Source: Bacteroidales bacterium (GTDB lineage: Bacteria > Bacteroidota > Bacteroidia > Bacteroidales > WCHB1-69). From it: 64,000 nt of DNA. Location: NCBI GenBank assembly GCA_017962845.1, contig JAGCUN010000033.1, positions 1 to 64,000 on the forward strand, given 5' to 3'. Below, piece after piece: positions 1-64,000 of this stretch. The notes under the pieces are model-generated. The model saw only the letters and a list, made by a program, of their open reading frames with translations, did no database searches and was not told where the DNA came from. The position numbers and the translations under genes were made by a program. The stretch's first letter is position 1; every line of letters starts with the position of its first letter.

Positions 1-2094
1 ACCGGTGGTGTGATTCTCATACCTGAGGAACTCCACGGAGCGGCGGTTGTTGCGGAACAGGGTGTTGGTGGCCTGTATGATGCCGCCGGCATGCTCAATA
101 TACGGGTCGCTACCTGCCTTGCGGGTGCAGATGGCGTCGCGTGCGTTCTCAATGGTGGCATTGTTGAGGATGACGCTGCCCTGAGCGAGGGCGGCCTGCC
201 GGATGTTGGCGTTGCCTTCGACGATGATGCCCTGCCACATCTCGCCGTCGCAGGCGTTGGTGAGCGTGCCGCCGTTTACGATGAGCTTCCCGCCGGGCCG
301 GACGATGATGCGGCTTCCGCCTGCTACGTATAGTGTATCTGTGATGGTGAGCGTGGCAAGCGAGTCGATGATGAGGTCAGCATAGATGCGCTTCTTCTCG
401 TTCCAAGTGGCAGTTGTGGTGATGGTATCTGGAAGCAGATATGATTGGGCTAGCAGCAATGCCTCGTAAGCATTTACGAGACCATATCCGACCTCATTGT
501 TCCAGGTTCCGTTAGGATGATCGGGATTGCTTCCATAAGTGTACAAATCTGGTCGAATTTTGGTGCAGGTGGACTCCAATATCTCAATCACCTCCTCGTA
601 GGTTAAACAAGGATTGACAGACAGCACCAATGCGGCTACGCCTGCTACATGTGGGGTTGCGGCGGAGGTGCCGCCAAAATCTGAACAGTAGTCTCCTGCG
701 GGGCTTGGCATTGTATTGTAGCCCGCTTGCCCTTGGTTATCAATTGTATATATGTTCGTTCCTGGAGCAACCAGACTCAACTTGTTTCCATAGTTACTTC
801 CAGGCCAAATACCTGTCCAAGGATCACAAGATGACGGTACAGAATCGGCTCTCCCAGCCCTTGAGCCGCATCTATCTATTGCACCCACAGACAATACTCC
901 ATCCGAACTGGCTGGGTAGCTCACAGTGGAATAACTTTCATTGCCTGATGCAAAGACAAGGACACATCCTTTTCCCCCTCTCCCAAAATGTAGGGCACTA
1001 TCAATAGCCTCATCAAGCATGTCTATTGGCGTTGGGCAATGCCAAGAATTGCTGATGACGGATGCCCCATTATGCCATGCGAAGTTAATGCCATTCGCAT
1101 ATTGTCCAATAATATAAAGTCCATTATCAGGATCTCCACTGATGTCCATTATTGGGGATAATGGGGCGATACCTGCCACTCCTAAATTGTTGTTGGGGGT
1201 CGCTCCCACAATTCCAGCACATGCTGTCCCATGGTAACCATAAACATGACTTGGTTGTGTCCCAAAGCGCGCATCATAGCTCAAAGGACAAACATTAGCT
1301 AAATCAGGATGATTCTTTTCAAATCCTTTATCCACTATGGCCACTATAATATCCGAACTCCCTTGTGATATTTCTCTGGCTTGGCAATACCGAATGTCAA
1401 CACCTGCGCTTCCTCCATCTTGACCAGTATTATTAAGTCCCCACTGGGAAGAAGCATACGTGTCATTGACGCAGTCCATCTTCACAGAGCCTAAAAAATC
1501 AGGCCCTGCTGCGGCAAACAGGCCACTTTCGTAAAATAGATTAGCTGCCTGCAATGCATTGCCAACCGAATGTTGGTTACAGGACAAAGTGTACCAAAGG
1601 GGCATAAATATATCGTGCCCGACAATCGACACCTCCATACTATCCGCCAATGATTCCAACAGGCCAATATCCTCTGCTCGCTTTAACTTCACATAAAACA
1701 GATGGGACAGCATTACCGTGTCACCCTGTGAGGTGCAATAGGAGGAAGACTTATAGACATAGTTCTGAAAGTTATAGTCTTTTTCGTTAATATCAGTTAT
1801 ACACCAGCAATAATCGGAAGAAAGATTCCTGTTGTAGGGCACTGTAGGCAAAAACACCTTGTGGAAGATTAGCGTGTTGTTCTCCAAATCCGAAAAAGAG
1901 TGCTTAAATAGCAGAGTGTCTTCTGTCTTTATTAAAACAAATTTCTTTTGTGTAATCTCATGCAATATTATTCGTTCCCCTCTATAATAGTAAAAATGTT
2001 CTGTTTGTCCAGCTAAAGAGCACATAGCAAACAAAAAAATCGTCAGAAATATCGCTGTGAATTTTCTGTAAACGGTTTGTTGTGTTGGTCCCAT
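1..2094 (-). CDS. Secreted subtilisin-like S8 serine peptidase (partial, C-terminus beyond window)
   Basis: Read on the minus strand from an ATG at 2094. The frame stays open to the window edge, giving at least 698 residues with the C-terminus missing. A hydrophobic stretch near residues 11-31 looks like a Sec signal peptide. The catalytic triad is readable in one frame: Asp255 in VDKG (DTG or DSG is usual), His288 in HGTACAG and Ser477 in GGTSAATPHVAG. An Asn in FASGNES fits the oxyanion position. About 200 residues before the Asp form a propeptide or accessory domain. After the peptidase domain, from roughly residue 560, short V/I/N/G-rich strands resemble a right-handed beta-helix. Bacteroidota relatives usually end in a T9SS sorting domain, which would lie outside the window. 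The gene starts 31 bases after the preceding secreted-protein gene, so the two are probably cotranscribed. Confidence 0.88.
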   Translation of the reverse strand, partial: MGPTQQTVYRKFTAIFLTIFLFAMCSLAGQTEHFYYYRGERIILHEITQKKFVLIKTEDTLLFKHSFSDLENNTLIFHKVFLPTVPYNRNLSSDYCWCITDINEKDYNFQNYVYKSSSYCTSQGDTVMLSHLFYVKLKRAEDIGLLESLADSMEVSIVGHDIFMPLWYTLSCNQHSVGNALQAANLFYESGLFAAAGPDFLGSVKMDCVNDTYASSQWGLNNTGQDGGSAGVDIRYCQAREISQGSSDIIVAIVDKGFEKNHPDLANVCPLSYDARFGTQPSHVYGYHGTACAGIVGATPNNNLGVAGIAPLSPIMDISGDPDNGLYIIGQYANGINFAWHNGASVISNSWHCPTPIDMLDEAIDSALHFGRGGKGCVLVFASGNESYSTVSYPASSDGVLSVGAIDRCGSRAGRADSVPSSCDPWTGIWPGSNYGNKLSLVAPGTNIYTIDNQGQAGYNTMPSPAGDYCSDFGGTSAATPHVAGVAALVLSVNPCLTYEEVIEILESTCTKIRPDLYTYGSNPDHPNGTWNNEVGYGLVNAYEALLLAQSYLLPDTITTTATWNEKKRIYADLIIDSLATLTITDTLYVAGGSRIIVRPGGKLIVNGGTLTNACDGEMWQGIIVEGNANIRQAALAQGSVILNNATIENARDAICTRKAGSDPYIEHAGGIIQATNTLFRNNRRSVEFLRYENHTTG

Positions 2095-2125
2095 TTGTCG
2101 CAAATTAATTCCTCTTTATATACCC

Positions 2126-3994
2126 TTAAAACGTATAAGTCTGTTGATGAATAATTTGATCATTCAACCAAAAGACCATATTGTATGTCTGCCCGTGATA
2201 CAACTCTGCAATCGTATATTCCAAAAGATTGGGACAGACACATTCGTCAGACTCATTGTCATCAACATGATAGACGATATTGACGGTATTGTCAGTGACG
2301 GAAGGTTCAATGGTCACATGGGTAATGTTACAGTTAAGTGTGATATAGTGTTGAATAAGAATGGAATTAAATTCAGGGCCATATTGCTGAAAAATCACAG
2401 TGTCATTCTGTGACGTATCAGGCAAACAACCTGATAAATTATCTTCATATACCCAAAGTCTTTTCGTTATGACCACTTGAAATTGAGCATCCGAAATGTC
2501 ATCTATTCTATTGATTACTACCCCTCTAATGTACCCTTCCCCATTAATTGCAGAAAGATCATTCAAATAAGATATAGTGATAATGTACGTGCTATCTTGT
2601 GTAGTTATACTAGCATACAATCCAGTGATACCACCGGCTAGTGTTCCCCCTACGACAACAAGACTATGGCATTCAAAATCTATCTCCGGGAGGAGTGCAC
2701 TATTACAGTAAGTGTAGTGGCAGATGCCTTGCATATCGTTAACAAGTATCAAAGTATCAGGAAAATGGCCAGGGGTAAGCCACTGACAACCCGATCCTGA
2801 CAAATCATACACATAACACGAGGTGTCACACTGGAAATTTACCATCAACTCTTCTTCGTAGCATTCCGTATCCTGCAGGCATAGTCCAATCGAAGCCACA
2901 TCGCAGGAGGTGACACGGAGCGACCGCAGGTCGTAACCCATCAGTCTGGGGTCGTCAGCGGAGGTGATGTCCTGCGGCGGCAACACCTCGTCCATCTCGC
3001 AGATGCAGATGCGTTCAAAAGCGGGATAGTAGCGGTACTTGTACATCCCCTCATAGTTCCAGGCGTCTGACAGCTGCTCGAAATGCACGCCCGGCACTGC
3101 GTGGAAGGTGGAATCGTAGAATGTGACCGTGCACCCTGACGGAGAGTTCGTGAACGGCTGGCACACATAGCTGGACACCAGAATTCTGAAGGTCTCACCA
3201 GCCAGCGTGAAGCTGTTGCAGGTGTCGGCCTCCGTGAAATGGATGTTGATGGCACCATGATGATAAAGCCACTCGCTGTGCGCCACCCCGTTCGAGTCCA
3301 AATCGCAGTTGAGGTCTATCGCGCCGCTGCTCAACACGCTGCCATTGTGGGTGATATAAGCCGTAACCTGCATCCTGTCGGTCATCCCGAACAACCCTTC
3401 CCCGCCTCGCTCGGCCTTCTCCACCAACTGGGGTGAGGTGGAAGACAAACGAATGCCGAAAGCACTTCCTTTTCCCTCCGAACAGAGCACCTTACAGGTT
3501 GCTCGGCCGTCGGCGGTCTCGGCCGTCACGAAGTAGAGGCCGCTGTGGGGGAAGGTGAGCGAAAGGGTGTGCTCGCCAGCCGGCAGTGTCTCCGTGCGCT
3601 GGCAGCAGAGCCGTCCCTGCACATCCATTACCTGCAGGCGCACACTCCCAGCCATGCGGGTAGTCAGCTTCACGCTGCTCTCCCCCATACAGGGGTTGGG
3701 ATAGTTCTGCGACAGCTCCAGCTTGTTCTCCGCCACATACTCGTCAATCCTCGTAGCACAATTAGCCAGGATAGTGTCCGGCCAGTACATCTTAAAGGTC
3801 TGGTAATGATACGGATACTCGCACGGCGGCATACATACCCGTACTTCCACGCTGTCCCATGGAACAAGCCTTCCGTTCATGTAGGTGTGAATCACGTTTA
3901 CCGCACAGGTGTCTTCCTGCGCCTTCGCGCTGAACCCTCCCGCCACCAGCAGTAGGGCGAGAAGGGCGGTAATGATGCTGTGAGTGGGTTTCAT
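2126..3994 (-). CDS. Secreted protein with an internal T9SS sorting-like domain, function unknown
   Basis: 622 residues with an N-terminal signal peptide (hydrophobic core about residues 7-20, AKA|QE-like cleavage). Residues about 92-172 read like a Por-secretion/type A sorting domain: LSQNYPNP, then VRLQVMDVQGR, then LPAGEHTLSL, then SGLYFVTAE. Such domains are normally C-terminal; here some 450 further residues follow. The remainder is Cys- and Tyr-rich, acidic and strand-rich, with no catalytic motif I recognise, and the C-terminus does not look like a sorting domain. The gene lies 31 bases upstream of the subtilisin gene on the same strand, which suggests a shared export or processing context. 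The start ATG at 3994 directly precedes the signal peptide. The protein is real; its function is unknown. Confidence 0.8.
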   Translation of the reverse strand: MKPTHSIITALLALLLVAGGFSAKAQEDTCAVNVIHTYMNGRLVPWDSVEVRVCMPPCEYPYHYQTFKMYWPDTILANCATRIDEYVAENKLELSQNYPNPCMGESSVKLTTRMAGSVRLQVMDVQGRLCCQRTETLPAGEHTLSLTFPHSGLYFVTAETADGRATCKVLCSEGKGSAFGIRLSSTSPQLVEKAERGGEGLFGMTDRMQVTAYITHNGSVLSSGAIDLNCDLDSNGVAHSEWLYHHGAINIHFTEADTCNSFTLAGETFRILVSSYVCQPFTNSPSGCTVTFYDSTFHAVPGVHFEQLSDAWNYEGMYKYRYYPAFERICICEMDEVLPPQDITSADDPRLMGYDLRSLRVTSCDVASIGLCLQDTECYEEELMVNFQCDTSCYVYDLSGSGCQWLTPGHFPDTLILVNDMQGICHYTYCNSALLPEIDFECHSLVVVGGTLAGGITGLYASITTQDSTYIITISYLNDLSAINGEGYIRGVVINRIDDISDAQFQVVITKRLWVYEDNLSGCLPDTSQNDTVIFQQYGPEFNSILIQHYITLNCNITHVTIEPSVTDNTVNIVYHVDDNESDECVCPNLLEYTIAELYHGQTYNMVFWLNDQIIHQQTYTF

Positions 3995-4014
3995 GGTTGG
4001 GGGTGTTTGATTAT

Positions 4015-4213
4015 TAAATTATGAAGTTGTGAAATTATGAGGTTTTGAAGTGAAGGTGGGGTTTGAGTTAAGGAGTTAAGGAGTTAAGGGGTGTTGGTAT
4101 CGTTAATCTCTTAATCTTTTCATCTTTTCATCTTTTCCTCATATACTCGCATCCTCATATCCTCATATCCTCATATCCTCACATCCTCATATCCTCACAT
4201 CCTCTCATCCTCA
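4015..4213. repeat. Composite array of 8-bp tandem repeats (array A)
   Basis: The spacer between the DUF2723 gene and the 622-residue secreted-protein gene is built of several octamer families in series. AAATTATGA-like units come first (about 4015-4050), then three exact GAGTTAAG copies (4065-4088), then about three (C/A)ATCTTTT copies (4113-4136), then about eight CCTCATAT/CCTCACAT copies (4137-4213). The last family touches the stop codon of the DUF2723 gene at 4211-4213. The period is 8 bp throughout while the unit sequence changes. Confidence 0.85.
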
Positions 4214-7200
4214 CTTCACTCTCTTCACCAGCTCCCAGGCATCATCCACCTGCTGCTGCAGGACCTCAAAACGTTTCACCAGCTTCCCGGCTTCGGCAGC
4301 CACCGGAGCATTGGTCTGCGACAAGACTTGCAACAAGCAAGCATCGGTATAAAGTGATGACGCATAGATGCTATTGGGTCTGTGTACATATTTATACCGG
4401 TTCTCAATTGCGCCACGGTCTGAGGAGAAACGTTCCGCCACCGCAGGCACATTGGCGGGCAATCCAACCCAAACCAGCTTGCCATCCACCTCTGCCGACG
4501 GGAAATTCATGCCCTTATAGTCGTCCAACATCTGACTAATCTGGCGCATATCGGCCTCCAAATCCTCGAGATGCTTCTTGACATCTGCGAAATAGCTGTT
4601 ACAGGTGGCAGCCACATTCAGCTTTGAAAGTTCCTCGCTGCTGCATTCGGAAAGCTCCGGCAGGATCAGCTGGTAAATCATCTCGATATTCTCCTCGTGA
4701 GCCTTGCGCACTTTGTCGCGGTTCTTGCTTTTCTCAATGAAATCCAGCTCATCCACCACATGGCCCAAAATGATGGAACGCACCTTATGAGCGGCAGCGG
4801 CAGCCTTGTCGCCGTCGAACTTACCCTTGATGGAGGGGTACTTCTCGGAAGCGCTGGCGTATGCCTTGCTGATTTCCCCGTAGGTGTTGGCCGCATCCAA
4901 GAAGTAGAGCGTGTACTGACTATAACGCTGGTTCTTGTACGGCATGATGTCGTCGGGCAGCACCATCTGCAAATGATCCAGCACCTCCTGCGCACGCTGC
5001 AGCTTATAGAGGTTGCCCTCAGCGGCTTCCGCGCCATTACCTGCATTCTCGTAGGCCCTAAGATAAGCGTTGTACTCGTTGACCAAGTCCTTGGCCACCT
5101 GCGTGTGCATGGTGATGATGGAGAGCGCCAGACGCACATTGTCCTCCGAATTATAGACCCTCGGGTCGTTGATGCCGCCCCATGCATACTGGTATGGCGT
5201 GTGGGTCTTCAACGCATCGGGATTCTTCACCACATCAGGACGGGTGTGGTCGTCGAACTTGTGCATGATATTATCATAAAGGATGTCGGAGTTAGAAGAA
5301 CAGTTCTTCTTCACGGGCACCAGACGGTAGGCGAAGCCCTCATTCTGCAAATATTCGTCCAGACCGAAACTTCTGAGCGTTGAGGAAGCGAAATAGAGCG
5401 GGCGGTCCCAGTTGCTGTTGGCCACCATCTCCAGCACCATCAAATCACTGCGGGTCAGATAGAAAGCATCACCAGCTTTCTTGTCATCGGGCTTATAGGT
5501 GAAGAAGATACGGTCCACAATATTGGCCGTGTCGGGGCCCACCACGGTACCCGTTTCAATGACATGCTTACGGTCAACGTCGATATAGAAACGGTTGCCA
5601 TAATCGGCCATGATAACTTGGCCGATATTATGGCTGGCACTTTTCACCTCTCTCAGGAAATCTTTCAGTGCCATGGGTTTAGTGTCATCGTTGCCGATGA
5701 GCACCACATCGCGGCGACCGTCACGGTACTGCTCCCACGTGAAGTCGATGGGCAGCGGGTCTGATTCGTAGGCTTTGCGCTTCATCTGATCGACATACCA
5801 GCCGGCGGAGAGCAGCGACAGGTTGCAGTTGCGCACGTCGGTACGGTAGCCTTCCACCTCCTGGGCGTACCAGATGGGGAAGGTGTCGTTGTCGCCCATC
5901 GTGAACAAGATGGCATTCGGCGCGCATGAGTCGAGGTAGGCCTTCGCCGCAGCCAAGGCCGTATAGCGGTTCGAACGGTCGTGGTCATTCCAGTTTTCTT
6001 TCGCCAGCACACCCGGCACCAGCAGCAGGCAAACCAGCGTGGCTGCTGTCGGGACGACAATCTGCACCACCTTGCTCTTCATCTTTTCAAACAAAGAATA
6101 GATGGCATACACACCAAAGCCTATCCAGATACAGAAGGCATAGAACGAGGCCGCGAAGGCGTAGTCACGCTCACGGGGCTGGTAGGCGTACATGTTCAGG
6201 TAGAAAGCGATGGCCAAACCTGTCATCAGGAAGAGCATCAGCACCACAAACGAGTTTTTCAGGTCGCGGGTAGAGTAGAAGATGAGGCCGATGAGACCGA
6301 GCAGCAACGGCAGCATGTAGTACTTGTTGTTGCCCTTGTTTTTCATCGAGGCCACATCGGTCGGCTGGTCACCGAGACGGGCATTGTCGATGAAAGGAAT
6401 CCCACAAATCCAGTTGCCATTCATGTCATCGCCCAGACCTTGTATGTCGTTCTGGCGTCCGGCGAAATTCCACATGAAATATCTGAAATACATATAGTTA
6501 AACTGATAGCGATGCATGAAAGTGATATTCTCGCTGTAGGATGGGATTTTCTGCGACTTGAGCATCTTCTGCTCCAGCTGCGGGTCGCCACCAGCCACCC
6601 AGCTCACATACTCTCTCTTGTGACCAGCATCGTACATACGCGGCATGAACACGGAATGTCCACTCTTGTAGATGGGCTTCGACTTGGTCTGCGTGACAAT
6701 ATATTTGCCTGACACAGTGTCGCGCACATACACCACACCATCATTCTTGCTACTCACTTGTTTGGAGTTGTAGGTGCGGCCAGTCAGCACCGGCGTGTCA
6801 CCGTACTGCTCGCGGTTGAGGTAGGCCAGCAGGGCCACGGCATCCTCCGGGTTGTTCTCGTCGATGGTCGGATTGGCATTGGAGCGAATCACGAGGACGA
6901 AGAAGGTGGAGTAACCTACAAGGAGGAAGAAGAAACTGTAGAAAACAGCCAAGGTGACGGTGGATTTCTTCTTATAACCGAAGAAAAGCCCCAACGCAAT
7001 AATCGCGGCAAGGATGATGAAGAAGATGATCGTACCCGAATTGAAGGGCAGATGCATATTGTTGACGGCGATTCTCTCGAAGATGCCCGCGAAGTTGACC
7101 ACATTGGGGATGATGAAATAGAGCACCAAGCCCAACAAGATGAACGAGCCGACCAAGGAGAAGAGCACACCCCAATTGGCAAGAGAGTGGAAAGTTCCCT

Positions 7201-7981
7201 TCTTGGCGCAATAGATGGTGAGCGGAACGGTTACCAGAAGCCAGATGGCGAACATGGCTGCCATAGGGAAGAAGAAGGCCGCAATTGCGGAGATGACATC
7301 GATGGTGAGCAGAACCCCCATGTGGTCGGCCTTCTTGCACAGTTTGAAGTAAACAATCAGCACCACAGCCGGGATGGTCAGCAAGTTCAACAGGTGAACT
7401 CCGATGGAAAGACCTATCAGATAGGCGATAAGAACGATCCAGCGGTGCGGATTGGCACCGGGTTTAGGGTTGTCGTATTCGAAGTCCCACTTCAGGATGC
7501 ACCAGAACACCAGTGCCGTGAAGAAGGAGGACATGGCATACACCTCGCCCTCCACAGCGGAGAACCAGAACGTGTCGGTGAAAGTGTAGGCCAGGCTGCC
7601 CACGAGGGCGGAACCGAACACGGCAATCATGCGGCCCGTGGTCATCTCGCCGCTCTTAGCCACCAGCTTGCGGCCCAGCATGGTGATGGTCCAGAACAGG
7701 AACATGATGGTCAGACCGCTACAAATGGCTGACAGACAGTTGATACAGAAGGCCACCTTCGTAACATCGCCGCCAGCGAAGAGGCTGGCCACACGGCCCA
7801 GCAGCTGGAAGGTCGGTGCTCCAGGCGGATGGCCCACCAGCAGTTTATAGTCGGTAGCGATATATTCACCGCAATCCCACCATGAGGCGGTAGGCTCCGC
7901 CGTCATGATGTACACTACACAAGCCAGGATGCCCACGAGCAATCCGAGGATAATGTTCGTCCACTTGTACTGTTTCGTCAT
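4211..7981 (-). CDS. DUF2723 / GT117-type polytopic membrane protein with soluble C-terminal region
   Basis: 1256 residues. The N-terminus carries the pattern of the DUF2723 (TMEM260-like, GT-C fold) family: a first membrane segment, then WWDCGEY near residues 34-40 and HPPGAP near residues 50-57, where the acidic pair is the likely catalytic or metal site. About a dozen hydrophobic segments fill the first 650 residues, including VLLIVYFKL, AIIALGLFFGY and the ARERDYAFA-like loop typical of the family. The last 500 residues are soluble and partly helical. Human TMEM260 is a protein O-mannosyltransferase, and bacterial members are placed among lipid-linked-sugar glycosyltransferases. In Bacteroidota, protein O-glycosylation in the periplasm is a plausible role, but the substrate is inference. 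Monocistronic, with a -7 element at 8082-8089. Confidence 0.87.
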   Translation of the reverse strand: MTKQYKWTNIILGLLVGILACVVYIMTAEPTASWWDCGEYIATDYKLLVGHPPGAPTFQLLGRVASLFAGGDVTKVAFCINCLSAICSGLTIMFLFWTITMLGRKLVAKSGEMTTGRMIAVFGSALVGSLAYTFTDTFWFSAVEGEVYAMSSFFTALVFWCILKWDFEYDNPKPGANPHRWIVLIAYLIGLSIGVHLLNLLTIPAVVLIVYFKLCKKADHMGVLLTIDVISAIAAFFFPMAAMFAIWLLVTVPLTIYCAKKGTFHSLANWGVLFSLVGSFILLGLVLYFIIPNVVNFAGIFERIAVNNMHLPFNSGTIIFFIILAAIIALGLFFGYKKKSTVTLAVFYSFFFLLVGYSTFFVLVIRSNANPTIDENNPEDAVALLAYLNREQYGDTPVLTGRTYNSKQVSSKNDGVVYVRDTVSGKYIVTQTKSKPIYKSGHSVFMPRMYDAGHKREYVSWVAGGDPQLEQKMLKSQKIPSYSENITFMHRYQFNYMYFRYFMWNFAGRQNDIQGLGDDMNGNWICGIPFIDNARLGDQPTDVASMKNKGNNKYYMLPLLLGLIGLIFYSTRDLKNSFVVLMLFLMTGLAIAFYLNMYAYQPRERDYAFAASFYAFCIWIGFGVYAIYSLFEKMKSKVVQIVVPTAATLVCLLLVPGVLAKENWNDHDRSNRYTALAAAKAYLDSCAPNAILFTMGDNDTFPIWYAQEVEGYRTDVRNCNLSLLSAGWYVDQMKRKAYESDPLPIDFTWEQYRDGRRDVVLIGNDDTKPMALKDFLREVKSASHNIGQVIMADYGNRFYIDVDRKHVIETGTVVGPDTANIVDRIFFTYKPDDKKAGDAFYLTRSDLMVLEMVANSNWDRPLYFASSTLRSFGLDEYLQNEGFAYRLVPVKKNCSSNSDILYDNIMHKFDDHTRPDVVKNPDALKTHTPYQYAWGGINDPRVYNSEDNVRLALSIITMHTQVAKDLVNEYNAYLRAYENAGNGAEAAEGNLYKLQRAQEVLDHLQMVLPDDIMPYKNQRYSQYTLYFLDAANTYGEISKAYASASEKYPSIKGKFDGDKAAAAAHKVRSIILGHVVDELDFIEKSKNRDKVRKAHEENIEMIYQLILPELSECSSEELSKLNVAATCNSYFADVKKHLEDLEADMRQISQMLDDYKGMNFPSAEVDGKLVWVGLPANVPAVAERFSSDRGAIENRYKYVHRPNSIYASSLYTDACLLQVLSQTNAPVAAEAGKLVKRFEVLQQQVDDAWELVKRVK

Positions 7982-8081
7982 TGTTTAATGTTTTTAGTTA
8001 TAATTTTTATATCAAATTCAACAATAAAATGCCTATAAGTCAGCATTTTACACAAAACACCAACTTATAAAGTGACAAGCG

Positions 8082-8089
8082 CAAAGTTA
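8082..8089 (-). promoter_or_regulatory. Putative -7 promoter element of the DUF2723 gene
   Basis: The minus strand reads TAACTTTG, matching TAnnTTTG, about 100 bases upstream of the start codon at 7981. No clear TTTG -33 box lies at the usual 19-21 bp spacing, so this rests on the -7 box alone. Confidence 0.45.
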
Positions 8090-8134
8090 CGTATTTTTTT
8101 TCATTTAGAAGCCGCAATTTTGCACATTTCGGCA

Positions 8135-8167
8135 CAAAAAAAAGCTGCGGAATCACTCCCACAGCTT
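8135..8167 (-). terminator. Rho-independent terminator downstream of the threonine dehydrogenase gene
   Basis: On the minus strand a 9-bp stem (AAGCTGTGG with CCGCAGCTT, one G-U pair, loop of 8) is followed directly by a run of eight T. It lies 26 bases past the tdh stop codon. Confidence 0.85.
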
Positions 8168-8193
8168 CTTTCGTATAACCAATTAAATCTCAA

Positions 8194-9147
8194 CTATTTG
8201 AGAAGTTTTTTCTTCAAAACGTCCAACATGTCGATGGTCATGGTTTCGAGGTTGTATTGGGGCTTCCAATCCCACTCGTTGCGAGCCGCGCTGTCGTCCA
8301 TGTAGTTCGGCCAGCTGTCGGCGATGCCCTGCTTCAGCGGATCCACATCGTAGGTCATCTGGAAATCAGGAAGATGTTTCTTGATTTCAGCGCAGATGGT
8401 CTCAGGACCGAAGCTCATTGCGGTGACATTGAAAGAGTTGCGGTGGATGAGACGGGTAGGATCAGCCTCCATCAACTGGCAGATGGCATGGATGGCGTCG
8501 GGCATGTACATCATGTCCATCAGAGTACCTTCTTTCAGCGGGCAGGTGAACTTACCTTCCTTGATAGCAGCGTAATAGATTTCCACGGCATAGTCGGTGG
8601 TGCCGCCGCCGGGGAGGGTGACGTTGGAGATGATGCCGGGGAAACGCACCGAACGGGTGTCCACGCCGAAACGCTTGTGGTAGTAATCGCTGAGCAATTC
8701 ACCGGTGACCTTGGTAACACCATAGATGGTCTTCGGACGCTGGATGGTGTCCTGCGGGGTGCCGTCGTGCGGGGTCTCAGGGCCGAAGGCGCCAATGGAG
8801 CTGGGGGTGAAGACGGCGGTGTTGCACTCGCGGGCCACTTCCAGGCAGTTGATGAGCGCGCCGATACCGACATTCCAGCCCAGCATCGGGTTGAGCTCGG
8901 CCTTGGCCGACAGGATGGCAGCCAAGTTGAAGATGGTGTCGATATTGAATTTCTTGACAGCGTCGGCGATGTCCTGCGCCTTGGTGGCATCAATCTTCAC
9001 CGACGGACCGGCTTCGGCCAATTCGGGACGGAGGGGATAAATCAAATCGCTGGCGACCACATTGTCGCTGCCGTAAATCTTACGGAAGGCGGGAGTTAAT
9101 TCGGAACCGATTTGTCCGGAAGCTCCAACGATCAAAATTCTTTTCAT
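8194..9147 (-). CDS. tdh: L-threonine 3-dehydrogenase, extended short-chain (UDP-galactose epimerase-like) type
   Basis: 317 residues. The Rossmann motif GASGQIG spans residues 8-14. The extended-SDR catalytic pair is Tyr142 and Lys146 in IYGVTK. The stretch around residues 121-160 (FGPETPHDGTPQDT, RPKTIYGVTKVTGELL) is highly typical of the NAD-dependent threonine dehydrogenases of Bacteroidota, Flavobacterium and Thermoplasma, which are unrelated to the zinc-dependent medium-chain Tdh. The enzyme oxidises L-threonine to 2-amino-3-ketobutyrate in the cytoplasm; the product is normally split by a CoA ligase (kbl) to glycine and acetyl-CoA. No kbl lies next to it. The gene has its own promoter element at 9189-9196 and terminator at 8135-8167, so it is probably monocistronic. 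Confidence 0.93.
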   Translation of the reverse strand: MKRILIVGASGQIGSELTPAFRKIYGSDNVVASDLIYPLRPELAEAGPSVKIDATKAQDIADAVKKFNIDTIFNLAAILSAKAELNPMLGWNVGIGALINCLEVARECNTAVFTPSSIGAFGPETPHDGTPQDTIQRPKTIYGVTKVTGELLSDYYHKRFGVDTRSVRFPGIISNVTLPGGGTTDYAVEIYYAAIKEGKFTCPLKEGTLMDMMYMPDAIHAICQLMEADPTRLIHRNSFNVTAMSFGPETICAEIKKHLPDFQMTYDVDPLKQGIADSWPNYMDDSAARNEWDWKPQYNLETMTIDMLDVLKKKLLK

Positions 9148-9188
9148 TGCTGATATATTTTTTGGTTAAAGGTAAAATTTTCGAGGCG

Positions 9189-9196
9189 CAAAATTA
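9189..9196 (-). promoter_or_regulatory. Putative -7 promoter element of tdh
   Basis: The minus strand reads TAATTTTG (TAnnTTTG) about 42 bases upstream of the tdh ATG. No matching -33 box is visible at the standard spacing. Confidence 0.45.
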
Positions 9197-9251
9197 CAAA
9201 AAAAGCTGACAATAACGAATGGCTATTTTTGATTTTTTCATAAGACCTCCC

Positions 9252-11096
9252 CTACTCCACCGACACCGACTTGGCCAAGTTGCGGGGCTTATCGACATTG
9301 CAGCCGCGCAACACCGCCACATGATAGGCCAGCAGCTGCAACGGCACACACGAAATGAGCGGGGTGAGCAGCTCCTGTGTCTGCGGGATTTCGATACAAT
9401 AGTCCGACATCTGTTTCACCAGTTCGTCGCCGCGGGTGACCACCGAGATGATTTTCCCCTTGCGGGCCTTCACCTCCTGGATGTTGCTGACGGTCTTCTC
9501 GTAGGTCTCCTGTTCGGTGGCGAGTACCACGACGGGCATCTCCTCATCTATCAGCGCGATAGGACCGTGTTTCATCTCCGCCGACGGGTAGCCTTCAGCA
9601 TGGATGTAGGAGATCTCCTTCAGCTTCAGAGCGCCTTCCAACGCGACCGGGAAGTTGATGCCACGTCCGAGGTAAATCGCATTCCGTTTGTCCACAAACG
9701 TCTTGGCGATCTCGCGGATCTGGTCGTTCAGCTTGAGGGTCTCCTCCACCTTGGCGGGGATTTCCTCCAGGTTGTTAACGATGTCGTGATATTCGGAGAG
9801 GGCGAGTGTGCCCTTCTTGCGGGCGAGGCAGAGCGCCATCAGCGTGAGCACGGTCACCTGGGCGGTGAAGGCCTTGGTGGAGGCCACACCGATTTCAGGT
9901 CCGGCATGGGTGTACGAGCCGGCGTGGGTGGCGCGGGCGAGCGTGGAGCCCACCACATTGCAAATGCCGATCACCGTGGCCCCACGGCTCTTGGCCAGCT
10001 CTACGGCAGCAATCGTGTCGGCGGTCTCGCCAGACTGCGAAATCGCGATCACCACATCATCCTCATAGATAATTGGATTCCTGTACCGGAATTCGGAGGC
10101 ATACTCCACCTCAACAGGCACACGCACCAAGCTCTCGAAGAGGTATTCAGCCACCGTTGCGGCGTGCCACGAGGTGCCACAAGCCACCATGATGAAACGG
10201 CGGGCGTTCATCATCTTGGTCTCATATTCAATAATTCCGCCCAAAGAAACCACATCCTTCTTGACGTTCAAGCGGCCACGCATACTATCCTTGATCGCCT
10301 TGGGCTGCTCGAAAATCTCCTTCAGCATATAATGGTCGAAACCGCCCTTCTCCAACTGCTCAAGGTTCATCTCGAGTTTCTGCTGGTAACGGCGTTTCTT
10401 TCCTTCTTCATTCACATTTCTGATTTCCAATTTCTTACCCGGAATGGCGACAGCCACATCACCGTCCTCCAGATAAACCACCTTCTTGGTGTACTCCACG
10501 ATGGGGGCGCCATCGGAGCCGATAAAGAACTCGTTATCGCCCACGCCGATAAGCAGCGGGCTGCCCTTCTTGGCAAGGATGAGCTGGTTGGGGGCATCAG
10601 CATGAAGAATGGCCAACGCATAAGTGCCCACCACGCCCGAAAGCGCGATACGCACAGCCTCTTCCAACGTAACATCCTCTTTTTTAAAGATATCCTCCAC
10701 CAGATGCACCAGCACCTCGGTATCAGTACCGCTTTTGAAGGTATAGCCACGGCTGATCAGCTCCTGCTTCAGCACCAGATAGTTTTCGATGATGCCATTG
10801 TGGATGAGGGCGATCTTGCCGTCGGCGGAGAGATGCGGGTGGGCGTTCTCGGTATTGGGCTCACCGTGGGTGGCCCAGCGGGTATGGCCGATACCCGTAT
10901 GTGCCGACACATTCTTGTTGGCGCACATCTCGTCCAGGTCGGCCACTCGGCCGCGACATTTGTATAAGGCTATACTGTCCTGCTGCAACAAGGCCACGCC
11001 GGCGCTGTCATAGCCACGATATTCGAGTCGTTTCAATCCTTTAATCAGAATCGGGTATGCCTCTTTGCATCCCGTATAAGCAACAATTCCGCACAT
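9252..11096 (-). CDS. glmS: Glutamine--fructose-6-phosphate aminotransferase (isomerizing)
   Basis: 614 residues, the full family length. It begins MCGIVAYTG, with the Ntn-type nucleophile Cys2 exposed after Met removal. It contains YRGYDSAG, HTRWATHG and NGIIENY in the glutaminase domain (to about residue 240). Two SIS domains follow, with CGTSWHA and SQSGETADT in the first and the second ending in the conserved DKPRNLAKSVSVE. The enzyme makes glucosamine-6-phosphate from fructose-6-phosphate and glutamine, the entry to peptidoglycan and LPS amino sugars. It is the last gene of an apparent operon with the GT5 synthase and DUF4270 genes (31 bases after the latter). No glmS ribozyme-like leader was expected or seen. 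Confidence 0.97.
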   Translation of the reverse strand: MCGIVAYTGCKEAYPILIKGLKRLEYRGYDSAGVALLQQDSIALYKCRGRVADLDEMCANKNVSAHTGIGHTRWATHGEPNTENAHPHLSADGKIALIHNGIIENYLVLKQELISRGYTFKSGTDTEVLVHLVEDIFKKEDVTLEEAVRIALSGVVGTYALAILHADAPNQLILAKKGSPLLIGVGDNEFFIGSDGAPIVEYTKKVVYLEDGDVAVAIPGKKLEIRNVNEEGKKRRYQQKLEMNLEQLEKGGFDHYMLKEIFEQPKAIKDSMRGRLNVKKDVVSLGGIIEYETKMMNARRFIMVACGTSWHAATVAEYLFESLVRVPVEVEYASEFRYRNPIIYEDDVVIAISQSGETADTIAAVELAKSRGATVIGICNVVGSTLARATHAGSYTHAGPEIGVASTKAFTAQVTVLTLMALCLARKKGTLALSEYHDIVNNLEEIPAKVEETLKLNDQIREIAKTFVDKRNAIYLGRGINFPVALEGALKLKEISYIHAEGYPSAEMKHGPIALIDEEMPVVVLATEQETYEKTVSNIQEVKARKGKIISVVTRGDELVKQMSDYCIEIPQTQELLTPLISCVPLQLLAYHVAVLRGCNVDKPRNLAKSVSVE

Positions 11097-11127
11097 GATA
11101 GGTTAATGGTAAATGGTTTTGAAAGGT

Positions 11128-12432
11128 CTAATATTCCGTATAATAGATTTCCAGTCGGGCACGGTCGGAATAGAGCTCGTCGGTGCCTCGGAAAACGAGC
11201 CGGTTGCCACGCACACCCGCACCGCTGACCACGATATTGAGCCCGACATCACTACTTTCCTGTTTGAGTTTCTGCTGTACATAGTTGGTGATCCTGAAGC
11301 GATACTCCTTTGTCTTTTCATCATAGATTCCGCCGAAATAGCTGCTGGAAGTAAGGGAAGCATCATCGGGGGTATAGGTGGTGGTGCCGTCCGACTTGAC
11401 AACCTGCAGTGAGAGGTTGTAGGGTTGGAAGAAGTAGTCCTCGTCGGCAGAGATGTTGGTAAGCACCAGCTCGGCACGGTTGATTATCACATTCTTACCC
11501 TCAAAGGCCTGTCTCAGGTCTGCGAAGGTGACGCGGGTCTTCACACCGCCTGTCGGTTGCAGGTACAGGGTTTGTGTGCCGAGGGTGGTGTCGCCCTGCA
11601 GCACCTGCCGCTGGAAGTCGATATTGCCACGAGTGTAGTCATGGGTATAAAAATTGTAGCGCACGCAGTCGGTGGAGATCGGGAAAGTGTATTTCTTACG
11701 CTCGTGACCGACTTTATAATAAAGGGTGATGCCGGTCATAGCGGAAGTGAGGCTCATGTAGCAGAGATTGCCAGTGCGACTGGGGACGGACTCCGCACGC
11801 ACGCAGAGTCCGTAGAAGGCATTCTGGAAGGCGGAAGCGCTGACCAGCTGCGACTTTGTCATGTGAAGCAGCCGTTCGCCGAACTCGTTGGTGAGACGGA
11901 GTCTCAGGTGGGCGGCGGTCGTTGCGGTATCAAGTCTCACAGGCGTGGTGGGTTGCGGGCGGATGTAGGTGCTGTTGTACACGAGGTCGGTGGGGAGCAC
12001 CTGCGGGGCATCATCGTTGCTGTAGTACTGGTCGGCGGCAAGTGCCTCCGCCAGCTCGAAGGCGCTGAAGCGGATGGGCGACATCGTGTCGCCGAAATAG
12101 CCCGAATACTGGAGGCTGAGCACCACCGAGTCAAGCACGGCCTGTTTCGGGAACACCGTGTTGCTGCCCGACACCGTGAACTGGGTGCAGAAACCGGCGG
12201 CGGTCTGTCCGAAAACGGGGTCGTTGATAGTGCCCACCACGTTGTTGAGCAGCCCTTTTGTAGGGAGCGAGTCCTCTAGGATGGAATGGGCTGAAATGGC
12301 GACCTCGGTGAAGTCGGCACCGAGGATATCATCGTCCTGAAGATTCAAGCCAATAACGTCAATATCTTTTTTGCAGCTGCAAAAGCACAACACCCAAAGG
12401 GCGAGCAGCAGGATTGAACCGCATTTTTTCAT
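11128..12432 (-). CDS. DUF4270 family lipoprotein
   Basis: 434 residues. The N-terminus is a lipoprotein signal: hydrophobic segment, then FCSC|KKD with the lipid-attachment Cys near residue 20. Then comes the family start IGLNLQDDDILGADFTE. The rest is beta-rich with LDSVVLSLQYSGYFGD and YFGGIYDEKTKEYRFRITNYVQ, which are characteristic of DUF4270. The function of the family is not established. In many Bacteroidota it sits between a glycogen/starch synthase gene and glmS, exactly as here (12 bases after the synthase, 31 before glmS), which hints at envelope or carbohydrate surface work. Probably anchored in the outer membrane. Confidence 0.88.
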   Translation of the reverse strand: MKKCGSILLLALWVLCFCSCKKDIDVIGLNLQDDDILGADFTEVAISAHSILEDSLPTKGLLNNVVGTINDPVFGQTAAGFCTQFTVSGSNTVFPKQAVLDSVVLSLQYSGYFGDTMSPIRFSAFELAEALAADQYYSNDDAPQVLPTDLVYNSTYIRPQPTTPVRLDTATTAAHLRLRLTNEFGERLLHMTKSQLVSASAFQNAFYGLCVRAESVPSRTGNLCYMSLTSAMTGITLYYKVGHERKKYTFPISTDCVRYNFYTHDYTRGNIDFQRQVLQGDTTLGTQTLYLQPTGGVKTRVTFADLRQAFEGKNVIINRAELVLTNISADEDYFFQPYNLSLQVVKSDGTTTYTPDDASLTSSSYFGGIYDEKTKEYRFRITNYVQQKLKQESSDVGLNIVVSGAGVRGNRLVFRGTDELYSDRARLEIYYTEY

Positions 12433-12444
12433 TGTAAAAAGAGG

Positions 12445-13269
12445 TTAGAAAGTCAAAGGAGTCTTTTCCATTAAGGCATCGTAGAATTCGTTGTAACGAT
12501 CCACGTAGTCATCGGTGGTGGGATGTACGAAGAGGTCGCGAGGATACGCGTCAAAGACAGGCTTGAGGTTGGGGTCATGGTCGGGATGGGCGACGACGGC
12601 CGCGTCGGAGAACTCGAGGGCCTTGCGGACCAATTCAGGATAGCCCGCCTTCTCAAGGCCGGCAGCGAATTTCTCCTCAATGCCCGTACCCACCAACTTC
12701 TTCTGAAAATTGTCGGATAGAGGCTCTTCAAACTGGTCATTATAAACAGAATAAACCAAACGTGTGTCCTGGAAAAGAGGATTGTCTTTATAGCAAGTCT
12801 TGATAAAAAGAGGGACCATCGAGGTAATCCAGCCGTGGCAGTGGATGATGTCAGGCGCCCAGCCCAGCTTACGAACCGTTTCAATAACACCTTTGGCAAA
12901 GAAAATCATCCTCTCATCATTATCAGCGAAGAAATCCCCCTCAGGGTCACGGTAGAGCTGCTTCCGTTTGAAATAGTCGTCACTGTCAATGAAGTAGATC
13001 TGCATCCGCACCACCTGCAAAGATGCCACCTTGATGATGAGCGGATGATCGGAATTGTCCAGGATGATATTCTGTCCCGACAGGCGAATCACCTCATGAA
13101 GCTGGTTCTTGCGCTCGTTGATACATCCGAATTTCGGCATGAAAGTGCGAATCTCGTTCTCTCTCTCCTGTATTCCCTGCGGAAGAAATCTACAAACATT
13201 TGACATATAACTCTCTGGTAGATATGGTAATATCTCTGGAGCCACATACAAAATCCTCTTTTTAGGCAT
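12445..13269 (-). CDS. Short glycogen/starch synthase (GT5 N-terminal-domain type)
   Basis: 274 residues. It begins MPKKRILYVAPEILPYLPES and contains PDIIHCHGWITSMVPLFIK and VYSVYNDQFEEPLSD, which are the starch-synthase catalytic-domain (GT5 N-terminal) signatures. The length corresponds to one Rossmann domain only. This short form is normal in Bacteroidota, where it is annotated as glycogen/starch synthase although the nucleotide-sugar-binding C-terminal half is absent. Activity as a classical synthase is therefore uncertain. It is the first gene of the operon with the DUF4270 gene and glmS, with a well-spaced promoter at 13288-13318. Confidence 0.85.
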   Translation of the reverse strand: MPKKRILYVAPEILPYLPESYMSNVCRFLPQGIQERENEIRTFMPKFGCINERKNQLHEVIRLSGQNIILDNSDHPLIIKVASLQVVRMQIYFIDSDDYFKRKQLYRDPEGDFFADNDERMIFFAKGVIETVRKLGWAPDIIHCHGWITSMVPLFIKTCYKDNPLFQDTRLVYSVYNDQFEEPLSDNFQKKLVGTGIEEKFAAGLEKAGYPELVRKALEFSDAAVVAHPDHDPNLKPVFDAYPRDLFVHPTTDDYVDRYNEFYDALMEKTPLTF

Positions 13270-13287
13270 AAGCTATAAATTTGCTTG

Positions 13288-13318
13288 CAAAAGTACAAAA
13301 TATATTTATATTTTACAA
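13288..13318 (-). promoter_or_regulatory. Promoter of the glycogen synthase-DUF4270-glmS operon
   Basis: The minus strand reads TTG (13318-13316), then 20 bases, then TACTTTTG (13295-13288). This fits the Bacteroidota TTTG-N19/21-TAnnTTTG consensus. The -7 box is 18 bases upstream of the start codon, giving a short leader. Confidence 0.7.
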
Positions 13319-13397
13319 CAAACGATTGATTTTTTTCAATAAAATGCCAAAATGACAATTTTCTTCTCCTTCATCCTCCCAAAAAAATTTTTTGTTG

Positions 13398-13405
13398 TAA
13401 ATTTG
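13398..13405 (+). promoter_or_regulatory. Putative -7 promoter element of the M16 peptidase gene
   Basis: TAAATTTG matches TAnnTTTG and ends 20 bases before the ATG at 13426. No clear -33 box. Confidence 0.5.
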
Positions 13406-13425
13406 CCGCCGTAAAAATTAATAGC

Positions 13426-16347
13426 ATGAAAAAAATCATACCCATCATCACCCTTCTTTTCAGCATTATCTTATGCGCCAGCGCACAGAAAACCTACCGC
13501 TACGAAACCATTGAAGGAGACCCTTTCGGAACCAAAATCTATACCTTGCAGAATGGATTAAAAGTATATATGTCTGTGTATAAAGATGCTCCGCGCATCC
13601 AGACTTACATCGCAGTTCGCGTGGGAAGCAAGAACGACCCGCACGAGACCACCGGTCTGGCCCACTACCTCGAGCACCTCATGTTCAAAGGAACCAGCCA
13701 CATCGGCACCTCCGACTGGGAGAAAGAAAAGCCCATACTGGAACAGATCGAACAGCAGTTTGAAATCTACCGCACGGAGACCGACCCCGCCCGCCGCACC
13801 GCCATCTACCACGTCATCGACAGTCTCTCGTATGTGGCCAGCGGATATGCCATCCCCAACGAGTATGTGAAACTGATGAAACATATCGGCTCCAACGGCA
13901 CCAACGCATGGACCTCCAACGACAATACGGTCTATGTGGAAGACATCCCCTCCAACCAGCTCGAAACCTGGGCCATGATTCAAGGAGAACGTTTCAGCGA
14001 TCCCGTTATCCGCTTGTTCCACACCGAGTTAGAGACAGTTTACGAGGAGAAGAACCGCTCGCTCACCAGCGACAGCCGCAAGGCCAGCGAAGCCATGCTC
14101 ACCGCCCTCTACCCCTCCTACCCCTACGGCACACAGACCACCCTCGGCGATCCCGAACACCTCAAAAATCCCTCCATCACCAACATCAAACGATTTGTGA
14201 GCACCTACTACGTGCCCAACAATATGGCCATCGTGCTCGCCGGTGACTTCAACCCTGATGAGGCTGTGGCCATCATTGAGAAATATTTCGGCAAGATGGA
14301 AGCCAAGCGTTTCCCGAAATTGGCCGCCCCCGCCGAAGCCGAAACCAAACCCCTGAAAAGTTCATCAGAGCTGACCATCGTGGGACAAGAGGCTGAATTT
14401 GTGAGCATTGCCTACCGCATCGGCAAGCCCGCCAACGCGCAGGAGCAATACCTGCTCCGCATGCTCGACTACGTGCTCAACAACGGCAAGTGCGGTCTTA
14501 TCGACCTGAACATCAACCAGAAACAGCTCACCGCCAGCGCCTCCGCTTACCCATACGTGCTGTGCGACAACTCCTCTTTTGTGCTGTATGGAAAACCCAA
14601 GAAGGGACAGACCCTCAAGGAGGTGGAAGCCCTGCTGCTGGAACAGCTACAGCTGGTGTGCGACGGCAACTTCAGCGATGAGCTTATGACGGGCGCCATC
14701 AACAACATGAAATTGCAGGAGATGAGACAGTTAGAAAGCAATAGTTCGCGAGCTTCCAAGATGCTCAACGCCTTCACCAACGGCGTTCCGTGGTCGGAAG
14801 CCTGCAAGTCCATCGACATCTATGCCGGCATCACCAAGCAACAACTGGTAGAATTCGCAAAAAAATACTTCGACGGCACAGGCCACGTCACCATCTACAA
14901 GGTGCAAGGCGACCCCGAAGATGTGCATCCGGTGGCCAAACCGCCCATCACCCCCATCCAGGTTAATCGCGATGCAGAATCCGACTATTTCAAGATGGTG
15001 AAAGCCCGCAAAGTGACTGACATAGAGCCTGTTTTTGTAGATTTCAAAAAAGCCATCCAAAGCGGTGAACTCGACAAGAAAATCGAGTCGCACATCTATT
15101 GCGTGAAGAATGTGGAGAACCAATATTTCAATCTGCAGATTGTTTTTGAGGAGGGCGAACTGATGCGCCGCGAGCTCCCTATCGCCACAGCATACGTCAA
15201 CTATTTGGGTACCAGCACTCTCACCGCCGAAGAGGTGAAGGCCCGTTTCTATCAGATGGCCTGCAACTTCAGCGTGTCGTGCTCGGATGAAAGGACCTTC
15301 GTCCACCTTTCAGGTCTGAGCGAGAACTTCGAGCCCGCCCTCGCCCTCGCCTTGGATGTGCTGCGCGACGGAAAGCCCGATGCCGCCTCTTTCAACGACA
15401 TGATTGAGAACCGCATCAAGAATATGGAGGATGCCAAGAAGAGTCAGGACAAGGTGCTGGCCGCACTGCGTGTGTATGGCGAATACGGCCCCGAACTGGT
15501 CAACTTTTCGTTGAAACCCAGCGAGATGCGCGAGCTGAAGCCCGAGATGGTCACCGAAGGGCTGCATCATCTGCTGGAGTGTGCCCCCGAGTTCCTGTAT
15601 TACGGTCCCCTTACCGTGAAGCAGGTGCGTAAAGTGTTGGCCGCCCACTACCAGCTGCCCGACAGCGACCACGCCTCCATCGTCACCACCGACTTTGAGA
15701 ACCGTCCCGTACTCTCCGACCAGGTCTATTTCGTGCCCTTCAACGCAAAACAGGCCCGCCTCGTGACCTACACCCGTGGTCCGCAGTACGACCGCGCCAT
15801 GATGCCTATCGTCACCATGTACAACAGCTATTTCGGCGGCGGCATGAACGCCATCGTCTTCCAGGAGATGCGCGAGAAACGCTCCCTCGCCTACACTGCC
15901 CAATCCTCCTACATCATCTCCAGCAAACCCATGGACTACACCTACAACTACTCCTTCATCGGCACCCAGAACGACAAGGTGGTGGACGCATGGACGGCCT
16001 TCAACGAGCTGTTTAACAGCATGCCCGAGTCGCAGGCCGCCTTCGAGCTGGCCCAACAAAACAGCAAGACCAACATTGCCACCAACCGCACCACTAAGGG
16101 CGCCATCCTCACCTCCTTCATCACCAACCAGCGGTTCGGCTTCAGCTACGACCGCCGCAAGGATATCTACGAGGCTCTCGACGGTTTCACCCTGCAAGAT
16201 GTGGTCGATTTCAACCATCAATATATAAAAGACCAACCTAAAATCTACATGGTGTTAGGCCGCGAAAGCGAAATCGACCTGAAACAGATTGAGGAGAAAT
16301 TCGGTCCGGTGAAGAAATTGACGCTGGAGGAGATCTTTGGATATTAG
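13426..16347 (+). CDS. Secreted M16 family (pitrilysin-type) zinc metallopeptidase
   Basis: 973 residues with a signal peptide (MKKIIPIITLLFSIILCASAQ). The inverted zinc motif HxxEH is His80-Glu83-His84 in GLAHYLEHLMFKG. The distal Glu is probably in the ETVYEEKNR helix near residue 208, at the usual distance. At about twice 450 residues it holds the active and inactive halves of the clam-shell in one chain, plus a C-terminal GGGMNAIVFQEMREKRSLAY region typical of M16 repeats. It would degrade peptides in the periplasm or at the outer membrane. Divergent from the GT5 operon and apparently monocistronic; the 3' spacer holds an octamer repeat array. Confidence 0.93.
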   Translation: MKKIIPIITLLFSIILCASAQKTYRYETIEGDPFGTKIYTLQNGLKVYMSVYKDAPRIQTYIAVRVGSKNDPHETTGLAHYLEHLMFKGTSHIGTSDWEKEKPILEQIEQQFEIYRTETDPARRTAIYHVIDSLSYVASGYAIPNEYVKLMKHIGSNGTNAWTSNDNTVYVEDIPSNQLETWAMIQGERFSDPVIRLFHTELETVYEEKNRSLTSDSRKASEAMLTALYPSYPYGTQTTLGDPEHLKNPSITNIKRFVSTYYVPNNMAIVLAGDFNPDEAVAIIEKYFGKMEAKRFPKLAAPAEAETKPLKSSSELTIVGQEAEFVSIAYRIGKPANAQEQYLLRMLDYVLNNGKCGLIDLNINQKQLTASASAYPYVLCDNSSFVLYGKPKKGQTLKEVEALLLEQLQLVCDGNFSDELMTGAINNMKLQEMRQLESNSSRASKMLNAFTNGVPWSEACKSIDIYAGITKQQLVEFAKKYFDGTGHVTIYKVQGDPEDVHPVAKPPITPIQVNRDAESDYFKMVKARKVTDIEPVFVDFKKAIQSGELDKKIESHIYCVKNVENQYFNLQIVFEEGELMRRELPIATAYVNYLGTSTLTAEEVKARFYQMACNFSVSCSDERTFVHLSGLSENFEPALALALDVLRDGKPDAASFNDMIENRIKNMEDAKKSQDKVLAALRVYGEYGPELVNFSLKPSEMRELKPEMVTEGLHHLLECAPEFLYYGPLTVKQVRKVLAAHYQLPDSDHASIVTTDFENRPVLSDQVYFVPFNAKQARLVTYTRGPQYDRAMMPIVTMYNSYFGGGMNAIVFQEMREKRSLAYTAQSSYIISSKPMDYTYNYSFIGTQNDKVVDAWTAFNELFNSMPESQAAFELAQQNSKTNIATNRTTKGAILTSFITNQRFGFSYDRRKDIYEALDGFTLQDVVDFNHQYIKDQPKIYMVLGRESEIDLKQIEEKFGPVKKLTLEEIFGY

Positions 16348-16352
16348 TTGAA

Positions 16353-16415
16353 AGTTAAGAGTTAAGGAGTTAAGAAGTTAAGAAGTTAAGTAGTTAAGAA
16401 GTTAAGGAGTGTAAG
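16353..16415. repeat. 8-bp tandem repeat array (array B)
   Basis: About seven copies of an octamer with consensus GTTAAGAA/GTTAAGGA (variants end in AA, GA or TA) fill the spacer between the M16 peptidase stop and the ferritin leader. The unit is the same family as GAGTTAAG in arrays A and E. Confidence 0.85.
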
Positions 16416-16488
16416 TTTCGCTAAAACACGAAACAGGCAATTAGAACAAATCAACCAATATTATCAACCATTTAAAAATCAAAACATT

Positions 16489-17004
16489 ATGATTAACGAA
16501 AGAATGCAGAAAGAGATCAACGAACAGATCAATGCAGAATTGTGGTCTGGCTACCTTTATTTGAGCATGTCGGCATGGTTCACCCAGAACAACCTGCCCG
16601 GCTTCGCCAACTGGATGTACATCCAATATCAGGAGGAGTTCACCCACGCGATGAAGATGTTCCGCTATATCCACGAGCGCGGCGGCGTGGTGACCTTGAA
16701 GCCCATCAAGGCTGTCGATACCAAATGGAAGAGCGCCACGGCCATCTTCGAACAGACCCTCAGCCACGAGCGCACCGTCACCAGCCTCATCAACTCGCTG
16801 ATGGACACCGCCCACGAAATCCGCGACTACGCCACCATCAACTTCCTCAACTGGTACGTTGACGAGCAGGTGGAAGAAGAGGCCAACGCTGAAGAGATTC
16901 TCGAGAAGGTGAAGATGATCGAGAAGGACAAGGCTGCCATGTACAACCTCGACAAAGAGCTCAGCACCCGCGTTTTTGTGGATGCCACCCTCAACGCAGA
17001 GTAA
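16489..17004 (+). CDS. ftnA: Non-heme ferritin
   Basis: 171 residues, full length for a bacterial FtnA. The diiron ferroxidase ligands fall at the expected positions: Glu17, Glu50 and His53 (EEFTHAMKMF), Glu94 (SHERTV), and Gln127/Glu130 (DEQVEEE). It forms a 24-subunit iron-storage shell in the cytoplasm and oxidises ferrous iron. It is followed after 31 bases by a TonB-dependent receptor on the same strand, so iron storage and an outer-membrane metal receptor may share a transcript. The start ATG follows an A-rich leader. Confidence 0.96.
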   Translation: MINERMQKEINEQINAELWSGYLYLSMSAWFTQNNLPGFANWMYIQYQEEFTHAMKMFRYIHERGGVVTLKPIKAVDTKWKSATAIFEQTLSHERTVTSLINSLMDTAHEIRDYATINFLNWYVDEQVEEEANAEEILEKVKMIEKDKAAMYNLDKELSTRVFVDATLNAE

Positions 17005-17035
17005 TCTGACAGTTTTCCACAGAGCGCCCGTAACG

Positions 17036-19306
17036 ATGAGAAAACCGGCACTCGCCATTTTACTTTTGTTCATCACCCTCGGAATTTCAGCCCAAGACCT
17101 GCGTGGCAGGATATTGGAAATCAACGAGGAAGGAGATACTGTACCTGTGGTGTATGCGATGGTGCAATGGATGAACACCTCCGTTGGCACGTTCACTGAC
17201 GATGACGGCACTTTTGTGCTGCCTCGCACCACCACCGACACACTGGTCATCTCCTACGCCGCATATTCCACCGAAAAGCTGAGAATTGGAAAAGAGCAGG
17301 ACGACCTCACCTTCATCTTGTCGAAAGGCCAGACCCTTGACGAGGTGCAGGTGGTGTCGCGCGACGGTTCGTTCATCTCCGTGGAGCCGATACTTACCTC
17401 CGTCATCACCCAGCAGGGGCTACGACGTGCCGCCTGTTGCAATCTCGCAGAAAGCTTCGAGAGCACCGTGGCAGTTGATATGGAGTACTCCGATGCCGTG
17501 ACAGGTGCCAAGCAGATTGCCATGTTGGGGCTTTCAGGAATTTACAGCCAGATTCTCCTTGAGAATGTGCCCTACATACGCCTCCTCACCCAGCAGTTCG
17601 GTCTCGGCTTCGTGCCGGGGGCATGGATGGAGAGCATCAGCGTGTCGAAAGGGGTTGCCTCTGTCAGCAACGGCTACGAGGCCATCACCGGACAGATCAA
17701 TGTGGATTTCAAGAAGCCCGAGACCAACCAGGAACGACTTTTCCTCAACCTTTATGGCAACACGATGGGGCGTGGCGAGCTGAACCTCAACACCCGCTTC
17801 AACGTGGGCAAACAGCAGCGGGCCAGCACGATGCTGCTGCTCAACGCCGCCGACCAGTTTGCCAAGATGGACATGAACAAGGACGGCTTCCTCGATGTGC
17901 CCCGCAACCAGCAGGTGAACGTAATGAACCGTTGGGACTACACAATTCCCGAAAAGCTGAACGGCCGCACCCTAGTGGGGTTCGTGTGGGATAACCGCGT
18001 GGGCGGACAGAAAAATTACAACTGGAAACGAGACTACCTGTCAACAGAAATCTACGGCATCCATTTGGACAACAAGCGGTTGGACTTCATCACCAAGAAC
18101 GGAATCCTGCTGAAGAGCGCAGACGAGAGCATCGGCACCATCGCCTCCTATACCGGTACATGGACCAACGGAGTGTTCGGGCTGCGCACAGTGGAGGCAC
18201 AGCAACACAGTGCATATTTCAACATTTTGTATTCCAATAAGTTTGGAAATTCAAAGCGACACAAGCTCACGGCAGGTGGAAGTATGCAATACGACTTTTT
18301 CACCTGCACGATTAAAAACACATCCATAAATGGTTTGGAGCAATACGCCTACACGAATGGCACCGTTCATGAGGCGGTGCCGGGCGTTTTCGGCGAATAC
18401 AGCTATATCATTGACCGCAAACTGGTGGTGATGGCAGGAATGCGCCTAGATTACAATTTCCTCTACCGACAGCTGTTCTGGACACCTCGCCTGCACGTCA
18501 AGTGGCAGGCCACCGAGAGCACGGCCATTAGAGCCTCTGCGGGCAAGGGTTATCGCAGCGCGTATCCCGAGGTGGAGAACCTGTCGCTGCTGACCTCCAA
18601 TCGCACCTTCAACCTGTACGCAGGCGAGAGCAGGCGCGCGGAGGAGGCCTACAACGCCGGCATCAGTCTGGTGCAGACCTTCCACATGCCCGGCGGAATC
18701 GCCTCCGTGTCGGTGGATTATTTCTACACCCATTTCATCCAACAAACCCTTGTCGACCTCGACCTCGACGCGCACCATGTATATATGTACAACCTGAACG
18801 GTGCAGGCAACGGCACAGGCAACCTGTCGCACTCGCATTCGGTACAAGCAGAGATCACGCTGTGGCCTGTGGCCCGTTTCGAAATCCTCCTCGCCTACCG
18901 CTACAACGACGTGCGCTACCAGTCGCAAGGACAGTGGCGTAAAAAGGCGCTGATGAGTCCGCATAAGGCGTTAGTAAACCTCAACTACAGCACACGATAC
19001 GACAAGTGGAAGTTCAACCTCACATTGCAGGTCAACGGACCGCAGCGGCTGCCTGACATGAGCGGCAACACTGCCAGCACACTACCCGAATACTCGCCCA
19101 CCTATTGCATCCTGAACGGACAGATTACCAAAAAGTTCCGGAAATGGGAAATTTATGCTGGCGCAGAAAACATGCTCAACTACAAGCAGAAGAACCCGAT
19201 TGTGGATGCTGAGAATCCCTTCGGTGAAAATTTCGATACCACGGTGGTTTACGCGCCCATCACCGGCATCATGGGCTACGTGGGTATTCGAGTGGTGTTG
19301 AAATGA
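17036..19306 (+). CDS. TonB-dependent outer-membrane receptor with CarboxypepD_reg-like domain, metal-linked
   Basis: 756 residues from the ATG at 17036, chosen because it directly precedes the signal peptide MRKPALAILLLFITLGISAQ; an upstream in-frame ATG at 16976 lies inside the ferritin gene. Residues about 22-105 form a carboxypeptidase-regulatory-like beta-sandwich. The plug domain follows (TLDEVQVVSRDGSF, then LAESFESTVAVDMEYSDAVTGAKQIAMLGL, then VPGAWMESISVSKGVASV), then a barrel ending in an aromatic-rich strand. The plug begins with a vicinal Cys pair (RRAACCNLAESF), a feature I associate with the receptor group found beside HMA-domain proteins. An HMA protein gene follows 110 bases downstream. 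Probable substrate: a transition metal such as copper, or a metal complex. That is inference from neighbours. Confidence 0.88.
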   Translation: MRKPALAILLLFITLGISAQDLRGRILEINEEGDTVPVVYAMVQWMNTSVGTFTDDDGTFVLPRTTTDTLVISYAAYSTEKLRIGKEQDDLTFILSKGQTLDEVQVVSRDGSFISVEPILTSVITQQGLRRAACCNLAESFESTVAVDMEYSDAVTGAKQIAMLGLSGIYSQILLENVPYIRLLTQQFGLGFVPGAWMESISVSKGVASVSNGYEAITGQINVDFKKPETNQERLFLNLYGNTMGRGELNLNTRFNVGKQQRASTMLLLNAADQFAKMDMNKDGFLDVPRNQQVNVMNRWDYTIPEKLNGRTLVGFVWDNRVGGQKNYNWKRDYLSTEIYGIHLDNKRLDFITKNGILLKSADESIGTIASYTGTWTNGVFGLRTVEAQQHSAYFNILYSNKFGNSKRHKLTAGGSMQYDFFTCTIKNTSINGLEQYAYTNGTVHEAVPGVFGEYSYIIDRKLVVMAGMRLDYNFLYRQLFWTPRLHVKWQATESTAIRASAGKGYRSAYPEVENLSLLTSNRTFNLYAGESRRAEEAYNAGISLVQTFHMPGGIASVSVDYFYTHFIQQTLVDLDLDAHHVYMYNLNGAGNGTGNLSHSHSVQAEITLWPVARFEILLAYRYNDVRYQSQGQWRKKALMSPHKALVNLNYSTRYDKWKFNLTLQVNGPQRLPDMSGNTASTLPEYSPTYCILNGQITKKFRKWEIYAGAENMLNYKQKNPIVDAENPFGENFDTTVVYAPITGIMGYVGIRVVLK

Positions 19307-19352
19307 AAAAAGGGAAAGGTCATTTGGATTTCATTCATCAAAAAAATAATCG

Positions 19353-19360
19353 TACTTTTG
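19353..19360 (+). promoter_or_regulatory. Putative -7 promoter element of the HMA protein gene
   Basis: TACTTTTG matches TAnnTTTG and is followed by CAGCC, 57 bases before the ATG. A TTTG lies 26 bases upstream, wider than the usual -33 spacing. Confidence 0.45.
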
Positions 19361-19416
19361 CAGCCGAATAATTTGAATAAGAAAAGAAACCGATTATCAT
19401 CCAAAATCAAATAATC

Positions 19417-19833
19417 ATGAAGGAAATCATCGTAATGTTAGCCGCCGTGACCCTGACTTTAGGCGCAATGGCGCAGAGCAAAACCACATCTTCCAGCTCA
19501 TCCTCAAAAGCAACTACCAACACGACTACCCAAAGTCAGAGCAAAAACAGCAGCTACACTACCATCACCATCCAGACCAACGCCTCCAAGAACTGCAAGA
19601 GCTGCGTAAACCGCTTCAAAGAGAACGTGCCTTTTTTCAAAGGGGTGAAAGAGTACACCTTCGACTCGTCCACCGCCAAACTGACGGTAACCTACGATCC
19701 GAAAAAGACCACTGCCGACCAAATCCGCAAGCAGATTAGTAACCTCGGCTACGATGCCGACAAAGTGAAAGCCAACGAAGCGGCCCGCGCCAAGCTGCCC
19801 CCCTGCTGCAGCAAAGAGAGCTGCGGGAATTAA
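19417..19833 (+). CDS. Secreted heavy-metal-associated (HMA) domain protein
   Basis: 138 residues. Signal peptide MKEIIVMLAAVTLTLGAMAQ, then a Ser/Thr/Lys-rich linker (residues 21-46), then one HMA ferredoxin-like domain. The metal-binding Cys60 and Cys63 lie in NCKSCVNR, where GMTCxxC is the classical form. The tail carries three more cysteines, CCSKESC (Cys130, Cys131, Cys136), a second thiol cluster. The domain ends in the YDADKVKANE pattern seen in copper chaperones. It is likely a periplasmic metal-binding chaperone or scavenger acting with the TonB receptor upstream. Copper is the most probable ligand by family, but is not shown by the sequence. Confidence 0.87.
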   Translation: MKEIIVMLAAVTLTLGAMAQSKTTSSSSSSKATTNTTTQSQSKNSSYTTITIQTNASKNCKSCVNRFKENVPFFKGVKEYTFDSSTAKLTVTYDPKKTTADQIRKQISNLGYDADKVKANEAARAKLPPCCSKESCGN

Positions 19834-19868
19834 GGTATATTTGATAAATTGAAAGGTTAAACAGAAAT

Positions 19869-20948
19869 ATGGAGAACTATTTAATATCTGGCATTCAACA
19901 AATTGGAGTCGGAACTGAAAATTTCAGAAAGTCATGGGATTGGTATATTGAGATGTTTGGCATCAACATCCGGATTCTGGAAGACGACACTGTGGCGGAG
20001 CGTATGCTTCCCTATACGGGCAACCAGCCGCAGAAACGACATGCCTGTATCGCCGTGAACCTTCAGGGCGGTGGCGGTTTCGAGATCTGGCAGTACAGTG
20101 AGCGCAAACCTGTGCCCCCCGCACAGCCCGCCGCTGTTGGCGACCTCGGCGTCTTCGCCGCCAAGCTCAAATGCCGCAACGTACAGGCCTTCCACCAGCA
20201 ACTCAGCGCCAAATGGCCGCAGTGCGGTCCCATATCCGCCCTGCCCGACGGCACCCCCTGTTTCTATGTCAACGACCTGTATGGCAACACGTTCCAAGTG
20301 GTACAGCAGCCTGACATCTTCATCGAGCAGCACTGCCTCACCGGCGGTATGGTCGGCGCCCTGGTCGGCGTGACCGACATGGAGGCCTCCATCCGCTTCT
20401 ACCGCGAGGTACTCGGCTACGACACGGTGGTTTATGACCAGACCGGCACATTCGACGACTGGAGTCTCATGCCCGCAAGCGAGCAGCAGTACCGCCGCGT
20501 GCTGCTGACCGACACCACCCCTGCCAAAGGCCCCTTCAGCGCCCTGATGCCCAAAGGCTCCATCGAGCTGGTGCAGGCTCTCGACCGCACCCCACATAAG
20601 ATTTACGAAGGCCGCTACTGGGGCGACCCCGGCTTCATCCAGATCTGCTACGACATTTCCAACATGAAGGCTCTCGGCGAGTTCTGCAAGGAGAAAGGCC
20701 ACCCCTTCACCGTGGACAGCTGTCCCGACGGCGAGGTGTTCGACATGGGCGACGCCTCCGGCCATTTCACCTACATCGAGGATCCTGACGGCACGCTGAT
20801 TGAGTTTGTGGAGACGCACCGCATCCCTGTGGTCAAGAAACTCGGCTGGTATATCGACCTGCGTAAGCGCGACCGCACGCAGCAGCTGCCCAAGTTCCTC
20901 CTCCGCATGATGGGATGGGTGTCGCGCCAGAAGCCCAGTAATCGCTAA
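19869..20948 (+). CDS. VOC (glyoxalase/dioxygenase) superfamily protein, two domains
   Basis: 359 residues made of two successive vicinal-oxygen-chelate modules. The first begins GIQQIGVGTENFRKSWDWYIEMFGI and ends FYVNDLYGNTFQVVQ. The second begins GALVGVTDMEASIRFYREVLGYDTV and ends YIEDPDGTLIEFVETHRIP, with the C-terminal metal-binding Glu. The last 40 residues are basic. Members include glyoxalase I, extradiol dioxygenases and fosfomycin-type resistance enzymes; I cannot assign a substrate. No signal peptide, so cytoplasmic. The SDR gene follows after 10 bases, so the two are probably cotranscribed and may act on the same substrate. Confidence 0.82.
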   Translation: MENYLISGIQQIGVGTENFRKSWDWYIEMFGINIRILEDDTVAERMLPYTGNQPQKRHACIAVNLQGGGGFEIWQYSERKPVPPAQPAAVGDLGVFAAKLKCRNVQAFHQQLSAKWPQCGPISALPDGTPCFYVNDLYGNTFQVVQQPDIFIEQHCLTGGMVGALVGVTDMEASIRFYREVLGYDTVVYDQTGTFDDWSLMPASEQQYRRVLLTDTTPAKGPFSALMPKGSIELVQALDRTPHKIYEGRYWGDPGFIQICYDISNMKALGEFCKEKGHPFTVDSCPDGEVFDMGDASGHFTYIEDPDGTLIEFVETHRIPVVKKLGWYIDLRKRDRTQQLPKFLLRMMGWVSRQKPSNR

Positions 20949-20958
20949 TTTACTGATA

Positions 20959-21759
20959 ATGAGTAAAAACAATAAAACTTTGCGGGTGTGGATTACGGGG
21001 GCTTCATCGGGCATGGGAGAGGCGTGCGCCTACCTTTATGCCGCGCGAAAAGCCCAGCTAATTCTCACCTCCTCATCGTTACAGAAGTTGGAGCCCGTGG
21101 CCGAGAAATGCCGCTCGTTGGGCGCGGAAGTTCACCTCCTCCCCTACGACCTCGAACAGTTAGCGTGCATCCCGGCACTCTCGCAGCAAGCCTGGCAACA
21201 GTACGGTGGTCTTGACATCCTGTTCTGCAACGCCGGCGTGAGCCAGCGTACCAACGTGGAGGAGACCTCCATGGAGGTGTTCCACAAAATCATGGACATC
21301 AACTTCTACGCACCGGTGGAGATGACCAAGGCCATCCTGCCGCTGATGCTGGAGAATGGCGGGGGCAACATCGCTGCCACCACCTCTATTGCAGGCTGTT
21401 TCGGTTTCCCGCTGCGTTGCGCCTACAGCTCGTCGAAGCACGCGCTATACGGCTTTTTCGAAACCTTGCAGGCCGAATACACCGACAAGGGCATCCACAC
21501 CACCCTCGTGTGCCCAGGGCGCGTGCGCACCGATATCTCGCTGAACTCGCTGGACCGCAACGGGCAACGGCGCGGTGTGATGGACCCCGGACAGGCCAAC
21601 GGCATCAGCGCCGAGAAGGCGGCTAAGAAAATTGTGCGCGCCATCGACCGGAACAGACGCGAGGTGCTGGTCGGCGGAAAAGAGCTTATCATGGTGTATA
21701 TCAAGCGGTTTTTCCCTGGCCTATGCGCACGGCTGGCACGGAAGATTAAGCCCATGTAA
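20959..21759 (+). CDS. Short-chain dehydrogenase/reductase (SDR) family oxidoreductase
   Basis: 266 residues, classical SDR size. Cofactor motif TGASSGMG (residues 14-21), NAG in LFCNAGVS, catalytic Ser in ATTSIAG and YSSSKHALYGF (YxxxK). The C-terminal region has RTDISLNSL and a basic tail (KRFFPGLCARLARKIKPM) that could touch the membrane, as in SDRs acting on lipids or retinoid-like substrates. Starts 10 bases after the VOC gene. The substrate is unknown. Confidence 0.88.
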   Translation: MSKNNKTLRVWITGASSGMGEACAYLYAARKAQLILTSSSLQKLEPVAEKCRSLGAEVHLLPYDLEQLACIPALSQQAWQQYGGLDILFCNAGVSQRTNVEETSMEVFHKIMDINFYAPVEMTKAILPLMLENGGGNIAATTSIAGCFGFPLRCAYSSSKHALYGFFETLQAEYTDKGIHTTLVCPGRVRTDISLNSLDRNGQRRGVMDPGQANGISAEKAAKKIVRAIDRNRREVLVGGKELIMVYIKRFFPGLCARLARKIKPM

Positions 21760-21786
21760 GGTTGGATAAAGCTATGAAATCCCATT

Positions 21787-22119
21787 ATGGTAATCTTGTT
21801 CAATAAACCCTTCGGAGTACTGAGTCAATTCACGCCTGAGGGGGGACATCGTGCCCTTGACGAGTTCGGTTTTCCTGCTGGAGTTTATGCTGCGGGCCGG
21901 CTGGACCATGACAGTGAGGGCGCCTTGCTGCTGACTGACGACGGGAGACTGATCAAGCAGCTGCTGGATCCGAAGAATGCCCATCCCCGCACCTACCTCG
22001 CCCAAGTAGAAATGGAGGGTGTTCAGATAGTATATACAGCAAGCGGGCACGCCAAATGGCATGCCCGCTATTGTTTGATCACACAACGCAAGTGCGAATC
22101 CTACAGTTCTTTCGAGTAG
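21787..22119 (+). pseudogene. Truncated RluE/RsuA-family rRNA pseudouridine synthase
   Basis: The first 75 residues are convincing: LFNKPFGVLSQFTPEG, then the catalytic-Asp motif GRLDHDSEGALLLTDDG, then HPRTYLAQVE. RluE-type enzymes need about 100 more residues of the catalytic domain after this point. Here the frame continues for only 35 unrelated residues and runs into guaB, which is convergent and ends at 22101. The unrelated stretch contains a hairpin that reads as the guaB terminator. The 3' half appears to have been deleted, so the fragment should be inactive. Homology effectively ends near 22013. Confidence 0.82.
22042..22069 (-). terminator. Terminator-like hairpin of the purine block / guaB
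   Basis: A 12-bp stem with one mismatch (AGCGGGCAxGCC paired with GGCxTGCCCGCT, loop AAAT) lies 31 bases downstream of the guaB stop on the minus strand. The T-tract after it is weak (TTGCTGT). It falls inside the residual frame of the truncated rlu gene. Confidence 0.65.
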
Positions 22120-23576
22120 TTGGGCGACTCGCTGGTGATGGTGATGTCGTGCGGATGGTTCTCCACCACACCGGCGGCGCTGATGCGGCAGAAACGGGCC
22201 TCATGCAGCTTCTCAATGGTAGCGGCACCGCAGTAGCCCATGCCAGAGCGCAGACCGCCCGCCATCTGATAGAACACCTCGTACAAGGTTCCCTTGTACG
22301 GCACACGTCCGGAAATGCCTTCCGGCACCAGCTTCTTGGCATCCTCCACATCGCTCTGCATATAACGGTCTTTTGAACCGCACTGCATGGCCTCCAAGGA
22401 ACCCATTCCTCTGTAAGTCTTATACTTACGACCATTATACAGGATGGTGGCACCCGGAGCTTCTTCCACACCGGCCAGCATACCGCCGAGCATCACGGTG
22501 TCGCCACCGGCGGCCAAAGCCTTCACGATGTCGCCCGAGTAGCGCAGACCGCCATCGGCGATCAGCGGCACGTCGGTACCCTTCAGCTCTTTGCTCACGC
22601 CATAGATGGCACTCAGCTGCGGCACACCCACGCCAGCCACCACACGGGTGGTACAGATGGAGCCGGGACCGATACCCACTTTCACGGCATCAGCGCCCGC
22701 ATCCACCAGACGGCGTGCGGCATCGGGAGTAGCGATGTTGCCCACCACAACATCCACAGTGGAGAAGTTGCGTTTCACCTCCTTCAAGGCATTGATGACA
22801 CCGGCAGAGTTGCCGTGGGCGGAATCGAGCACCAGCGCGTCAACGCCGGCCTCCACCAAAGCCTCCACACGGGCAAGAGTCTCGTGCGAGATGCCCACAC
22901 CGGCAGCCACCAACAGACGGCCGCTGGCATCCTTCGACGCATTCGGCTTGTCCTTCGAGTTGGTGATGTCGCTGTAGGTAATCAGCCCCACCAGACGATA
23001 CTGGTCGTCCACCACAGGCAGCTTCTCAATCTTGTAGCGCTGCAAAAGCTCAATCACCTCATTCATGTCATCGTAATGCGTGGTGGTGATGAGATTTTCT
23101 GTTGTCATCACTTCGGTGATGGGACGTGCCATCTTGGTCTCGAAACGCAGGTCGCGGTTGGTGACGATGCCCACCAGCACCCCCTTCTCGTTGATGACCG
23201 GGATACCACCGATGCGATACTCTCGCATGATACGCTGGGCGTCGCCCACGGTCTTGTCGGGCGTGATGGTCACGGGATTGTTGATCATACCATTCTGGGC
23301 ACGCTTCACCATGCTGACCTGATGTGACTGTTCGGCGATAGGCATATTTTTGTGAATCACACCGATACCGCCTTCGCGAGCCATGGCGATGGCCATCTTG
23401 GCCTCGGTGACGGTGTCCATGGCAGCCGACACAAACGGGGCATTCAGACGGATGTTGCGGGTGAAACGGGTACCCAACGTCACCTCGCGGGGAAGGATTT
23501 CCGAATAGGCGGGCAACAAGAGCACATCGTCGAATGTCAGCCCATCAAATTGAATTTTATCTTGTATAAATGACAT
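22101..23576 (-). CDS. guaB: IMP dehydrogenase
   Basis: 491 residues, full length. (beta/alpha)8 barrel with two inserted CBS domains (about residues 95-205; [25 protein letters not shown]). The catalytic Cys loop is [18 protein letters not shown]. The flap region has GSKDRYMQ, and the C-terminus has [25 protein letters not shown]. It oxidises IMP to XMP with NAD, the committed step to guanine nucleotides, in the cytoplasm. It is the last gene of the purine block, 56 bases after the CofE-like gene; guaA, the next pathway step, lies 13.5 kb away, divergent from purC. Confidence 0.97.
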
Positions 23577-23632
23577 AATATTAGGTTTTTAGTGATGATT
23601 CGAGAAAAGTGAGAAAATAAGAATTTTCTCTC

Positions 23633-24697
23633 TTAGTGGAAATAATTGCGGATCAGGATGATCGGGGTGCAACGGTCGCCGCTACCGCTCACGAGGTCCA
23701 TCAAGCTGGCCAACAGGTCGCGATAGAGACGCGGGGTAGTACCCTGGCTCTGCATCGAACCCATCAGATTGCTGTTCTTGGCAGCGATCTCTTTTTCAAT
23801 AGCAGCCGTCAGCTCAGCACCATTCAGCTTACCAAATTTATCATCTGCCAAAGCCTTCACTTTCAACTCATTGGGAGTACCTTCCATAATTTCAGGATGG
23901 GTGTAGGCCGGCATGGTGATCGGATCAGCAAATTCCCAAATTCCACCTTTAGGATCTTTGAAACAGCCATCACCATAGATACCCACGATGATATCCTTAC
24001 CCGTAACGGCTTTCAGCTCATCATGCACTTTGTGTACCAGCTCCAGAGCCTCGGCGGTCTTGGGGAACAGTTTGATACGCTCCTCATCGGTCTTGTTGGA
24101 ACCGAGCAAACCATACTGGCAGCGGTCGGACAGGATGTCGGCGAGGGTGAACACATTGTTGCCGCCCATCGCACGTTTTTTCTCTTCATAATCATGCAGA
24201 TTACCCAAGATAACCCACTCATTAGCAGCAGCTCCACAGAAGTCGGGACGCACCTCAACAGCGGCTTTCTCCTGTTCGCAAATCTCCTTATAATACTCAT
24301 CATAATTCATTTTGGTGAAAGGATGGTTGCGAAGCACGTTGCCCACCTCGTCCTCTTCGGGCATGACGAGCACGATCTTCTTGGCGGCGCGGGCGATACC
24401 TCTGAGGATGATGGCGAAGCGGTTGCGCGAATAAATGGGGTTCAAGATATAGATGGTGGCGTTCTCACCACATTTTGCCTTCACATCCGCAGCGATGTCA
24501 TCCACTGTGACATAGTTGCCCTGCGAGCGGGCGACCACCGACTCGGTGATACCTACTACTGCACGGTCGCAAATGTCGAACTCGTTGTTGGGTTTGCGGA
24601 TAGCATCCAGCACACTTTCTACAACGATAGCAGCGAGATTGTCACCTTCTCTGATGATGGGGCAGGTGAGACCCATAGCAATAACTCCTTGATTCAT
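23633..24697 (-). CDS. CofE-like (coenzyme F420-0:L-glutamate ligase family) protein
   Basis: 354 residues. Features of the F420-0:gamma-glutamyl ligase fold are readable: ICDRAVVGITESVVARSQGNYVTVDDIAADV near the start, IYSRNRFAIILRGIARAAKKIVLVMP, and TGKDIIVGIYGDGCFKDPKGGIWEFADP, followed by NLMGSMQSQGTTPR. CofE adds glutamates to F420 using GTP. Nothing else in the window points to F420 use, and F420 is not expected in Bacteroidales. It sits between folD and guaB in a block where PurN, PurH and FolD all use folate, so glutamylation of folate or a related acid is a reasonable guess. Starts 68 bases after the folD stop. Family call good, function unknown. Confidence 0.75.
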   Translation of the reverse strand: MNQGVIAMGLTCPIIREGDNLAAIVVESVLDAIRKPNNEFDICDRAVVGITESVVARSQGNYVTVDDIAADVKAKCGENATIYILNPIYSRNRFAIILRGIARAAKKIVLVMPEEDEVGNVLRNHPFTKMNYDEYYKEICEQEKAAVEVRPDFCGAAANEWVILGNLHDYEEKKRAMGGNNVFTLADILSDRCQYGLLGSNKTDEERIKLFPKTAEALELVHKVHDELKAVTGKDIIVGIYGDGCFKDPKGGIWEFADPITMPAYTHPEIMEGTPNELKVKALADDKFGKLNGAELTAAIEKEIAAKNSNLMGSMQSQGTTPRLYRDLLASLMDLVSGSGDRCTPIILIRNYFH

Positions 24698-24765
24698 TTG
24701 ATTTTAATTTTTAATGGTTGATATTGATGTTTGTTTTCATAATGTTCAAAAATAATAACTCTCCC

Positions 24766-25683
24766 CTACTCCGCGCTTCCTCCAATACGAGCTTTGATGA
24801 TGGTGGCCCACAGTTTCGACACGTCGGTGCTTGACTCGGCATGGCAGAGGAAGCACTCCATGGTGTTTTTCATCAGCATGGCGATGGTGAGCGGTCCCAC
24901 ACCACCCGGAACGGGCGTGATGTAGCCGGCCACCTCCTTCACATTCTCAAAGTCCACATCGCCGACCACTTTGCCTTCGGCGTTGCGGGTGATGCCCACG
25001 TCGATCACCACCGCGCCGGGCTTCACCATGTCAGCGGTGATGAGTTTCTCCTGACCGGCGGCCACCACGAGGATGTCGGCCAGCAGCGTCACGGCACGGA
25101 GGTCGCGGGTGCCGGTATGCGCCATCACCACCGTGGCATTCTCGTCCAGCAGCAGCTTCGCTACCGGCTTGCCTACGATATTGCTACGCCCCACCACCAC
25201 GGCCATCTTGCCACGGATCTCAATCCCCGTGCTCTTGATGAGCTGGATGATGCCCTTCGGCGTACACGGCGCGATACAGTGCGTGCCCTGCCACAACGAA
25301 CCCACATTCAGCGCATGGAAACCATCCACATCCTTGTGTTTCTCAATGGCATCCACCACACGGTCCTCGTTGATATGGTTCGGCAACGGCAGCTGCACCA
25401 AGATACCGTCCACCAGCGGGTCGGCATTCAGCACATGGATGATGTTGATGAGCTCGCTCTCGCTGATGTTCTCCTTCAAGGCAATCAAACGGGCATCCAT
25501 GCCAATCGTCTTGGCGGTCTTCACCTTGTTGGTGACATACTTCAGGCTGCCCTCGTCTTCGCCGACAATGATGACGTAGAGCGACGGGCGGCGACCATAC
25601 TGCTGCTCCAACAACGGGATCTGCTCATGGATTTTCTCCTTGATGCGCGCTCCCAGTTTTTTTCCGTCAATGATTTGAGCCAT
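24766..25683 (-). CDS. folD: Methylenetetrahydrofolate dehydrogenase / methenyltetrahydrofolate cyclohydrolase
   Basis: 305 residues. The catalytic Lys lies in YVTNKVKTAKTIGM, preceded by the usual PSLYVIIVGEDEGS. PLPNHINE, the cofactor loop VVVGRSNIVGKPVAKLLL, and YITPVPGGVGPLTIAMLMKNT are all FolD signatures. The bifunctional enzyme interconverts 5,10-methylene-THF and 10-formyl-THF, the formyl donor for PurN and PurH, whose genes lie just upstream in the same direction. Its place in the purine block is therefore functional. A spacer of about 96 bases with short tandem repeats separates it from purD. Confidence 0.96.
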   Translation of the reverse strand: MAQIIDGKKLGARIKEKIHEQIPLLEQQYGRRPSLYVIIVGEDEGSLKYVTNKVKTAKTIGMDARLIALKENISESELINIIHVLNADPLVDGILVQLPLPNHINEDRVVDAIEKHKDVDGFHALNVGSLWQGTHCIAPCTPKGIIQLIKSTGIEIRGKMAVVVGRSNIVGKPVAKLLLDENATVVMAHTGTRDLRAVTLLADILVVAAGQEKLITADMVKPGAVVIDVGITRNAEGKVVGDVDFENVKEVAGYITPVPGGVGPLTIAMLMKNTMECFLCHAESSTDVSKLWATIIKARIGGSAE

Positions 25684-25772
25684 GGTTTTTAGATTAAAAG
25701 ATTAAAGGATGAAGAGATTAGAGTATGTGAGAAGATTTCAATTTACAATGAACAATGTACAATGTACAATTA
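25684..25772. repeat. Short tandem repeats in the purD-folD spacer (array C)
   Basis: Two copies of an octamer GATTAAAA/G (25692-25708) are followed by an ACAATGT heptamer array (25745-25771, three to four copies). The heptamer array is the inverted counterpart of the ACATTGT array at 27131-27155 on the other side of purD. Confidence 0.75.
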
Positions 25773-25779
25773 TTAGTTT

Positions 25780-27042
25780 TCAATTATCAATTTCAAACGC
25801 CCAGTGGGCGATGTCGTTACGATAGAAGAGGTTGTCGCAGTGGATTTTAGCAACTTCGGAATAGACTTTCTGTTTCAAGGTGGGGATGTCGTCGCCTTCA
25901 GCCACCACCATCATCACACGGCCACCGGCAGTTTTAAGAACGCCGTTGTCCATCTTGGTACCCATGTGGTAGATGCGGGCCTGCACTGTGTCAACGCCCT
26001 CAATGGCAAACCCTTTGTCGTATGAGCCCGGATAGCCATTGGAGGCCAGCACCACGCCCATCGTCACTTTAGACGACCAATGCAGCTGCTGCTTCGGTTC
26101 GCAAAAGCGAGCAACCGCAGCGAAGATGTCAAAGATGTCGCTTTCCATCAGCGGCAGCACCACCTCGGTTTCGGGGTCTCCGAAACGGGCGTTGAACTCG
26201 ATCACCTTGATGCCCTGCGGGGTTTTCATCAGTCCGGCATACAGCACGCCCGACAGCGGACAGCCCTCTGCGCACATGGCTGCAGCGGTAGGTTTCAGAA
26301 TATGCTCCAAGGCAAATGTTCTGTCCTCATCGGTGATAAACGGCAGGCCCGTATAGGCACCCATGCCGCCCGTGTTGGGTCCTTTATCGCCATCGAAGGC
26401 GCGTTTGTGGTCCTGCGAAAGCGGCATCGGATACACCTTCTCGCCATCCACAAAGCACATGAACGAGAACTCGGGACCGGTGAGGAAGTCTTCCACCACC
26501 ACCTTGCCGTCGCCGAAGTGCGAGTCGGTGAGCATATCCTTGAGGGCGGCCTTGGCCTCCTCCAGATTTTCCGCAATCACCACGCCCTTGCCAGCAGCGA
26601 GCCCGTCGTATTTGAGCACCGCTGGGAAAGGTCTCCCCTGCACGTATGCCAAAGCCTCCGCATAGTCGGTAAAGCTGCGGTAACCAGCCGTCGGAATATC
26701 GTATTTCATCATCAGTTCCTTGGCGAACTCCTTGCTGCTCTCGATGCGGGTGGCCAACTTCGTATGACCGAAAATCGCCAATCCAGCGGCACGGAAAGCA
26801 TCCACAATGCCCACCGCCAGAGCCGCCTCGGGGCCCACCACGGTCAGGTCAATCTGGTTCTCCTGGGCGAAACGCAACAGTCCCTCCACATCGGTATCTT
26901 TCAACCCGATGTTGGTAGCGATGGCGGCAGTTCCCGCATTGCCGGGAGCACAGAAAATCTGACCCACCTGCGGCGAACGATGTAGCGCATCCGCAATGGC
27001 ATGTTCGCGACCTCCGCCTCCGATGACTAGTACTTTTTTCAT
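25780..27042 (-). CDS. purD: Phosphoribosylamine--glycine ligase (GAR synthetase)
   Basis: 420 residues, full length, ATP-grasp. N-terminal VLVIGGGGREHAIADAL; ATP-grasp core VLKYDGLAAGKGVVIAENLEEA; GPEFSFMCFVDGEKVYPMPLSQDHKRAFDGDKGPNTGGMGAY; VIEFNARFGDPETEVVLPLM. It joins glycine to phosphoribosylamine, step 2 of IMP synthesis. Both flanking spacers carry tandem repeats with inverted heptamer arrays, so the gene is bracketed by repeats within an otherwise continuous purine block. Confidence 0.97.
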   Translation of the reverse strand: MKKVLVIGGGGREHAIADALHRSPQVGQIFCAPGNAGTAAIATNIGLKDTDVEGLLRFAQENQIDLTVVGPEAALAVGIVDAFRAAGLAIFGHTKLATRIESSKEFAKELMMKYDIPTAGYRSFTDYAEALAYVQGRPFPAVLKYDGLAAGKGVVIAENLEEAKAALKDMLTDSHFGDGKVVVEDFLTGPEFSFMCFVDGEKVYPMPLSQDHKRAFDGDKGPNTGGMGAYTGLPFITDEDRTFALEHILKPTAAAMCAEGCPLSGVLYAGLMKTPQGIKVIEFNARFGDPETEVVLPLMESDIFDIFAAVARFCEPKQQLHWSSKVTMGVVLASNGYPGSYDKGFAIEGVDTVQARIYHMGTKMDNGVLKTAGGRVMMVVAEGDDIPTLKQKVYSEVAKIHCDNLFYRNDIAHWAFEIDN

Positions 27043-27053
27043 GTTGGATTGTA

Positions 27054-27155
27054 AGATTAAAAGATTATAAGATTAAAAGATTAAAAGATTAAAAGATTAT
27101 GAGATTATATGAGGATGCGATTATATGATAATTATACATTGTACATTGTACATTG
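27054..27155. repeat. 8-bp and 7-bp tandem repeats in the purH-purD spacer (array D)
   Basis: About seven copies of the octamer GATTAAAA and variants (27054-27110) are followed by a GATTATATGAGGATGCGA segment and then three to four copies of the heptamer ACATTGT (27131-27155). The 14-mer ATATGAGGATGCGA also occurs, on the minus strand, in array A. Confidence 0.85.
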
Positions 27156-27157
27156 TC

Positions 27158-28687
27158 CTAGTGTTTGAAGTGGCGGACGCCGGTGAAGAGCATGGTGATA
27201 CCCAGCTCATCGGCTTTCTTGATGGCATCTTCGTCGCGGATGCTGCCGCCGGGCTGCACGATGGCGGTCACGCCGTACTTGGAAGCCAGCACCACCGTGT
27301 CGTCGAAAGGCAGGAAGCCATCGGAAGCCAAGATGATATTCTCGGTAAAACCTGCGGCTTTTGCTTCATTGAGGGCGATCTCAGCCGAACCCACGCGGTT
27401 GGTCTGTCCGGCCCCGATGCCGATGGTATGGTTATCACGCACCACAGCGATGGCGTTCGACTTCACATGCTTCACGATTCTCCAGCCGAAGGCCATATCT
27501 TTCATCTGCGCCTCGGTGGGCTTCACCTTCGTTACGCACATATCGGCCGTCAGCGTCTCCATCTGGGTGTCGAGATGCTGGGCCAGCAAGCCGCCGTTCA
27601 CGCCCACATACTGCATCACGGGCTTGTCCACCTTGTGCATATCCACCTCCATCACACGCAGATTCTTTTTGGTGGAAAGAATCTCCATCGCTTCGGGAGT
27701 GAACGACGGGGCGATGACGATTTCCAAGAAGATAGGTTTCATGCCGAGGGCGATCTCTTTCGTGAGCGGACGGTTGACGGCCACGATGCCGCCATAGATG
27801 CTCACCTTATCAGCCTCATAGGCAGCCTGCCATGCTTCCTCAATGGTTTTGCCCACAGCAGCACCACACGGGTTCATGTGCTTCAGCGCCACGCAGAAGG
27901 GTTCGTCGAAGTCGCGCACCACATTCAAGGCTGCGTTGGCATCCTGTATATTATTGTATGATAATTCTTTACCTTGTAACTGCTTACCAAAAGCGAGAGA
28001 GAAGGGAACGGGTTCGGAGGCAGCATAGAAGTTGGCCGACTGATGCGGGTTCTCGCCATAGCGGAGGCTTTGTTTCAGGTCGTACTCCAAGAAAAGTTTC
28101 TCGGGAAGACCGGCCTGTTTGCGCATGTAGGTAGCGATGCAGCTGTCGTACTCGGCGGTATGGGTGTAGGCCTTGGCCGACAGTTTGAGGCGTGTCTCCT
28201 GCGTGGTATTTCCATGCTCACGAATCTCAGCGATCACCGTTTCGTAGTCGGCGGGGTCGCACACGATGGTCACGTCGCGCCAGTTCTTGGCGGCGCTGCG
28301 CACCATGGAGGGACCTCCGATGTCGATATTCTCGATGGCCTCTTCGAAGGTAACACCCTCTTTGGCAATCGTTTGGCGGAACGGGTAGAGGTTCACGCAC
28401 ACCATGTCAATCTGCTCGATAGCGTGCTCCTTGAGCGTTTGGAGATGTTCGGGAAGGTCGCGACGAGCGAGGATGCCACCATGCACGTTGGGATGGAGGG
28501 TCTTCACACGGCCGTCAAGGATCTCCGGGAATCCGGTCACCTCGCTGATGCCGATAGTTTTGATATTATTCTCTTGAAGAAGACGGCTTGTGCCTCCCGT
28601 GGAGATGATTTCCCAGCCCATCTCTTGCAGGGCCTTCACAAAAGGTACCAGTCCGGTTTTGTCGCTAACGCTTACTAATGCTCTCAT
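27158..28687 (-). CDS. purH: Bifunctional AICAR formyltransferase / IMP cyclohydrolase
   Basis: 509 residues. The N-terminal cyclohydrolase domain begins MRALVSVSDKTG, with STGGTSRLL and DGRVKTLHPNVHGGILARRD. The C-terminal transformylase carries the catalytic KHMNPCG motif and DGFLPFDDTVVLASKYGVTAIVQPGGSIRDED. It performs the last two steps to IMP using 10-formyl-THF. The sequence is of the general bacterial type, including clostridia. Bacteroides PurH proteins as I remember them start differently (KTALVSVYHKEGLDEI), which supports foreign descent of the operon. Confidence 0.97.
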   Translation of the reverse strand: MRALVSVSDKTGLVPFVKALQEMGWEIISTGGTSRLLQENNIKTIGISEVTGFPEILDGRVKTLHPNVHGGILARRDLPEHLQTLKEHAIEQIDMVCVNLYPFRQTIAKEGVTFEEAIENIDIGGPSMVRSAAKNWRDVTIVCDPADYETVIAEIREHGNTTQETRLKLSAKAYTHTAEYDSCIATYMRKQAGLPEKLFLEYDLKQSLRYGENPHQSANFYAASEPVPFSLAFGKQLQGKELSYNNIQDANAALNVVRDFDEPFCVALKHMNPCGAAVGKTIEEAWQAAYEADKVSIYGGIVAVNRPLTKEIALGMKPIFLEIVIAPSFTPEAMEILSTKKNLRVMEVDMHKVDKPVMQYVGVNGGLLAQHLDTQMETLTADMCVTKVKPTEAQMKDMAFGWRIVKHVKSNAIAVVRDNHTIGIGAGQTNRVGSAEIALNEAKAAGFTENIILASDGFLPFDDTVVLASKYGVTAIVQPGGSIRDEDAIKKADELGITMLFTGVRHFKH

Positions 28688-28689
28688 TA

Positions 28690-28887
28690 TTGTTGATTTG
28701 TTGATTCGTTGATTCGTTGATTCGTTGATTCGTTGATTTGTTGATTTGTTGATGTGTCGATTTGTTGATTTGTTGAAAGTGAGTTTGAGTTAAGGAGTTA
28801 AGAAGTGAAGGTTGCACCTTTCATCCTTTCATCCTTTCATCCTTTCATCTTTTCATCCCATACTCATATCCTCACATACTCACATCC
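28690..28887. repeat. Composite array of 8-bp tandem repeats overlapping the end of purN (array E)
   Basis: About ten copies of GATTCGTT/GATTTGTT (28693-28775) are followed by GAGTTAAG-type units (28784-28805), then four to five copies of CATCCTTT (28820-28856), then ATATGAGT/ATGTGAGG-type octamers (minus-strand reading) to 28887. The last set lies inside the final codons of purN. The order GAGTTAAG, CATC(C/T)TTT, CTCATAT-type matches array A, and a 20-base stretch ending in GGAGTTAAG is identical in both. Confidence 0.85.
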
Positions 28888-29451
28888 CAATAGCTTCCCA
28901 ACGGTCTCCACATACAGCTCATGTTCGATTTTCTGTCCGATGCGGTGCACTTCATCGGGGTCGTTGCCGTCGTAGGGGAAGGCGCGCTGGGCGATGATCT
29001 TGCCGCCGTCGAGGGTTTCGTCCACGTAATGGATGGTGATGCCGTACACTTTCACGCCGTAGGCCACGGCATCCTCCACGGCGTGTGCGCCCTTGAAGGC
29101 GGGCAGCAGCGAAGGGTGGATGTTGATGATTTTTCCCCGATAGGCCGCCAGCAGCGTGTCTCCCACGAGCCGCATGTAGCCGGCGAGGCAGATGAGGTCC
29201 ACCTGACGGTCGCGCAACATCTGCACGATTTCGGTCTCGAAGTCGGCTTTCGACGCGTATGACTTCGGGGAGAAGACGAAGCTCTCCACACCGAAACGCT
29301 CGGCACGCTCGATGACTTTTGCGCCGGGCTTGTCGCACACCATCAGCACCACGTCGGCATTCAGCCGTCCGTCGGCACAAGCCTGTGCCAACGCCTCGAA
29401 GTTGGTTCCCGACCCGCTGGCAAAAATGGCGATTTTCTTTTTAATATTCAT
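28864..29451 (-). CDS. purN: Phosphoribosylglycinamide formyltransferase (GAR transformylase)
   Basis: 195 residues. N-terminal IFASGSGTNFEAL, catalytic IINIHPSLLPAFKG (Asn and His), and ITIHYVDETLDGGKIIAQ supplying the Asp. It transfers formyl from 10-formyl-THF to GAR, step 3 of purine synthesis. The final residues GCEYVRI are encoded by three near-copies of an 8-bp repeat, so the extreme C-terminus may have been created or altered by repeat growth. A consensus promoter sits at the end of purM just upstream, so purN and the genes after it can be expressed apart from the first half of the operon. Confidence 0.96.
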   Translation of the reverse strand: MNIKKKIAIFASGSGTNFEALAQACADGRLNADVVLMVCDKPGAKVIERAERFGVESFVFSPKSYASKADFETEIVQMLRDRQVDLICLAGYMRLVGDTLLAAYRGKIINIHPSLLPAFKGAHAVEDAVAYGVKVYGITIHYVDETLDGGKIIAQRAFPYDGNDPDEVHRIGQKIEHELYVETVGKLLGCEYVRI

Positions 29452-29510
29452 TTATAAAATTGTGATAAACCGTTTGTTTTCAGTATAAATTTCTTTCCAA
29501 ATAGAGTGTG

Positions 29511-29542
29511 CAAATATAAGGAATAATTATGAGAGAAACAAA
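29511..29542 (-). promoter_or_regulatory. Internal promoter upstream of purN, abutting the end of purM
   Basis: The minus strand reads TTTG (29542-29539), exactly 20 bases, then TATATTTG (29518-29511): a full match to the Bacteroidota TTTG-N19/21-TAnnTTTG consensus. It starts 2 bases after the purM stop codon and leaves a leader of about 50-60 bases before the purN ATG. Confidence 0.75.
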
Positions 29543-29543
29543 C

Positions 29544-30593
29544 CTACACAATCTTCACGCCCGGATCGCCCGTCACCTTGCCGATGACCGTGGCCTTCTC
29601 GCCATGCTGCGCCAGGATGGCGATGGCCTTCTCGGCTTCCGCAGCCGATAGGATGACCACCATGCCGATACCCATGTTGAAGATGTTGAACATCTCGCGG
29701 TGCGGCACCTTGCCCCACTTCTCCAACATGCGGAACACCGGCAGGATCTCCCAGCTGCCCTCCTGAATCTCCAAGCCCTGTCCCTCGCGCAGCGCACGCG
29801 GGATGTTCTCGTCGAAACCACCGCCAGTGACATGGCAAACGCCATGCACATCACACTGGTGAATCACATCCAGCACGGGTTTCACATAGATACGGGTGGG
29901 GGTCAGCAGCACCTCGCCGAGGGTGGCATCGCCGTAGGCGGCCTCGAACTCTTCGTCGCAGTCGCCCACGCGCTGACGATAACCGAATCCCTTGCGTTCC
30001 ACAATCTTGCGAACCAGACTGAAGCCGTTGGAATGCACACCCGATGAGGCAATGCCCACCAGCACGTCCCCTACCGACACGCGGCTGCCGTCGATCAGCT
30101 TCGACTTCTCCACCACGCCCGTGGTGAAACCGGCGATGTCGTACTCGTCGTCGGAATACATACCCGGCATTTCGGCGGTCTCGCCACCGATAAGGGCACA
30201 GCCGGCCTGACGGCATCCGTCGGCCACACCGGCCACAATCGCCTCCACCTTTTCCGGCACATTATGCCCCAGCGCCACATAGTCGAGGAAGATCAGCGGC
30301 TCGGCACCCTGTGCCAGCACGTCGTTCACACACATGGCCACGGCATCAATACCGATGGTGTCGTGCTTGTCCATCGCGAAAGCAATCTTCAGCTTGGGGC
30401 CCACACCGTCGGTGCCGCTCACCAGCACCGGCTCCTTGATGTTCAGACAACTCAGGTCGAACATTCCGCCAAAAGAACCGATGTTGCCCATCGACCCTTT
30501 GCGCTCGGTTGACGACACATGCTGTTTGATGCGGCGGACCACCTCGTAGCCAGCCTCCAGATTTACTCCCGCTTTTTCGTAAGATTTTGCCAT
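29544..30593 (-). CDS. purM: Phosphoribosylformylglycinamidine cyclo-ligase (AIR synthetase)
   Basis: 349 residues. [24 protein letters not shown] at the start is typical, followed by [47 protein letters not shown] and [14 protein letters not shown]. It closes the imidazole ring of AIR using ATP, step 5 of the pathway. The enzyme is ancestrally related to PurL and shares its PurM-like fold. Starts 21 bases after purF; a consensus promoter for purN begins just past its stop. Confidence 0.97.
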
Positions 30594-30614
30594 AATTATT
30601 CTTTATTAAAATTT

Positions 30615-31973
30615 CTAAAAATTACACTTTCCGCACTTGATGTCACCCGACGGATATTCGCCCGTGAAGCAGGCCAGACACAGCTCAGCACAGCCGAAGG
30701 TCGATTCGCGAGAGGCTTCCGGAGTCATATAGCCGAGCGAGTCAGCGCCGAGCATCTTGCAAGCCTCCTCCAGCGTACGGTTCGAGCAGAGCAGCTCTTC
30801 CGGAGTGGAGGTGTCAACGCCGTAGTAACAGGGGTATTTCATCATCGGGCTGGCGATACGCACGTGCACCTCAGTAGCGCCTGCCTCACGCAACAGTTTC
30901 ACAATCTTCAACGAAGTAGTACCACGCACGATGGAGTCATCCACGAGAACCACTCTCTTGCCTTTCAGAATCGAATGGACAGGGCTCAGCTTCAGCTTCA
31001 CGCCCATCTCACGGAGCTGCTGCTCCGGCTGGATGAAGGTACGGCCCATGTATTTGTGCTTCACCAGACCCATCTCATACGGAATACCGCTCTCTTCGCT
31101 GTAACCCATGGCGGCACTCAGGCTGGACTCGGGCACACCCACCACAATGTCGGCTTCCACCGGCCACAAACGGGCCAGCCGGCGACCCGACTCCATACGG
31201 TAGGCGTGTACGTTGCAGCCGTCGATGTCGCTGTCTGGACGAGCCAAATAGATGAACTCCATACCACACATGCAGTGGCGTTTCTCTTCTGAATAGAAGT
31301 TGGAACGCAAACCTTTGTTGTCGATACAGAGAATTTCACCCGGCTCGATGTCACGCACAAACTTGGCCCCCATGATTTCGAAAGCGCAAGATTCGCTGCT
31401 CACCACATAACCATCGCCCAACTTACCCAAAGCCAGCGGTTTGATACCGTTCTTATCGCGGCAAGCATAGAGACGGTTCTTGGTCATCACCAAGAAGGTG
31501 AAACCGCCTTCCAATCCACGCAAAGCATTGATAATGTTCTCGATACGGTCTTCGCTTTTTCTTTTCTTGATCAGATGGGCGAAAAGCTCGCTGTCGAGAC
31601 CCGTCTGGAAGACATTACCCATATCTTCCAAGCTCTCAAAAATCGGTTTGGTGTTGACGAGGCAGCCGTCGCCGGCCACGACGAAGTCGCCGGTGCTGTG
31701 ACGGAAGAAGAGCGGCTGCACGGTGTCAAGACCGCTATTGGCGATGTTGGCATAACGAACAGTGGCCATACCAATGCTACCCTTCAACTCGCTGATAGAT
31801 TTGGCATCGAAGATGCTGTCCACCAGGCCTAAGCCACGATGGCGCAAGCATTTGCCATTCTCATCAAAAGTTGCCATACCAGCGCCTTCCTGCCCGCGGT
31901 GCTGCAAGTTGTGTATCCCGTAATAAAGTGCAGTGGATACATTCGGTACGTTGTAAATTCCAAGTAAACCCAT
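30615..31973 (-). CDS. purF: PurF-like amidophosphoribosyltransferase lacking the glutaminase active-site cysteine
   Basis: 452 residues, closest by eye to the Bacillus/clostridial PurF type. NLQHRGQEGAG and VRYAN are present in the glutaminase half. The PRPP loop VVLVDDSIVRGTTS is intact in the transferase half, and the four likely Fe-S cysteines are kept (MCGMEF, YPCYYG, ELCLACFTG). However the protein begins MGLLGIYN where active enzymes have CGVFGIW, so the N-terminal nucleophile Cys is absent. The oxyanion segment HNGNLVN has become GDGCLVN. Reading upstream to the first in-frame stop adds no Cys. The enzyme could run on free ammonia or depend on another glutaminase. It lies between purL and purM, 21 and 33 bases from them. 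Confidence 0.88.
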   Translation of the reverse strand: MGLLGIYNVPNVSTALYYGIHNLQHRGQEGAGMATFDENGKCLRHRGLGLVDSIFDAKSISELKGSIGMATVRYANIANSGLDTVQPLFFRHSTGDFVVAGDGCLVNTKPIFESLEDMGNVFQTGLDSELFAHLIKKRKSEDRIENIINALRGLEGGFTFLVMTKNRLYACRDKNGIKPLALGKLGDGYVVSSESCAFEIMGAKFVRDIEPGEILCIDNKGLRSNFYSEEKRHCMCGMEFIYLARPDSDIDGCNVHAYRMESGRRLARLWPVEADIVVGVPESSLSAAMGYSEESGIPYEMGLVKHKYMGRTFIQPEQQLREMGVKLKLSPVHSILKGKRVVLVDDSIVRGTTSLKIVKLLREAGATEVHVRIASPMMKYPCYYGVDTSTPEELLCSNRTLEEACKMLGADSLGYMTPEASRESTFGCAELCLACFTGEYPSGDIKCGKCNF

Positions 31974-32006
31974 AATTATAATGTTTTCGTAATGATGTTG
32001 ATTGTT

Positions 32007-35000
32007 CTATTTTTGAAAATACTTTACTGCGTTGTCGAAAATCGCCTGACAGCGGTTCCCGTCAATATTCTTGAAGAGATTCTGCTCGAAGCGCTCGCTA
32101 TGTCCCATTTTGCCGAGGATGAGTCCGTCGGGGCTCACGATACCCTCGATGTCGTAATGCGAACCGTTCGGGTTGTCGGTGTAGCGGAAGGCCACCTGAC
32201 CGTTGGAGAACAGCTGGCGGGCCATCTCCTCCCCTACCACGAACTTGCCTTCACCGTGGCTCAGCGCAATGGTGTGGCGCTCGCCGGGCTTGAAGGAGGC
32301 GAGCCACGGGGAACGTGTTGCCACCACCTCGGTCTCGGCCATCAAAGAGATATGGCGGTTGATGTCGTTGCGGAACAGGGTGGGTGAATCGGGCGTGACG
32401 GCGCCGACCTTGCCGTACGGCAGCAAGCCGCTCTTGACGAGGGCCTGGAAGCCGTTGCAGATGCCGAGGATCAGGCCGCAGCGTGCCTGGAGCCGGCCGA
32501 TGGCGGCGGCAATCTTCTCGTTGCCAATCACCGATGCGATGAACTTGCCGCTTCCGTCGGGCTCGTCGCCGCAGGAGAAACCGCCGCAGAAAGCCAAGAT
32601 CTGGCAGTCGTCGATACGCTTCTCCAGCTCGCTGATAGAGGTCAGCACATCCTGCGCGGTGAGGTTGCGGAAGATGAAAGGCCGCACCTGCGCCCCCGCC
32701 TTGCGGAACGCCTTGGCAGTGTCGTAGTCGCAGTTGGAGCCCGGGAACACCGGCAGACAGACCACAGGTCCGCCAGCAGGCACCTCGCCGGGATAGTGGG
32801 CCAACACCTCGTGTGCGGTCTCTTTCACATTCTCCATCTTCTCATCAAACAAAGGAGCCACCCGCACCGGATATATCTTCGCATAACGCTCATCATAAGC
32901 CTTCTCCAATGCCGCGAGCTTCATCGCCGCACCGTTGATGGTCACCACCGCATCATCCGTCACCTTACCCAGAAGCACAGCGCCCGGGAAGTCGATCACG
33001 CCGTCGGTTTCCACGATGACCGAGCCGTAATTCAACGCAAACAGCTCATCTTCAGCCATCTTCACCTCGACGCCTAAACCATTACCCATAGACATCTTCA
33101 CCAAACCTTCGGCCACACCGCCGAATCCCACCGACCAAGCAGATACAATTCTATGGTTTTCAATATTTTGGTGAATGAAATTCCAGTTACGAACCAGCTG
33201 GTCGGTGTCAGGCATCCAGTTGGCTGCCGGACGATGCTGGATGAGATAGATAGAATGTCCGGCCTTCTTGAACTCAGGCGAAATGACCGTGTTGGCATTC
33301 ACCGTGGTGATGCCGAAAGCCACCAGTGTAGGCGGCACGTTCAGGTTCTCAAAGCTGCCGCTCATCGAGTCCTTACCGCCGATGGACGGGAGGCCGAGCG
33401 CCACCTGCATCTTCAAAGCGCCGAGCAGTGCGGAGAACGGCTTGCCCCAGCGGTAGGGATCGGTGGTCATCTTCTCGAAATATTCTTGGTAAGAGAATCT
33501 CATTTTGGAGAAATCTCCGCCGGCAGCCACCACCTTGGTGCAGGCCTCCACAACGGCGTAGGCGGCACCGTGGTACGGACTCCAGCGTGCGATGTCGGGG
33601 TTGTAGCCGAAAGCCATCACGCTGGCCGTGTCGGTATAGCCATCCACAGGCAGCTTCTGCACCGACGCCTGTGTCTCGGTGGCCTGGTACTTGCCGCCGT
33701 AAGGCATCAGCACGGTGGAACGGCCGATGGTGGAGTCGAACATCTCCACCAGTCCCTTCTGGGAGGCCACGTTGGCGGAACCCATCAGCGCGGACATGCG
33801 GGCGGGCAGGTCGGCACCAGCAGGAGTGCGGTGGAACGGGCTTTCTGATGAAACAGGAGCCACCTTCACGGTGGAGTAGTGGCGGGCACCCGCGCTGTCG
33901 ATGAACTCGCGCTCAAGGTCGCAGACGGCCATGCTGCCGTTGAAAATACGCATACGGCCGCGGTCGGTCACATCGGCCACATAGGTCACCTCCACATTGT
34001 CGCGCTGGCAATAGCCTTCAAATTCGGCACGGTCCTCCGCTCTGACCACCACCGCCATTCGCTCCTGCGACTCGCTGATGGACAGCTCGGTAACGTTAAG
34101 TCCCGAGTATTTGGTAGGAACCCTGTCGATATAGATATCCAGACCCGGAGCGAGTTCCCCGATGGCGACACTAACGCCTCCCGCTCCGAAGTCATTGGAT
34201 TTTTTAATCAGTTTGGTCACCTCAGGATGTCTAAACAGTCGCTGCAGTTTGCGCTCTTCGGGCGCATTACCTTTCTGCACCTCACTGCCGCACACCTCGA
34301 GGGAGGTCTCGGTATGGCTCTTGGAAGAACCCGTGGCACCGCCCACTCCGTCGCGCCCCGTGCGGCCTCCGAGGAGGAGGATCACATCGCCGGGGGCCGG
34401 ACTCTCGCGGCGCACGTTCTCGGCCTTCACGGCACCCACCACCGCGCCAATCTCCATGCGCTTGGCGGTATAGCCAGCGTCGAAAATCTCGCGCACCATG
34501 GTGGTAGCCAGACCGATCTGGTTGCCGTAGCTGGAGTAGCCGGCGGCAGCCTTGCGGCTGATAACACGCTGCGGAAGTTTGCCCGGGATGGTCTCAGACA
34601 CAGGCTTGCAGATGTCGCCGGCACCGGTTACACGCATGGCCTGATAGATATACGAACGGCCGGAGAGCGGGTCGCGGATGGCACCGCCCAAGCAGGTGGC
34701 CGCACCACCGAAAGGCTCGATCTCTGTGGGATGGTTGTGGGTCTCGTTCTTGAACTGGAGCAGCCATTTCTCCATACGCCCGTCCACATCCACATCCACG
34801 AAGATGCTGCAAGCGTTGTTCTCCTCGCTGCGCTCCATATCATCCAAAAGTCCCTTCGCACTCAGGAAACGCGCGCCGATAGTCGCTAACTCCATCAGAC
34901 AGAGGCTTTTCTTTTCGCGTTTCAACTCAGCACGAATGTTGTATAACAACTCCAACGACTGCTCCATATCGGCTTTGATAAAAGAGTCGTCGATGGAAAT

Positions 35001-35693
35001 CTCTTTCAATTCTGTAGTAAAGGTGGTGTGACGGCAATGGTCACTCCAATAGGTGTCGAGGATGCGCAACTCGGTTTCCCACGGGTCGCGGCCCTGACGT
35101 TTGAAATAGCGCACCACCTCATCGAGGTCAGCGGTGCTCATGGCCAGACCATGCGAGGAGCAGAACTCCTGATACTGGTCGGGCGTCATCTGGGTGAAAC
35201 CCGTCAGGTCTTCCATCGGGCTCACCTCAGCCTGTTCCGACAGCGACAGCACGTTGAGGTCTTTGGCACGGCTTTCCACAGGGTTAATATAATAGTGGGA
35301 AATCTGTGCTAAGGTCTGGTCGGTGGTGTCGTCGTCGAAAATCAGCAGACGGGAGCTGCGGATCTGGATGTCCGCTTCGGGGTCAATCAGATGCACGCAA
35401 TCCACGGCGGAAGAGGCCCGCTGGTCGAACTGTCCGGGGATATACTCCACGGCGATAAACTTCTTGCCGGTGAGGTCGCAGCTGTCGGTGACGGTGTCGG
35501 TGACAATTTCGCCGAACACGCGGTAGCGGCTCTGTTCCACCAGCTCGTCGCTGAAGCCGAAGAGGTCATAGACGTTGAGAAGTCTAAGGTTACGGATGTT
35601 AAGGGAAAGGTTTTCATTCAGCTCCGCCTTGAGGCTGTCGGCCTCGACACGGAACTGGGGTTTCTTTTCGACGTAGATGCGTCTGCTGTTCAT
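32007..35693 (-). CDS. purL: Phosphoribosylformylglycinamidine synthase, large single-chain form
   Basis: 1228 residues from the ATG at 35693. An upstream in-frame ATG at 35723 lies inside the terminator hairpin at 35712-35745 and is rejected. Begins RRIYVEKKPQFRVEA, as in clostridial PurL. Two PurM-like halves occupy about residues 150-950 (HCRHTTF, NETHNHPTEIEPFGGAATCLGGAIRD, FGAGGVSVAIGELAPG). The C-terminal class I glutaminase has its nucleophile Cys in GLILGICNGFQAL and a His/Glu pair in LSHGEGKFV. It converts FGAR to FGAM with glutamine and ATP, step 4. Unlike PurF, its own glutaminase looks intact. Confidence 0.95.
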   Translation of the reverse strand: MNSRRIYVEKKPQFRVEADSLKAELNENLSLNIRNLRLLNVYDLFGFSDELVEQSRYRVFGEIVTDTVTDSCDLTGKKFIAVEYIPGQFDQRASSAVDCVHLIDPEADIQIRSSRLLIFDDDTTDQTLAQISHYYINPVESRAKDLNVLSLSEQAEVSPMEDLTGFTQMTPDQYQEFCSSHGLAMSTADLDEVVRYFKRQGRDPWETELRILDTYWSDHCRHTTFTTELKEISIDDSFIKADMEQSLELLYNIRAELKREKKSLCLMELATIGARFLSAKGLLDDMERSEENNACSIFVDVDVDGRMEKWLLQFKNETHNHPTEIEPFGGAATCLGGAIRDPLSGRSYIYQAMRVTGAGDICKPVSETIPGKLPQRVISRKAAAGYSSYGNQIGLATTMVREIFDAGYTAKRMEIGAVVGAVKAENVRRESPAPGDVILLLGGRTGRDGVGGATGSSKSHTETSLEVCGSEVQKGNAPEERKLQRLFRHPEVTKLIKKSNDFGAGGVSVAIGELAPGLDIYIDRVPTKYSGLNVTELSISESQERMAVVVRAEDRAEFEGYCQRDNVEVTYVADVTDRGRMRIFNGSMAVCDLEREFIDSAGARHYSTVKVAPVSSESPFHRTPAGADLPARMSALMGSANVASQKGLVEMFDSTIGRSTVLMPYGGKYQATETQASVQKLPVDGYTDTASVMAFGYNPDIARWSPYHGAAYAVVEACTKVVAAGGDFSKMRFSYQEYFEKMTTDPYRWGKPFSALLGALKMQVALGLPSIGGKDSMSGSFENLNVPPTLVAFGITTVNANTVISPEFKKAGHSIYLIQHRPAANWMPDTDQLVRNWNFIHQNIENHRIVSAWSVGFGGVAEGLVKMSMGNGLGVEVKMAEDELFALNYGSVIVETDGVIDFPGAVLLGKVTDDAVVTINGAAMKLAALEKAYDERYAKIYPVRVAPLFDEKMENVKETAHEVLAHYPGEVPAGGPVVCLPVFPGSNCDYDTAKAFRKAGAQVRPFIFRNLTAQDVLTSISELEKRIDDCQILAFCGGFSCGDEPDGSGKFIASVIGNEKIAAAIGRLQARCGLILGICNGFQALVKSGLLPYGKVGAVTPDSPTLFRNDINRHISLMAETEVVATRSPWLASFKPGERHTIALSHGEGKFVVGEEMARQLFSNGQVAFRYTDNPNGSHYDIEGIVSPDGLILGKMGHSERFEQNLFKNIDGNRCQAIFDNAVKYFQK

Positions 35694-35711
35694 AGTGTTT
35701 AATATTAAATG

Positions 35712-35745
35712 AAAAACGCCCACGCGGTATTATCGCGTGGGCGTT
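35712..35745 (-). terminator. Rho-independent terminator/attenuator between purE and purL
   Basis: A perfect 12-bp stem (AACGCCCACGCG with its complement, 7-base loop) is followed on the minus strand by TTTTTC. It lies 6 bases past the purE stop and 18 before the purL start, so it separates purC-purE from the rest of the purine block or acts as an attenuator. Confidence 0.9.
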
Positions 35746-35751
35746 ATGGGT

Positions 35752-36219
35752 TTATATAGTCGTATTCAGCACTTTCTCACTCTGACGCTTGCGGAACTCT
35801 TCCAGTTGGTCTGTCAAGTGCGGGTGGTGCAGTGCGAGTATGGTGACCGCCATCAGTGCGGCGTTCTTCGCGCCGTCGATGGCCATGGTGGCTACCGGTA
35901 TTCCTGATGGCATCTGTACGATAGATAGCAGCGAGTCGAGTCCGTTGAGCGCCTTCGACTTCACCGGCACGCCGATTACCGGCAGTGTGGTGAGGGCGGC
36001 GATGACCCCCGGCAGATGTGCCGCGCCCCCTGCCCCGGCGATGATGACATCAAAGCCATTGTCGCGGGCCGCTCTGACATAGTCGGCCAACGGCCCCGGG
36101 TTGCGGTGTGCGCTCAGCACCTTCTTCTCGTAGGAGATTCCGAACTCTTCAAGAGTGGTACAAGCAGGAGACATCACGTCCCAGTCGCTTGCACTTCCCA
36201 TGATCACTGCTACTTTCAT
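35752..36219 (-). CDS. purE: 5-(carboxyamino)imidazole ribonucleotide mutase, class I PurE
   Basis: 155 residues. It contains [25 protein letters not shown] (usually AHRTP), [28 protein letters not shown] and [14 protein letters not shown]. The SDWDVM and AHR motifs mark class I PurE, which rearranges N5-CAIR made by PurK. No purK is in the window, so PurK is elsewhere or carboxylation is spontaneous. The fold is octameric and cytoplasmic. It starts 8 bases after purC and is followed by a strong terminator. Confidence 0.95.
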
Positions 36220-36227
36220 TTCAACAA

Positions 36228-36917
36228 TTATTTCTCAAAAAATAATTTGGAGAGGGTCATCGGTTCGATGTACTCGCCGTTTTTGTAAACGCGCATGTTG
36301 CCGGAAGCGATCTCGTCGATCAGCATCACGCTGCCGTCTTTGTCGTAACCGAACTCGAACTTGATGTCGTAGAGGTCGAGGCCTCTTGCCTTCATCTCGT
36401 CAGCGACGATACGGGTGACTTTGCGAACCATCACCTTGATATCATCATACTGCTTCTCGGTCATGATGTTGAGGGCTACGAGACCGTCTTTGGTTACGAG
36501 CGGGTCGCCCTTGGCATCGTTCTTGAAGGTCATCTCTACATACTCAGGCAGGTCAGCACCCTCTTCCACATATTCCCCGTAACGGCGGAAGAAGCTACCT
36601 ACAGCCTTGTAACGGCAAATCACCTCGAGACCCTTACCGAACACCTTAGCGGGCAGAACCTCCATGGTGACATCGTCCAAGTTGGCGCTCACATAGTGGG
36701 TGCGGATGCCAGCAGCGTTGATCTTCTCAAAGAAGTAGATGGACATTTTCAAGTTCACCTTGCCAACGCCTTCAATTTTAAGTCCTACAGAATTTTCACC
36801 TGGATCGAACTTACCGTCTTTTCCAGTGCAATCATCCTTGAACTTCAAGAGATAATTTCCATTGCTCAATGCGAAGACGTCTTTCGTCTTCCCTGTGTAA
36901 ACATGTTTTGTTTCCAT
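36228..36917 (-). CDS. purC: SAICAR synthetase, short clostridial-like type
   Basis: 229 residues. [26 protein letters not shown] near the start, [22 protein letters not shown] in the middle, and [35 protein letters not shown] near the end match SAICAR synthetases. The substrate-loop sequence [30 protein letters not shown] resembles clostridial rather than typical Bacteroides PurC, which is longer (about 310 residues as I recall). It condenses aspartate with CAIR. First gene of the minus-strand purine block, with a -7 element 23 bases upstream of its ATG. Confidence 0.93.
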
Positions 36918-36939
36918 AATGATGTGTTTTTTGATGCGG

Positions 36940-36973
36940 CAAAATTACATTATTTTTTTTTCGATTTTTTCAA
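36940..36973 (-). promoter_or_regulatory. Promoter of the purC-led purine operon
   Basis: The minus strand reads TTG (36973-36971), 23 bases, then TAATTTTG (36947-36940), 22 bases before the purC start. The spacing is slightly longer than the usual 19-21. The spacer to guaA (36918-37143) is AT-rich with A/T tracts and no recognisable riboswitch. Confidence 0.55.
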
Positions 36974-37113
36974 TTTCAAAAATTTTTTTATGAACTTTTC
37001 AACACTATTATTTCACATTAAAAATCAAAAAGTTACTCTCAATTCATTCTTTTAAAAGAAAAAAAATTGTTTTTTATTATAATATGAATGAAAAATTACT
37101 CATAACAATTCCG

Positions 37114-37121
37114 TATTTTTG
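37114..37121 (+). promoter_or_regulatory. Putative -7 promoter element of guaA
   Basis: TATTTTTG (TAnnTTTG), followed by CAGCC, ends 22 bases before the guaA ATG at 37144. No -33 box at standard spacing. Confidence 0.5.
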
Positions 37122-37143
37122 CAGCCTGAAAAACCGCAAAATT

Positions 37144-38664
37144 ATGGACAAAATTATCATCTTGGATTTCGGTTCGCAATATACGCAGCTCATTGCCCGC
37201 CGCGTGCGCGAATTGCACACCTATTGTGAAATTCTTCCTTACAACAAATTCCCCGAAGGCGACCCTACGGTAAAGGGTGTCATCCTTTCCGGAAGCCCGT
37301 TCTCCGTCAACCAGGCGGAGGCTTTCAAACCCGACCTGTCGGCCTTCCGCAAACGGATTCCTTTGTTAGGAGTTTGTTATGGTGCGCAGTATCTCGCTCA
37401 CATCTCGGGAGGCCGCGTGGGCAGCAGCGACAGCCGTGAGTACGGCCGCGCCCGCCTCGCCACCTTCGACGGCAGCGACCCGCTCTTCCAAGGGGTGCGC
37501 GGCCACTCACAGGTGTGGATGTCGCATGGCGACACCATCGTGGAACTGCCACAGAACTTCCGCATCATCGCCAGCACCGCCGACGTGCCCGTGGCCGCCT
37601 ACCGCATTGAGGGCGAGCCCACCTGGGCCGTGCAGTTCCACCCCGAAGTGTTCCACTCCGAGGACGGCCCCACCATCCTCCGCAACTTTGTCCATGGCAT
37701 CTGCGGCTGCCAGGCCGACTGGACCCCCGCCTCGTTCATCGAATCAACGGTGAAAGAGCTGCGCCAGCAACTCGGCACCGACCAGGTGGTACTCGGCCTC
37801 TCCGGCGGCGTCGACTCCACCGTGGCCGCCATGCTGCTCAACAAGGCCATCGGGCAGCAGCTCCACTGCATCTTCGTGGATAACGGACTGCTCCGCCTCA
37901 ACGAGTTCTCGTCCGTGCTGAAGCACTACCAGCTGCTCGGCCTCAACGTGACTGGCGTGGACGCTTCGCAGCATTTCTACGAAGCCCTCAAAGGCGAAAG
38001 CGACCCTGAAAAGAAACGTAAAATCATAGGTAAAGGCTTCATCGAAGTGTTTGAGGCCGAAGCCAAGAAACTCAGCGACGTGAAGTGGCTCGCCCAAGGT
38101 ACCATCTATCCCGACCGCATCGAGTCGCTCTCCATCACCGGCATGGTCATCAAGTCACACCACAACGTGGGCGGCCTACCCGAGCGCATGCACATGCAGG
38201 TGGTAGAACCGCTGAAGCTGCTCTTCAAGGACGAGGTGCGGCAGGTGGGCCGCGAGATGGGCATCCCTGAATCGTTCATCACGCGCCATCCCTTCCCGGG
38301 ACCCGGACTCGGCGTGCGCATCCTCGGCGACATCACGCCCGAGAAGGTGCGCATCCTGCAGGAGGCCGACGACATCTTCATCAACGGTTTGCGGAAACAT
38401 AAATTATATGATCAGGTGTGGCAGGCGGGAGTCATCCTGCTGCCCATCCGATCGGTGGGTGTCATGGGCGATGAGCGCACCTACGAGAATGCCGTTGCCC
38501 TGCGCGCCGTCACCTCCACCGACGGCATGACCGCCGACTGGGCCGACCTGCCCAACGACTTCCTGCGAGCCATCTCCAACGAAATCATCAACAAGGTGCG
38601 CGGCATCAACAGAGTAGTTTACGACATCAGCTCGAAGCCGCCGGCGACCATCGAGTGGGAGTAG
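37144..38664 (+). CDS. guaA: GMP synthase (glutamine-hydrolysing)
   Basis: 506 residues from the ATG at 37144. An earlier in-frame ATG at 37084 would place the start upstream of the -7 element at 37114-37121. Glutaminase domain: Cys78 in LLGVCYGAQ and the His/Glu pair in [13 protein letters not shown] pyrophosphatase P-loop: [15 protein letters not shown]. The C-terminal dimerisation domain carries [14 protein letters not shown] and ends PPATIEWE. It aminates XMP to GMP. Divergent from purC across a 226-base spacer, and convergent with the methyltransferase gene with only 3 bases between the stops. Confidence 0.97.
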
Positions 38665-38667
38665 CAG

Positions 38668-39672
38668 TTATCGCACCTCCATTACAAACAAATACTCCGT
38701 AGTGCTGCGGGCATGATGCACGCGATTTGTATTGTTATCAGCTTTGAAACGCTGATTCCGCATCTCGATACAATCGTACCGACCATATTTTGACATGGTC
38801 TGACGGATGGTTTCGGGTGAAAGGAGTCCTTCATTATTATAAGAAAGAAAGACATACCTGAAACGGGCATTCTTCAGCAAATCTTCAAACACATCCAGCA
38901 CCTTCACACGGCTGCAATAGCGGGAGCGTTTATAGGGGGGCAGACCAGTTTTTCCTTTGGGGGCAAAAGCTTTATAAATCGCTATTGTATTCAAAATATG
39001 ATAGTTAGCACCATATTGACGCACATTATAGGGTGGGTCAAGGTAAAGGATGTCGCCCTCAATACGGCGGATCAGGGTGTTGGCATCTTCCTGATAAACT
39101 TCATTCTGCTGGTCGGTGCAATCGAAGTTGGCAGGGGTGAGCACCAAGGGTTTCATCGCCATCGGCTTCAATGTTTTGAGGAAGGCACCATAGACGGAAG
39201 CAGTGTTGGCGAGCCGGTCGGCCTCTTCCAACAGGCTGCATAGCAGGAAGTAATACATATCTTGGTTGATGCTTCCGGCGGCCAGCCACTCCCCTATGGC
39301 TTGGCGCATGGCATCGATTTTCATGCCGTTGGCATCCGAGAAATAACAGCGTCCGCTGCCGCTGCCGAGACAATAATTTCGATAGATGAATCCGTCGCTG
39401 ATGGGCGGCAAGTTGTTGAGTTCGCTAAGCCAGAACTTCCAATCGGACAATGGATTACAATTCCCTATATAATTTCTATTAAGAACGAAGCTATACGTCT
39501 CGAGGTCATTGGCGATGACCTTACGCGCGAGAGGTTTGACAGCATTGCCCACCGCAGCGGTGCCCGCGAAAAGGTCGCAAAAAACCTTTTCCGACCAATC
39601 CTCCCCCACCACATCGCGCATGGCGCCGAGGAGGAAGCCTGTCATCCTGCTTTTGGAACCGATATAGTTCAT
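38668..39672 (-). CDS. Orphan D12-class DNA adenine-N6 methyltransferase
   Basis: 334 residues. MNYIGSKSRMTGFL at the N-terminus and VFCDLFAGTAAVGNAV (FxGxG-type SAM-binding motif I) precede the catalytic DPPY in GDILYLDPPYNVRQYGANYHILNTIA. This layout is that of the D12 class (Dam, M.FokI-like). The NVRQY..NYH pattern is closest to methyltransferases of type IIS-like systems. No restriction endonuclease gene is adjacent, so it is an orphan or a remnant. It starts 2 bases after the LysM-esterase stop, so the pair is translationally close. The recognition sequence cannot be read from the protein. Confidence 0.88.
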   Translation of the reverse strand: MNYIGSKSRMTGFLLGAMRDVVGEDWSEKVFCDLFAGTAAVGNAVKPLARKVIANDLETYSFVLNRNYIGNCNPLSDWKFWLSELNNLPPISDGFIYRNYCLGSGSGRCYFSDANGMKIDAMRQAIGEWLAAGSINQDMYYFLLCSLLEEADRLANTASVYGAFLKTLKPMAMKPLVLTPANFDCTDQQNEVYQEDANTLIRRIEGDILYLDPPYNVRQYGANYHILNTIAIYKAFAPKGKTGLPPYKRSRYCSRVKVLDVFEDLLKNARFRYVFLSYNNEGLLSPETIRQTMSKYGRYDCIEMRNQRFKADNNTNRVHHARSTTEYLFVMEVR

Positions 39673-39674
39673 CG

Positions 39675-40751
39675 CTACTTGACCCGCAATTTGCGCCCAA
39701 TCTGAAGGATAGTGGTCTCCTTGATCTTGTTGAGTTTGCAGAGTTTGCTCACGGTGGTGTGATATTTGCGGGCGATGGAGCTGAGGGTGTCGCCCTTCCG
39801 CACCTTGTAATATTGTGGAGAAGAAGTGCTTTGTTTGTGCTGGGAATTGGTTTGCTGCGATTGTGTGGCAGTTTGATTGTCAGCATTTTGCACTGTCACA
39901 TCAGTAGTCTGCACCGTGGTGTCAGTCTGCGCAGCGGGCACATTGTTGTTGCCATTCACTACAGTGAAATGCTGTTTGGAGCGATCGATGTTGGTGTAAG
40001 CCTTCGACATGGTGGACACGGTGATGTCCACATCTTTATTGACCGGCCGGCTGGTGTCGTTGAGGCGATGGGCGAAAAGCCACTCGTAGGTTTCTTCGAG
40101 GTAGAAGATCTTGGCCAATGCGCCGTGGCTTTGTCCGGGCAGCTTGGTGAAACGCAGGCGGGAAGTGTCGCCGCAGGCCTTCATGGCGTTGACGATTTTC
40201 TGGGATTGGGAGAAAGCGATGGCCTTGTCGGCGGTGCCGTGCATAATCCAAAGGGGCACCTGGCAGAGCGGGCAGTGGTCGGAGAGGTTGCTGCCTCCAC
40301 AGAGCGCCATTGCTGCGGCCACTTTGTCGGGATAGGCCGCCACGAAATGGATGGTACCATAGCCTCCCAAACTCATTCCGAGCACATATAAACGATTGGT
40401 ATCCACAGCATAACGTGCTTCAACCCATTCCAGCACATTCATGATACGCTGAGGGTTCCACGAGCCTCCAGGATTCTGTGGAGCCACGACCACGGCATCA
40501 ATCTGCCGACCCATTTTCAACGCATCAAGCGTACCATAGCGGCGCACACGATTCAGGTCACTGCCACAAAGACTCTGTCCATGCAAGAAAAGCACGATCG
40601 GCTTGTTGGCATCTGTGGAATCATATCCAGCGGGAGTATAAACCCAAAAATTGTATCCGTTACTCACCTTATTAGTGAAGGAGGAGAGTACCTGCGCCGA
40701 CAAGCACAACGGCATCACAAAAGCAAAAAATAGCAATAATCTCTTCATCAT
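39675..40751 (-). CDS. Secreted alpha/beta-hydrolase (esterase/PHB depolymerase-like) with C-terminal LysM domain
   Basis: 358 residues from the ATG at 40751 (an ATG at 40748 is equally possible; the frame also opens at a TTG at 40754). Signal peptide KRLLLFFAFVMPLCLSAQ. Catalytic domain to about residue 225: oxyanion region VLFLHGQS, nucleophile Ser in GMSLGGYG, acid in MHGTADKAI, His in PGQSHGALAK. A Ser/Thr/Gln/Asn-rich linker (about residues 260-312) leads to one LysM module (YYKVRKGDTLSSIARKYHTTVSKLCKLNKI). LysM binds peptidoglycan or chitin-type glycans, so the esterase is probably held at the cell wall and may deacylate a glycan. The fusion is inference from motifs. It is followed by the methyltransferase. 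Confidence 0.87.
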   Translation of the reverse strand: MMKRLLLFFAFVMPLCLSAQVLSSFTNKVSNGYNFWVYTPAGYDSTDANKPIVLFLHGQSLCGSDLNRVRRYGTLDALKMGRQIDAVVVAPQNPGGSWNPQRIMNVLEWVEARYAVDTNRLYVLGMSLGGYGTIHFVAAYPDKVAAAMALCGGSNLSDHCPLCQVPLWIMHGTADKAIAFSQSQKIVNAMKACGDTSRLRFTKLPGQSHGALAKIFYLEETYEWLFAHRLNDTSRPVNKDVDITVSTMSKAYTNIDRSKQHFTVVNGNNNVPAAQTDTTVQTTDVTVQNADNQTATQSQQTNSQHKQSTSSPQYYKVRKGDTLSSIARKYHTTVSKLCKLNKIKETTILQIGRKLRVK

Positions 40752-40774
40752 CAAAAAATTTATATTTTAGAGTG

Positions 40775-40782
40775 CAAAAATA
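40775..40782 (-). promoter_or_regulatory. Putative -7 promoter element of the LysM-esterase/methyltransferase pair
   Basis: The minus strand reads TATTTTTG (TAnnTTTG) 23 bases upstream of the esterase start. No -33 box at standard spacing. Confidence 0.5.
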
Positions 40783-40844
40783 CAAAAAAAATAAAGACTG
40801 AAAAAAATCACAAAGAAGGGTTATTAAAATCAAAAGATTATTGT

Positions 40845-40852
40845 TACTTTTG
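40845..40852 (+). promoter_or_regulatory. Putative -7 promoter element of the small lipoprotein genes
   Basis: TACTTTTG ends 20 bases before the ATG at 40873. No clear -33 box. Confidence 0.5.
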
Positions 40853-40872
40853 CACGTCAAACTCAAAAAAGA

Positions 40873-41139
40873 ATGAAAAAAGTCATTTTTACCCTTATCA
40901 TATCATCAATCATTTGTATATCAACAACATCATGTCATAAGGATTGCGTATGCAAATACTATCGTGATGGCAAATTGTACGACATTAAGACGTGGGATGA
41001 CAAGCATGTGACTGATGAAGACTGTGAAGGGATGAACGACTCGCGCGAAATTTCCATCCCCTTAGACCAGATTGATGAGATTCCCATAGATGAAGTGGAG
41101 ATTGTGAACATGACAGTAGTATGCAAAAGAGACAAATAA
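40873..41139 (+). CDS. Small Cys-containing lipoprotein, paralogue 1
   Basis: 88 residues. A lipoprotein signal ends STTSC|HK (lipid Cys about residue 21). The mature part begins DCVCKYY, followed by a Trp, an acidic stretch, a DCEGM motif and a final VVC. The same cysteine and aromatic pattern recurs in the next gene, so the two are tandem paralogues. Four mature cysteines could form two disulfides in the periplasm. I do not recognise the family. Possibly cotranscribed with the next gene (38-base spacer). Confidence 0.75.
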   Translation: MKKVIFTLIISSIICISTTSCHKDCVCKYYRDGKLYDIKTWDDKHVTDEDCEGMNDSREISIPLDQIDEIPIDEVEIVNMTVVCKRDK

Positions 41140-41177
41140 CGAAATAGAATATTAACCCAAAACCATCAACCAAAACA

Positions 41178-41420
41178 ATGAAAAAGATTTTTTCAGCCAT
41201 CGTATTCTCAGCGCTGGCCATTGCATTTTTGAGTTCCTGCGAACCCAGCGACTGTTTATGCAAGTATTATGACGAGAATGACGAATTGCTCGGCTACGAC
41301 AGCTGGGACGGTAGCGACATGAGCGCAAGTGACTGCGCCAGCATGGAGAGCGACAACACCGTTGAAGTCAACGGCGACGAAGTGGTAGCCAGCAACGTAT
41401 CCTGTTCCACCTCATGGTAG
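41178..41420 (+). CDS. Small Cys-containing lipoprotein, paralogue 2
   Basis: 80 residues. Lipoprotein signal ending FLSSC|EP, then SDCLCKYYDENDELLGYDSWDG, DCASM and a final VSC. It aligns with its upstream neighbour over CxCKYY, W/D, DCxxM and the C-terminal Cys. The acidic mature protein (many Asp/Glu) has no catalytic motif. Its stop overlaps the presumed start of the frameshifted meaB by 7 bases. Function unknown. Confidence 0.75.
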   Translation: MKKIFSAIVFSALAIAFLSSCEPSDCLCKYYDENDELLGYDSWDGSDMSASDCASMESDNTVEVNGDEVVASNVSCSTSW

Positions 41421-42498
41421 AGAAACCCTTTGACAGTGCGTTGCACGAGCGCGAGGGCATTGAGCAGCCGGCTCAGGTAAACCCGTACTTGCAGCGGAAG
41501 CGGCGTCGCGACCTCTCGGTAGAGGACTACGTGGCGGGCATCCGGCGGGGCGACCGTGTCATTTTGAGCCGTGCCATCACGCTGATAGAGAGCACCCATC
41601 CCGACCACCAGAAGGTGGCGCAGCAGGTCATCGAGGCCTGCTTGCCCTACGCTGGCCACTCGCTGCGCATCGGCATCACGGGCGTACCGGGAGCCGGCAA
41701 GAGCACCTTCATCGAGGCGTTCGGCACGCATCTCACCTCCATCGGCAAAAATATCGCCGTGCTGGCCATCGACCCAGCAGCGAGCGGTCGAAAGGGAGCA
41801 TCTTGGGCGACAAGACGCGCATGGAGCAGCTCTCCACCGACCCGCACGCCTTCATCCGCCCCTCACCCTCAGGCCTCACCCTCGGCGGCGTGGCACGAAA
41901 GACCCGCGAGACCATCATCCTGTGCGAGGCCGCCGGCTTCGACGTCATCATCGTGGAGACCGTCGGCGTGGGACAGTCGGAAACCGTTGTCAAGTCGATG
42001 GTCGATTTCTTCCTGCTCATCATGCTGGCCGGCGCCGGCGATGAGTTGCAGGGCATCAAGCGCGGCATCATGGAGATGGCCGACGCACTCGTCATCAACA
42101 AGGCCGACGGCGACAACGTGACACCCGCCGAACTGGCCAAGACCAAATACCAGTCGGCCCTCCACCTGTTCCCCAAGAACGAAAACGGATGGATCGTGCC
42201 CGTTACCACCTGCTCGTCGTTAGAGAACACCAACATCAACAAAGTGTGGGACATCATCACCGAGTTTGAGGTGCTCACCAAAGGCAACGGCTATTTCACC
42301 AAGAACCGCAACGAGCAGAATGTCAAAATCTTCTATGACTGGATAGAGTTCACGATCCACAACAACTTTTTCAACAATCCCCGCGTGCAGGCCGCCATCG
42401 AGAGCGAGCTTCCCAAGGTGCAGGCGGGCGAAATCACCCCCTATCAGGCCGGCAACGCCGTGATGAAAATAGAAGACGAAAAAATGATTACAAAATAA
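41414..42498 (+). pseudogene. meaB: Frameshifted MeaB-type GTPase (methylmalonyl-CoA mutase chaperone)
   Basis: Two frames together make one MeaB/ArgK protein. The first (41414 to about 41785) carries the N-terminus and the P-loop [12 protein letters not shown], ending VLAIDPAAS. The second resumes as [54 protein letters not shown], with the GTP-specificity NKAD and a normal C-terminus at 42498. The family reads [18 protein letters not shown] here, so one base is missing just after 41785 (AGCGGTCG where AGCnGGTCG would restore the frame). Either a recent frameshift or a sequence error. MeaB guards B12-dependent methylmalonyl-CoA mutase; no mutase gene is in the window. Confidence 0.9.
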
Positions 42499-42503
42499 AG
42501 TCG

Positions 42504-42511
42504 TATATTTG
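42504..42511 (+). promoter_or_regulatory. Putative -7 promoter element of serS
   Basis: TATATTTG (TAnnTTTG) ends 17 bases before the serS ATG and lies 5 bases after the meaB stop. No -33 box at standard spacing. Confidence 0.5.
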
Positions 42512-42528
42512 CACTAAATTTACACACC

Positions 42529-43800
42529 ATGTTACAAATTCAATTTTTACGCGAAAATCCAGAAGAAGTCATTGCAAGACTGAAAGTTAAAAATTTCGAC
42601 GCCACCGAATTGGTCCAAAATATCCTCGAGCTTGACACGCAGTTGCGCCAGATGAAGAAAAATCTTGACAACAACCTGATGGAGCAGGGCAAGATCGCCA
42701 AATCCATCGGACAGATGTTCAAGGAAGGCCGCCGCGAAGAGGCCGAACAGATGAAGGCACAGACCGCCGAGCTAAAAGTTCAAGAGAAAGAATTGCAAGC
42801 CGAGTTGGATGAGAAAGGTCAGAAAATCAACGAGATGATGGTGCTGCTGCCCAACATGCCGCACGCTTCTGTGCCGCTCGGAAAGGGCGCTGAAGACAAC
42901 GAGGTGGTGTACCAGGAAGGCGATGCCACCCCGCTGGGCGAGGGCTGTCTGCCTCATTGGGAATTGGTGAAAAAGTACGACATCATCGACTTCGACCTCG
43001 GCAGCAAGATTACTGGCGCAGGTTTCCCTGTTTATAAAGGGAAAGGTGCCAAGATGCAGCGCGCGCTCATCAACTTTTTTCTGAACAGTGCCACCGAAGC
43101 CGGCTACTTGGAGGTACAGCCCCCGTACATGGTGAACGAGGCCTCAGCCTACGCCACCGGCCAGCTGCCCGACAAGGAAGGGCAGATGTATCATGCCACC
43201 CTCGATAACTTCTACCTCATCCCCACTGCGGAAGTGCCGGTGACCAACATCTACCGCGATGTCATCCTGAAAGAGAGTGATTTCCCCATCAAGAACTGCG
43301 CCTACTCGGCCTGTTTCCGCCGTGAAGCCGGCTCATACGGCAAGGATGTGCGCGGTCTCAACCGTCTGCACCAGTTCGACAAGGTGGAGATCGTGCAGAT
43401 TGAGCATCCCGACCGGTCGTATGAGACCTTGGAGCAGATGAAGCAGTACGGCATGTCGCTGCTGCAGAAGCTCGGACTCCCGTTCCGCGTGCTGCGACTC
43501 TGCGGCGGTGACATCAGCTTCACATCAGCCCTCACCTACGACTTGGAAGTCTTCTCAGAAGCACAACAGAAATGGCTGGAAGTCAGCTCTATATCTAACT
43601 TTGAAAGCTATCAGGCCAACCGTCTGCACCTGCGTTTCAAGGACAGCAACGGCAAGATGCGCCTCGCCCACACCCTCAACGGCAGCGCCTTGGCCCTCCC
43701 GCGCATCATGGCTGCCCTTATCGAAAACAACCAGACTCCCGACGGCATCATTGTGCCCGAAGTGCTCCGTCCCTTCACCGGCTTCGACCTCATCAACTAA
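42529..43800 (+). CDS. serS: Seryl-tRNA synthetase
   Basis: 423 residues. The N-terminal coiled-coil arm covers about residues 30-105, rich in Glu/Lys/Gln. The class II catalytic core has motif 1 around VQPPYMVNEASAYATGQLPDKEG, LIPTAEVPVTNIYRD, motif 2 in CFRREAGSYGKDVRGLNRLHQFDKVE, and motif 3 in LNGSALALPRIMAALIENNQ. It charges tRNA-Ser in the cytoplasm. The stop codon overlaps the start of the TPR-protein gene by one base (TAATG), so the two are translationally coupled. Confidence 0.97.
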   Translation: MLQIQFLRENPEEVIARLKVKNFDATELVQNILELDTQLRQMKKNLDNNLMEQGKIAKSIGQMFKEGRREEAEQMKAQTAELKVQEKELQAELDEKGQKINEMMVLLPNMPHASVPLGKGAEDNEVVYQEGDATPLGEGCLPHWELVKKYDIIDFDLGSKITGAGFPVYKGKGAKMQRALINFFLNSATEAGYLEVQPPYMVNEASAYATGQLPDKEGQMYHATLDNFYLIPTAEVPVTNIYRDVILKESDFPIKNCAYSACFRREAGSYGKDVRGLNRLHQFDKVEIVQIEHPDRSYETLEQMKQYGMSLLQKLGLPFRVLRLCGGDISFTSALTYDLEVFSEAQQKWLEVSSISNFESYQANRLHLRFKDSNGKMRLAHTLNGSALALPRIMAALIENNQTPDGIIVPEVLRPFTGFDLIN

Positions 43801-45656
43801 TGAAAAAGCTGCTCACCCTTCTTCTTCTCTCCTTTGTCCTGTGTACCGCCATGGGGCAGAACCAGCGTTCCCAAGAGGAACAGTTGGGCATTCAGTATTA
43901 TCAGAATGGAGAGTTTGAGAAGGCAGCCCCCATGTTTGAGAAGGTTTATAACGCCAATCCCAACTCCTACATCTACTACTATTATTACCAAACCCTTCTG
44001 CAACTCGGTGATTTCAAAGAGGCGGAAAAGGTGGTGAAGAAACAGCAGAAGAAATTCCCGACCACCCAACGCTACAAGATTGACCTCGGCTACATCTACG
44101 AAAGCTCGGGCGACATGGAGAAAGCGGAGCAGGTGTATAACAATGCCATCAAGGAAGTGCCTGCGAAAGAACAGAGTGTGAGGGAGTTATACAACGCATT
44201 TCTGGCACGAAAGCAGTATTCATACGCGATTGCGACACTGGAGCGCGGACGCAAGCTGCTTAACAACCAGCAACTGTTTGTCAGCGAACTCTCGAATGTG
44301 TATATCCAGACCAACCGCACCGACATGGTGGTGCAGGAGGCTTTGCGTTTGGTGAGCGATGGTGTGCAGGGCAAGGTGCCCGAGGTGCAGAAAATCATCC
44401 AGAACCTGCTCGCCAGCGATGAAGACAAGCAGAAATACACCATCGTACTCAACACCTTACAACAAAAAACGCAGGAGGATCCTGGGAATGTATGTTATGA
44501 AATCATCCTTCAATGGGTATATGAGTTGGACAAGAATTACGATGACGCATTGGTGCTGGCCAAAGCGATAGACCGCAAGCAGAAGGGAGAAGGCCAACGT
44601 GTGTTTGCCCTCGCCAAGGATGCCAACCGTGCCAAGGCATACGACGCGTCCATCGCCGCACTGGAGAATATCATCCAGAGAGGCTCTGACAACAAGTACT
44701 ACGCTGATGCGAAGTTCCTGCTGCTGGATGTCAAGTACGACAAACTCTCCTCCACCTCCCCTATCGACAAGGCGGAGGCACAACGGCTCGCCGATGAATA
44801 TGCCGAACAGCTGCAAGAATATGGGCTGCACCAGGGCACTGCCGACTGGACCCGCAAATATGCCCACCTCTTGGCCTTCTATATCGACCAGCCCGAAGAA
44901 GCGAAAAAAATTCTGAATCAGGCGATTGCCAATTCCACCCGCGACATTAAAGAGCGGGCAAACTTCAAGACCGACCTCGCTGATATTGAGCTTTATATGG
45001 GTGATGTGTGGGAAGCCTCCCTCCATTATTCCCAAGTGGACAAAGACCTGCCCAACGATGTGATCGGTCAGAATGCCAAATTCAAGAATGCGAAACTCTC
45101 TTTCTATATCGGGGAGTTTGAATGGGCGAAAAGTCAGCTGGACGTGCTGCGTGCCGCCACCTCCAAACTCATCGCCAACGATGCCATGTATTTCTCGTTG
45201 CTCATCACCGACAATGAGGAGGAGAGCGATGAAGACATCGGACTTTTTGCCGACACCAACCAGACCAACCAGCCGCTGCGCTACTATGCCAAGGCCGACT
45301 TCCTCATCTTCCAAAACAAAGATGATGAAGCCGATAAAATGCTGGATTCTGTGCTGATGGTGTCGCCCTACGGGAAACTCGCCGACGACGTGTATTACCA
45401 GAAGGCGAAATTGGCCATCAAACGGAAAGACTATTTGGGGGCGGAACAGCTGTTAGGGAAGATTGTGTCGGCCTACTCGTACGACCTGTTGGCCGATGAT
45501 GCCACCTACCTGATGGCGCAGCTCTACGACTACTATCTGAAAGATACCGGAAAGGCTATGGAGTTGTACCAGAAAATGTTGAGAGAGTACCCCGACAGTC
45601 TTTACACCAACGATGCGCGCAAACGCTACCGCGAGTTGCGCGGCGACACTTTCTAA
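43800..45656 (+). CDS. Secreted tetratricopeptide-repeat protein
   Basis: 618 residues with signal peptide MKKLLTLLLLSFVLCTAMGQ. TPR-like helix pairs run through the protein: QYYQNGEFEKAAPMFEKVYNANP (about 31-53), TLLQLGDFKEAEKVV, YIYESSGDMEKAEQVYNNAIKEVP, then repeats to the end (GKAMELYQKMLREYPDS). No catalytic motif. Periplasmic TPR proteins typically serve as scaffolds for envelope assembly or protein transport. Coupled to serS by a one-base overlap and followed by MATE after 9 bases, so serS-TPR-MATE-M15 looks like one transcript. Confidence 0.87.
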   Translation: MKKLLTLLLLSFVLCTAMGQNQRSQEEQLGIQYYQNGEFEKAAPMFEKVYNANPNSYIYYYYYQTLLQLGDFKEAEKVVKKQQKKFPTTQRYKIDLGYIYESSGDMEKAEQVYNNAIKEVPAKEQSVRELYNAFLARKQYSYAIATLERGRKLLNNQQLFVSELSNVYIQTNRTDMVVQEALRLVSDGVQGKVPEVQKIIQNLLASDEDKQKYTIVLNTLQQKTQEDPGNVCYEIILQWVYELDKNYDDALVLAKAIDRKQKGEGQRVFALAKDANRAKAYDASIAALENIIQRGSDNKYYADAKFLLLDVKYDKLSSTSPIDKAEAQRLADEYAEQLQEYGLHQGTADWTRKYAHLLAFYIDQPEEAKKILNQAIANSTRDIKERANFKTDLADIELYMGDVWEASLHYSQVDKDLPNDVIGQNAKFKNAKLSFYIGEFEWAKSQLDVLRAATSKLIANDAMYFSLLITDNEEESDEDIGLFADTNQTNQPLRYYAKADFLIFQNKDDEADKMLDSVLMVSPYGKLADDVYYQKAKLAIKRKDYLGAEQLLGKIVSAYSYDLLADDATYLMAQLYDYYLKDTGKAMELYQKMLREYPDSLYTNDARKRYRELRGDTF

Positions 45657-45665
45657 CCGACTTCC

Positions 45666-47045
45666 ATGACCGACCGCGCAACACAACTGGAGCAGAGTAG
45701 TATCGGCAGAATGCTGTTTGTGTTTGCGCTGCCCGCCATCATCGCCACCTCAGCCACTTCTGTTTACAACTTCATCGACCGCATCTTCATCAGCCATGCG
45801 GTAGGCATGTTAGGTTTGGCGGGCATGACGATTGCGTTGCCGGTAATGAACTTAGCCACCGCTTTTGGCACACTGGTAGGAGCTGGTGCCGCCGCCCTCA
45901 CCTCCATCCGTCTCGGCGAACGAGAGAACGACAAAGCCACGCTGATATTGGGTAACGCCCTGCTGCTCAACATCATCATCAGCATCGCCTTCACCATTAT
46001 CGTGCTTCTTTTCCTCGACCCCATCTTGCTGATGTTTGGGGCCAATGAGGTCACCCTCCCCTACGCACGGTCCTTCCTCCAGATCATTCTTGCCGGCAAC
46101 CTCTTCACCCACATACTGTTCGGGCTGAACAGCATCATGCGCGCCAGCGGCTACCCCTTCAAGGCCATGTTCTCCATCCTCATCACCGTGGCCTGCAACC
46201 TCATCCTAGCCCCCATCTTCATCTTCGCCTTCAAGTGGGGGATGCGCGGGGCGGCCAGCGCCACCGTCATCTCACAGTTTGTCGGCATGTGCTGGGTGCT
46301 GGCCCACTTCAGCCGATCGAAATCGCGCATCCATTTCCAGAAAAAGTTCATCCGTATCCACCTCAGAACTGCACTCGCCATTTTCGCTATCGGCCTCTCC
46401 CCTTTCATCATCCATGTCTGTGCATCCCTTATCAACATATTTATTAACAGACAATTAGAACAATACGGAAACTTCGCCATCGCCACCTATGGCATTATTG
46501 CGATCTTACAGTCACTGGTAGTCACCATGGTATTAGGGCTCACGCACGGCATGCAACCCATCGTGGGCTTCAACTACGGGGCGCGCCACATCGACCGCGT
46601 GATGAAGACCTACCGACTCACGCTCCTGTGGGCGACCATCATCTGCGCCACCTTTTTCTTGACTATCGAATGTTTTCCGCAGCAGATAGCCCACATCTTC
46701 ACCGTTGATTCACAAATCATTAGCGCTGTCATCTCCGCCTTGCGCATCAGCTGCGCCGCCTTGCTGGTCGTTGGCTTCCAGATTGTGACCTCCACTTTTT
46801 TCCAAGCCATCAACAAGGCCGTGGTCTCCATCTTCCTATCGCTCCTGCGTCAGCTCATCTTCCTATTGCCTTTCCTGTGGTTTCTTCCCCGACTCTTCTC
46901 CATCAACGGAGTGTGGTGGTCGATGCCGGCCGCCGACTTCTGCGCCGCAGCGGTCACCGCAGTGGTCATGGCATTCGCTACCCGCAAACTCATGCGCCAG
47001 TCCTACCCTTCCCAAATCGAAACTCCAACAACGTCAATCTATTAA
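45666..47045 (+). CDS. MATE family efflux transporter, MepA/NorM-like
   Basis: 459 residues with about twelve hydrophobic segments in two bundles of six. The N-terminal half has SIGRMLFVFALPAIIATSATSVYNFIDRIFISHAVGMLGLAGMTIALPV and GVGAAALTS-like features (LVGAGAAALTSIRLGE). The second half has GLTHGMQPIVGFNYGARHIDRV, characteristic of the MepA-like subgroup. It exports organic cations or drugs by Na+ or H+ antiport across the inner membrane. A VanX-like lipoprotein follows 13 bases downstream; the same pairing recurs at 55.9-58.1 kb with a MATE of a different subfamily. Confidence 0.92.
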   Translation: MTDRATQLEQSSIGRMLFVFALPAIIATSATSVYNFIDRIFISHAVGMLGLAGMTIALPVMNLATAFGTLVGAGAAALTSIRLGERENDKATLILGNALLLNIIISIAFTIIVLLFLDPILLMFGANEVTLPYARSFLQIILAGNLFTHILFGLNSIMRASGYPFKAMFSILITVACNLILAPIFIFAFKWGMRGAASATVISQFVGMCWVLAHFSRSKSRIHFQKKFIRIHLRTALAIFAIGLSPFIIHVCASLINIFINRQLEQYGNFAIATYGIIAILQSLVVTMVLGLTHGMQPIVGFNYGARHIDRVMKTYRLTLLWATIICATFFLTIECFPQQIAHIFTVDSQIISAVISALRISCAALLVVGFQIVTSTFFQAINKAVVSIFLSLLRQLIFLLPFLWFLPRLFSINGVWWSMPAADFCAAAVTAVVMAFATRKLMRQSYPSQIETPTTSIY

Positions 47046-47058
47046 ATCATCCAATATT

Positions 47059-47814
47059 ATGAAAAAAATAGCATCCATCCTCCCCATCATTATCGCACTT
47101 CTATGCTGCACCAACTGCAAACATCCCAAGCTCCCCGCACCTGCCCCAACCCCACAAAAAGATACTGTAAAACAAATAGTTACAAAAGCTGATACGTTGG
47201 CTCCCGACACCGAGACAGAGGCGGCCATGCGGGCGTTAGGGTTGGTGGATATTCAGGAAATCGAGCCGACCATTCAGGTTCATCTGGTCTATTCCACGCC
47301 CGACAATTTCACCCACACAATATTATATAAAGACATCCACAAAGCTTTCATGCTGCCGGTGGTAGCCGACATATTGAAGCGAGCACAGGCGCAGCTCAAG
47401 GCGCAGCATCCCGACTACAGTCTGCTGGTTTACGATGCGGCGCGTCCGCTCAGCGTGCAGTGGGATATGTGGGAGGTTGCAGAAGCCACTAACACAACCT
47501 ATTACGTTGCCGATCCACGCAAGGCACAGGGACTGCACAACTACGGAGCAGCGGTAGATATCACCATTGTGGACGGCCGTGGCGATCCGATCTCCATGGG
47601 CACACCGTTCGACTGGTTCGGGGTCGAGGCGCACATCACGCACGAGGATTCGCTGGTGAAGAGCGGCGCCATCAGTCAGCAGGAGCTAGACAACCGGCTG
47701 CTGCTGCGCAAACTCATGACCGACAACGGAATGCTGACCATCCGTTCAGAGTGGTGGCACTTCGAACTGATGCGCGGTCCTGAAGCGCAAAAGACATTCA
47801 AACTGATAGAATAA
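47059..47814 (+). CDS. M15D-type D-alanyl-D-alanine dipeptidase lipoprotein (VanX-like), copy 1
   Basis: 251 residues. Lipoprotein signal ending CCTNC|KHP (lipid Cys about residue 20), a Pro-rich linker, then the VanX fold: LLVYDAARPLSVQWDMW, the zinc site in GLHNYGAAVDITI (HxxxxxxD) and SEWWHFEL (ExxWH). The zinc-dependent enzyme splits D-Ala-D-Ala or similar cell-wall dipeptides, here at the periplasmic face. It lies 13 bases after a MATE gene and converges with the RluB-type gene (15 bases between stops). Confidence 0.9.
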   Translation: MKKIASILPIIIALLCCTNCKHPKLPAPAPTPQKDTVKQIVTKADTLAPDTETEAAMRALGLVDIQEIEPTIQVHLVYSTPDNFTHTILYKDIHKAFMLPVVADILKRAQAQLKAQHPDYSLLVYDAARPLSVQWDMWEVAEATNTTYYVADPRKAQGLHNYGAAVDITIVDGRGDPISMGTPFDWFGVEAHITHEDSLVKSGAISQQELDNRLLLRKLMTDNGMLTIRSEWWHFELMRGPEAQKTFKLIE

Positions 47815-47829
47815 AATGTTGAGGGAGAA

Positions 47830-48990
47830 TTAGTTTTCTCCTTTGATGCTCATTTTCAAAATATTGACTTCCGCCTGCGTAAGAAAACGCCAGCTGCCAC
47901 GGGGAAGGTCTTTCTTGGTGAGACCGGCGAACACCACGCGGTCGAGTTTCTCCACCTGGTAGTCGAGCGACTCGAAGATGCGGCGGACGATGCGGTTGCG
48001 GCCGGAGTGGAGGGTGACACCCACCTCGTTTTTGCGATCGCCGACGTAGGCAATTTCATCCACCTGGATGAGGCCGTCATCAAGGTCGAGGCCTTGTGCA
48101 ATCTTATCTAAATCAGATGGTTTGAGATTCTTGTCAAGAGAGACGTGATAAATCTTGCGGACACCGCTGCGGGGATGGGTAAGCTTCTTGGCCATCTCGC
48201 CGTCGTTGGTGAACAGCAGCAGGCCGGTGGTCATGCGGTCGAGGCGGCCTACGGGATAGACGCGCTCTTTGCAGGCGCCCTTGATGAGCTGCATGACATG
48301 CTTGCGGTTGAACTCATCCTCCATGGTGGTGATATAGTCCTTCGGTTTGTTGAGCAGGATATAGACCGGCTTTTCGCGCTGCAGCACCTTGTCGCCAAAG
48401 CGGACCTCGTCGGTGGGCATCACCTTGAAGCCCATCTCGGTGACGACCTGACCGTTGACAGAGATGGCGCCGGCGGCGATGAGGGTGTCGGCTTCGCGGC
48501 GGGAGCAGACGCCGGCGTTTGCGATATACTTGTTGAGGCGCACAGGACCGATCTGATCCTCATACTCCAGTGAGCGGATTTTCACCTTCTGCGGGGCATA
48601 GCGGCCTTCGCGGCGGCGCTTGTTGACAATCTCGGTCAGGATTTCGGACTCGGCGGTCACATCGCGGCGGCGCGGCTGGTCATCGTCGTTGCGAGGTGCG
48701 CGCTTGCGGTCGGAAGAGAACGAGCGTTTGCGGTCGCCGAACGGCTTGCGGTCGCGGTCTTTCGAGAAGGAGCGGTCCTTGTTGAAGGAGCGGCCTCCGC
48801 CGGCAGGTTTGCGGTCGAAACGGCGGGGTGATTTCTCACGGCCCTCGTCGCCATCTGCGGCATCTCCACCCTCACGGCGGCGGTCAAAAGAGCGGCGTTT
48901 GGGAGCATCTCCCCTATCAGAATCGCCTGAACGCACCGGACGCTGTTTGTTGAAACTCCTCTTACTCTGCAAGTTATCGTTTTTATTCAT
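47830..48990 (-). CDS. RluB/RsuA-family rRNA pseudouridine synthase with long basic N-terminal extension
   Basis: 386 residues from the ATG at 48990 (MNKNDNLQSKRS). An upstream in-frame ATG at 49059 lies beyond a -7 element at 49007-49014 and is rejected. The first 120 or so residues are low-complexity and rich in Arg, Lys, Asp, Ser, Phe and Gly (repeated FDR/SFNKDR/DRKPFGDRKR), probably disordered and RNA-binding. An S4 domain follows (VRLNKYIANAGVCSRREADTLIAAGAISVNGQ), then the synthase domain with the catalytic Asp in PVGRLDRMTTGLLLFTNDGE and SGRNRIVRRIFESLDY. The likely target is 23S rRNA. Extended RsuA/RluB proteins of this kind are common in Bacteroidota. Confidence 0.92.
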   Translation of the reverse strand: MNKNDNLQSKRSFNKQRPVRSGDSDRGDAPKRRSFDRRREGGDAADGDEGREKSPRRFDRKPAGGGRSFNKDRSFSKDRDRKPFGDRKRSFSSDRKRAPRNDDDQPRRRDVTAESEILTEIVNKRRREGRYAPQKVKIRSLEYEDQIGPVRLNKYIANAGVCSRREADTLIAAGAISVNGQVVTEMGFKVMPTDEVRFGDKVLQREKPVYILLNKPKDYITTMEDEFNRKHVMQLIKGACKERVYPVGRLDRMTTGLLLFTNDGEMAKKLTHPRSGVRKIYHVSLDKNLKPSDLDKIAQGLDLDDGLIQVDEIAYVGDRKNEVGVTLHSGRNRIVRRIFESLDYQVEKLDRVVFAGLTKKDLPRGSWRFLTQAEVNILKMSIKGEN

Positions 48991-49006
48991 CGTAAAAAAA
49001 TTTTTG

Positions 49007-49014
49007 CAAAAATA
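49007..49014 (-). promoter_or_regulatory. Putative -7 promoter element of the RluB-type gene
   Basis: The minus strand reads TATTTTTG 16 bases upstream of the ATG at 48990. This supports the shorter start. Confidence 0.5.
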
Positions 49015-49084
49015 CAAGAAAATCCCGAAAATTGAGGCAGTTAAAAAATTTTTTAACAATAGATGCTAATAAAGAAAATTTATG

Positions 49085-49092
49085 TAATTTTG
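49085..49092 (+). promoter_or_regulatory. Putative -7 promoter element of the infC-rpmI-rplT operon
   Basis: TAATTTTG (TAnnTTTG), followed by CAGGC, leaves a leader of about 50-55 bases before the infC start. No clear -33 box. Confidence 0.5.
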
Positions 49093-49137
49093 CAGGCTTA
49101 ATTTAAAAAGGCTAAAAAAATTATAAACACTTAATAC

Positions 49138-49145
49138 AAAGGAGG
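49138..49145 (+). promoter_or_regulatory. Strong Shine-Dalgarno of infC
   Basis: AAAGGAGG ends 6 bases before the AUC codon at 49152. Such a complete Shine-Dalgarno is exceptional among the genes of this window and helps fix a non-AUG start for infC. Confidence 0.8.
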
Positions 49146-49151
49146 TTTCTT

Positions 49152-49712
49152 ATCGCAACACAATTCAACAGACCCATCATCAGAAGGGGCGCGCCGCCAA
49201 AAAAGGAGGCTGCACACAAGATTAACGAATACATCACCGCTCCCACCGTACGTGTGGTAGGTGACGGCTTGGAGCCGCAAATCGTCTCATTGCGCGAGGC
49301 TTTGGCCATTGCAGAGCGCATGGAACTTGACCTCGTGGAGATCTCTCCCCAAGCCGCACCGCCGGTCTGCAAGGTCATGGACTACCAGAAGTTCCTGTAT
49401 GAGCAGAAACGCAAGGAGAAAGAGCAGAAAGCCAAGTCGGTGAAGGTGGTGGTGAAGGAAATCCGCCTCGGCCCCCAGACCGATGACCACGACTTCGAGT
49501 TCAAGACCAACCACGCCATCCGCTTCCTGAAAGAGGGCAGCAAGGTGAAAGTGGGCGTCTTCTTCAAAGGTCGTTCCATCGTTTATAAAGACCAGGGCGA
49601 GCTCATCCTGCTGAAATTCGCACAGGCTGTTGAAGAGTACGGTAAGCCCGAACAGATGCCCAAGCTCGAAGGCAAGCGTATGTTCATCGTCATCAACCCC
49701 ATCAAGAAATAA
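49152..49712 (+). CDS. infC: Translation initiation factor IF-3, with probable AUC start
   Basis: 186 residues when started at the AUC at 49152. The nearest in-frame ATG or GTG candidates (around 49254) would remove conserved N-terminal residues. From AUC the protein reads (I/M)ATQFNRPIIRRGAPPKKEAAHKINEYITAPTVRVVGDGLEPQIVSLREALAIAERMELDLVEI, a complete IF-3 N-terminus. The C-terminal domain has MDYQKFLYEQKRKEKEQKAK and VKEIRLGPQTDDHDFEFKTNHAIRFL. A perfect Shine-Dalgarno sits 6 bases upstream. E. coli infC also uses a rare start (AUU) by which IF-3 represses its own translation; the same logic is likely here. First gene of infC-rpmI-rplT. Confidence 0.93.
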   Translation: MATQFNRPIIRRGAPPKKEAAHKINEYITAPTVRVVGDGLEPQIVSLREALAIAERMELDLVEISPQAAPPVCKVMDYQKFLYEQKRKEKEQKAKSVKVVVKEIRLGPQTDDHDFEFKTNHAIRFLKEGSKVKVGVFFKGRSIVYKDQGELILLKFAQAVEEYGKPEQMPKLEGKRMFIVINPIKK

Positions 49713-49756
49713 TTGCAATTTTCTCATATACATTAACTTAAAAAACAAACTGGAAA

Positions 49757-49951
49757 ATGCCAAAAGTAAAAACCAAAGCTGCCGTTAAGAAGAGATTCTC
49801 TCTCACCGGCACCGGCAAGGTGAAAAGACACCACGCCTATCACAGCCACATCCTGACCAAAAAGTCCAAGAAAAGAAAACGTAACTTGGCTTACAGCGCC
49901 CTCGTTGATTCAACGATGGAGAACACGGTCAAACACATGTTGGGCTACTAA
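49757..49951 (+). CDS. rpmI: 50S ribosomal protein L35
   Basis: 64 residues, highly basic: [44 protein letters not shown] is a textbook L35 N-terminus. Located 44 bases after infC and 83 before rplT, the usual order in bacteria. Confidence 0.97.
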
Positions 49952-50034
49952 TTCACATTATTTATTAACTTTATCATCAGCAAATTAAGAGTTTTTAGAA
50001 GAAAACCGCTGACTTAAAGAAAGGAGAACATCAA

Positions 50035-50379
50035 ATGTCAAGATCAGTCAATCACGTTGCTTCCAAAGCAAGAAGAAAAAAGATTTTGAACCGTACCAAA
50101 GGTTACTTTGGAAAACGGAAAAATGTCTGGACAGTTGCGAAAAACACCTGGGAAAAGGGACAGCAATATGCTTATCGCGACCGTAAGGCAAAGAAAAGAG
50201 CATTCAGAAGTTTATGGATTACCCGTATCAATGCGGGCGTCCGCGAATATGGCATGTCCTATTCTGCCTTCATGGGCAGTTTAGCAAAGAAGGGCATCGA
50301 GCTTAACCGCAAAGCCCTCGCCGACCTCGCGATGAACAATCCTGAGGCATTCACAGCTATCGTTGACCTCGTAAAATAG
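50035..50379 (+). CDS. rplT: 50S ribosomal protein L20
   Basis: 114 residues: [66 protein letters not shown] is diagnostic of L20. It binds 23S rRNA early in assembly and in other bacteria represses its own operon. An AAAGGAG Shine-Dalgarno lies 7 bases upstream, like infC and unlike most genes here. A strong terminator follows. Confidence 0.97.
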
Positions 50380-50416
50380 GCCGACACCCAAACGTAAAAA
50401 GAGAAATTGCAATATG

Positions 50417-50445
50417 GAGCCGCTGAAAAGCGGCTCTTTCTGTTT
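50417..50445 (+). terminator. Rho-independent terminator of infC-rpmI-rplT
   Basis: A perfect 8-bp stem (GAGCCGCT / AGCGGCTC) with GAAA tetraloop, followed by TTTCTGTTT, lies 37 bases after the rplT stop. A run of nine C follows at 50451-50459. The remainder of the spacer to 50527 shows only a short palindrome TGCGTACGCA at 50475-50484. Confidence 0.9.
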
Positions 50446-50527
50446 AAAAGCCCCCCCCCGCCCTCATTTCTTGCTGCGTACGCAGTTTACGCACATTTTT
50501 GTCGCTAAATCATTCTAATAATTAACG

Positions 50528-51376
50528 CTACTCCGAAAACCGCTTCATCACCATGTCGGCGTAGGTCTTCGAAAGCGGGATGCGGATGCTGCCCGACTCA
50601 TCGAAAGAGATGTACAACCCCTCTTTATCACGGCTTATAATATTGACTTTCTGCAAATTAACCATATAGGAACGATGGCAGCGCGCAAAGCCGTACTGCG
50701 CCAACTCATCCTCCATGGCCTTGAGCTTGTTGCGCAACATGGCCGTGCTGCTTTTCCCATTATCTATATAATGTATCTTCACGTAATTGTCGTCAGACTC
50801 CAGAAAAAGGATGGTGCTTCGCTTGATGGATAGCCGCAATTTCCCTTTCTCATCCATAAAATTGATGACCTCGTCAGCTTCTCTACCCACATGGCTCTCT
50901 CGGAAATGGCGGCTTTGCAACTCTCTGATTTTTATCTCTTTAGTCTTGATGGCAATAAAAAGATAGGAGATAAGATAAGGGATAACGAGAATGGTGGGGA
51001 TGAAGATGAGGGTTTTTTGGAAGATGATTTGAGCCGGTCGAGGGTCGTGCAAAACAATCTTGGAGATAAAAAGATAAAGGATGGCGATGATGAAGATTTC
51101 CGCGAAAAGCCATAGCACGTAGGCAAGAACTGAAAGTAGTTTCTTCCTGTTGACGAAGTGCATGATGATACGGCTGATGATCATCACCACCACTCCACCG
51201 AGTATGACACAGGTGGAATAGAAGGAGGTCGCTTGGTATTGACTGTCGTTGAACCAGCCGGCATCCTTGAAGGGGGTATATACGTTGACGAAAAATAGTG
51301 AGAAAAAGGTCACAAACATCAAAAGATAGACGTTGGTGGTTTTCTTGGCCAAATATTCAGGTATTCTTTTGTTCAT
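50528..51376 (-). CDS. Membrane-bound LytTR-family transcriptional regulator
   Basis: 282 residues from the ATG at 51376 (MNKRIPEYLAKK). A farther in-frame start at 51403 would overlap the -7 box at 51401-51408 and is rejected. Four hydrophobic segments (about residues 18-33, 55-77, 82-105, 120-145) put the N-terminal half in the inner membrane. A linker with charged helices leads to a C-terminal LytTR domain (LRLSIKRSTILFLESDDNYVKIHYIDN, MEDELAQYGFARCHRSYMVNLQKVNIISRDKEG, RIPLSKTYADMVMKRF). There is no receiver or kinase domain, so it would sense a membrane signal and bind DNA directly. Three spaced direct repeats lie immediately upstream and are the probable operator. Confidence 0.9.
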   Translation of the reverse strand: MNKRIPEYLAKKTTNVYLLMFVTFFSLFFVNVYTPFKDAGWFNDSQYQATSFYSTCVILGGVVVMIISRIIMHFVNRKKLLSVLAYVLWLFAEIFIIAILYLFISKIVLHDPRPAQIIFQKTLIFIPTILVIPYLISYLFIAIKTKEIKIRELQSRHFRESHVGREADEVINFMDEKGKLRLSIKRSTILFLESDDNYVKIHYIDNGKSSTAMLRNKLKAMEDELAQYGFARCHRSYMVNLQKVNIISRDKEGLYISFDESGSIRIPLSKTYADMVMKRFSE

Positions 51377-51400
51377 TTTCGCCCCATTTTTTGCGGGGTG

Positions 51401-51408
51401 CAAAATTA
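51401..51408 (-). promoter_or_regulatory. Putative -7 promoter element of the LytTR gene
   Basis: The minus strand reads TAATTTTG, 24 bases upstream of the ATG at 51376. The first TTCACCACA repeat begins 12 bases farther upstream, where a -33 box would be expected. Confidence 0.55.
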
Positions 51409-51420
51409 CACAAATTATTT

Positions 51421-51469
51421 TTCACCACATAATTCAAAAATTCACCCCAAATTTTAAAATTTCACCCCA
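51421..51469. promoter_or_regulatory. Candidate LytTR operator: three 9-bp direct repeats at 20-bp spacing
   Basis: TTCACCACA at 51421, TTCACCCCA at 51441 and TTCACCCCA at 51461 are each separated start-to-start by exactly 20 bp, about two helical turns, with AT-rich 11-bp spacers. LytTR proteins such as AgrA bind 9-bp direct repeats with 12-13 bp spacers, which this closely resembles. A fourth, weaker copy TTCGCCCCA overlaps the LytTR start at 51378. The site lies between the divergent LytTR and ligase-fusion genes, so it could control both. Confidence 0.7.
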
Positions 51470-51551
51470 CAAAACGGTTGTAAGTACCTTTTTTTCAATA
51501 TGAATGAAAAAATGATGTTCTTTTGCCGCCGAAAAACCTAAACCTTTCATC

Positions 51552-54038
51552 ATGTTAGAAAATAGAAACAAAGTGGCGGTCAAATACCGCAACACTGTTT
51601 ATACTTATGAGCAGCTTCTGAAGCTCTCCGTATGTTATGCACGACATTTTTCCACCATACCCAATGTTGACAAGGTGGCCATTTTCGCCGAGAATTCCCC
51701 TGAATGGATTTTCGCTTTCTATGGTGCCGTACGCAACGGCAGCGTGGTGGTGCCCATCGACGTGCTCTCCACCCCGAAAGAAATCGCTTACATCCTCAAC
51801 GACTGTCGCCCCGAGATCGTCTTCACCTCACCGGCAAAGAAAAACACGCTGGAGCAGGCCATCGCCATGGTGGAGGACTACCGGTGTGCGGTCGTTGTCA
51901 GCGAGGATGTGGAAATCTCACGTATCGCAGAATTACCTGCTTCGCCGATTGAAAATCGTCCGCTCAGCGACACCCTGCTCATCATCTACACCTCCGGCAC
52001 CACGGGCAGTCCGAAAGGGGTGATGCTCAGCACCCGCAACGTGCTATATAATATAGATGCCGTATCGAAGCAGGTGCCCATCTTTACCGCCAATCGCAAC
52101 GTGATGATTCTCTTGCCGTTGCACCATGCCTTCCCGCTGATGGGGTCGCTCATCGCACCGCTCTATGTGGGTGGCACGGTCTGTATCGCCGATGGCATGA
52201 ACGCCGAGAGCATCCTTTCAACGCTGAACAACGGCAAGGTCAGCATCATCATTGGGGTGCCGCGTCTGTACGACATGTTGGCCAAAGGTATGATGGCGAA
52301 GGTGAATGCCCATCCGCTGGCGCGCCTCATCTACAAAACCGCCCGCTTCGTCGGCAGCCGCTGGTTGTCGAAGGTGCTTTTCCGCAGCGTGCATCAGAAG
52401 TTCGGCGGCCATATCGACTATCTGGTCTCTGGTGGTGCGGCTCTGTCGGATAGTACCGCCGAGGTGTTCAAAACCTTTGGTTTCTACGTGCTGGAAGGCT
52501 ACGGCATGACCGAAACCGCCCCGATGATCAGCTTCACCCGTCCCGGTGAGCGCAAAATCGGCTTTGTGGGCCGTCCGCTGCCCGGCATAGAGGTGCGCAT
52601 CGACGAGCAGGGGGAGGTGTGCGTGAAGGGCGACAACGTGATGGAAGGCTACTACCACCGTCCCGAAGAAACCGCAGCCATCCTCCGCGACGGCTGGCTG
52701 CACACCGGCGACATCGGAATCCTCGGCAAGCACGGCCTGAAACTGACCGGCCGCCTCAAAGACATCATCGTCACCCCGAACGGCAAGAATATCAATCCAG
52801 AAAACATGGAGGCCGAAATGGTGGCATTCTCTGAGATGTTCAAGGAGGTGGGCATCTTTATGGAAGGCGGTATCCTACAGGCGATTATCCGTCCCGAGAT
52901 GTCGGCCCTGCGCGACAAGTACGTGGAAAACCTCCATGAGGTGCTGAAAGATGTGGTGGCCGATTTCAACCAGACGCAGGCTTCCTACAAGCGCATCCAG
53001 CGCTTCCATGTGGTGTCGTGCGAACTGCCCAAAACGCGCCTCGGCAAGGTGCAGCATTTTATGCTCCCCTCGCTGATGGAAGAGGTGGGCAAGTCGCGCC
53101 AGGAGGACGAGATGGAGAACCCCTCCCCTATTTATCTCATCCTTAAGAAATATCTCGAAGCTGAAACCAACCGCACGGTTCATCCGCACGACCATTTCGA
53201 AATCGACCTCGCCATGGACTCACTCTCCCGTGTGGCGCTGATGGCCTTTATCTACTCTAATTTCGGGGTGCAAATCGATGAGGTGAAGATGGACGAACTC
53301 AACAACTTGTCGGTTCTTGCCGAATACTTGGAGCAGCACGTTTCCGATGAGCAGATTTCGCAGGAGGTGGTGTCATGGGAAAGCATATTGCTGGGCAATA
53401 TTGCTGATATACAGCTTCCTAATCCGGGATTCGTCCAGCTCATCACCCGTACGGTGTGCGATTTCTTGGTGCGCATTTTCTGTCGCTGCAAGTCAAAAGG
53501 ACAGGAGAACATCCCCGATGAGGCCTGCATCATCGTGGCCAACCACCGCAGCGCCCTCGACGGCGTGTTCATCACCTCGCAGATGCGGCTTTTTTCCGCC
53601 AGAAAGACTTTCATTTTCGCCAAAGCCAAGCATTGGAAAAGCCGTTTCGCCCGCTTTATGGCCAAGGAAAATAATGTGATTCTGATGGATATCAACAAAA
53701 ACCTCACCGAATCGTTGCGCCAGATGGCGGCCGCCCTGCGGAAAGGCAAGAAGGTGATTATCTTCCCCGAAGGGATGCGCTCGAAAGACAACCGTCTGCA
53801 CGAGTTCCGCGACACTTTCGCCATCCTGAGCCGCACGCTGAACGTGCCGATTGTGCCGGTGGCGATAGAAGGCTCCGAGAGTGCAGTGTACGACAACATC
53901 GCGTTGCCGCGCTTCCAAAATAGGGTGGATGTGAAATTTATGAAACCCATCTATCCGACTGGAAGTAAGAGCGCTAAAGTTTTGAAAGATAGGGTATTCA
54001 GACTGTTTAAGGATGTCTTGGAGACGGGAAGGAGGTAG
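51552..54038 (+). CDS. Three-domain acyl-activating enzyme: AMP-binding ligase, acyl carrier domain, 1-acylglycerol-3-phosphate-type acyltransferase
   Basis: 828 residues. Residues 1 to about 510 are an adenylate-forming ligase: IIYTSGTTGSPKGVMLS (about 146-162), YGMTETAP, and the hinge/C-terminal GWLHTGDIGILGKHGLKLTGRLKDIIVTPNGKNINPENME. Residues about 525-600 are a phosphopantetheine carrier domain with the attachment Ser557 in AMDSLSRV. Residues about 625-828 are a PlsC-like acyltransferase with NHRSALD (His665, Asp670) and FPEGMRS. The protein could activate a fatty acid, hold it on its own carrier domain and pass it to a lysophospholipid, analogous to E. coli Aas with a built-in ACP. Divergent from the LytTR gene across the operator. 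The N-terminus is short, as in cytoplasmic long-chain acyl-ACP ligases. Confidence 0.9.
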   Translation: MLENRNKVAVKYRNTVYTYEQLLKLSVCYARHFSTIPNVDKVAIFAENSPEWIFAFYGAVRNGSVVVPIDVLSTPKEIAYILNDCRPEIVFTSPAKKNTLEQAIAMVEDYRCAVVVSEDVEISRIAELPASPIENRPLSDTLLIIYTSGTTGSPKGVMLSTRNVLYNIDAVSKQVPIFTANRNVMILLPLHHAFPLMGSLIAPLYVGGTVCIADGMNAESILSTLNNGKVSIIIGVPRLYDMLAKGMMAKVNAHPLARLIYKTARFVGSRWLSKVLFRSVHQKFGGHIDYLVSGGAALSDSTAEVFKTFGFYVLEGYGMTETAPMISFTRPGERKIGFVGRPLPGIEVRIDEQGEVCVKGDNVMEGYYHRPEETAAILRDGWLHTGDIGILGKHGLKLTGRLKDIIVTPNGKNINPENMEAEMVAFSEMFKEVGIFMEGGILQAIIRPEMSALRDKYVENLHEVLKDVVADFNQTQASYKRIQRFHVVSCELPKTRLGKVQHFMLPSLMEEVGKSRQEDEMENPSPIYLILKKYLEAETNRTVHPHDHFEIDLAMDSLSRVALMAFIYSNFGVQIDEVKMDELNNLSVLAEYLEQHVSDEQISQEVVSWESILLGNIADIQLPNPGFVQLITRTVCDFLVRIFCRCKSKGQENIPDEACIIVANHRSALDGVFITSQMRLFSARKTFIFAKAKHWKSRFARFMAKENNVILMDINKNLTESLRQMAAALRKGKKVIIFPEGMRSKDNRLHEFRDTFAILSRTLNVPIVPVAIEGSESAVYDNIALPRFQNRVDVKFMKPIYPTGSKSAKVLKDRVFRLFKDVLETGRR

Positions 54039-54053
54039 CATGAGCGCTACCTC
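54032..54053 (+). terminator. Hairpin at the end of the ligase-fusion gene, possible terminator
   Basis: GAGGTAGC (54032-54039) pairs perfectly with GCTACCTC (54046-54053), with a 6-base loop. The stem includes the stop codon at 54036-54038. No T-tract follows, so a terminator role is uncertain. Confidence 0.4.
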
Positions 54054-54085
54054 TATTCTGTCATCGGCAAGGGTAGCATTTTTCC

Positions 54086-55855
54086 CTATTGTACCACAAC
54101 TTTTCTCGTGTGAATGTTCTGCCCTTCTTTTATCCGTACCATATAAACACCTCTTTTCCAATTCGATACATTGATAGAGGTGTACTGGTCTTGTGAATAC
54201 CCATGGTACACCCGCTTCCCGCTCATGTCGTAAACCTCAATGTCGATGGGAGCAGCCGCGTCGTTTTGGAGGTTGAGCTGTCCGCTGCTGACAGGGTTGG
54301 GGTAGAGGGTGAAAGTATTCGGGAATTCTTCGTAGGAGTCCAACAGCGCATATATGTCCAGATACCAAATTGCCGTGTCATGGTGAGGGGTTGTGACGCA
54401 ATATGTAATTTGACGGAAAACCCATGCTTCAATTGTAGTATCATAAGGATATGGATTGTCAAAAATTGGAGTATAAGTGACTCCCAGAGGCACTTGTAGA
54501 TAGATTTCATCTAATGAAGCAGATGGTTCGCAATCATAATTTTCTACATAAATATATGGGGAGTCGATTCCACAATCCCAATCGAATAAGCCAAAGTTGG
54601 GATCCAAATGGAAATATGAACTCACGCCCTCTACTGTCGGGTAGAGCGGCAGGATGGGTTCAAACTCCACCAGACCGAGGTTCGACTGGTCGTGCTGGTG
54701 CAGGATGACACTCTCGGCAAAGGCCGTGTCGTTGTTGCCCCAGTAGTTGCCGATGGCGGTCACGTCCAGTGTGGAGTACTGGCTCATAGCAAAGGCATAC
54801 AGCTCGTCGTTGTTGGCGTTGTCGTACAGTACGTTACGTCCCCAGTCGTTGGCAGTCCCCATGTCGATATGGTAGCGGTAAACGGCCGTCACGCCCCACA
54901 GGTTGCCCGCGATGATGTTGCGCCGGATCTTGGCGTAGCAGGTGGTGTCGTAGCCGTAGATGGAGATGCCGCTGCCCCCATTCATCGGGTCGGTCTCCAA
55001 GTTGTTGTCGGTGATGATGTTGTCGAGAATCTCCGCCGAGATGTTGGTGCCGGTCTGCGTGTAGCCGTAGCGGTTGTGGGTGATGGTGTTGCCCGACAGT
55101 AGCACCTGTGTCACCTGTTCGGCCCCCACCAGGTTGGAGATGGCGATGCCACCACTCATCGTGCTGGCCACGCCCTCGATGCGGTTGCCGGTGATGACGA
55201 TGGTGTCGGTGCCGCCGGTACCCAAGTTGATTTGCGGATTGTTGGTATTGTCTAATACATTGTTATAGAGAATGTTATTGGTGATAACGGGCGAGCTGGA
55301 TGCGTTGGCAGGCGACTGGATCGCCGCGGCATGGTTGTCGTGAAAATGGCAGCCGGTAATCACAGGGTTGCAGTTCATCATGCGCACGGCGGATTCCGCA
55401 AAACCGGTGAACTCGCAGTGGCGGAGGGTGAACTCGCCGTCGGTCAGGAATATGTCATTTCCATCCTCAAATAAAATATGCTGTAAAAGTCCCACCGAAC
55501 CCTCCTCCAAGCGCCACTCGTAGGAAGCGCTTTCGGCATTCTCGCGTTCGGAGGTGACCGTCAGCAGGTCGGTGCGTTCTGCGCTGGTTAGTACTCCCTG
55601 TATGGTGATAGTCAGTTCGTTATGAAGAACGAGCTGCTGCAAGGTGGCATCCAAAAAGAGGGTGTCATTCGCCGAAAGGGTGAGGTTTTCGTGCAGATGG
55701 TACACTCCCGGCTCCGTGCAGATCACCGCTTCGGGATAGGCAGTCGCAAGGTCCGTTAGCGTGTATTTCGTTCCATTGCCGTCGGTTACGATTTGTGCTT
55801 GAACGTTTATAAATAGTAAAATAATGAAAGATAAGAAGATAAATCTTGTTTTCAT
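54086..55855 (-). CDS. T9SS-exported parallel beta-helix protein with C-terminal type A sorting domain
   Basis: 589 residues from the ATG at 55855, chosen because GGAGG lies 8 bases upstream; an ATG at 55861 is also in frame. Signal peptide KTRFIFLSFIILLFINVQAQ. Residues about 30-400 are Asn- and Ile/Val-rich with beta-helix rungs (INLGTGGTDTIVITGNRIEGVAS, VLLSGNTITHNRYGYTQTGTN, AEILDNIITDNNLETD, AKIRRNIIAGNLWGV). The C-terminal 75 residues are a T9SS type A sorting domain (FTLYPNPVSSGQLNLQN, IDIEVYDMSGKRVYHG, KRGVYMVRIKEGQNIHTRKVVVQ). It is therefore surface-exposed or released. Beta-helix repeats suggest glycan binding or cleavage, but I see no catalytic motif. Confidence 0.9.
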   Translation of the reverse strand: MKTRFIFLSFIILLFINVQAQIVTDGNGTKYTLTDLATAYPEAVICTEPGVYHLHENLTLSANDTLFLDATLQQLVLHNELTITIQGVLTSAERTDLLTVTSERENAESASYEWRLEEGSVGLLQHILFEDGNDIFLTDGEFTLRHCEFTGFAESAVRMMNCNPVITGCHFHDNHAAAIQSPANASSSPVITNNILYNNVLDNTNNPQINLGTGGTDTIVITGNRIEGVASTMSGGIAISNLVGAEQVTQVLLSGNTITHNRYGYTQTGTNISAEILDNIITDNNLETDPMNGGSGISIYGYDTTCYAKIRRNIIAGNLWGVTAVYRYHIDMGTANDWGRNVLYDNANNDELYAFAMSQYSTLDVTAIGNYWGNNDTAFAESVILHQHDQSNLGLVEFEPILPLYPTVEGVSSYFHLDPNFGLFDWDCGIDSPYIYVENYDCEPSASLDEIYLQVPLGVTYTPIFDNPYPYDTTIEAWVFRQITYCVTTPHHDTAIWYLDIYALLDSYEEFPNTFTLYPNPVSSGQLNLQNDAAAPIDIEVYDMSGKRVYHGYSQDQYTSINVSNWKRGVYMVRIKEGQNIHTRKVVVQ

Positions 55856-55912
55856 ATTCATTTCCTCCCTATTTTTGAATGGGCAAATTTACTCAATTTT
55901 TCTAAAAATGCG

Positions 55913-55920
55913 TATCTTTG
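55913..55920 (+). promoter_or_regulatory. Putative -7 promoter element of the second MATE gene
   Basis: TATCTTTG (TAnnTTTG), followed by CATCC, ends 17 bases before the ATG at 55938. It argues against the earlier in-frame start at 55824. No -33 box at standard spacing. Confidence 0.5.
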
Positions 55921-55937
55921 CATCCGAAATTTTCATC

Positions 55938-57248
55938 ATGAGCAAAATCAACAGGGAAGTCCTTAAACTCGCTATTCCCAGCATTTTAGCCAATATTACC
56001 ATCCCGTTGGTGGGACTGGTCGATGTGGCCATCATCGGACATATCTCCGATGCGACGGCCATCGGCGGCATCGCCATCGGCACGCTGCTCTTCGACTTGC
56101 TGTATTGGAATTTCGGCTTTCTCCGCGTCGGCACCAGCGGCCTCACCGCACAGGCATACGGCGCCCAAGATGACCGGTTGGCGGTGGGTATGTTCCGCCA
56201 GAACCTGCTGTTAGCATTTTTCTCCACCCTCTTGGTGTGGGCCATCCAGTGGCTGTTTTTGACCGTCGCCCTCAAGTGCATTCCCTGCACGCCCGAAGTG
56301 GCCGATTTCGCCAGCCAATATTTCTACATCCGCATCTGGGCCGCCCCGGCCACTCTTTCCCTCATGATGTTCAAAGGCTGGTTCATCGGTATGCAGAACA
56401 CGATAGCCCCGATGGTCTGCGACATTGTGGTCAACGTGGTGAACATGGCGGCCAGCTACCTGCTGGCGTTCCACACCTCGCTCGGCATGTTGGGCGTGGC
56501 GCACGGCACCGTCATCGCACAATATGTGGGACTGCTGACGGCAGTGTCCTTCTTGCTGATTCTTTATGGCAAGATGTTCAAACTTTATTTCTTTGAAAAT
56601 AAGGTATTTAAGAATATAAAGAAGGTGGCGAAACTGGCGGGCAACCTGTTTGTCCGGTCCGTGGGTTTTATGGTGATTTATGTCGGATTTACGGCGATAG
56701 CCTCCAAATATGGGGATGAGCAGTTGGCTGTGAGCACCATCATGATGAAGCTTTTCATGCTTTTTTCTTATTTTGTGGATGGCTTTGCGTATGCCGGCGA
56801 GGCACTTACGGGCCGTTTCATCGGTGCTGGCGACCGTCCCAACCTCGACCGCTCGGTGCGCATCCTCTTTTACTGGACCATCGGGGTGGGCGTGGCCTTC
56901 ACGCTCTTCTTTGCCATCGCCGGCGATGACTCTGTGCGCATCGTAACCTCTGATGCGGCGGTCATCAAGGCCTCGCATCCCTTCCTGCCGTGGCTCATCG
57001 CCATGCCGTTAGTGAGCTGTCTGGCCTTCATGTGGGACGGCATCTTCATCGGGGCTACTGCCGGTGCGGCTGTTCGTAACTGTATGTTATTCGCAGCTTT
57101 AGGATTTGTTTTGGGCTATGTGATATTGCACAAACAAATCGGTATCCAGGCCCTTTATGTTGGGTACTTCGTTCATCTGCTCGTTCGTGCCATCTACCTC
57201 TCGTTCCGTTGGCCTTCTGTGAAGGCGAAGTCTTTCGCACATTCCTGA
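55938..57248 (+). CDS. MATE family efflux transporter, DinF-like
   Basis: 436 residues from the ATG at 55938 (MSKINREVLKLAIPSILANITIPLVGLVDVAIIGHISDATAIGGIAIG). An upstream in-frame start at 55824 lies before the -7 box and overlaps the divergent gene. About twelve membrane segments. The N-terminal GLVDVAIIGH and the loop FLRVGTSGLTAQAYGA are DinF-subfamily features; MWDGIFIGAT is in the second half. It exports toxic organic compounds by cation antiport. Followed after 90 bases by a VanX-like lipoprotein, as for the unrelated MATE at 45.7 kb. Confidence 0.92.
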   Translation: MSKINREVLKLAIPSILANITIPLVGLVDVAIIGHISDATAIGGIAIGTLLFDLLYWNFGFLRVGTSGLTAQAYGAQDDRLAVGMFRQNLLLAFFSTLLVWAIQWLFLTVALKCIPCTPEVADFASQYFYIRIWAAPATLSLMMFKGWFIGMQNTIAPMVCDIVVNVVNMAASYLLAFHTSLGMLGVAHGTVIAQYVGLLTAVSFLLILYGKMFKLYFFENKVFKNIKKVAKLAGNLFVRSVGFMVIYVGFTAIASKYGDEQLAVSTIMMKLFMLFSYFVDGFAYAGEALTGRFIGAGDRPNLDRSVRILFYWTIGVGVAFTLFFAIAGDDSVRIVTSDAAVIKASHPFLPWLIAMPLVSCLAFMWDGIFIGATAGAAVRNCMLFAALGFVLGYVILHKQIGIQALYVGYFVHLLVRAIYLSFRWPSVKAKSFAHS

Positions 57249-57290
57249 AATCATTTCCATAAAACGCCTTTTCACAAGTCAACTTTTTAG

Positions 57291-57298
57291 TATTTTTG
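57291..57298 (+). promoter_or_regulatory. Putative -7 promoter element of the second VanX-like gene
   Basis: TATTTTTG ends 40 bases before the ATG at 57339, in the spacer after the MATE gene. The dipeptidase gene may therefore be transcribed independently of it. Confidence 0.45.
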
Positions 57299-57338
57299 CC
57301 TGTCCTATTTTATTGGTTATAATAATTGTTTTAATAAT

Positions 57339-58112
57339 ATGAAAATTAGCAAGTTAGTATTTGTATTCAGCATGATGGCCGTTCTTCTTTTGGGGGGATG
57401 TGCTAAAAATGATGTCCAAAATTCATCCGAAAAGAAAACCAAAGAGCTGGCCGACGATCCGAGCGGTTTTGTGGTGATTACTGATGTGGTGCCCGATGCC
57501 ATTCTCGAAATCCGCTATTACAGCACCTATAATTTCATTGGCTCGCGCATAGATGGTTATCTTGAACCCACGGCATTGCTCACCCGTCAGGCCGCCGATA
57601 GTCTGCGTGCCGTCAGCGATGAGTTGCTGCAACAAGGCTACCGCCTCAAAATTTTCGACGCTTACCGCCCGCAATGCGCTGTAGATCATTTCGTGCAGTG
57701 GGGTAAAGACCTCAACGACACGCTCATGAAACAGTATTTTTACCCCGATCTCGACAAGGCCGTCCTGTTCGACCAGGGTTATATCGCCCGCCGCAGCGGT
57801 CACTCGCGCGGTTCAACCGTCGATCTCACTCTCTTCGACATGACCTCCGAAAGGGAGGTGGATATGGGCGGCACCTTCGACTGGTTTGGCGTTGAAAGCC
57901 ATCCCGACTTTGGAGGAAATCCAGAAACGGCTGAATATCAGAAGGGTAAAAGGATTACGGAAGAGCAATTCCAACATCGTATGATTCTTCGTAAGGCGAT
58001 GTTGAAGCATGGTTTCAAACCCTACGATGAAGAATGGTGGCATTTCACCCTGGCCAACGAACCCTATCCCGATACCTATTTCAGATTCCCAGTTCAGAAT
58101 TTGAGTCGATAA
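57339..58112 (+). CDS. M15D-type D-alanyl-D-alanine dipeptidase lipoprotein (VanX-like), copy 2
   Basis: 257 residues. Lipoprotein signal ending LLGGC|AKN (lipid Cys about residue 21). The mature domain carries EIRYYSTYNFIG and KIFDAYRPQCAVDHF, typical of VanX/DdpX, the zinc site SGHSRGSTVDLTL and the catalytic ExxWH in DEEWWHFTL. It hydrolyses D-Ala-D-Ala-type dipeptides at the periplasmic side. It is clearly a different paralogue from the copy at 47.1 kb (longer insertion after DWFGVESH). Followed by the aldolase after 24 bases. Confidence 0.92.
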   Translation: MKISKLVFVFSMMAVLLLGGCAKNDVQNSSEKKTKELADDPSGFVVITDVVPDAILEIRYYSTYNFIGSRIDGYLEPTALLTRQAADSLRAVSDELLQQGYRLKIFDAYRPQCAVDHFVQWGKDLNDTLMKQYFYPDLDKAVLFDQGYIARRSGHSRGSTVDLTLFDMTSEREVDMGGTFDWFGVESHPDFGGNPETAEYQKGKRITEEQFQHRMILRKAMLKHGFKPYDEEWWHFTLANEPYPDTYFRFPVQNLSR

Positions 58113-58136
58113 TTTTTTTGTAAATAATTGGATAAC

Positions 58137-59198
58137 ATGAGTTTGTCTACGGATAAAAAACTTCATTTCGACAACGACTATATGGCAGGTGCGCATCCTG
58201 AAGTGATGCGGCGGCTGGCGGAAACCAATCTGGAATGCACGATTGGGTATGGTTTGGATGACTATAGTGAGGAGGCCCGCAACCTGATTCGGACGGCCTG
58301 CGATGCTCCCAACGCGCTGGTGCAGTTCCTCGTGGGCGGCACCCAAACCAATGCCACGGTCATTGACGCGTTGTTGCGCCGCCACGAAGGTGTGCTGTCA
58401 GCCGACTCCGGGCATATCAACGTACACGAGAGCGGTGCCGTGGAGCATAGCGGCCACAAGGTGCTGGTGCTTCCCACCCGCAACGGCAAAGTGTCGGCCG
58501 ACGATGTGGAGAACTATCTGCGAACTTTCTATCAGGATGACACTTACGAGCACATGGTGGCACCGGGCATTCTGTACATCACCCAGCCCACCGAGCTGGG
58601 CACCCTCTACTCGCTGGCCGAGCTGGAGGCGTTGAGCGCTTGCTGCCATGCGCACAACATCCCGCTCTACCTCGATGGTGCCCGTCTGTGCTACGCGCTC
58701 GGCTCACCCGCTGCCGACTTCACCCTTCCCGATATTGCCCGACTCTGTGACGTGTTCTATATCGGTGGCACCAAGTGCGGGGCGATGTTCGGCGAGGCAG
58801 TAGTGGCTCCTAATCCGGAGCGGCTGCCCCATTTCTTCCCGTTGGTGAAACAGCACGGTGCATTGCTCGCCAAAGGTCGCCTGCAAGGGGTGCAGTTCGC
58901 CACACTTTTCTCCCATCATTTATACGAACAGATTGGAAAAGAGGCTGTTGCACTTGCTTTGCAACTGCGTGCCGCCTTCGAGGAAAGAGGCTATATTGTC
59001 GCCGTCAACTCACCCACCAACCAGCAGTTTTTCACCCTTCCGAATGCCGTGGTGGATGCTCTGCTGGAAGTGGCCACCTTCGAATACTGGGGACCGCGCG
59101 GCGAAACCGAAAGTACCGTCCGCTTCGTCACCAGCTGGTCCACCCTCCCAGAAGATGTTGATAAACTGATATTTGCTCTATCCCAATTATCCCATTAA
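58137..59198 (+). CDS. PLP-dependent aldolase/lyase of the low-specificity threonine aldolase family
   Basis: 353 residues from the ATG at 58137; a TTG at 58128 is in frame but not needed. Fold-type I PLP enzyme: FDNDYMAGAHPEVMRRLAETN, VQFLVGGTQTNATVIDALLRRHEGVLSADSGHINVHESGAVE, ITQPTELGTLYSLAELEAL, LYLDGARLCYAL (PLP-binding Asp), and the Schiff-base Lys in IGGTKCGAMFGEAVV. The family cleaves L-threonine or allo-threonine to glycine and acetaldehyde, or performs beta-elimination; the exact substrate is not decidable. Together with tdh at 8.2 kb, the window has two routes from threonine toward glycine. Confidence 0.88.
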   Translation: MSLSTDKKLHFDNDYMAGAHPEVMRRLAETNLECTIGYGLDDYSEEARNLIRTACDAPNALVQFLVGGTQTNATVIDALLRRHEGVLSADSGHINVHESGAVEHSGHKVLVLPTRNGKVSADDVENYLRTFYQDDTYEHMVAPGILYITQPTELGTLYSLAELEALSACCHAHNIPLYLDGARLCYALGSPAADFTLPDIARLCDVFYIGGTKCGAMFGEAVVAPNPERLPHFFPLVKQHGALLAKGRLQGVQFATLFSHHLYEQIGKEAVALALQLRAAFEERGYIVAVNSPTNQQFFTLPNAVVDALLEVATFEYWGPRGETESTVRFVTSWSTLPEDVDKLIFALSQLSH

Positions 59199-59215
59199 GA
59201 ATCCCAATTATCCCA
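59182..59215. repeat. Short direct repeat spanning the aldolase stop codon
   Basis: TCCCAATTATCCCA occurs at 59182-59195 and again at 59202-59215, a 20-bp step. The first copy encodes the end of the aldolase just before its stop; the second lies in the spacer to the mannosidase gene. Probably a small local duplication. Confidence 0.6.
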
Positions 59216-59235
59216 AATCAACCAAAATATTCAAT

Positions 59236-61773
59236 ATGTCCCCCCGTCGTCACCTCACCCTCATACTGCTGCTACTGCTCGCCGTGTCGGGCTTTGCGCA
59301 GCAGACTTTGCCGTTGCCCCAGTGGCGGTTGAGTTGTCCCGACCCCGCCGACACGGCCTATTCCACCTCGATCGTGGTCAAGGTGCCGGGCTGCCTCCAC
59401 ACCGACCTTTTCGACCACGGCCTCATCCCCGACCCGTTTTACGGTACCAACGAGGAGTCGCTCCAATGGTTGTCGGTTGTACCCTGCACCTACTCCTGCG
59501 AGTTCTGGCGCGACGAACTTCCCGCCAAAAAGAATATCGAGCTGGTGCTGGCGGGCGTTACCGGCTATGCCGAAGTTTTCCTGAACGGTCAGCCGCTCGA
59601 ACATCAAGACCATAACAATGTGATGGACAATGCCTACCGCACATGGCGTTTCCCGTTGGACAAAAAAATCCGCACCTACAACCTTCTTGAGGTGCGCTTC
59701 ACTCCTGCACAGCAAATTATTGACCAAAGGAAATTCTCCGTTCCGTACGCACTGCCGGAAGAGCGTGCGTGGCTACGGATGCCGCCCTACCAGTCAGGCT
59801 GGGACTGGGGACCGAAACTCACCACCTGCGGCATCACGGGGAAAGCGGCCATCGAAAGTTATTCGTTAGCACGGTTCCACAGTCCTGATTTTCAAATAAC
59901 GAGCGGGAACTATGCAGCATATTATGTTGTTATTGATCCTGCGAAATGGATCCCATCAGGGACTCGTGTGTTTTTAAAAATCAAGGACAAACGTGTTATT
60001 AAAGCAAAATTTCCTTTTTTGGGAAAAACAGATGGCCAATCCCGTTATGGATTTGGTTGCGACCATTATTTCTACGATAAAGCCCTTTGGGAGCCCAATG
60101 GTTTGGGAAATCCATCTATGAATGATGTGGAATTTATCATCAAGCATGGTCGTAAAAAAGATTCCCTACGTGTTCGCGCAGGCTTCCGTAATGTCAGACT
60201 TCAGCAGATTGAAGATTCTACTGGCACTTCGTTTACTCTTGTTGTGAACGGTTCGCATGTTTTTGCCAAAGGGGTGAACTGGATTCCCGCCGACTTCTTC
60301 CCCCACAGGATGACCGAAGAGCGTTACCGTGAATTGTTGCAAGCCTGTAAAGATGCAAATGTCAATATGATACGGGTATGGGGAGGCGGCATCTACGAAC
60401 CCGACATTTTCTACGATTTGTGCGATGAGATGGGCATTATGGTATGGCAGGATTTTATGTTTGCCGGCACGCTCTATCCGGGCGATGCCTCTTTTATTCA
60501 AAATGTGCAAAAAGAGGCCATCGAGCAGGTGGAACGGCTCCGGCGGCACCCGTGCATCGTGCTGTGGTGCGGCAACAATGAGGTGAAAAACGGTTGGGAA
60601 GACTGGGGCTGGAAGAACAACTACACGCCCGAACAGCGCGAGCAGCTCGACCACGATATGCACTATCTTTTTGATACACTGTTGGCTAATGTCGTTAATA
60701 AGTATGGCGGTGGTGTGCCGTATATCCCCACTTCGCCCCTGTGGGGCTGGGGACATCCCGAATGTTGCACCGAGGGCGACTCCCACTACTGGGGCGTGTG
60801 GTGGGGCGAGCAGCCATTCGAGATGTGGTACAGCAAAACCGGCCGCTTCATGTCGGAGTATGGCTTCCAGAGCTACCCCGACCTCCGCACCCTCCAAACG
60901 GTGATGCCCGACACGGCTCTCCACCTCGGCAGTCCCGAACTGAACAACCATCAGAAGCACGCCCGCGGCGTTCAGATTATCGACAAGGCGATGAACCAGT
61001 ATTTCTATCGTCCTGACAATCTGGAAGATTACGTGTATGTCAGTCAGCTGGTGCAGGCTTACGGCATCGGGATGGCGTTGGAGGAACACCGCCGCCGCGC
61101 TCCCTACTGCATGGGCACGCTGGTGTGGCAGCTCAACGACTGCTGGCCCGTCGCCTCGTGGAGCTGCATCGACTACTACGGACGGCGCAAAGCCCTCTAC
61201 TACGAGATGAAACGGCAGTTCGAGCCGATCATCATCGCCTGCGACACGATGCAAGAGGGCAAACTGCCCATCTATGTCGTGAGCGACCACATTAACGTTG
61301 GCGACACGTTGAAATGCTCCCTCACGTTGAGCCTTTGCCGGATGGACGGTACTGTCATAGATGAAGAAATTACTGATTATCTGGAAGTTTCCGCCAACCA
61401 CCCCGTTCATTTCATCGACTATGCCGGTGCGGCGCAACTCGACAGCAATGACCTGCGAAGCTGCTATTTGCGCATCAAATGTCATGATATCACACAGAAA
61501 ATCAAATTTTTCTGTTACCCAGGCGAGCTGGAGATTCCCGAAGCGGAAATCACCGTGCGCCGCATCGACGACACCACAGTGGAAGTCAGCAGCACGATGC
61601 TACAGTACGGCGTGGAACTGTCGGCCAACGTGGACGGCACCTTTGAGGACAACTACTTCACATTATTGCCGAACGAGCCGAAACGGGTGCATTTCACCCC
61701 GAAAGAGGAGATCAAGGGTAATGTGGTGTTTTCGGCACGGTCGTATCATAAAAAAGAGGCGCACCATAAATAA
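59236..61773 (+). CDS. Secreted glycoside hydrolase family 2, beta-mannosidase-like
   Basis: 845 residues from the ATG at 59236, which directly precedes the signal peptide RRHLTLILLLLLAVSGFAQ; an earlier in-frame ATG at 59173 lies inside the aldolase. Jelly-roll sugar-binding domain (VPGCLHTDLFDHGLIPDPFYGTNEE), the mannosidase-type MPPYQSGWDWGPK, then a TIM barrel with the general acid/base Glu449 in WCGNNEVKNGW and nucleophile Glu541 in MSEYGFQS, and AYGIGMALEEHRRRAPYCMGTLVWQLNDCWPVASWSCIDYYGR. These match GH2 beta-mannosidases. It would remove beta-mannose from oligosaccharides in the periplasm. No SusC/SusD pair nearby, so not an obvious polysaccharide-utilisation locus. Confidence 0.92.
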   Translation: MSPRRHLTLILLLLLAVSGFAQQTLPLPQWRLSCPDPADTAYSTSIVVKVPGCLHTDLFDHGLIPDPFYGTNEESLQWLSVVPCTYSCEFWRDELPAKKNIELVLAGVTGYAEVFLNGQPLEHQDHNNVMDNAYRTWRFPLDKKIRTYNLLEVRFTPAQQIIDQRKFSVPYALPEERAWLRMPPYQSGWDWGPKLTTCGITGKAAIESYSLARFHSPDFQITSGNYAAYYVVIDPAKWIPSGTRVFLKIKDKRVIKAKFPFLGKTDGQSRYGFGCDHYFYDKALWEPNGLGNPSMNDVEFIIKHGRKKDSLRVRAGFRNVRLQQIEDSTGTSFTLVVNGSHVFAKGVNWIPADFFPHRMTEERYRELLQACKDANVNMIRVWGGGIYEPDIFYDLCDEMGIMVWQDFMFAGTLYPGDASFIQNVQKEAIEQVERLRRHPCIVLWCGNNEVKNGWEDWGWKNNYTPEQREQLDHDMHYLFDTLLANVVNKYGGGVPYIPTSPLWGWGHPECCTEGDSHYWGVWWGEQPFEMWYSKTGRFMSEYGFQSYPDLRTLQTVMPDTALHLGSPELNNHQKHARGVQIIDKAMNQYFYRPDNLEDYVYVSQLVQAYGIGMALEEHRRRAPYCMGTLVWQLNDCWPVASWSCIDYYGRRKALYYEMKRQFEPIIIACDTMQEGKLPIYVVSDHINVGDTLKCSLTLSLCRMDGTVIDEEITDYLEVSANHPVHFIDYAGAAQLDSNDLRSCYLRIKCHDITQKIKFFCYPGELEIPEAEITVRRIDDTTVEVSSTMLQYGVELSANVDGTFEDNYFTLLPNEPKRVHFTPKEEIKGNVVFSARSYHKKEAHHK

Positions 61774-61788
61774 TTATTGTTGCGCCTC
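61750..61788 (-). terminator. Terminator of the eno-ansA operon, overlapping the mannosidase gene end
   Basis: An 8-bp perfect stem (GAGGCGCA / TGCGCCTC; 17-base loop) is followed by TTTTTT on the minus strand, 17 bases past the ansA stop. On the plus strand it overlaps the last codons of the mannosidase gene, with only a weak T-tract (CTTTATCC), so it may work in both directions. Confidence 0.75.
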
Positions 61789-61805
61789 CTTTATCCGATC
61801 ATATT

Positions 61806-62840
61806 TTACTGATTCATCTCTCCGCAGAGGGGTTGTTGCAGTTGTCGCACCACCTCCTCACGGTCGCTGTAATTCCCTAATAGGTGCATCAGTTTGGTGA
61901 CTGCCGCCTCCAAGGTCATGTCGTGACCGCTCAACACGCCTGCTTTTTGCAGGTTGAGACTGGTCTCGTACCGTCCCATCTCCACAGAGCCTGTGTGGCA
62001 CTGCGAGATGTTCACAATGACAATGCCACGGTCGGTGGCGGCCTTCAGCTGACGGTAGAACCAGTCGGCTTGCGGTGCGTTGCCTGAGCCATAGGTTTTC
62101 AGCACCACTGCCCGCAGTCCCGGCACCTCCAGGGTGGCCTGCACCACCTCCTCCCGCAATCCCGGGAAGATGGTGAGAACAGCTATATTGTTGTCGAACT
62201 GTGTGTTAGCTTGCAATGGCAACGGCTTATCCACCTTGTGGGTGTATTCGGGAAAGTACTTGATGTGTACGCCCGACTTGGCCAGCACCGGGTAGTTGTA
62301 CGAACGGAACGCGTTGAAATTGTCGGTGCTCTTTTTTGTGGTGCGGTTGCCGCGCATCAGCGAGGTCTCGAAGAAGATGGCCACCTCGGGCACCAATGCG
62401 CGCCCTTCGCTGTCCTGGGCGGCGGCAATCTCGATGGCGTTCATCACATTCTCCTTGGCATCGCTGCGGAGCATGCCCAAGGGCAGCTGCGAGCCGGTGA
62501 AGATGACGGGCTTCGAAAGGTCGCGCAGCATGAAACTGACAGCCGACGCGGAATAGGCCATCGTGTCGGTGCCGTGCAGCACGACAAATCCATCGTAGTG
62601 GTCGTACTCGCTGCGGATGGTCTCCACAATCTGTGCCCAGAAGTCCGGAGCCACGTCCGACGAGTCGATCATCGGGTCGAACGAGACGGTGGAGATGCGC
62701 ACAGGCAGCTGGTCCAGCTCCGGCAGGTAGCTGAGCATCTGCTCTTTACCCAAAGGGGCAAGAGAACCCGTCGCCGGATTCTCGCCCATGCTGATGGTCC
62801 CGCCAGTCAGTATCAGAAGTACAGATATTTTTTTGTCCAT
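61806..62840 (-). CDS. ansA: Type I (cytoplasmic) L-asparaginase
   Basis: 344 residues with no signal peptide. Catalytic Thr15 in LILTGGTISMG and the second triad in VVLHGTDTMAYSASAVSFML are diagnostic. FTGSQLPLGMLRSDAKENVMNAIEIA and VVLKTYGSGNAP are further family motifs. It hydrolyses asparagine to aspartate and ammonia in the cytoplasm. It starts 6 bases after the enolase stop, so it is cotranscribed with eno. The free ammonia it makes is noteworthy given the glutaminase-defective PurF in this window, but a link is speculation. Confidence 0.94.
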   Translation of the reverse strand: MDKKISVLLILTGGTISMGENPATGSLAPLGKEQMLSYLPELDQLPVRISTVSFDPMIDSSDVAPDFWAQIVETIRSEYDHYDGFVVLHGTDTMAYSASAVSFMLRDLSKPVIFTGSQLPLGMLRSDAKENVMNAIEIAAAQDSEGRALVPEVAIFFETSLMRGNRTTKKSTDNFNAFRSYNYPVLAKSGVHIKYFPEYTHKVDKPLPLQANTQFDNNIAVLTIFPGLREEVVQATLEVPGLRAVVLKTYGSGNAPQADWFYRQLKAATDRGIVIVNISQCHTGSVEMGRYETSLNLQKAGVLSGHDMTLEAAVTKLMHLLGNYSDREEVVRQLQQPLCGEMNQ

Positions 62841-62846
62841 AGATGC

Positions 62847-64000
<1,154 letters not shown>

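Follow-up and report, generated by a model that had tools for sequence, protein, structure and literature searches.

A phased direct-repeat array upstream of Bacteroidales fatty-acid genes, likely bound by an adjacent membrane LytTR protein

The 9-bp direct repeats lying between a membrane LytTR regulator gene and a divergent acyl ligase fusion gene of a Bacteroidales bacterium were found to be real and not a product of chance, and many Bacteroidales families share the array, with its position, period, and motif all conserved. The repeats are likely the binding array of the adjacent membrane LytTR protein, which would activate the lipid genes; this reading is inferred from sequence alone, with no binding or expression data. 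The window (the whole stretch of DNA that was analysed, 64,000 nucleotides) contains the following features.

50528..51376, minus strand: membrane LytTR regulator, 282 aa, with four predicted TM helices, a cytosolic linker, and a C-terminal LytTR domain (PF04397).
51380..51399, minus strand: small hairpin CACCCC / GGGGCG at the beginning of the leader in the LytTR mRNA, overlapping the "repeat" at 51378 and outside the array.
51401..51408, minus strand: -7 element predicted for the LytTR gene, TAATTTTG, 20 bp from array copy 1.
51420..51428, plus strand: array copy 1, TTTCACCAC, ending 98 bp upstream of the C in the enzyme-promoter TTTGC and also abutting the LytTR promoter.
51440..51448, plus strand: array copy 2, ATTCACCCC, 78 bp upstream of the same C.
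51460..51468, plus strand: array copy 3, TTTCACCCC, 58 bp upstream of the same C.
51480..51488, plus strand: fourth copy, degenerate but in phase, GTAAGTACC, 38 bp upstream of the same C; the family profile shows CCCTT at -40 to -36.
51518..51526, plus strand: -7 element predicted for the divergently transcribed enzyme gene, TTCTTTTG plus C (consensus TAnnTTTG).
51552..54038, plus strand: divergent, putative target gene, 828 aa, consisting of an AMP-binding acyl ligase, a PP-binding (ACP) domain, and a PlsC-type acyltransferase (domain search).

The initial annotation had described three TTCACC(A/C)CA copies, 20 bp apart, at 51421, 51441, and 51461, and this held exactly: TTCACCACA is found at 51421, and TTCACCCCA at both 51441 and 51461, in exact 20-bp steps. 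A degenerate repeat at 51378 had been counted with them. Its sequence, TTCGCCCCA, is present, but membership in the array was rejected, with the element 43 bp from the next copy and off the 20-bp register. A small CCCC...GGGG hairpin in the leader of the LytTR mRNA, with this sequence as its 3′ arm, accounts for it better. The in-phase degenerate copy at 51480-51488, a position kept in the family position profile, had been overlooked. Similar CCCC...GGGG leader hairpins are present in several relatives (L128, L129, L130, L085, and L088).

On both strands of the 64-kb window, motif pairs spaced by 20 or 21 bp occur only at the array. Without mismatch, GGGRYGAAW-N11-GGGRYGAAW has only two sites in the 2.49-Mb genome, the window array and the LytTR locus on contig 30, where a second 4-TM LytTR paralogue (L078, G000:C30:11774-12749) is accompanied by a three-copy GGGACGAAW array and a FadD partner. 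An origin of the repeats by chance, or as the remnant of a short tandem duplication, might be argued from the A+T-richness of the region and the many lone near-matches to the 9-mer in the window. However, this explanation is all but excluded by the 20-bp spacing, which holds throughout the family while the letters of both repeat and spacer drift.

Conservation of the motif and its 20-bp spacing at orthologous loci, proposed at the outset as a check on the operator, was examined and the check was strongly passed. The same family, together with others in its order, supplied 108 LytTR genes for which upstream DNA was available; without near-duplicates, 104 were left. Recurrence of a 9-mer, with at most one mismatch, was scored within 250 bp upstream, and the expectation was derived from dinucleotide shuffles. 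Recurrence at lag 20 was observed in 71 of the 104 regions, compared with 1.8 expected, and at lag 40 in 35 (1.5 expected); lags 21 and 41 were seen in 12 and 13 regions, respectively, and the remaining lags were near background. In the control, consisting of the regions upstream of other genes at the same loci, lag 20 was found in only 4 of 260. The weight-matrix consensus on the LytTR strand is [AT]GGG[GA][TC]GAAA[AT], and two or more matches to the matrix are present in 93/104 regions, with a maximum of seven copies. There were 301 matches, versus 29 in shuffled sequence and 43 on the opposite strand, and the spacings of matched pairs were concentrated at 20 (139 pairs), 21 (17), 40 (51), 41 (22), and 61 bp (17), with no other spacing exceeding five. 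A pattern search of 60 relatives with GGGRYGAAA-N11-GGGRYGAAA (one mismatch) returned 41 matches, most of them upstream of a LytTR gene, compared with 4 for the reversed control. Kinship among the loci means that these counts overstate independence. LytTR homologues were detected in 58 of 295 genomes of the order; at 1e-25, a phylum-wide sample, which held few members of the order, yielded 1 in 296, the window's own genome only. At another locus (L190, G203:C14), a seven-copy TTGTGACGAAAT array lies between a LytTR gene and KASIII, with a variant motif and about the same 20-bp period.

The array also keeps phase with the divergent enzyme promoter, where TTTGC was assigned as the -7 element by rule, without mapped start sites. 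The distance from the array to this TTTGC is 58 or 59 bp in 44 loci, 38 or 39 bp in 6, and 78 or 79 bp in 12, and 62 of 75 loci share one phase of the 20-bp period (18 or 19 mod 20). Alignment of 72 enzyme promoters on TTTGC, without gaps, revealed C-runs at -38, -58, -78, and -98, and no -33 box was conserved among them. The window conforms to this layout: counting back 58, 78, and 98 from position 51526 leads to the last bases of the three copies, with the degenerate copy (51480-51488) ending at -38. The distance to the LytTR gene's own -7 element is scattered across the family, from 13 to over 60 bp, and is about 20 bp from copy 1 in the window's clade.

Activation is inferred from this geometry alone. 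LytTR units would occupy neighbouring repeats along the same face of the DNA, at roughly -38, -58, -78, and -98 from the enzyme-promoter TTTGC, and the bound protein would recruit RNA polymerase to a promoter that has a -7 element without a conserved -33 box, thereby activating the lipid gene. A weaker inference is that the 4-TM part senses the state of the membrane or of fatty acids, and so may couple lipid supply to the genes of fatty-acid activation and synthesis. The direction of control, the signal, the oligomeric form, and self-regulation are all inferred from comparative sequence.

Two rival readings bear on this geometry. In the first, the lipid gene, and perhaps the LytTR gene too, is kept repressed by the LytTR protein until a membrane signal releases it. 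Copy 1, some 20 bp from the LytTR -7 element in the window's clade, could block that promoter, and derepression by fatty acids would make sense for those array-adjoining enzymes that use them. However, the copies lie upstream of the core promoter on one helical face, between -38 and -98, and a conserved -33 box is lacking. Such a layout is that of an activator, and strict phasing at -58 to -98 would be needless for a repressor; we consider repression unlikely. In the second, the array is mainly autoregulatory for the LytTR gene, as in the LytTR Regulatory Systems (LRS), and the lipid gene is a bystander. In LRS operons, the Bacteroides TM-LytTR operons among them, direct repeats immediately precede the operon's own promoter (PMC6193735), and copy 1 abuts the LytTR promoter in the window. 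Against this, the family keeps the distance to the enzyme -7 element and not to the LytTR gene's own, and arrays occur in trans at enzyme genes without a LytTR neighbour, which leaves this reading with very little to recommend it. Returning to activation by the LytTR protein, the lipid gene is taken as the primary target because the array is phased to the enzyme promoter and not to the regulator's own; control of the regulator by itself, as had been proposed, is the weaker inference. Self-regulation in the window genome remains a possibility, with copy 1 adjoining the LytTR gene's own promoter.

The repeats are tied to the adjacent LytTR protein because a loop residue of the LytTR domain covaries with a repeat base. 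Residue 196 and base 4 of the repeat (GGG[G/A]) are correlated with r = 0.84, the highest value among all protein columns; Asp196 occurs with G in 67/69 cases, and residues other than Asp occur with A in 17/20. The two paralogues of the window genome follow the same rule, with Asp/GGGG in the window and Ser/GGGA on contig 30. Reconstruction on the tree suggested about 5 independent changes in the expected direction and about 0 in the opposite direction, and a tree-aware sign test was borderline (median p 0.06, with only about 5 informative pairs). For repeat positions 3, 6, and 7, no covarying column of comparable strength was found. A structure model built from three input sequences (pLDDT 46) places residue 196, with low confidence, in a hairpin loop between predicted strands 188-194 and 198-204; a PDB sequence search returned only a weak LytTR-domain match, 3d6w. 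In AgrA, H169 and R233 make sequence-specific major-groove contacts (PMC12482169). H169 would fall next to position 196, which serves as a lead only. It could be objected that a different transcription factor binds the array, since no binding experiment exists. However, the covariation of base 4 with the LytTR hairpin-loop residue, seen also between two paralogues of one genome, and the tracking of LytTR genes by the array make this very unlikely. The initial annotation's probable LytTR operator is supported, in the absence of binding data, by this comparative evidence.

The partner genes were predominantly those of lipid metabolism. Among 101 loci, the divergent partner is a FadD-type ligase in 45, a DUF6051 hydrolase in 29, KASIII with fab genes in 8, and the fusion in 2. 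The array is present in 78 of the 84 loci with a lipid partner, compared with 7 of the 17 without (Fisher p 5e-6, uncorrected for kinship), and a contig end truncates two of the seven. Arrays without an adjacent LytTR gene were found upstream of KASIII-FabF operons (L179, L180, and L181) and of FadD (L182, L227, and L228). The phase is kept at both: the KASIII distances are 58, 59, 79, and 80 bp, in a set that includes three loci with a LytTR gene nearby, and the FadD trans-array distances are 38 and 58 bp. A phase-constrained search gave 15 matches in 295 genomes of the order and 0 for the control. The regulon searches were done by pattern. Pattern arrays in G015, G019, G036, G221, and G241 fall inside open reading frames and were set aside, and those in G005 and G014 were not traced to a lipid gene. 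One such array, with three copies (L178, G005:C13:67922-67970), lies upstream of an ORF resembling a sigma-54-interaction-type ATPase (named by eye), which is not obviously a lipid gene. Of the further sites in the window genome with at most two mismatches, those examined were mostly in long open frames, and for the sole short-open-frame candidate (L194) TTTGC was not seen at the family distance in the sequence examined.

The assignment of the divergent gene as a ligase-ACP-acyltransferase fusion held, with NHRSALD (an HX4D acyltransferase motif) and a DSL of the ACP attachment type in its sequence, but the fusion is a derived partner of the window's lineage, and the usual partners of the regulator are FadD, DUF6051, or KASIII. 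In the tree, the window regulator falls within the FadD-paired relatives with strong support, and no array was seen upstream of fusion-gene orthologues in other genera, where array control was rejected. Therefore, the fusion joined the operator only in the window's lineage. The evidence for control of the fusion gene is limited to the window genome, one close relative at 97%, and one at 76-77%. In the window genome, the ligase-ACP-PlsC fusion could load fatty acids straight into phospholipid. Two other arrangements were observed: a FadD gene between two divergent LytTR paralogues, of which the second, diverged paralogue has no array (L112, G033:C233:31683-35527), and an array-less LytTR gene with a relative of the ligase-ACP-PlsC fusion some 2-4 kb away (L108, G125:C8).

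The regulator had been described as membrane-embedded without a receiver domain, and this held. Pfam finds only the LytTR domain (PF04397, E 1.7e-16) in the 282-aa protein, and no receiver domain; the N-terminal half consists of four hydrophobic peaks. Family-averaged hydropathy places the four TM peaks near residues 25, 60, 95, and 130, and R69, E93, and P133 are near-invariant across the family. With TM segments and a DNA-binding domain in one polypeptide, without kinase or receiver, the protein meets the criterion for a transmembrane one-component regulator. The criteria for a LytTR-domain regulator are also met, namely the domain itself and direct repeats, each some 9 bp long, that recur about every two turns along the same face of the DNA, with a 20-bp period family-wide. 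An adjacent membrane-inhibitor gene in the same operon, the LRS criterion, is absent at the window locus; the neighbours of the LytTR gene are a 3′ convergent ribosomal-protein-L20-like ORF (named by eye) and the divergent acyl ligase fusion. Farther out, each side of the locus carries a MatE transporter gene with an M15 D-ala-D-ala dipeptidase gene after it (window 45666-47814 and 55824-58112). A recent duplication of the two MatE/M15 pairs was ruled out, as they are only 21% and 28% identical.

The nearest known systems are the LRS (HdrRM and BrsRM) and the LRS-like operons of Bacteroides (Zou et al. 2018, PMC6193735). Like the window system, LRS have a membrane-tied LytTR regulator and promoters preceded by direct repeats spaced by about two helical turns, and the Bacteroides LytTR protein likewise has several TM segments. 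However, LRS are autoregulated operons with a separate membrane inhibitor and two repeats separated by a 12-bp spacer, and the Bacteroides LRS-like repeats are 11 bp long, with an 11-bp spacer, and of the TCCGG/ACCGG type, whereas the window-type system lacks a partner membrane protein and has as many as 7 copies at 20-bp intervals, a different motif, and phasing to a divergent lipid gene. AgrA and ComE share the DNA-binding domain family and the direct repeats. Regulators of that type are soluble, with a phosphorylated receiver domain, in place of which the window regulator has a 4-TM domain. ToxR and TcpP, surveyed among transmembrane transcription regulators (PMC10269533), are similarly one-component and act from the membrane; they are not known to be LytTR proteins. 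FadR, FabT, and FapR control fatty-acid genes, as is proposed here, but they are soluble proteins with unrelated domains that bind acyl-CoA, acyl-ACP, or malonyl-CoA.

That DUF6051 occurs together with LytTR and a fatty-acid ligase is already on record (PMC11878206); no account of an operator, promoter phasing, or regulon was found there. No description of the array, its phasing, the regulon, or such a Bacteroidales fatty-acid regulator was found in the literature searched, which covered few subscription journals. The sharing of the array across rumen and related Bacteroidales, at a fixed distance before fatty-acid genes, points to an undescribed lipid-control circuit. A bolder reading, which could as readily prove wrong as right, is that dedicated 4-TM LytTR activators on phased multi-copy arrays regulate fatty-acid activation and synthesis in Bacteroidales by sensing the membrane lipid state directly, and that new lipid genes have been recruited once they came to lie beside the regulator and its array; its targets would be FadD, KASIII-fab operons, DUF6051 hydrolases, and ligase-ACP-PlsC fusions. 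The result supplies an operator code, a candidate specificity residue, and a small regulon, testable in a cultured relative, and DUF6051, a family of unknown function, gains a likely place in fatty-acid metabolism. If true, this would be a one-component system in which lipid sensing and DNA recognition would reside in a single membrane protein.
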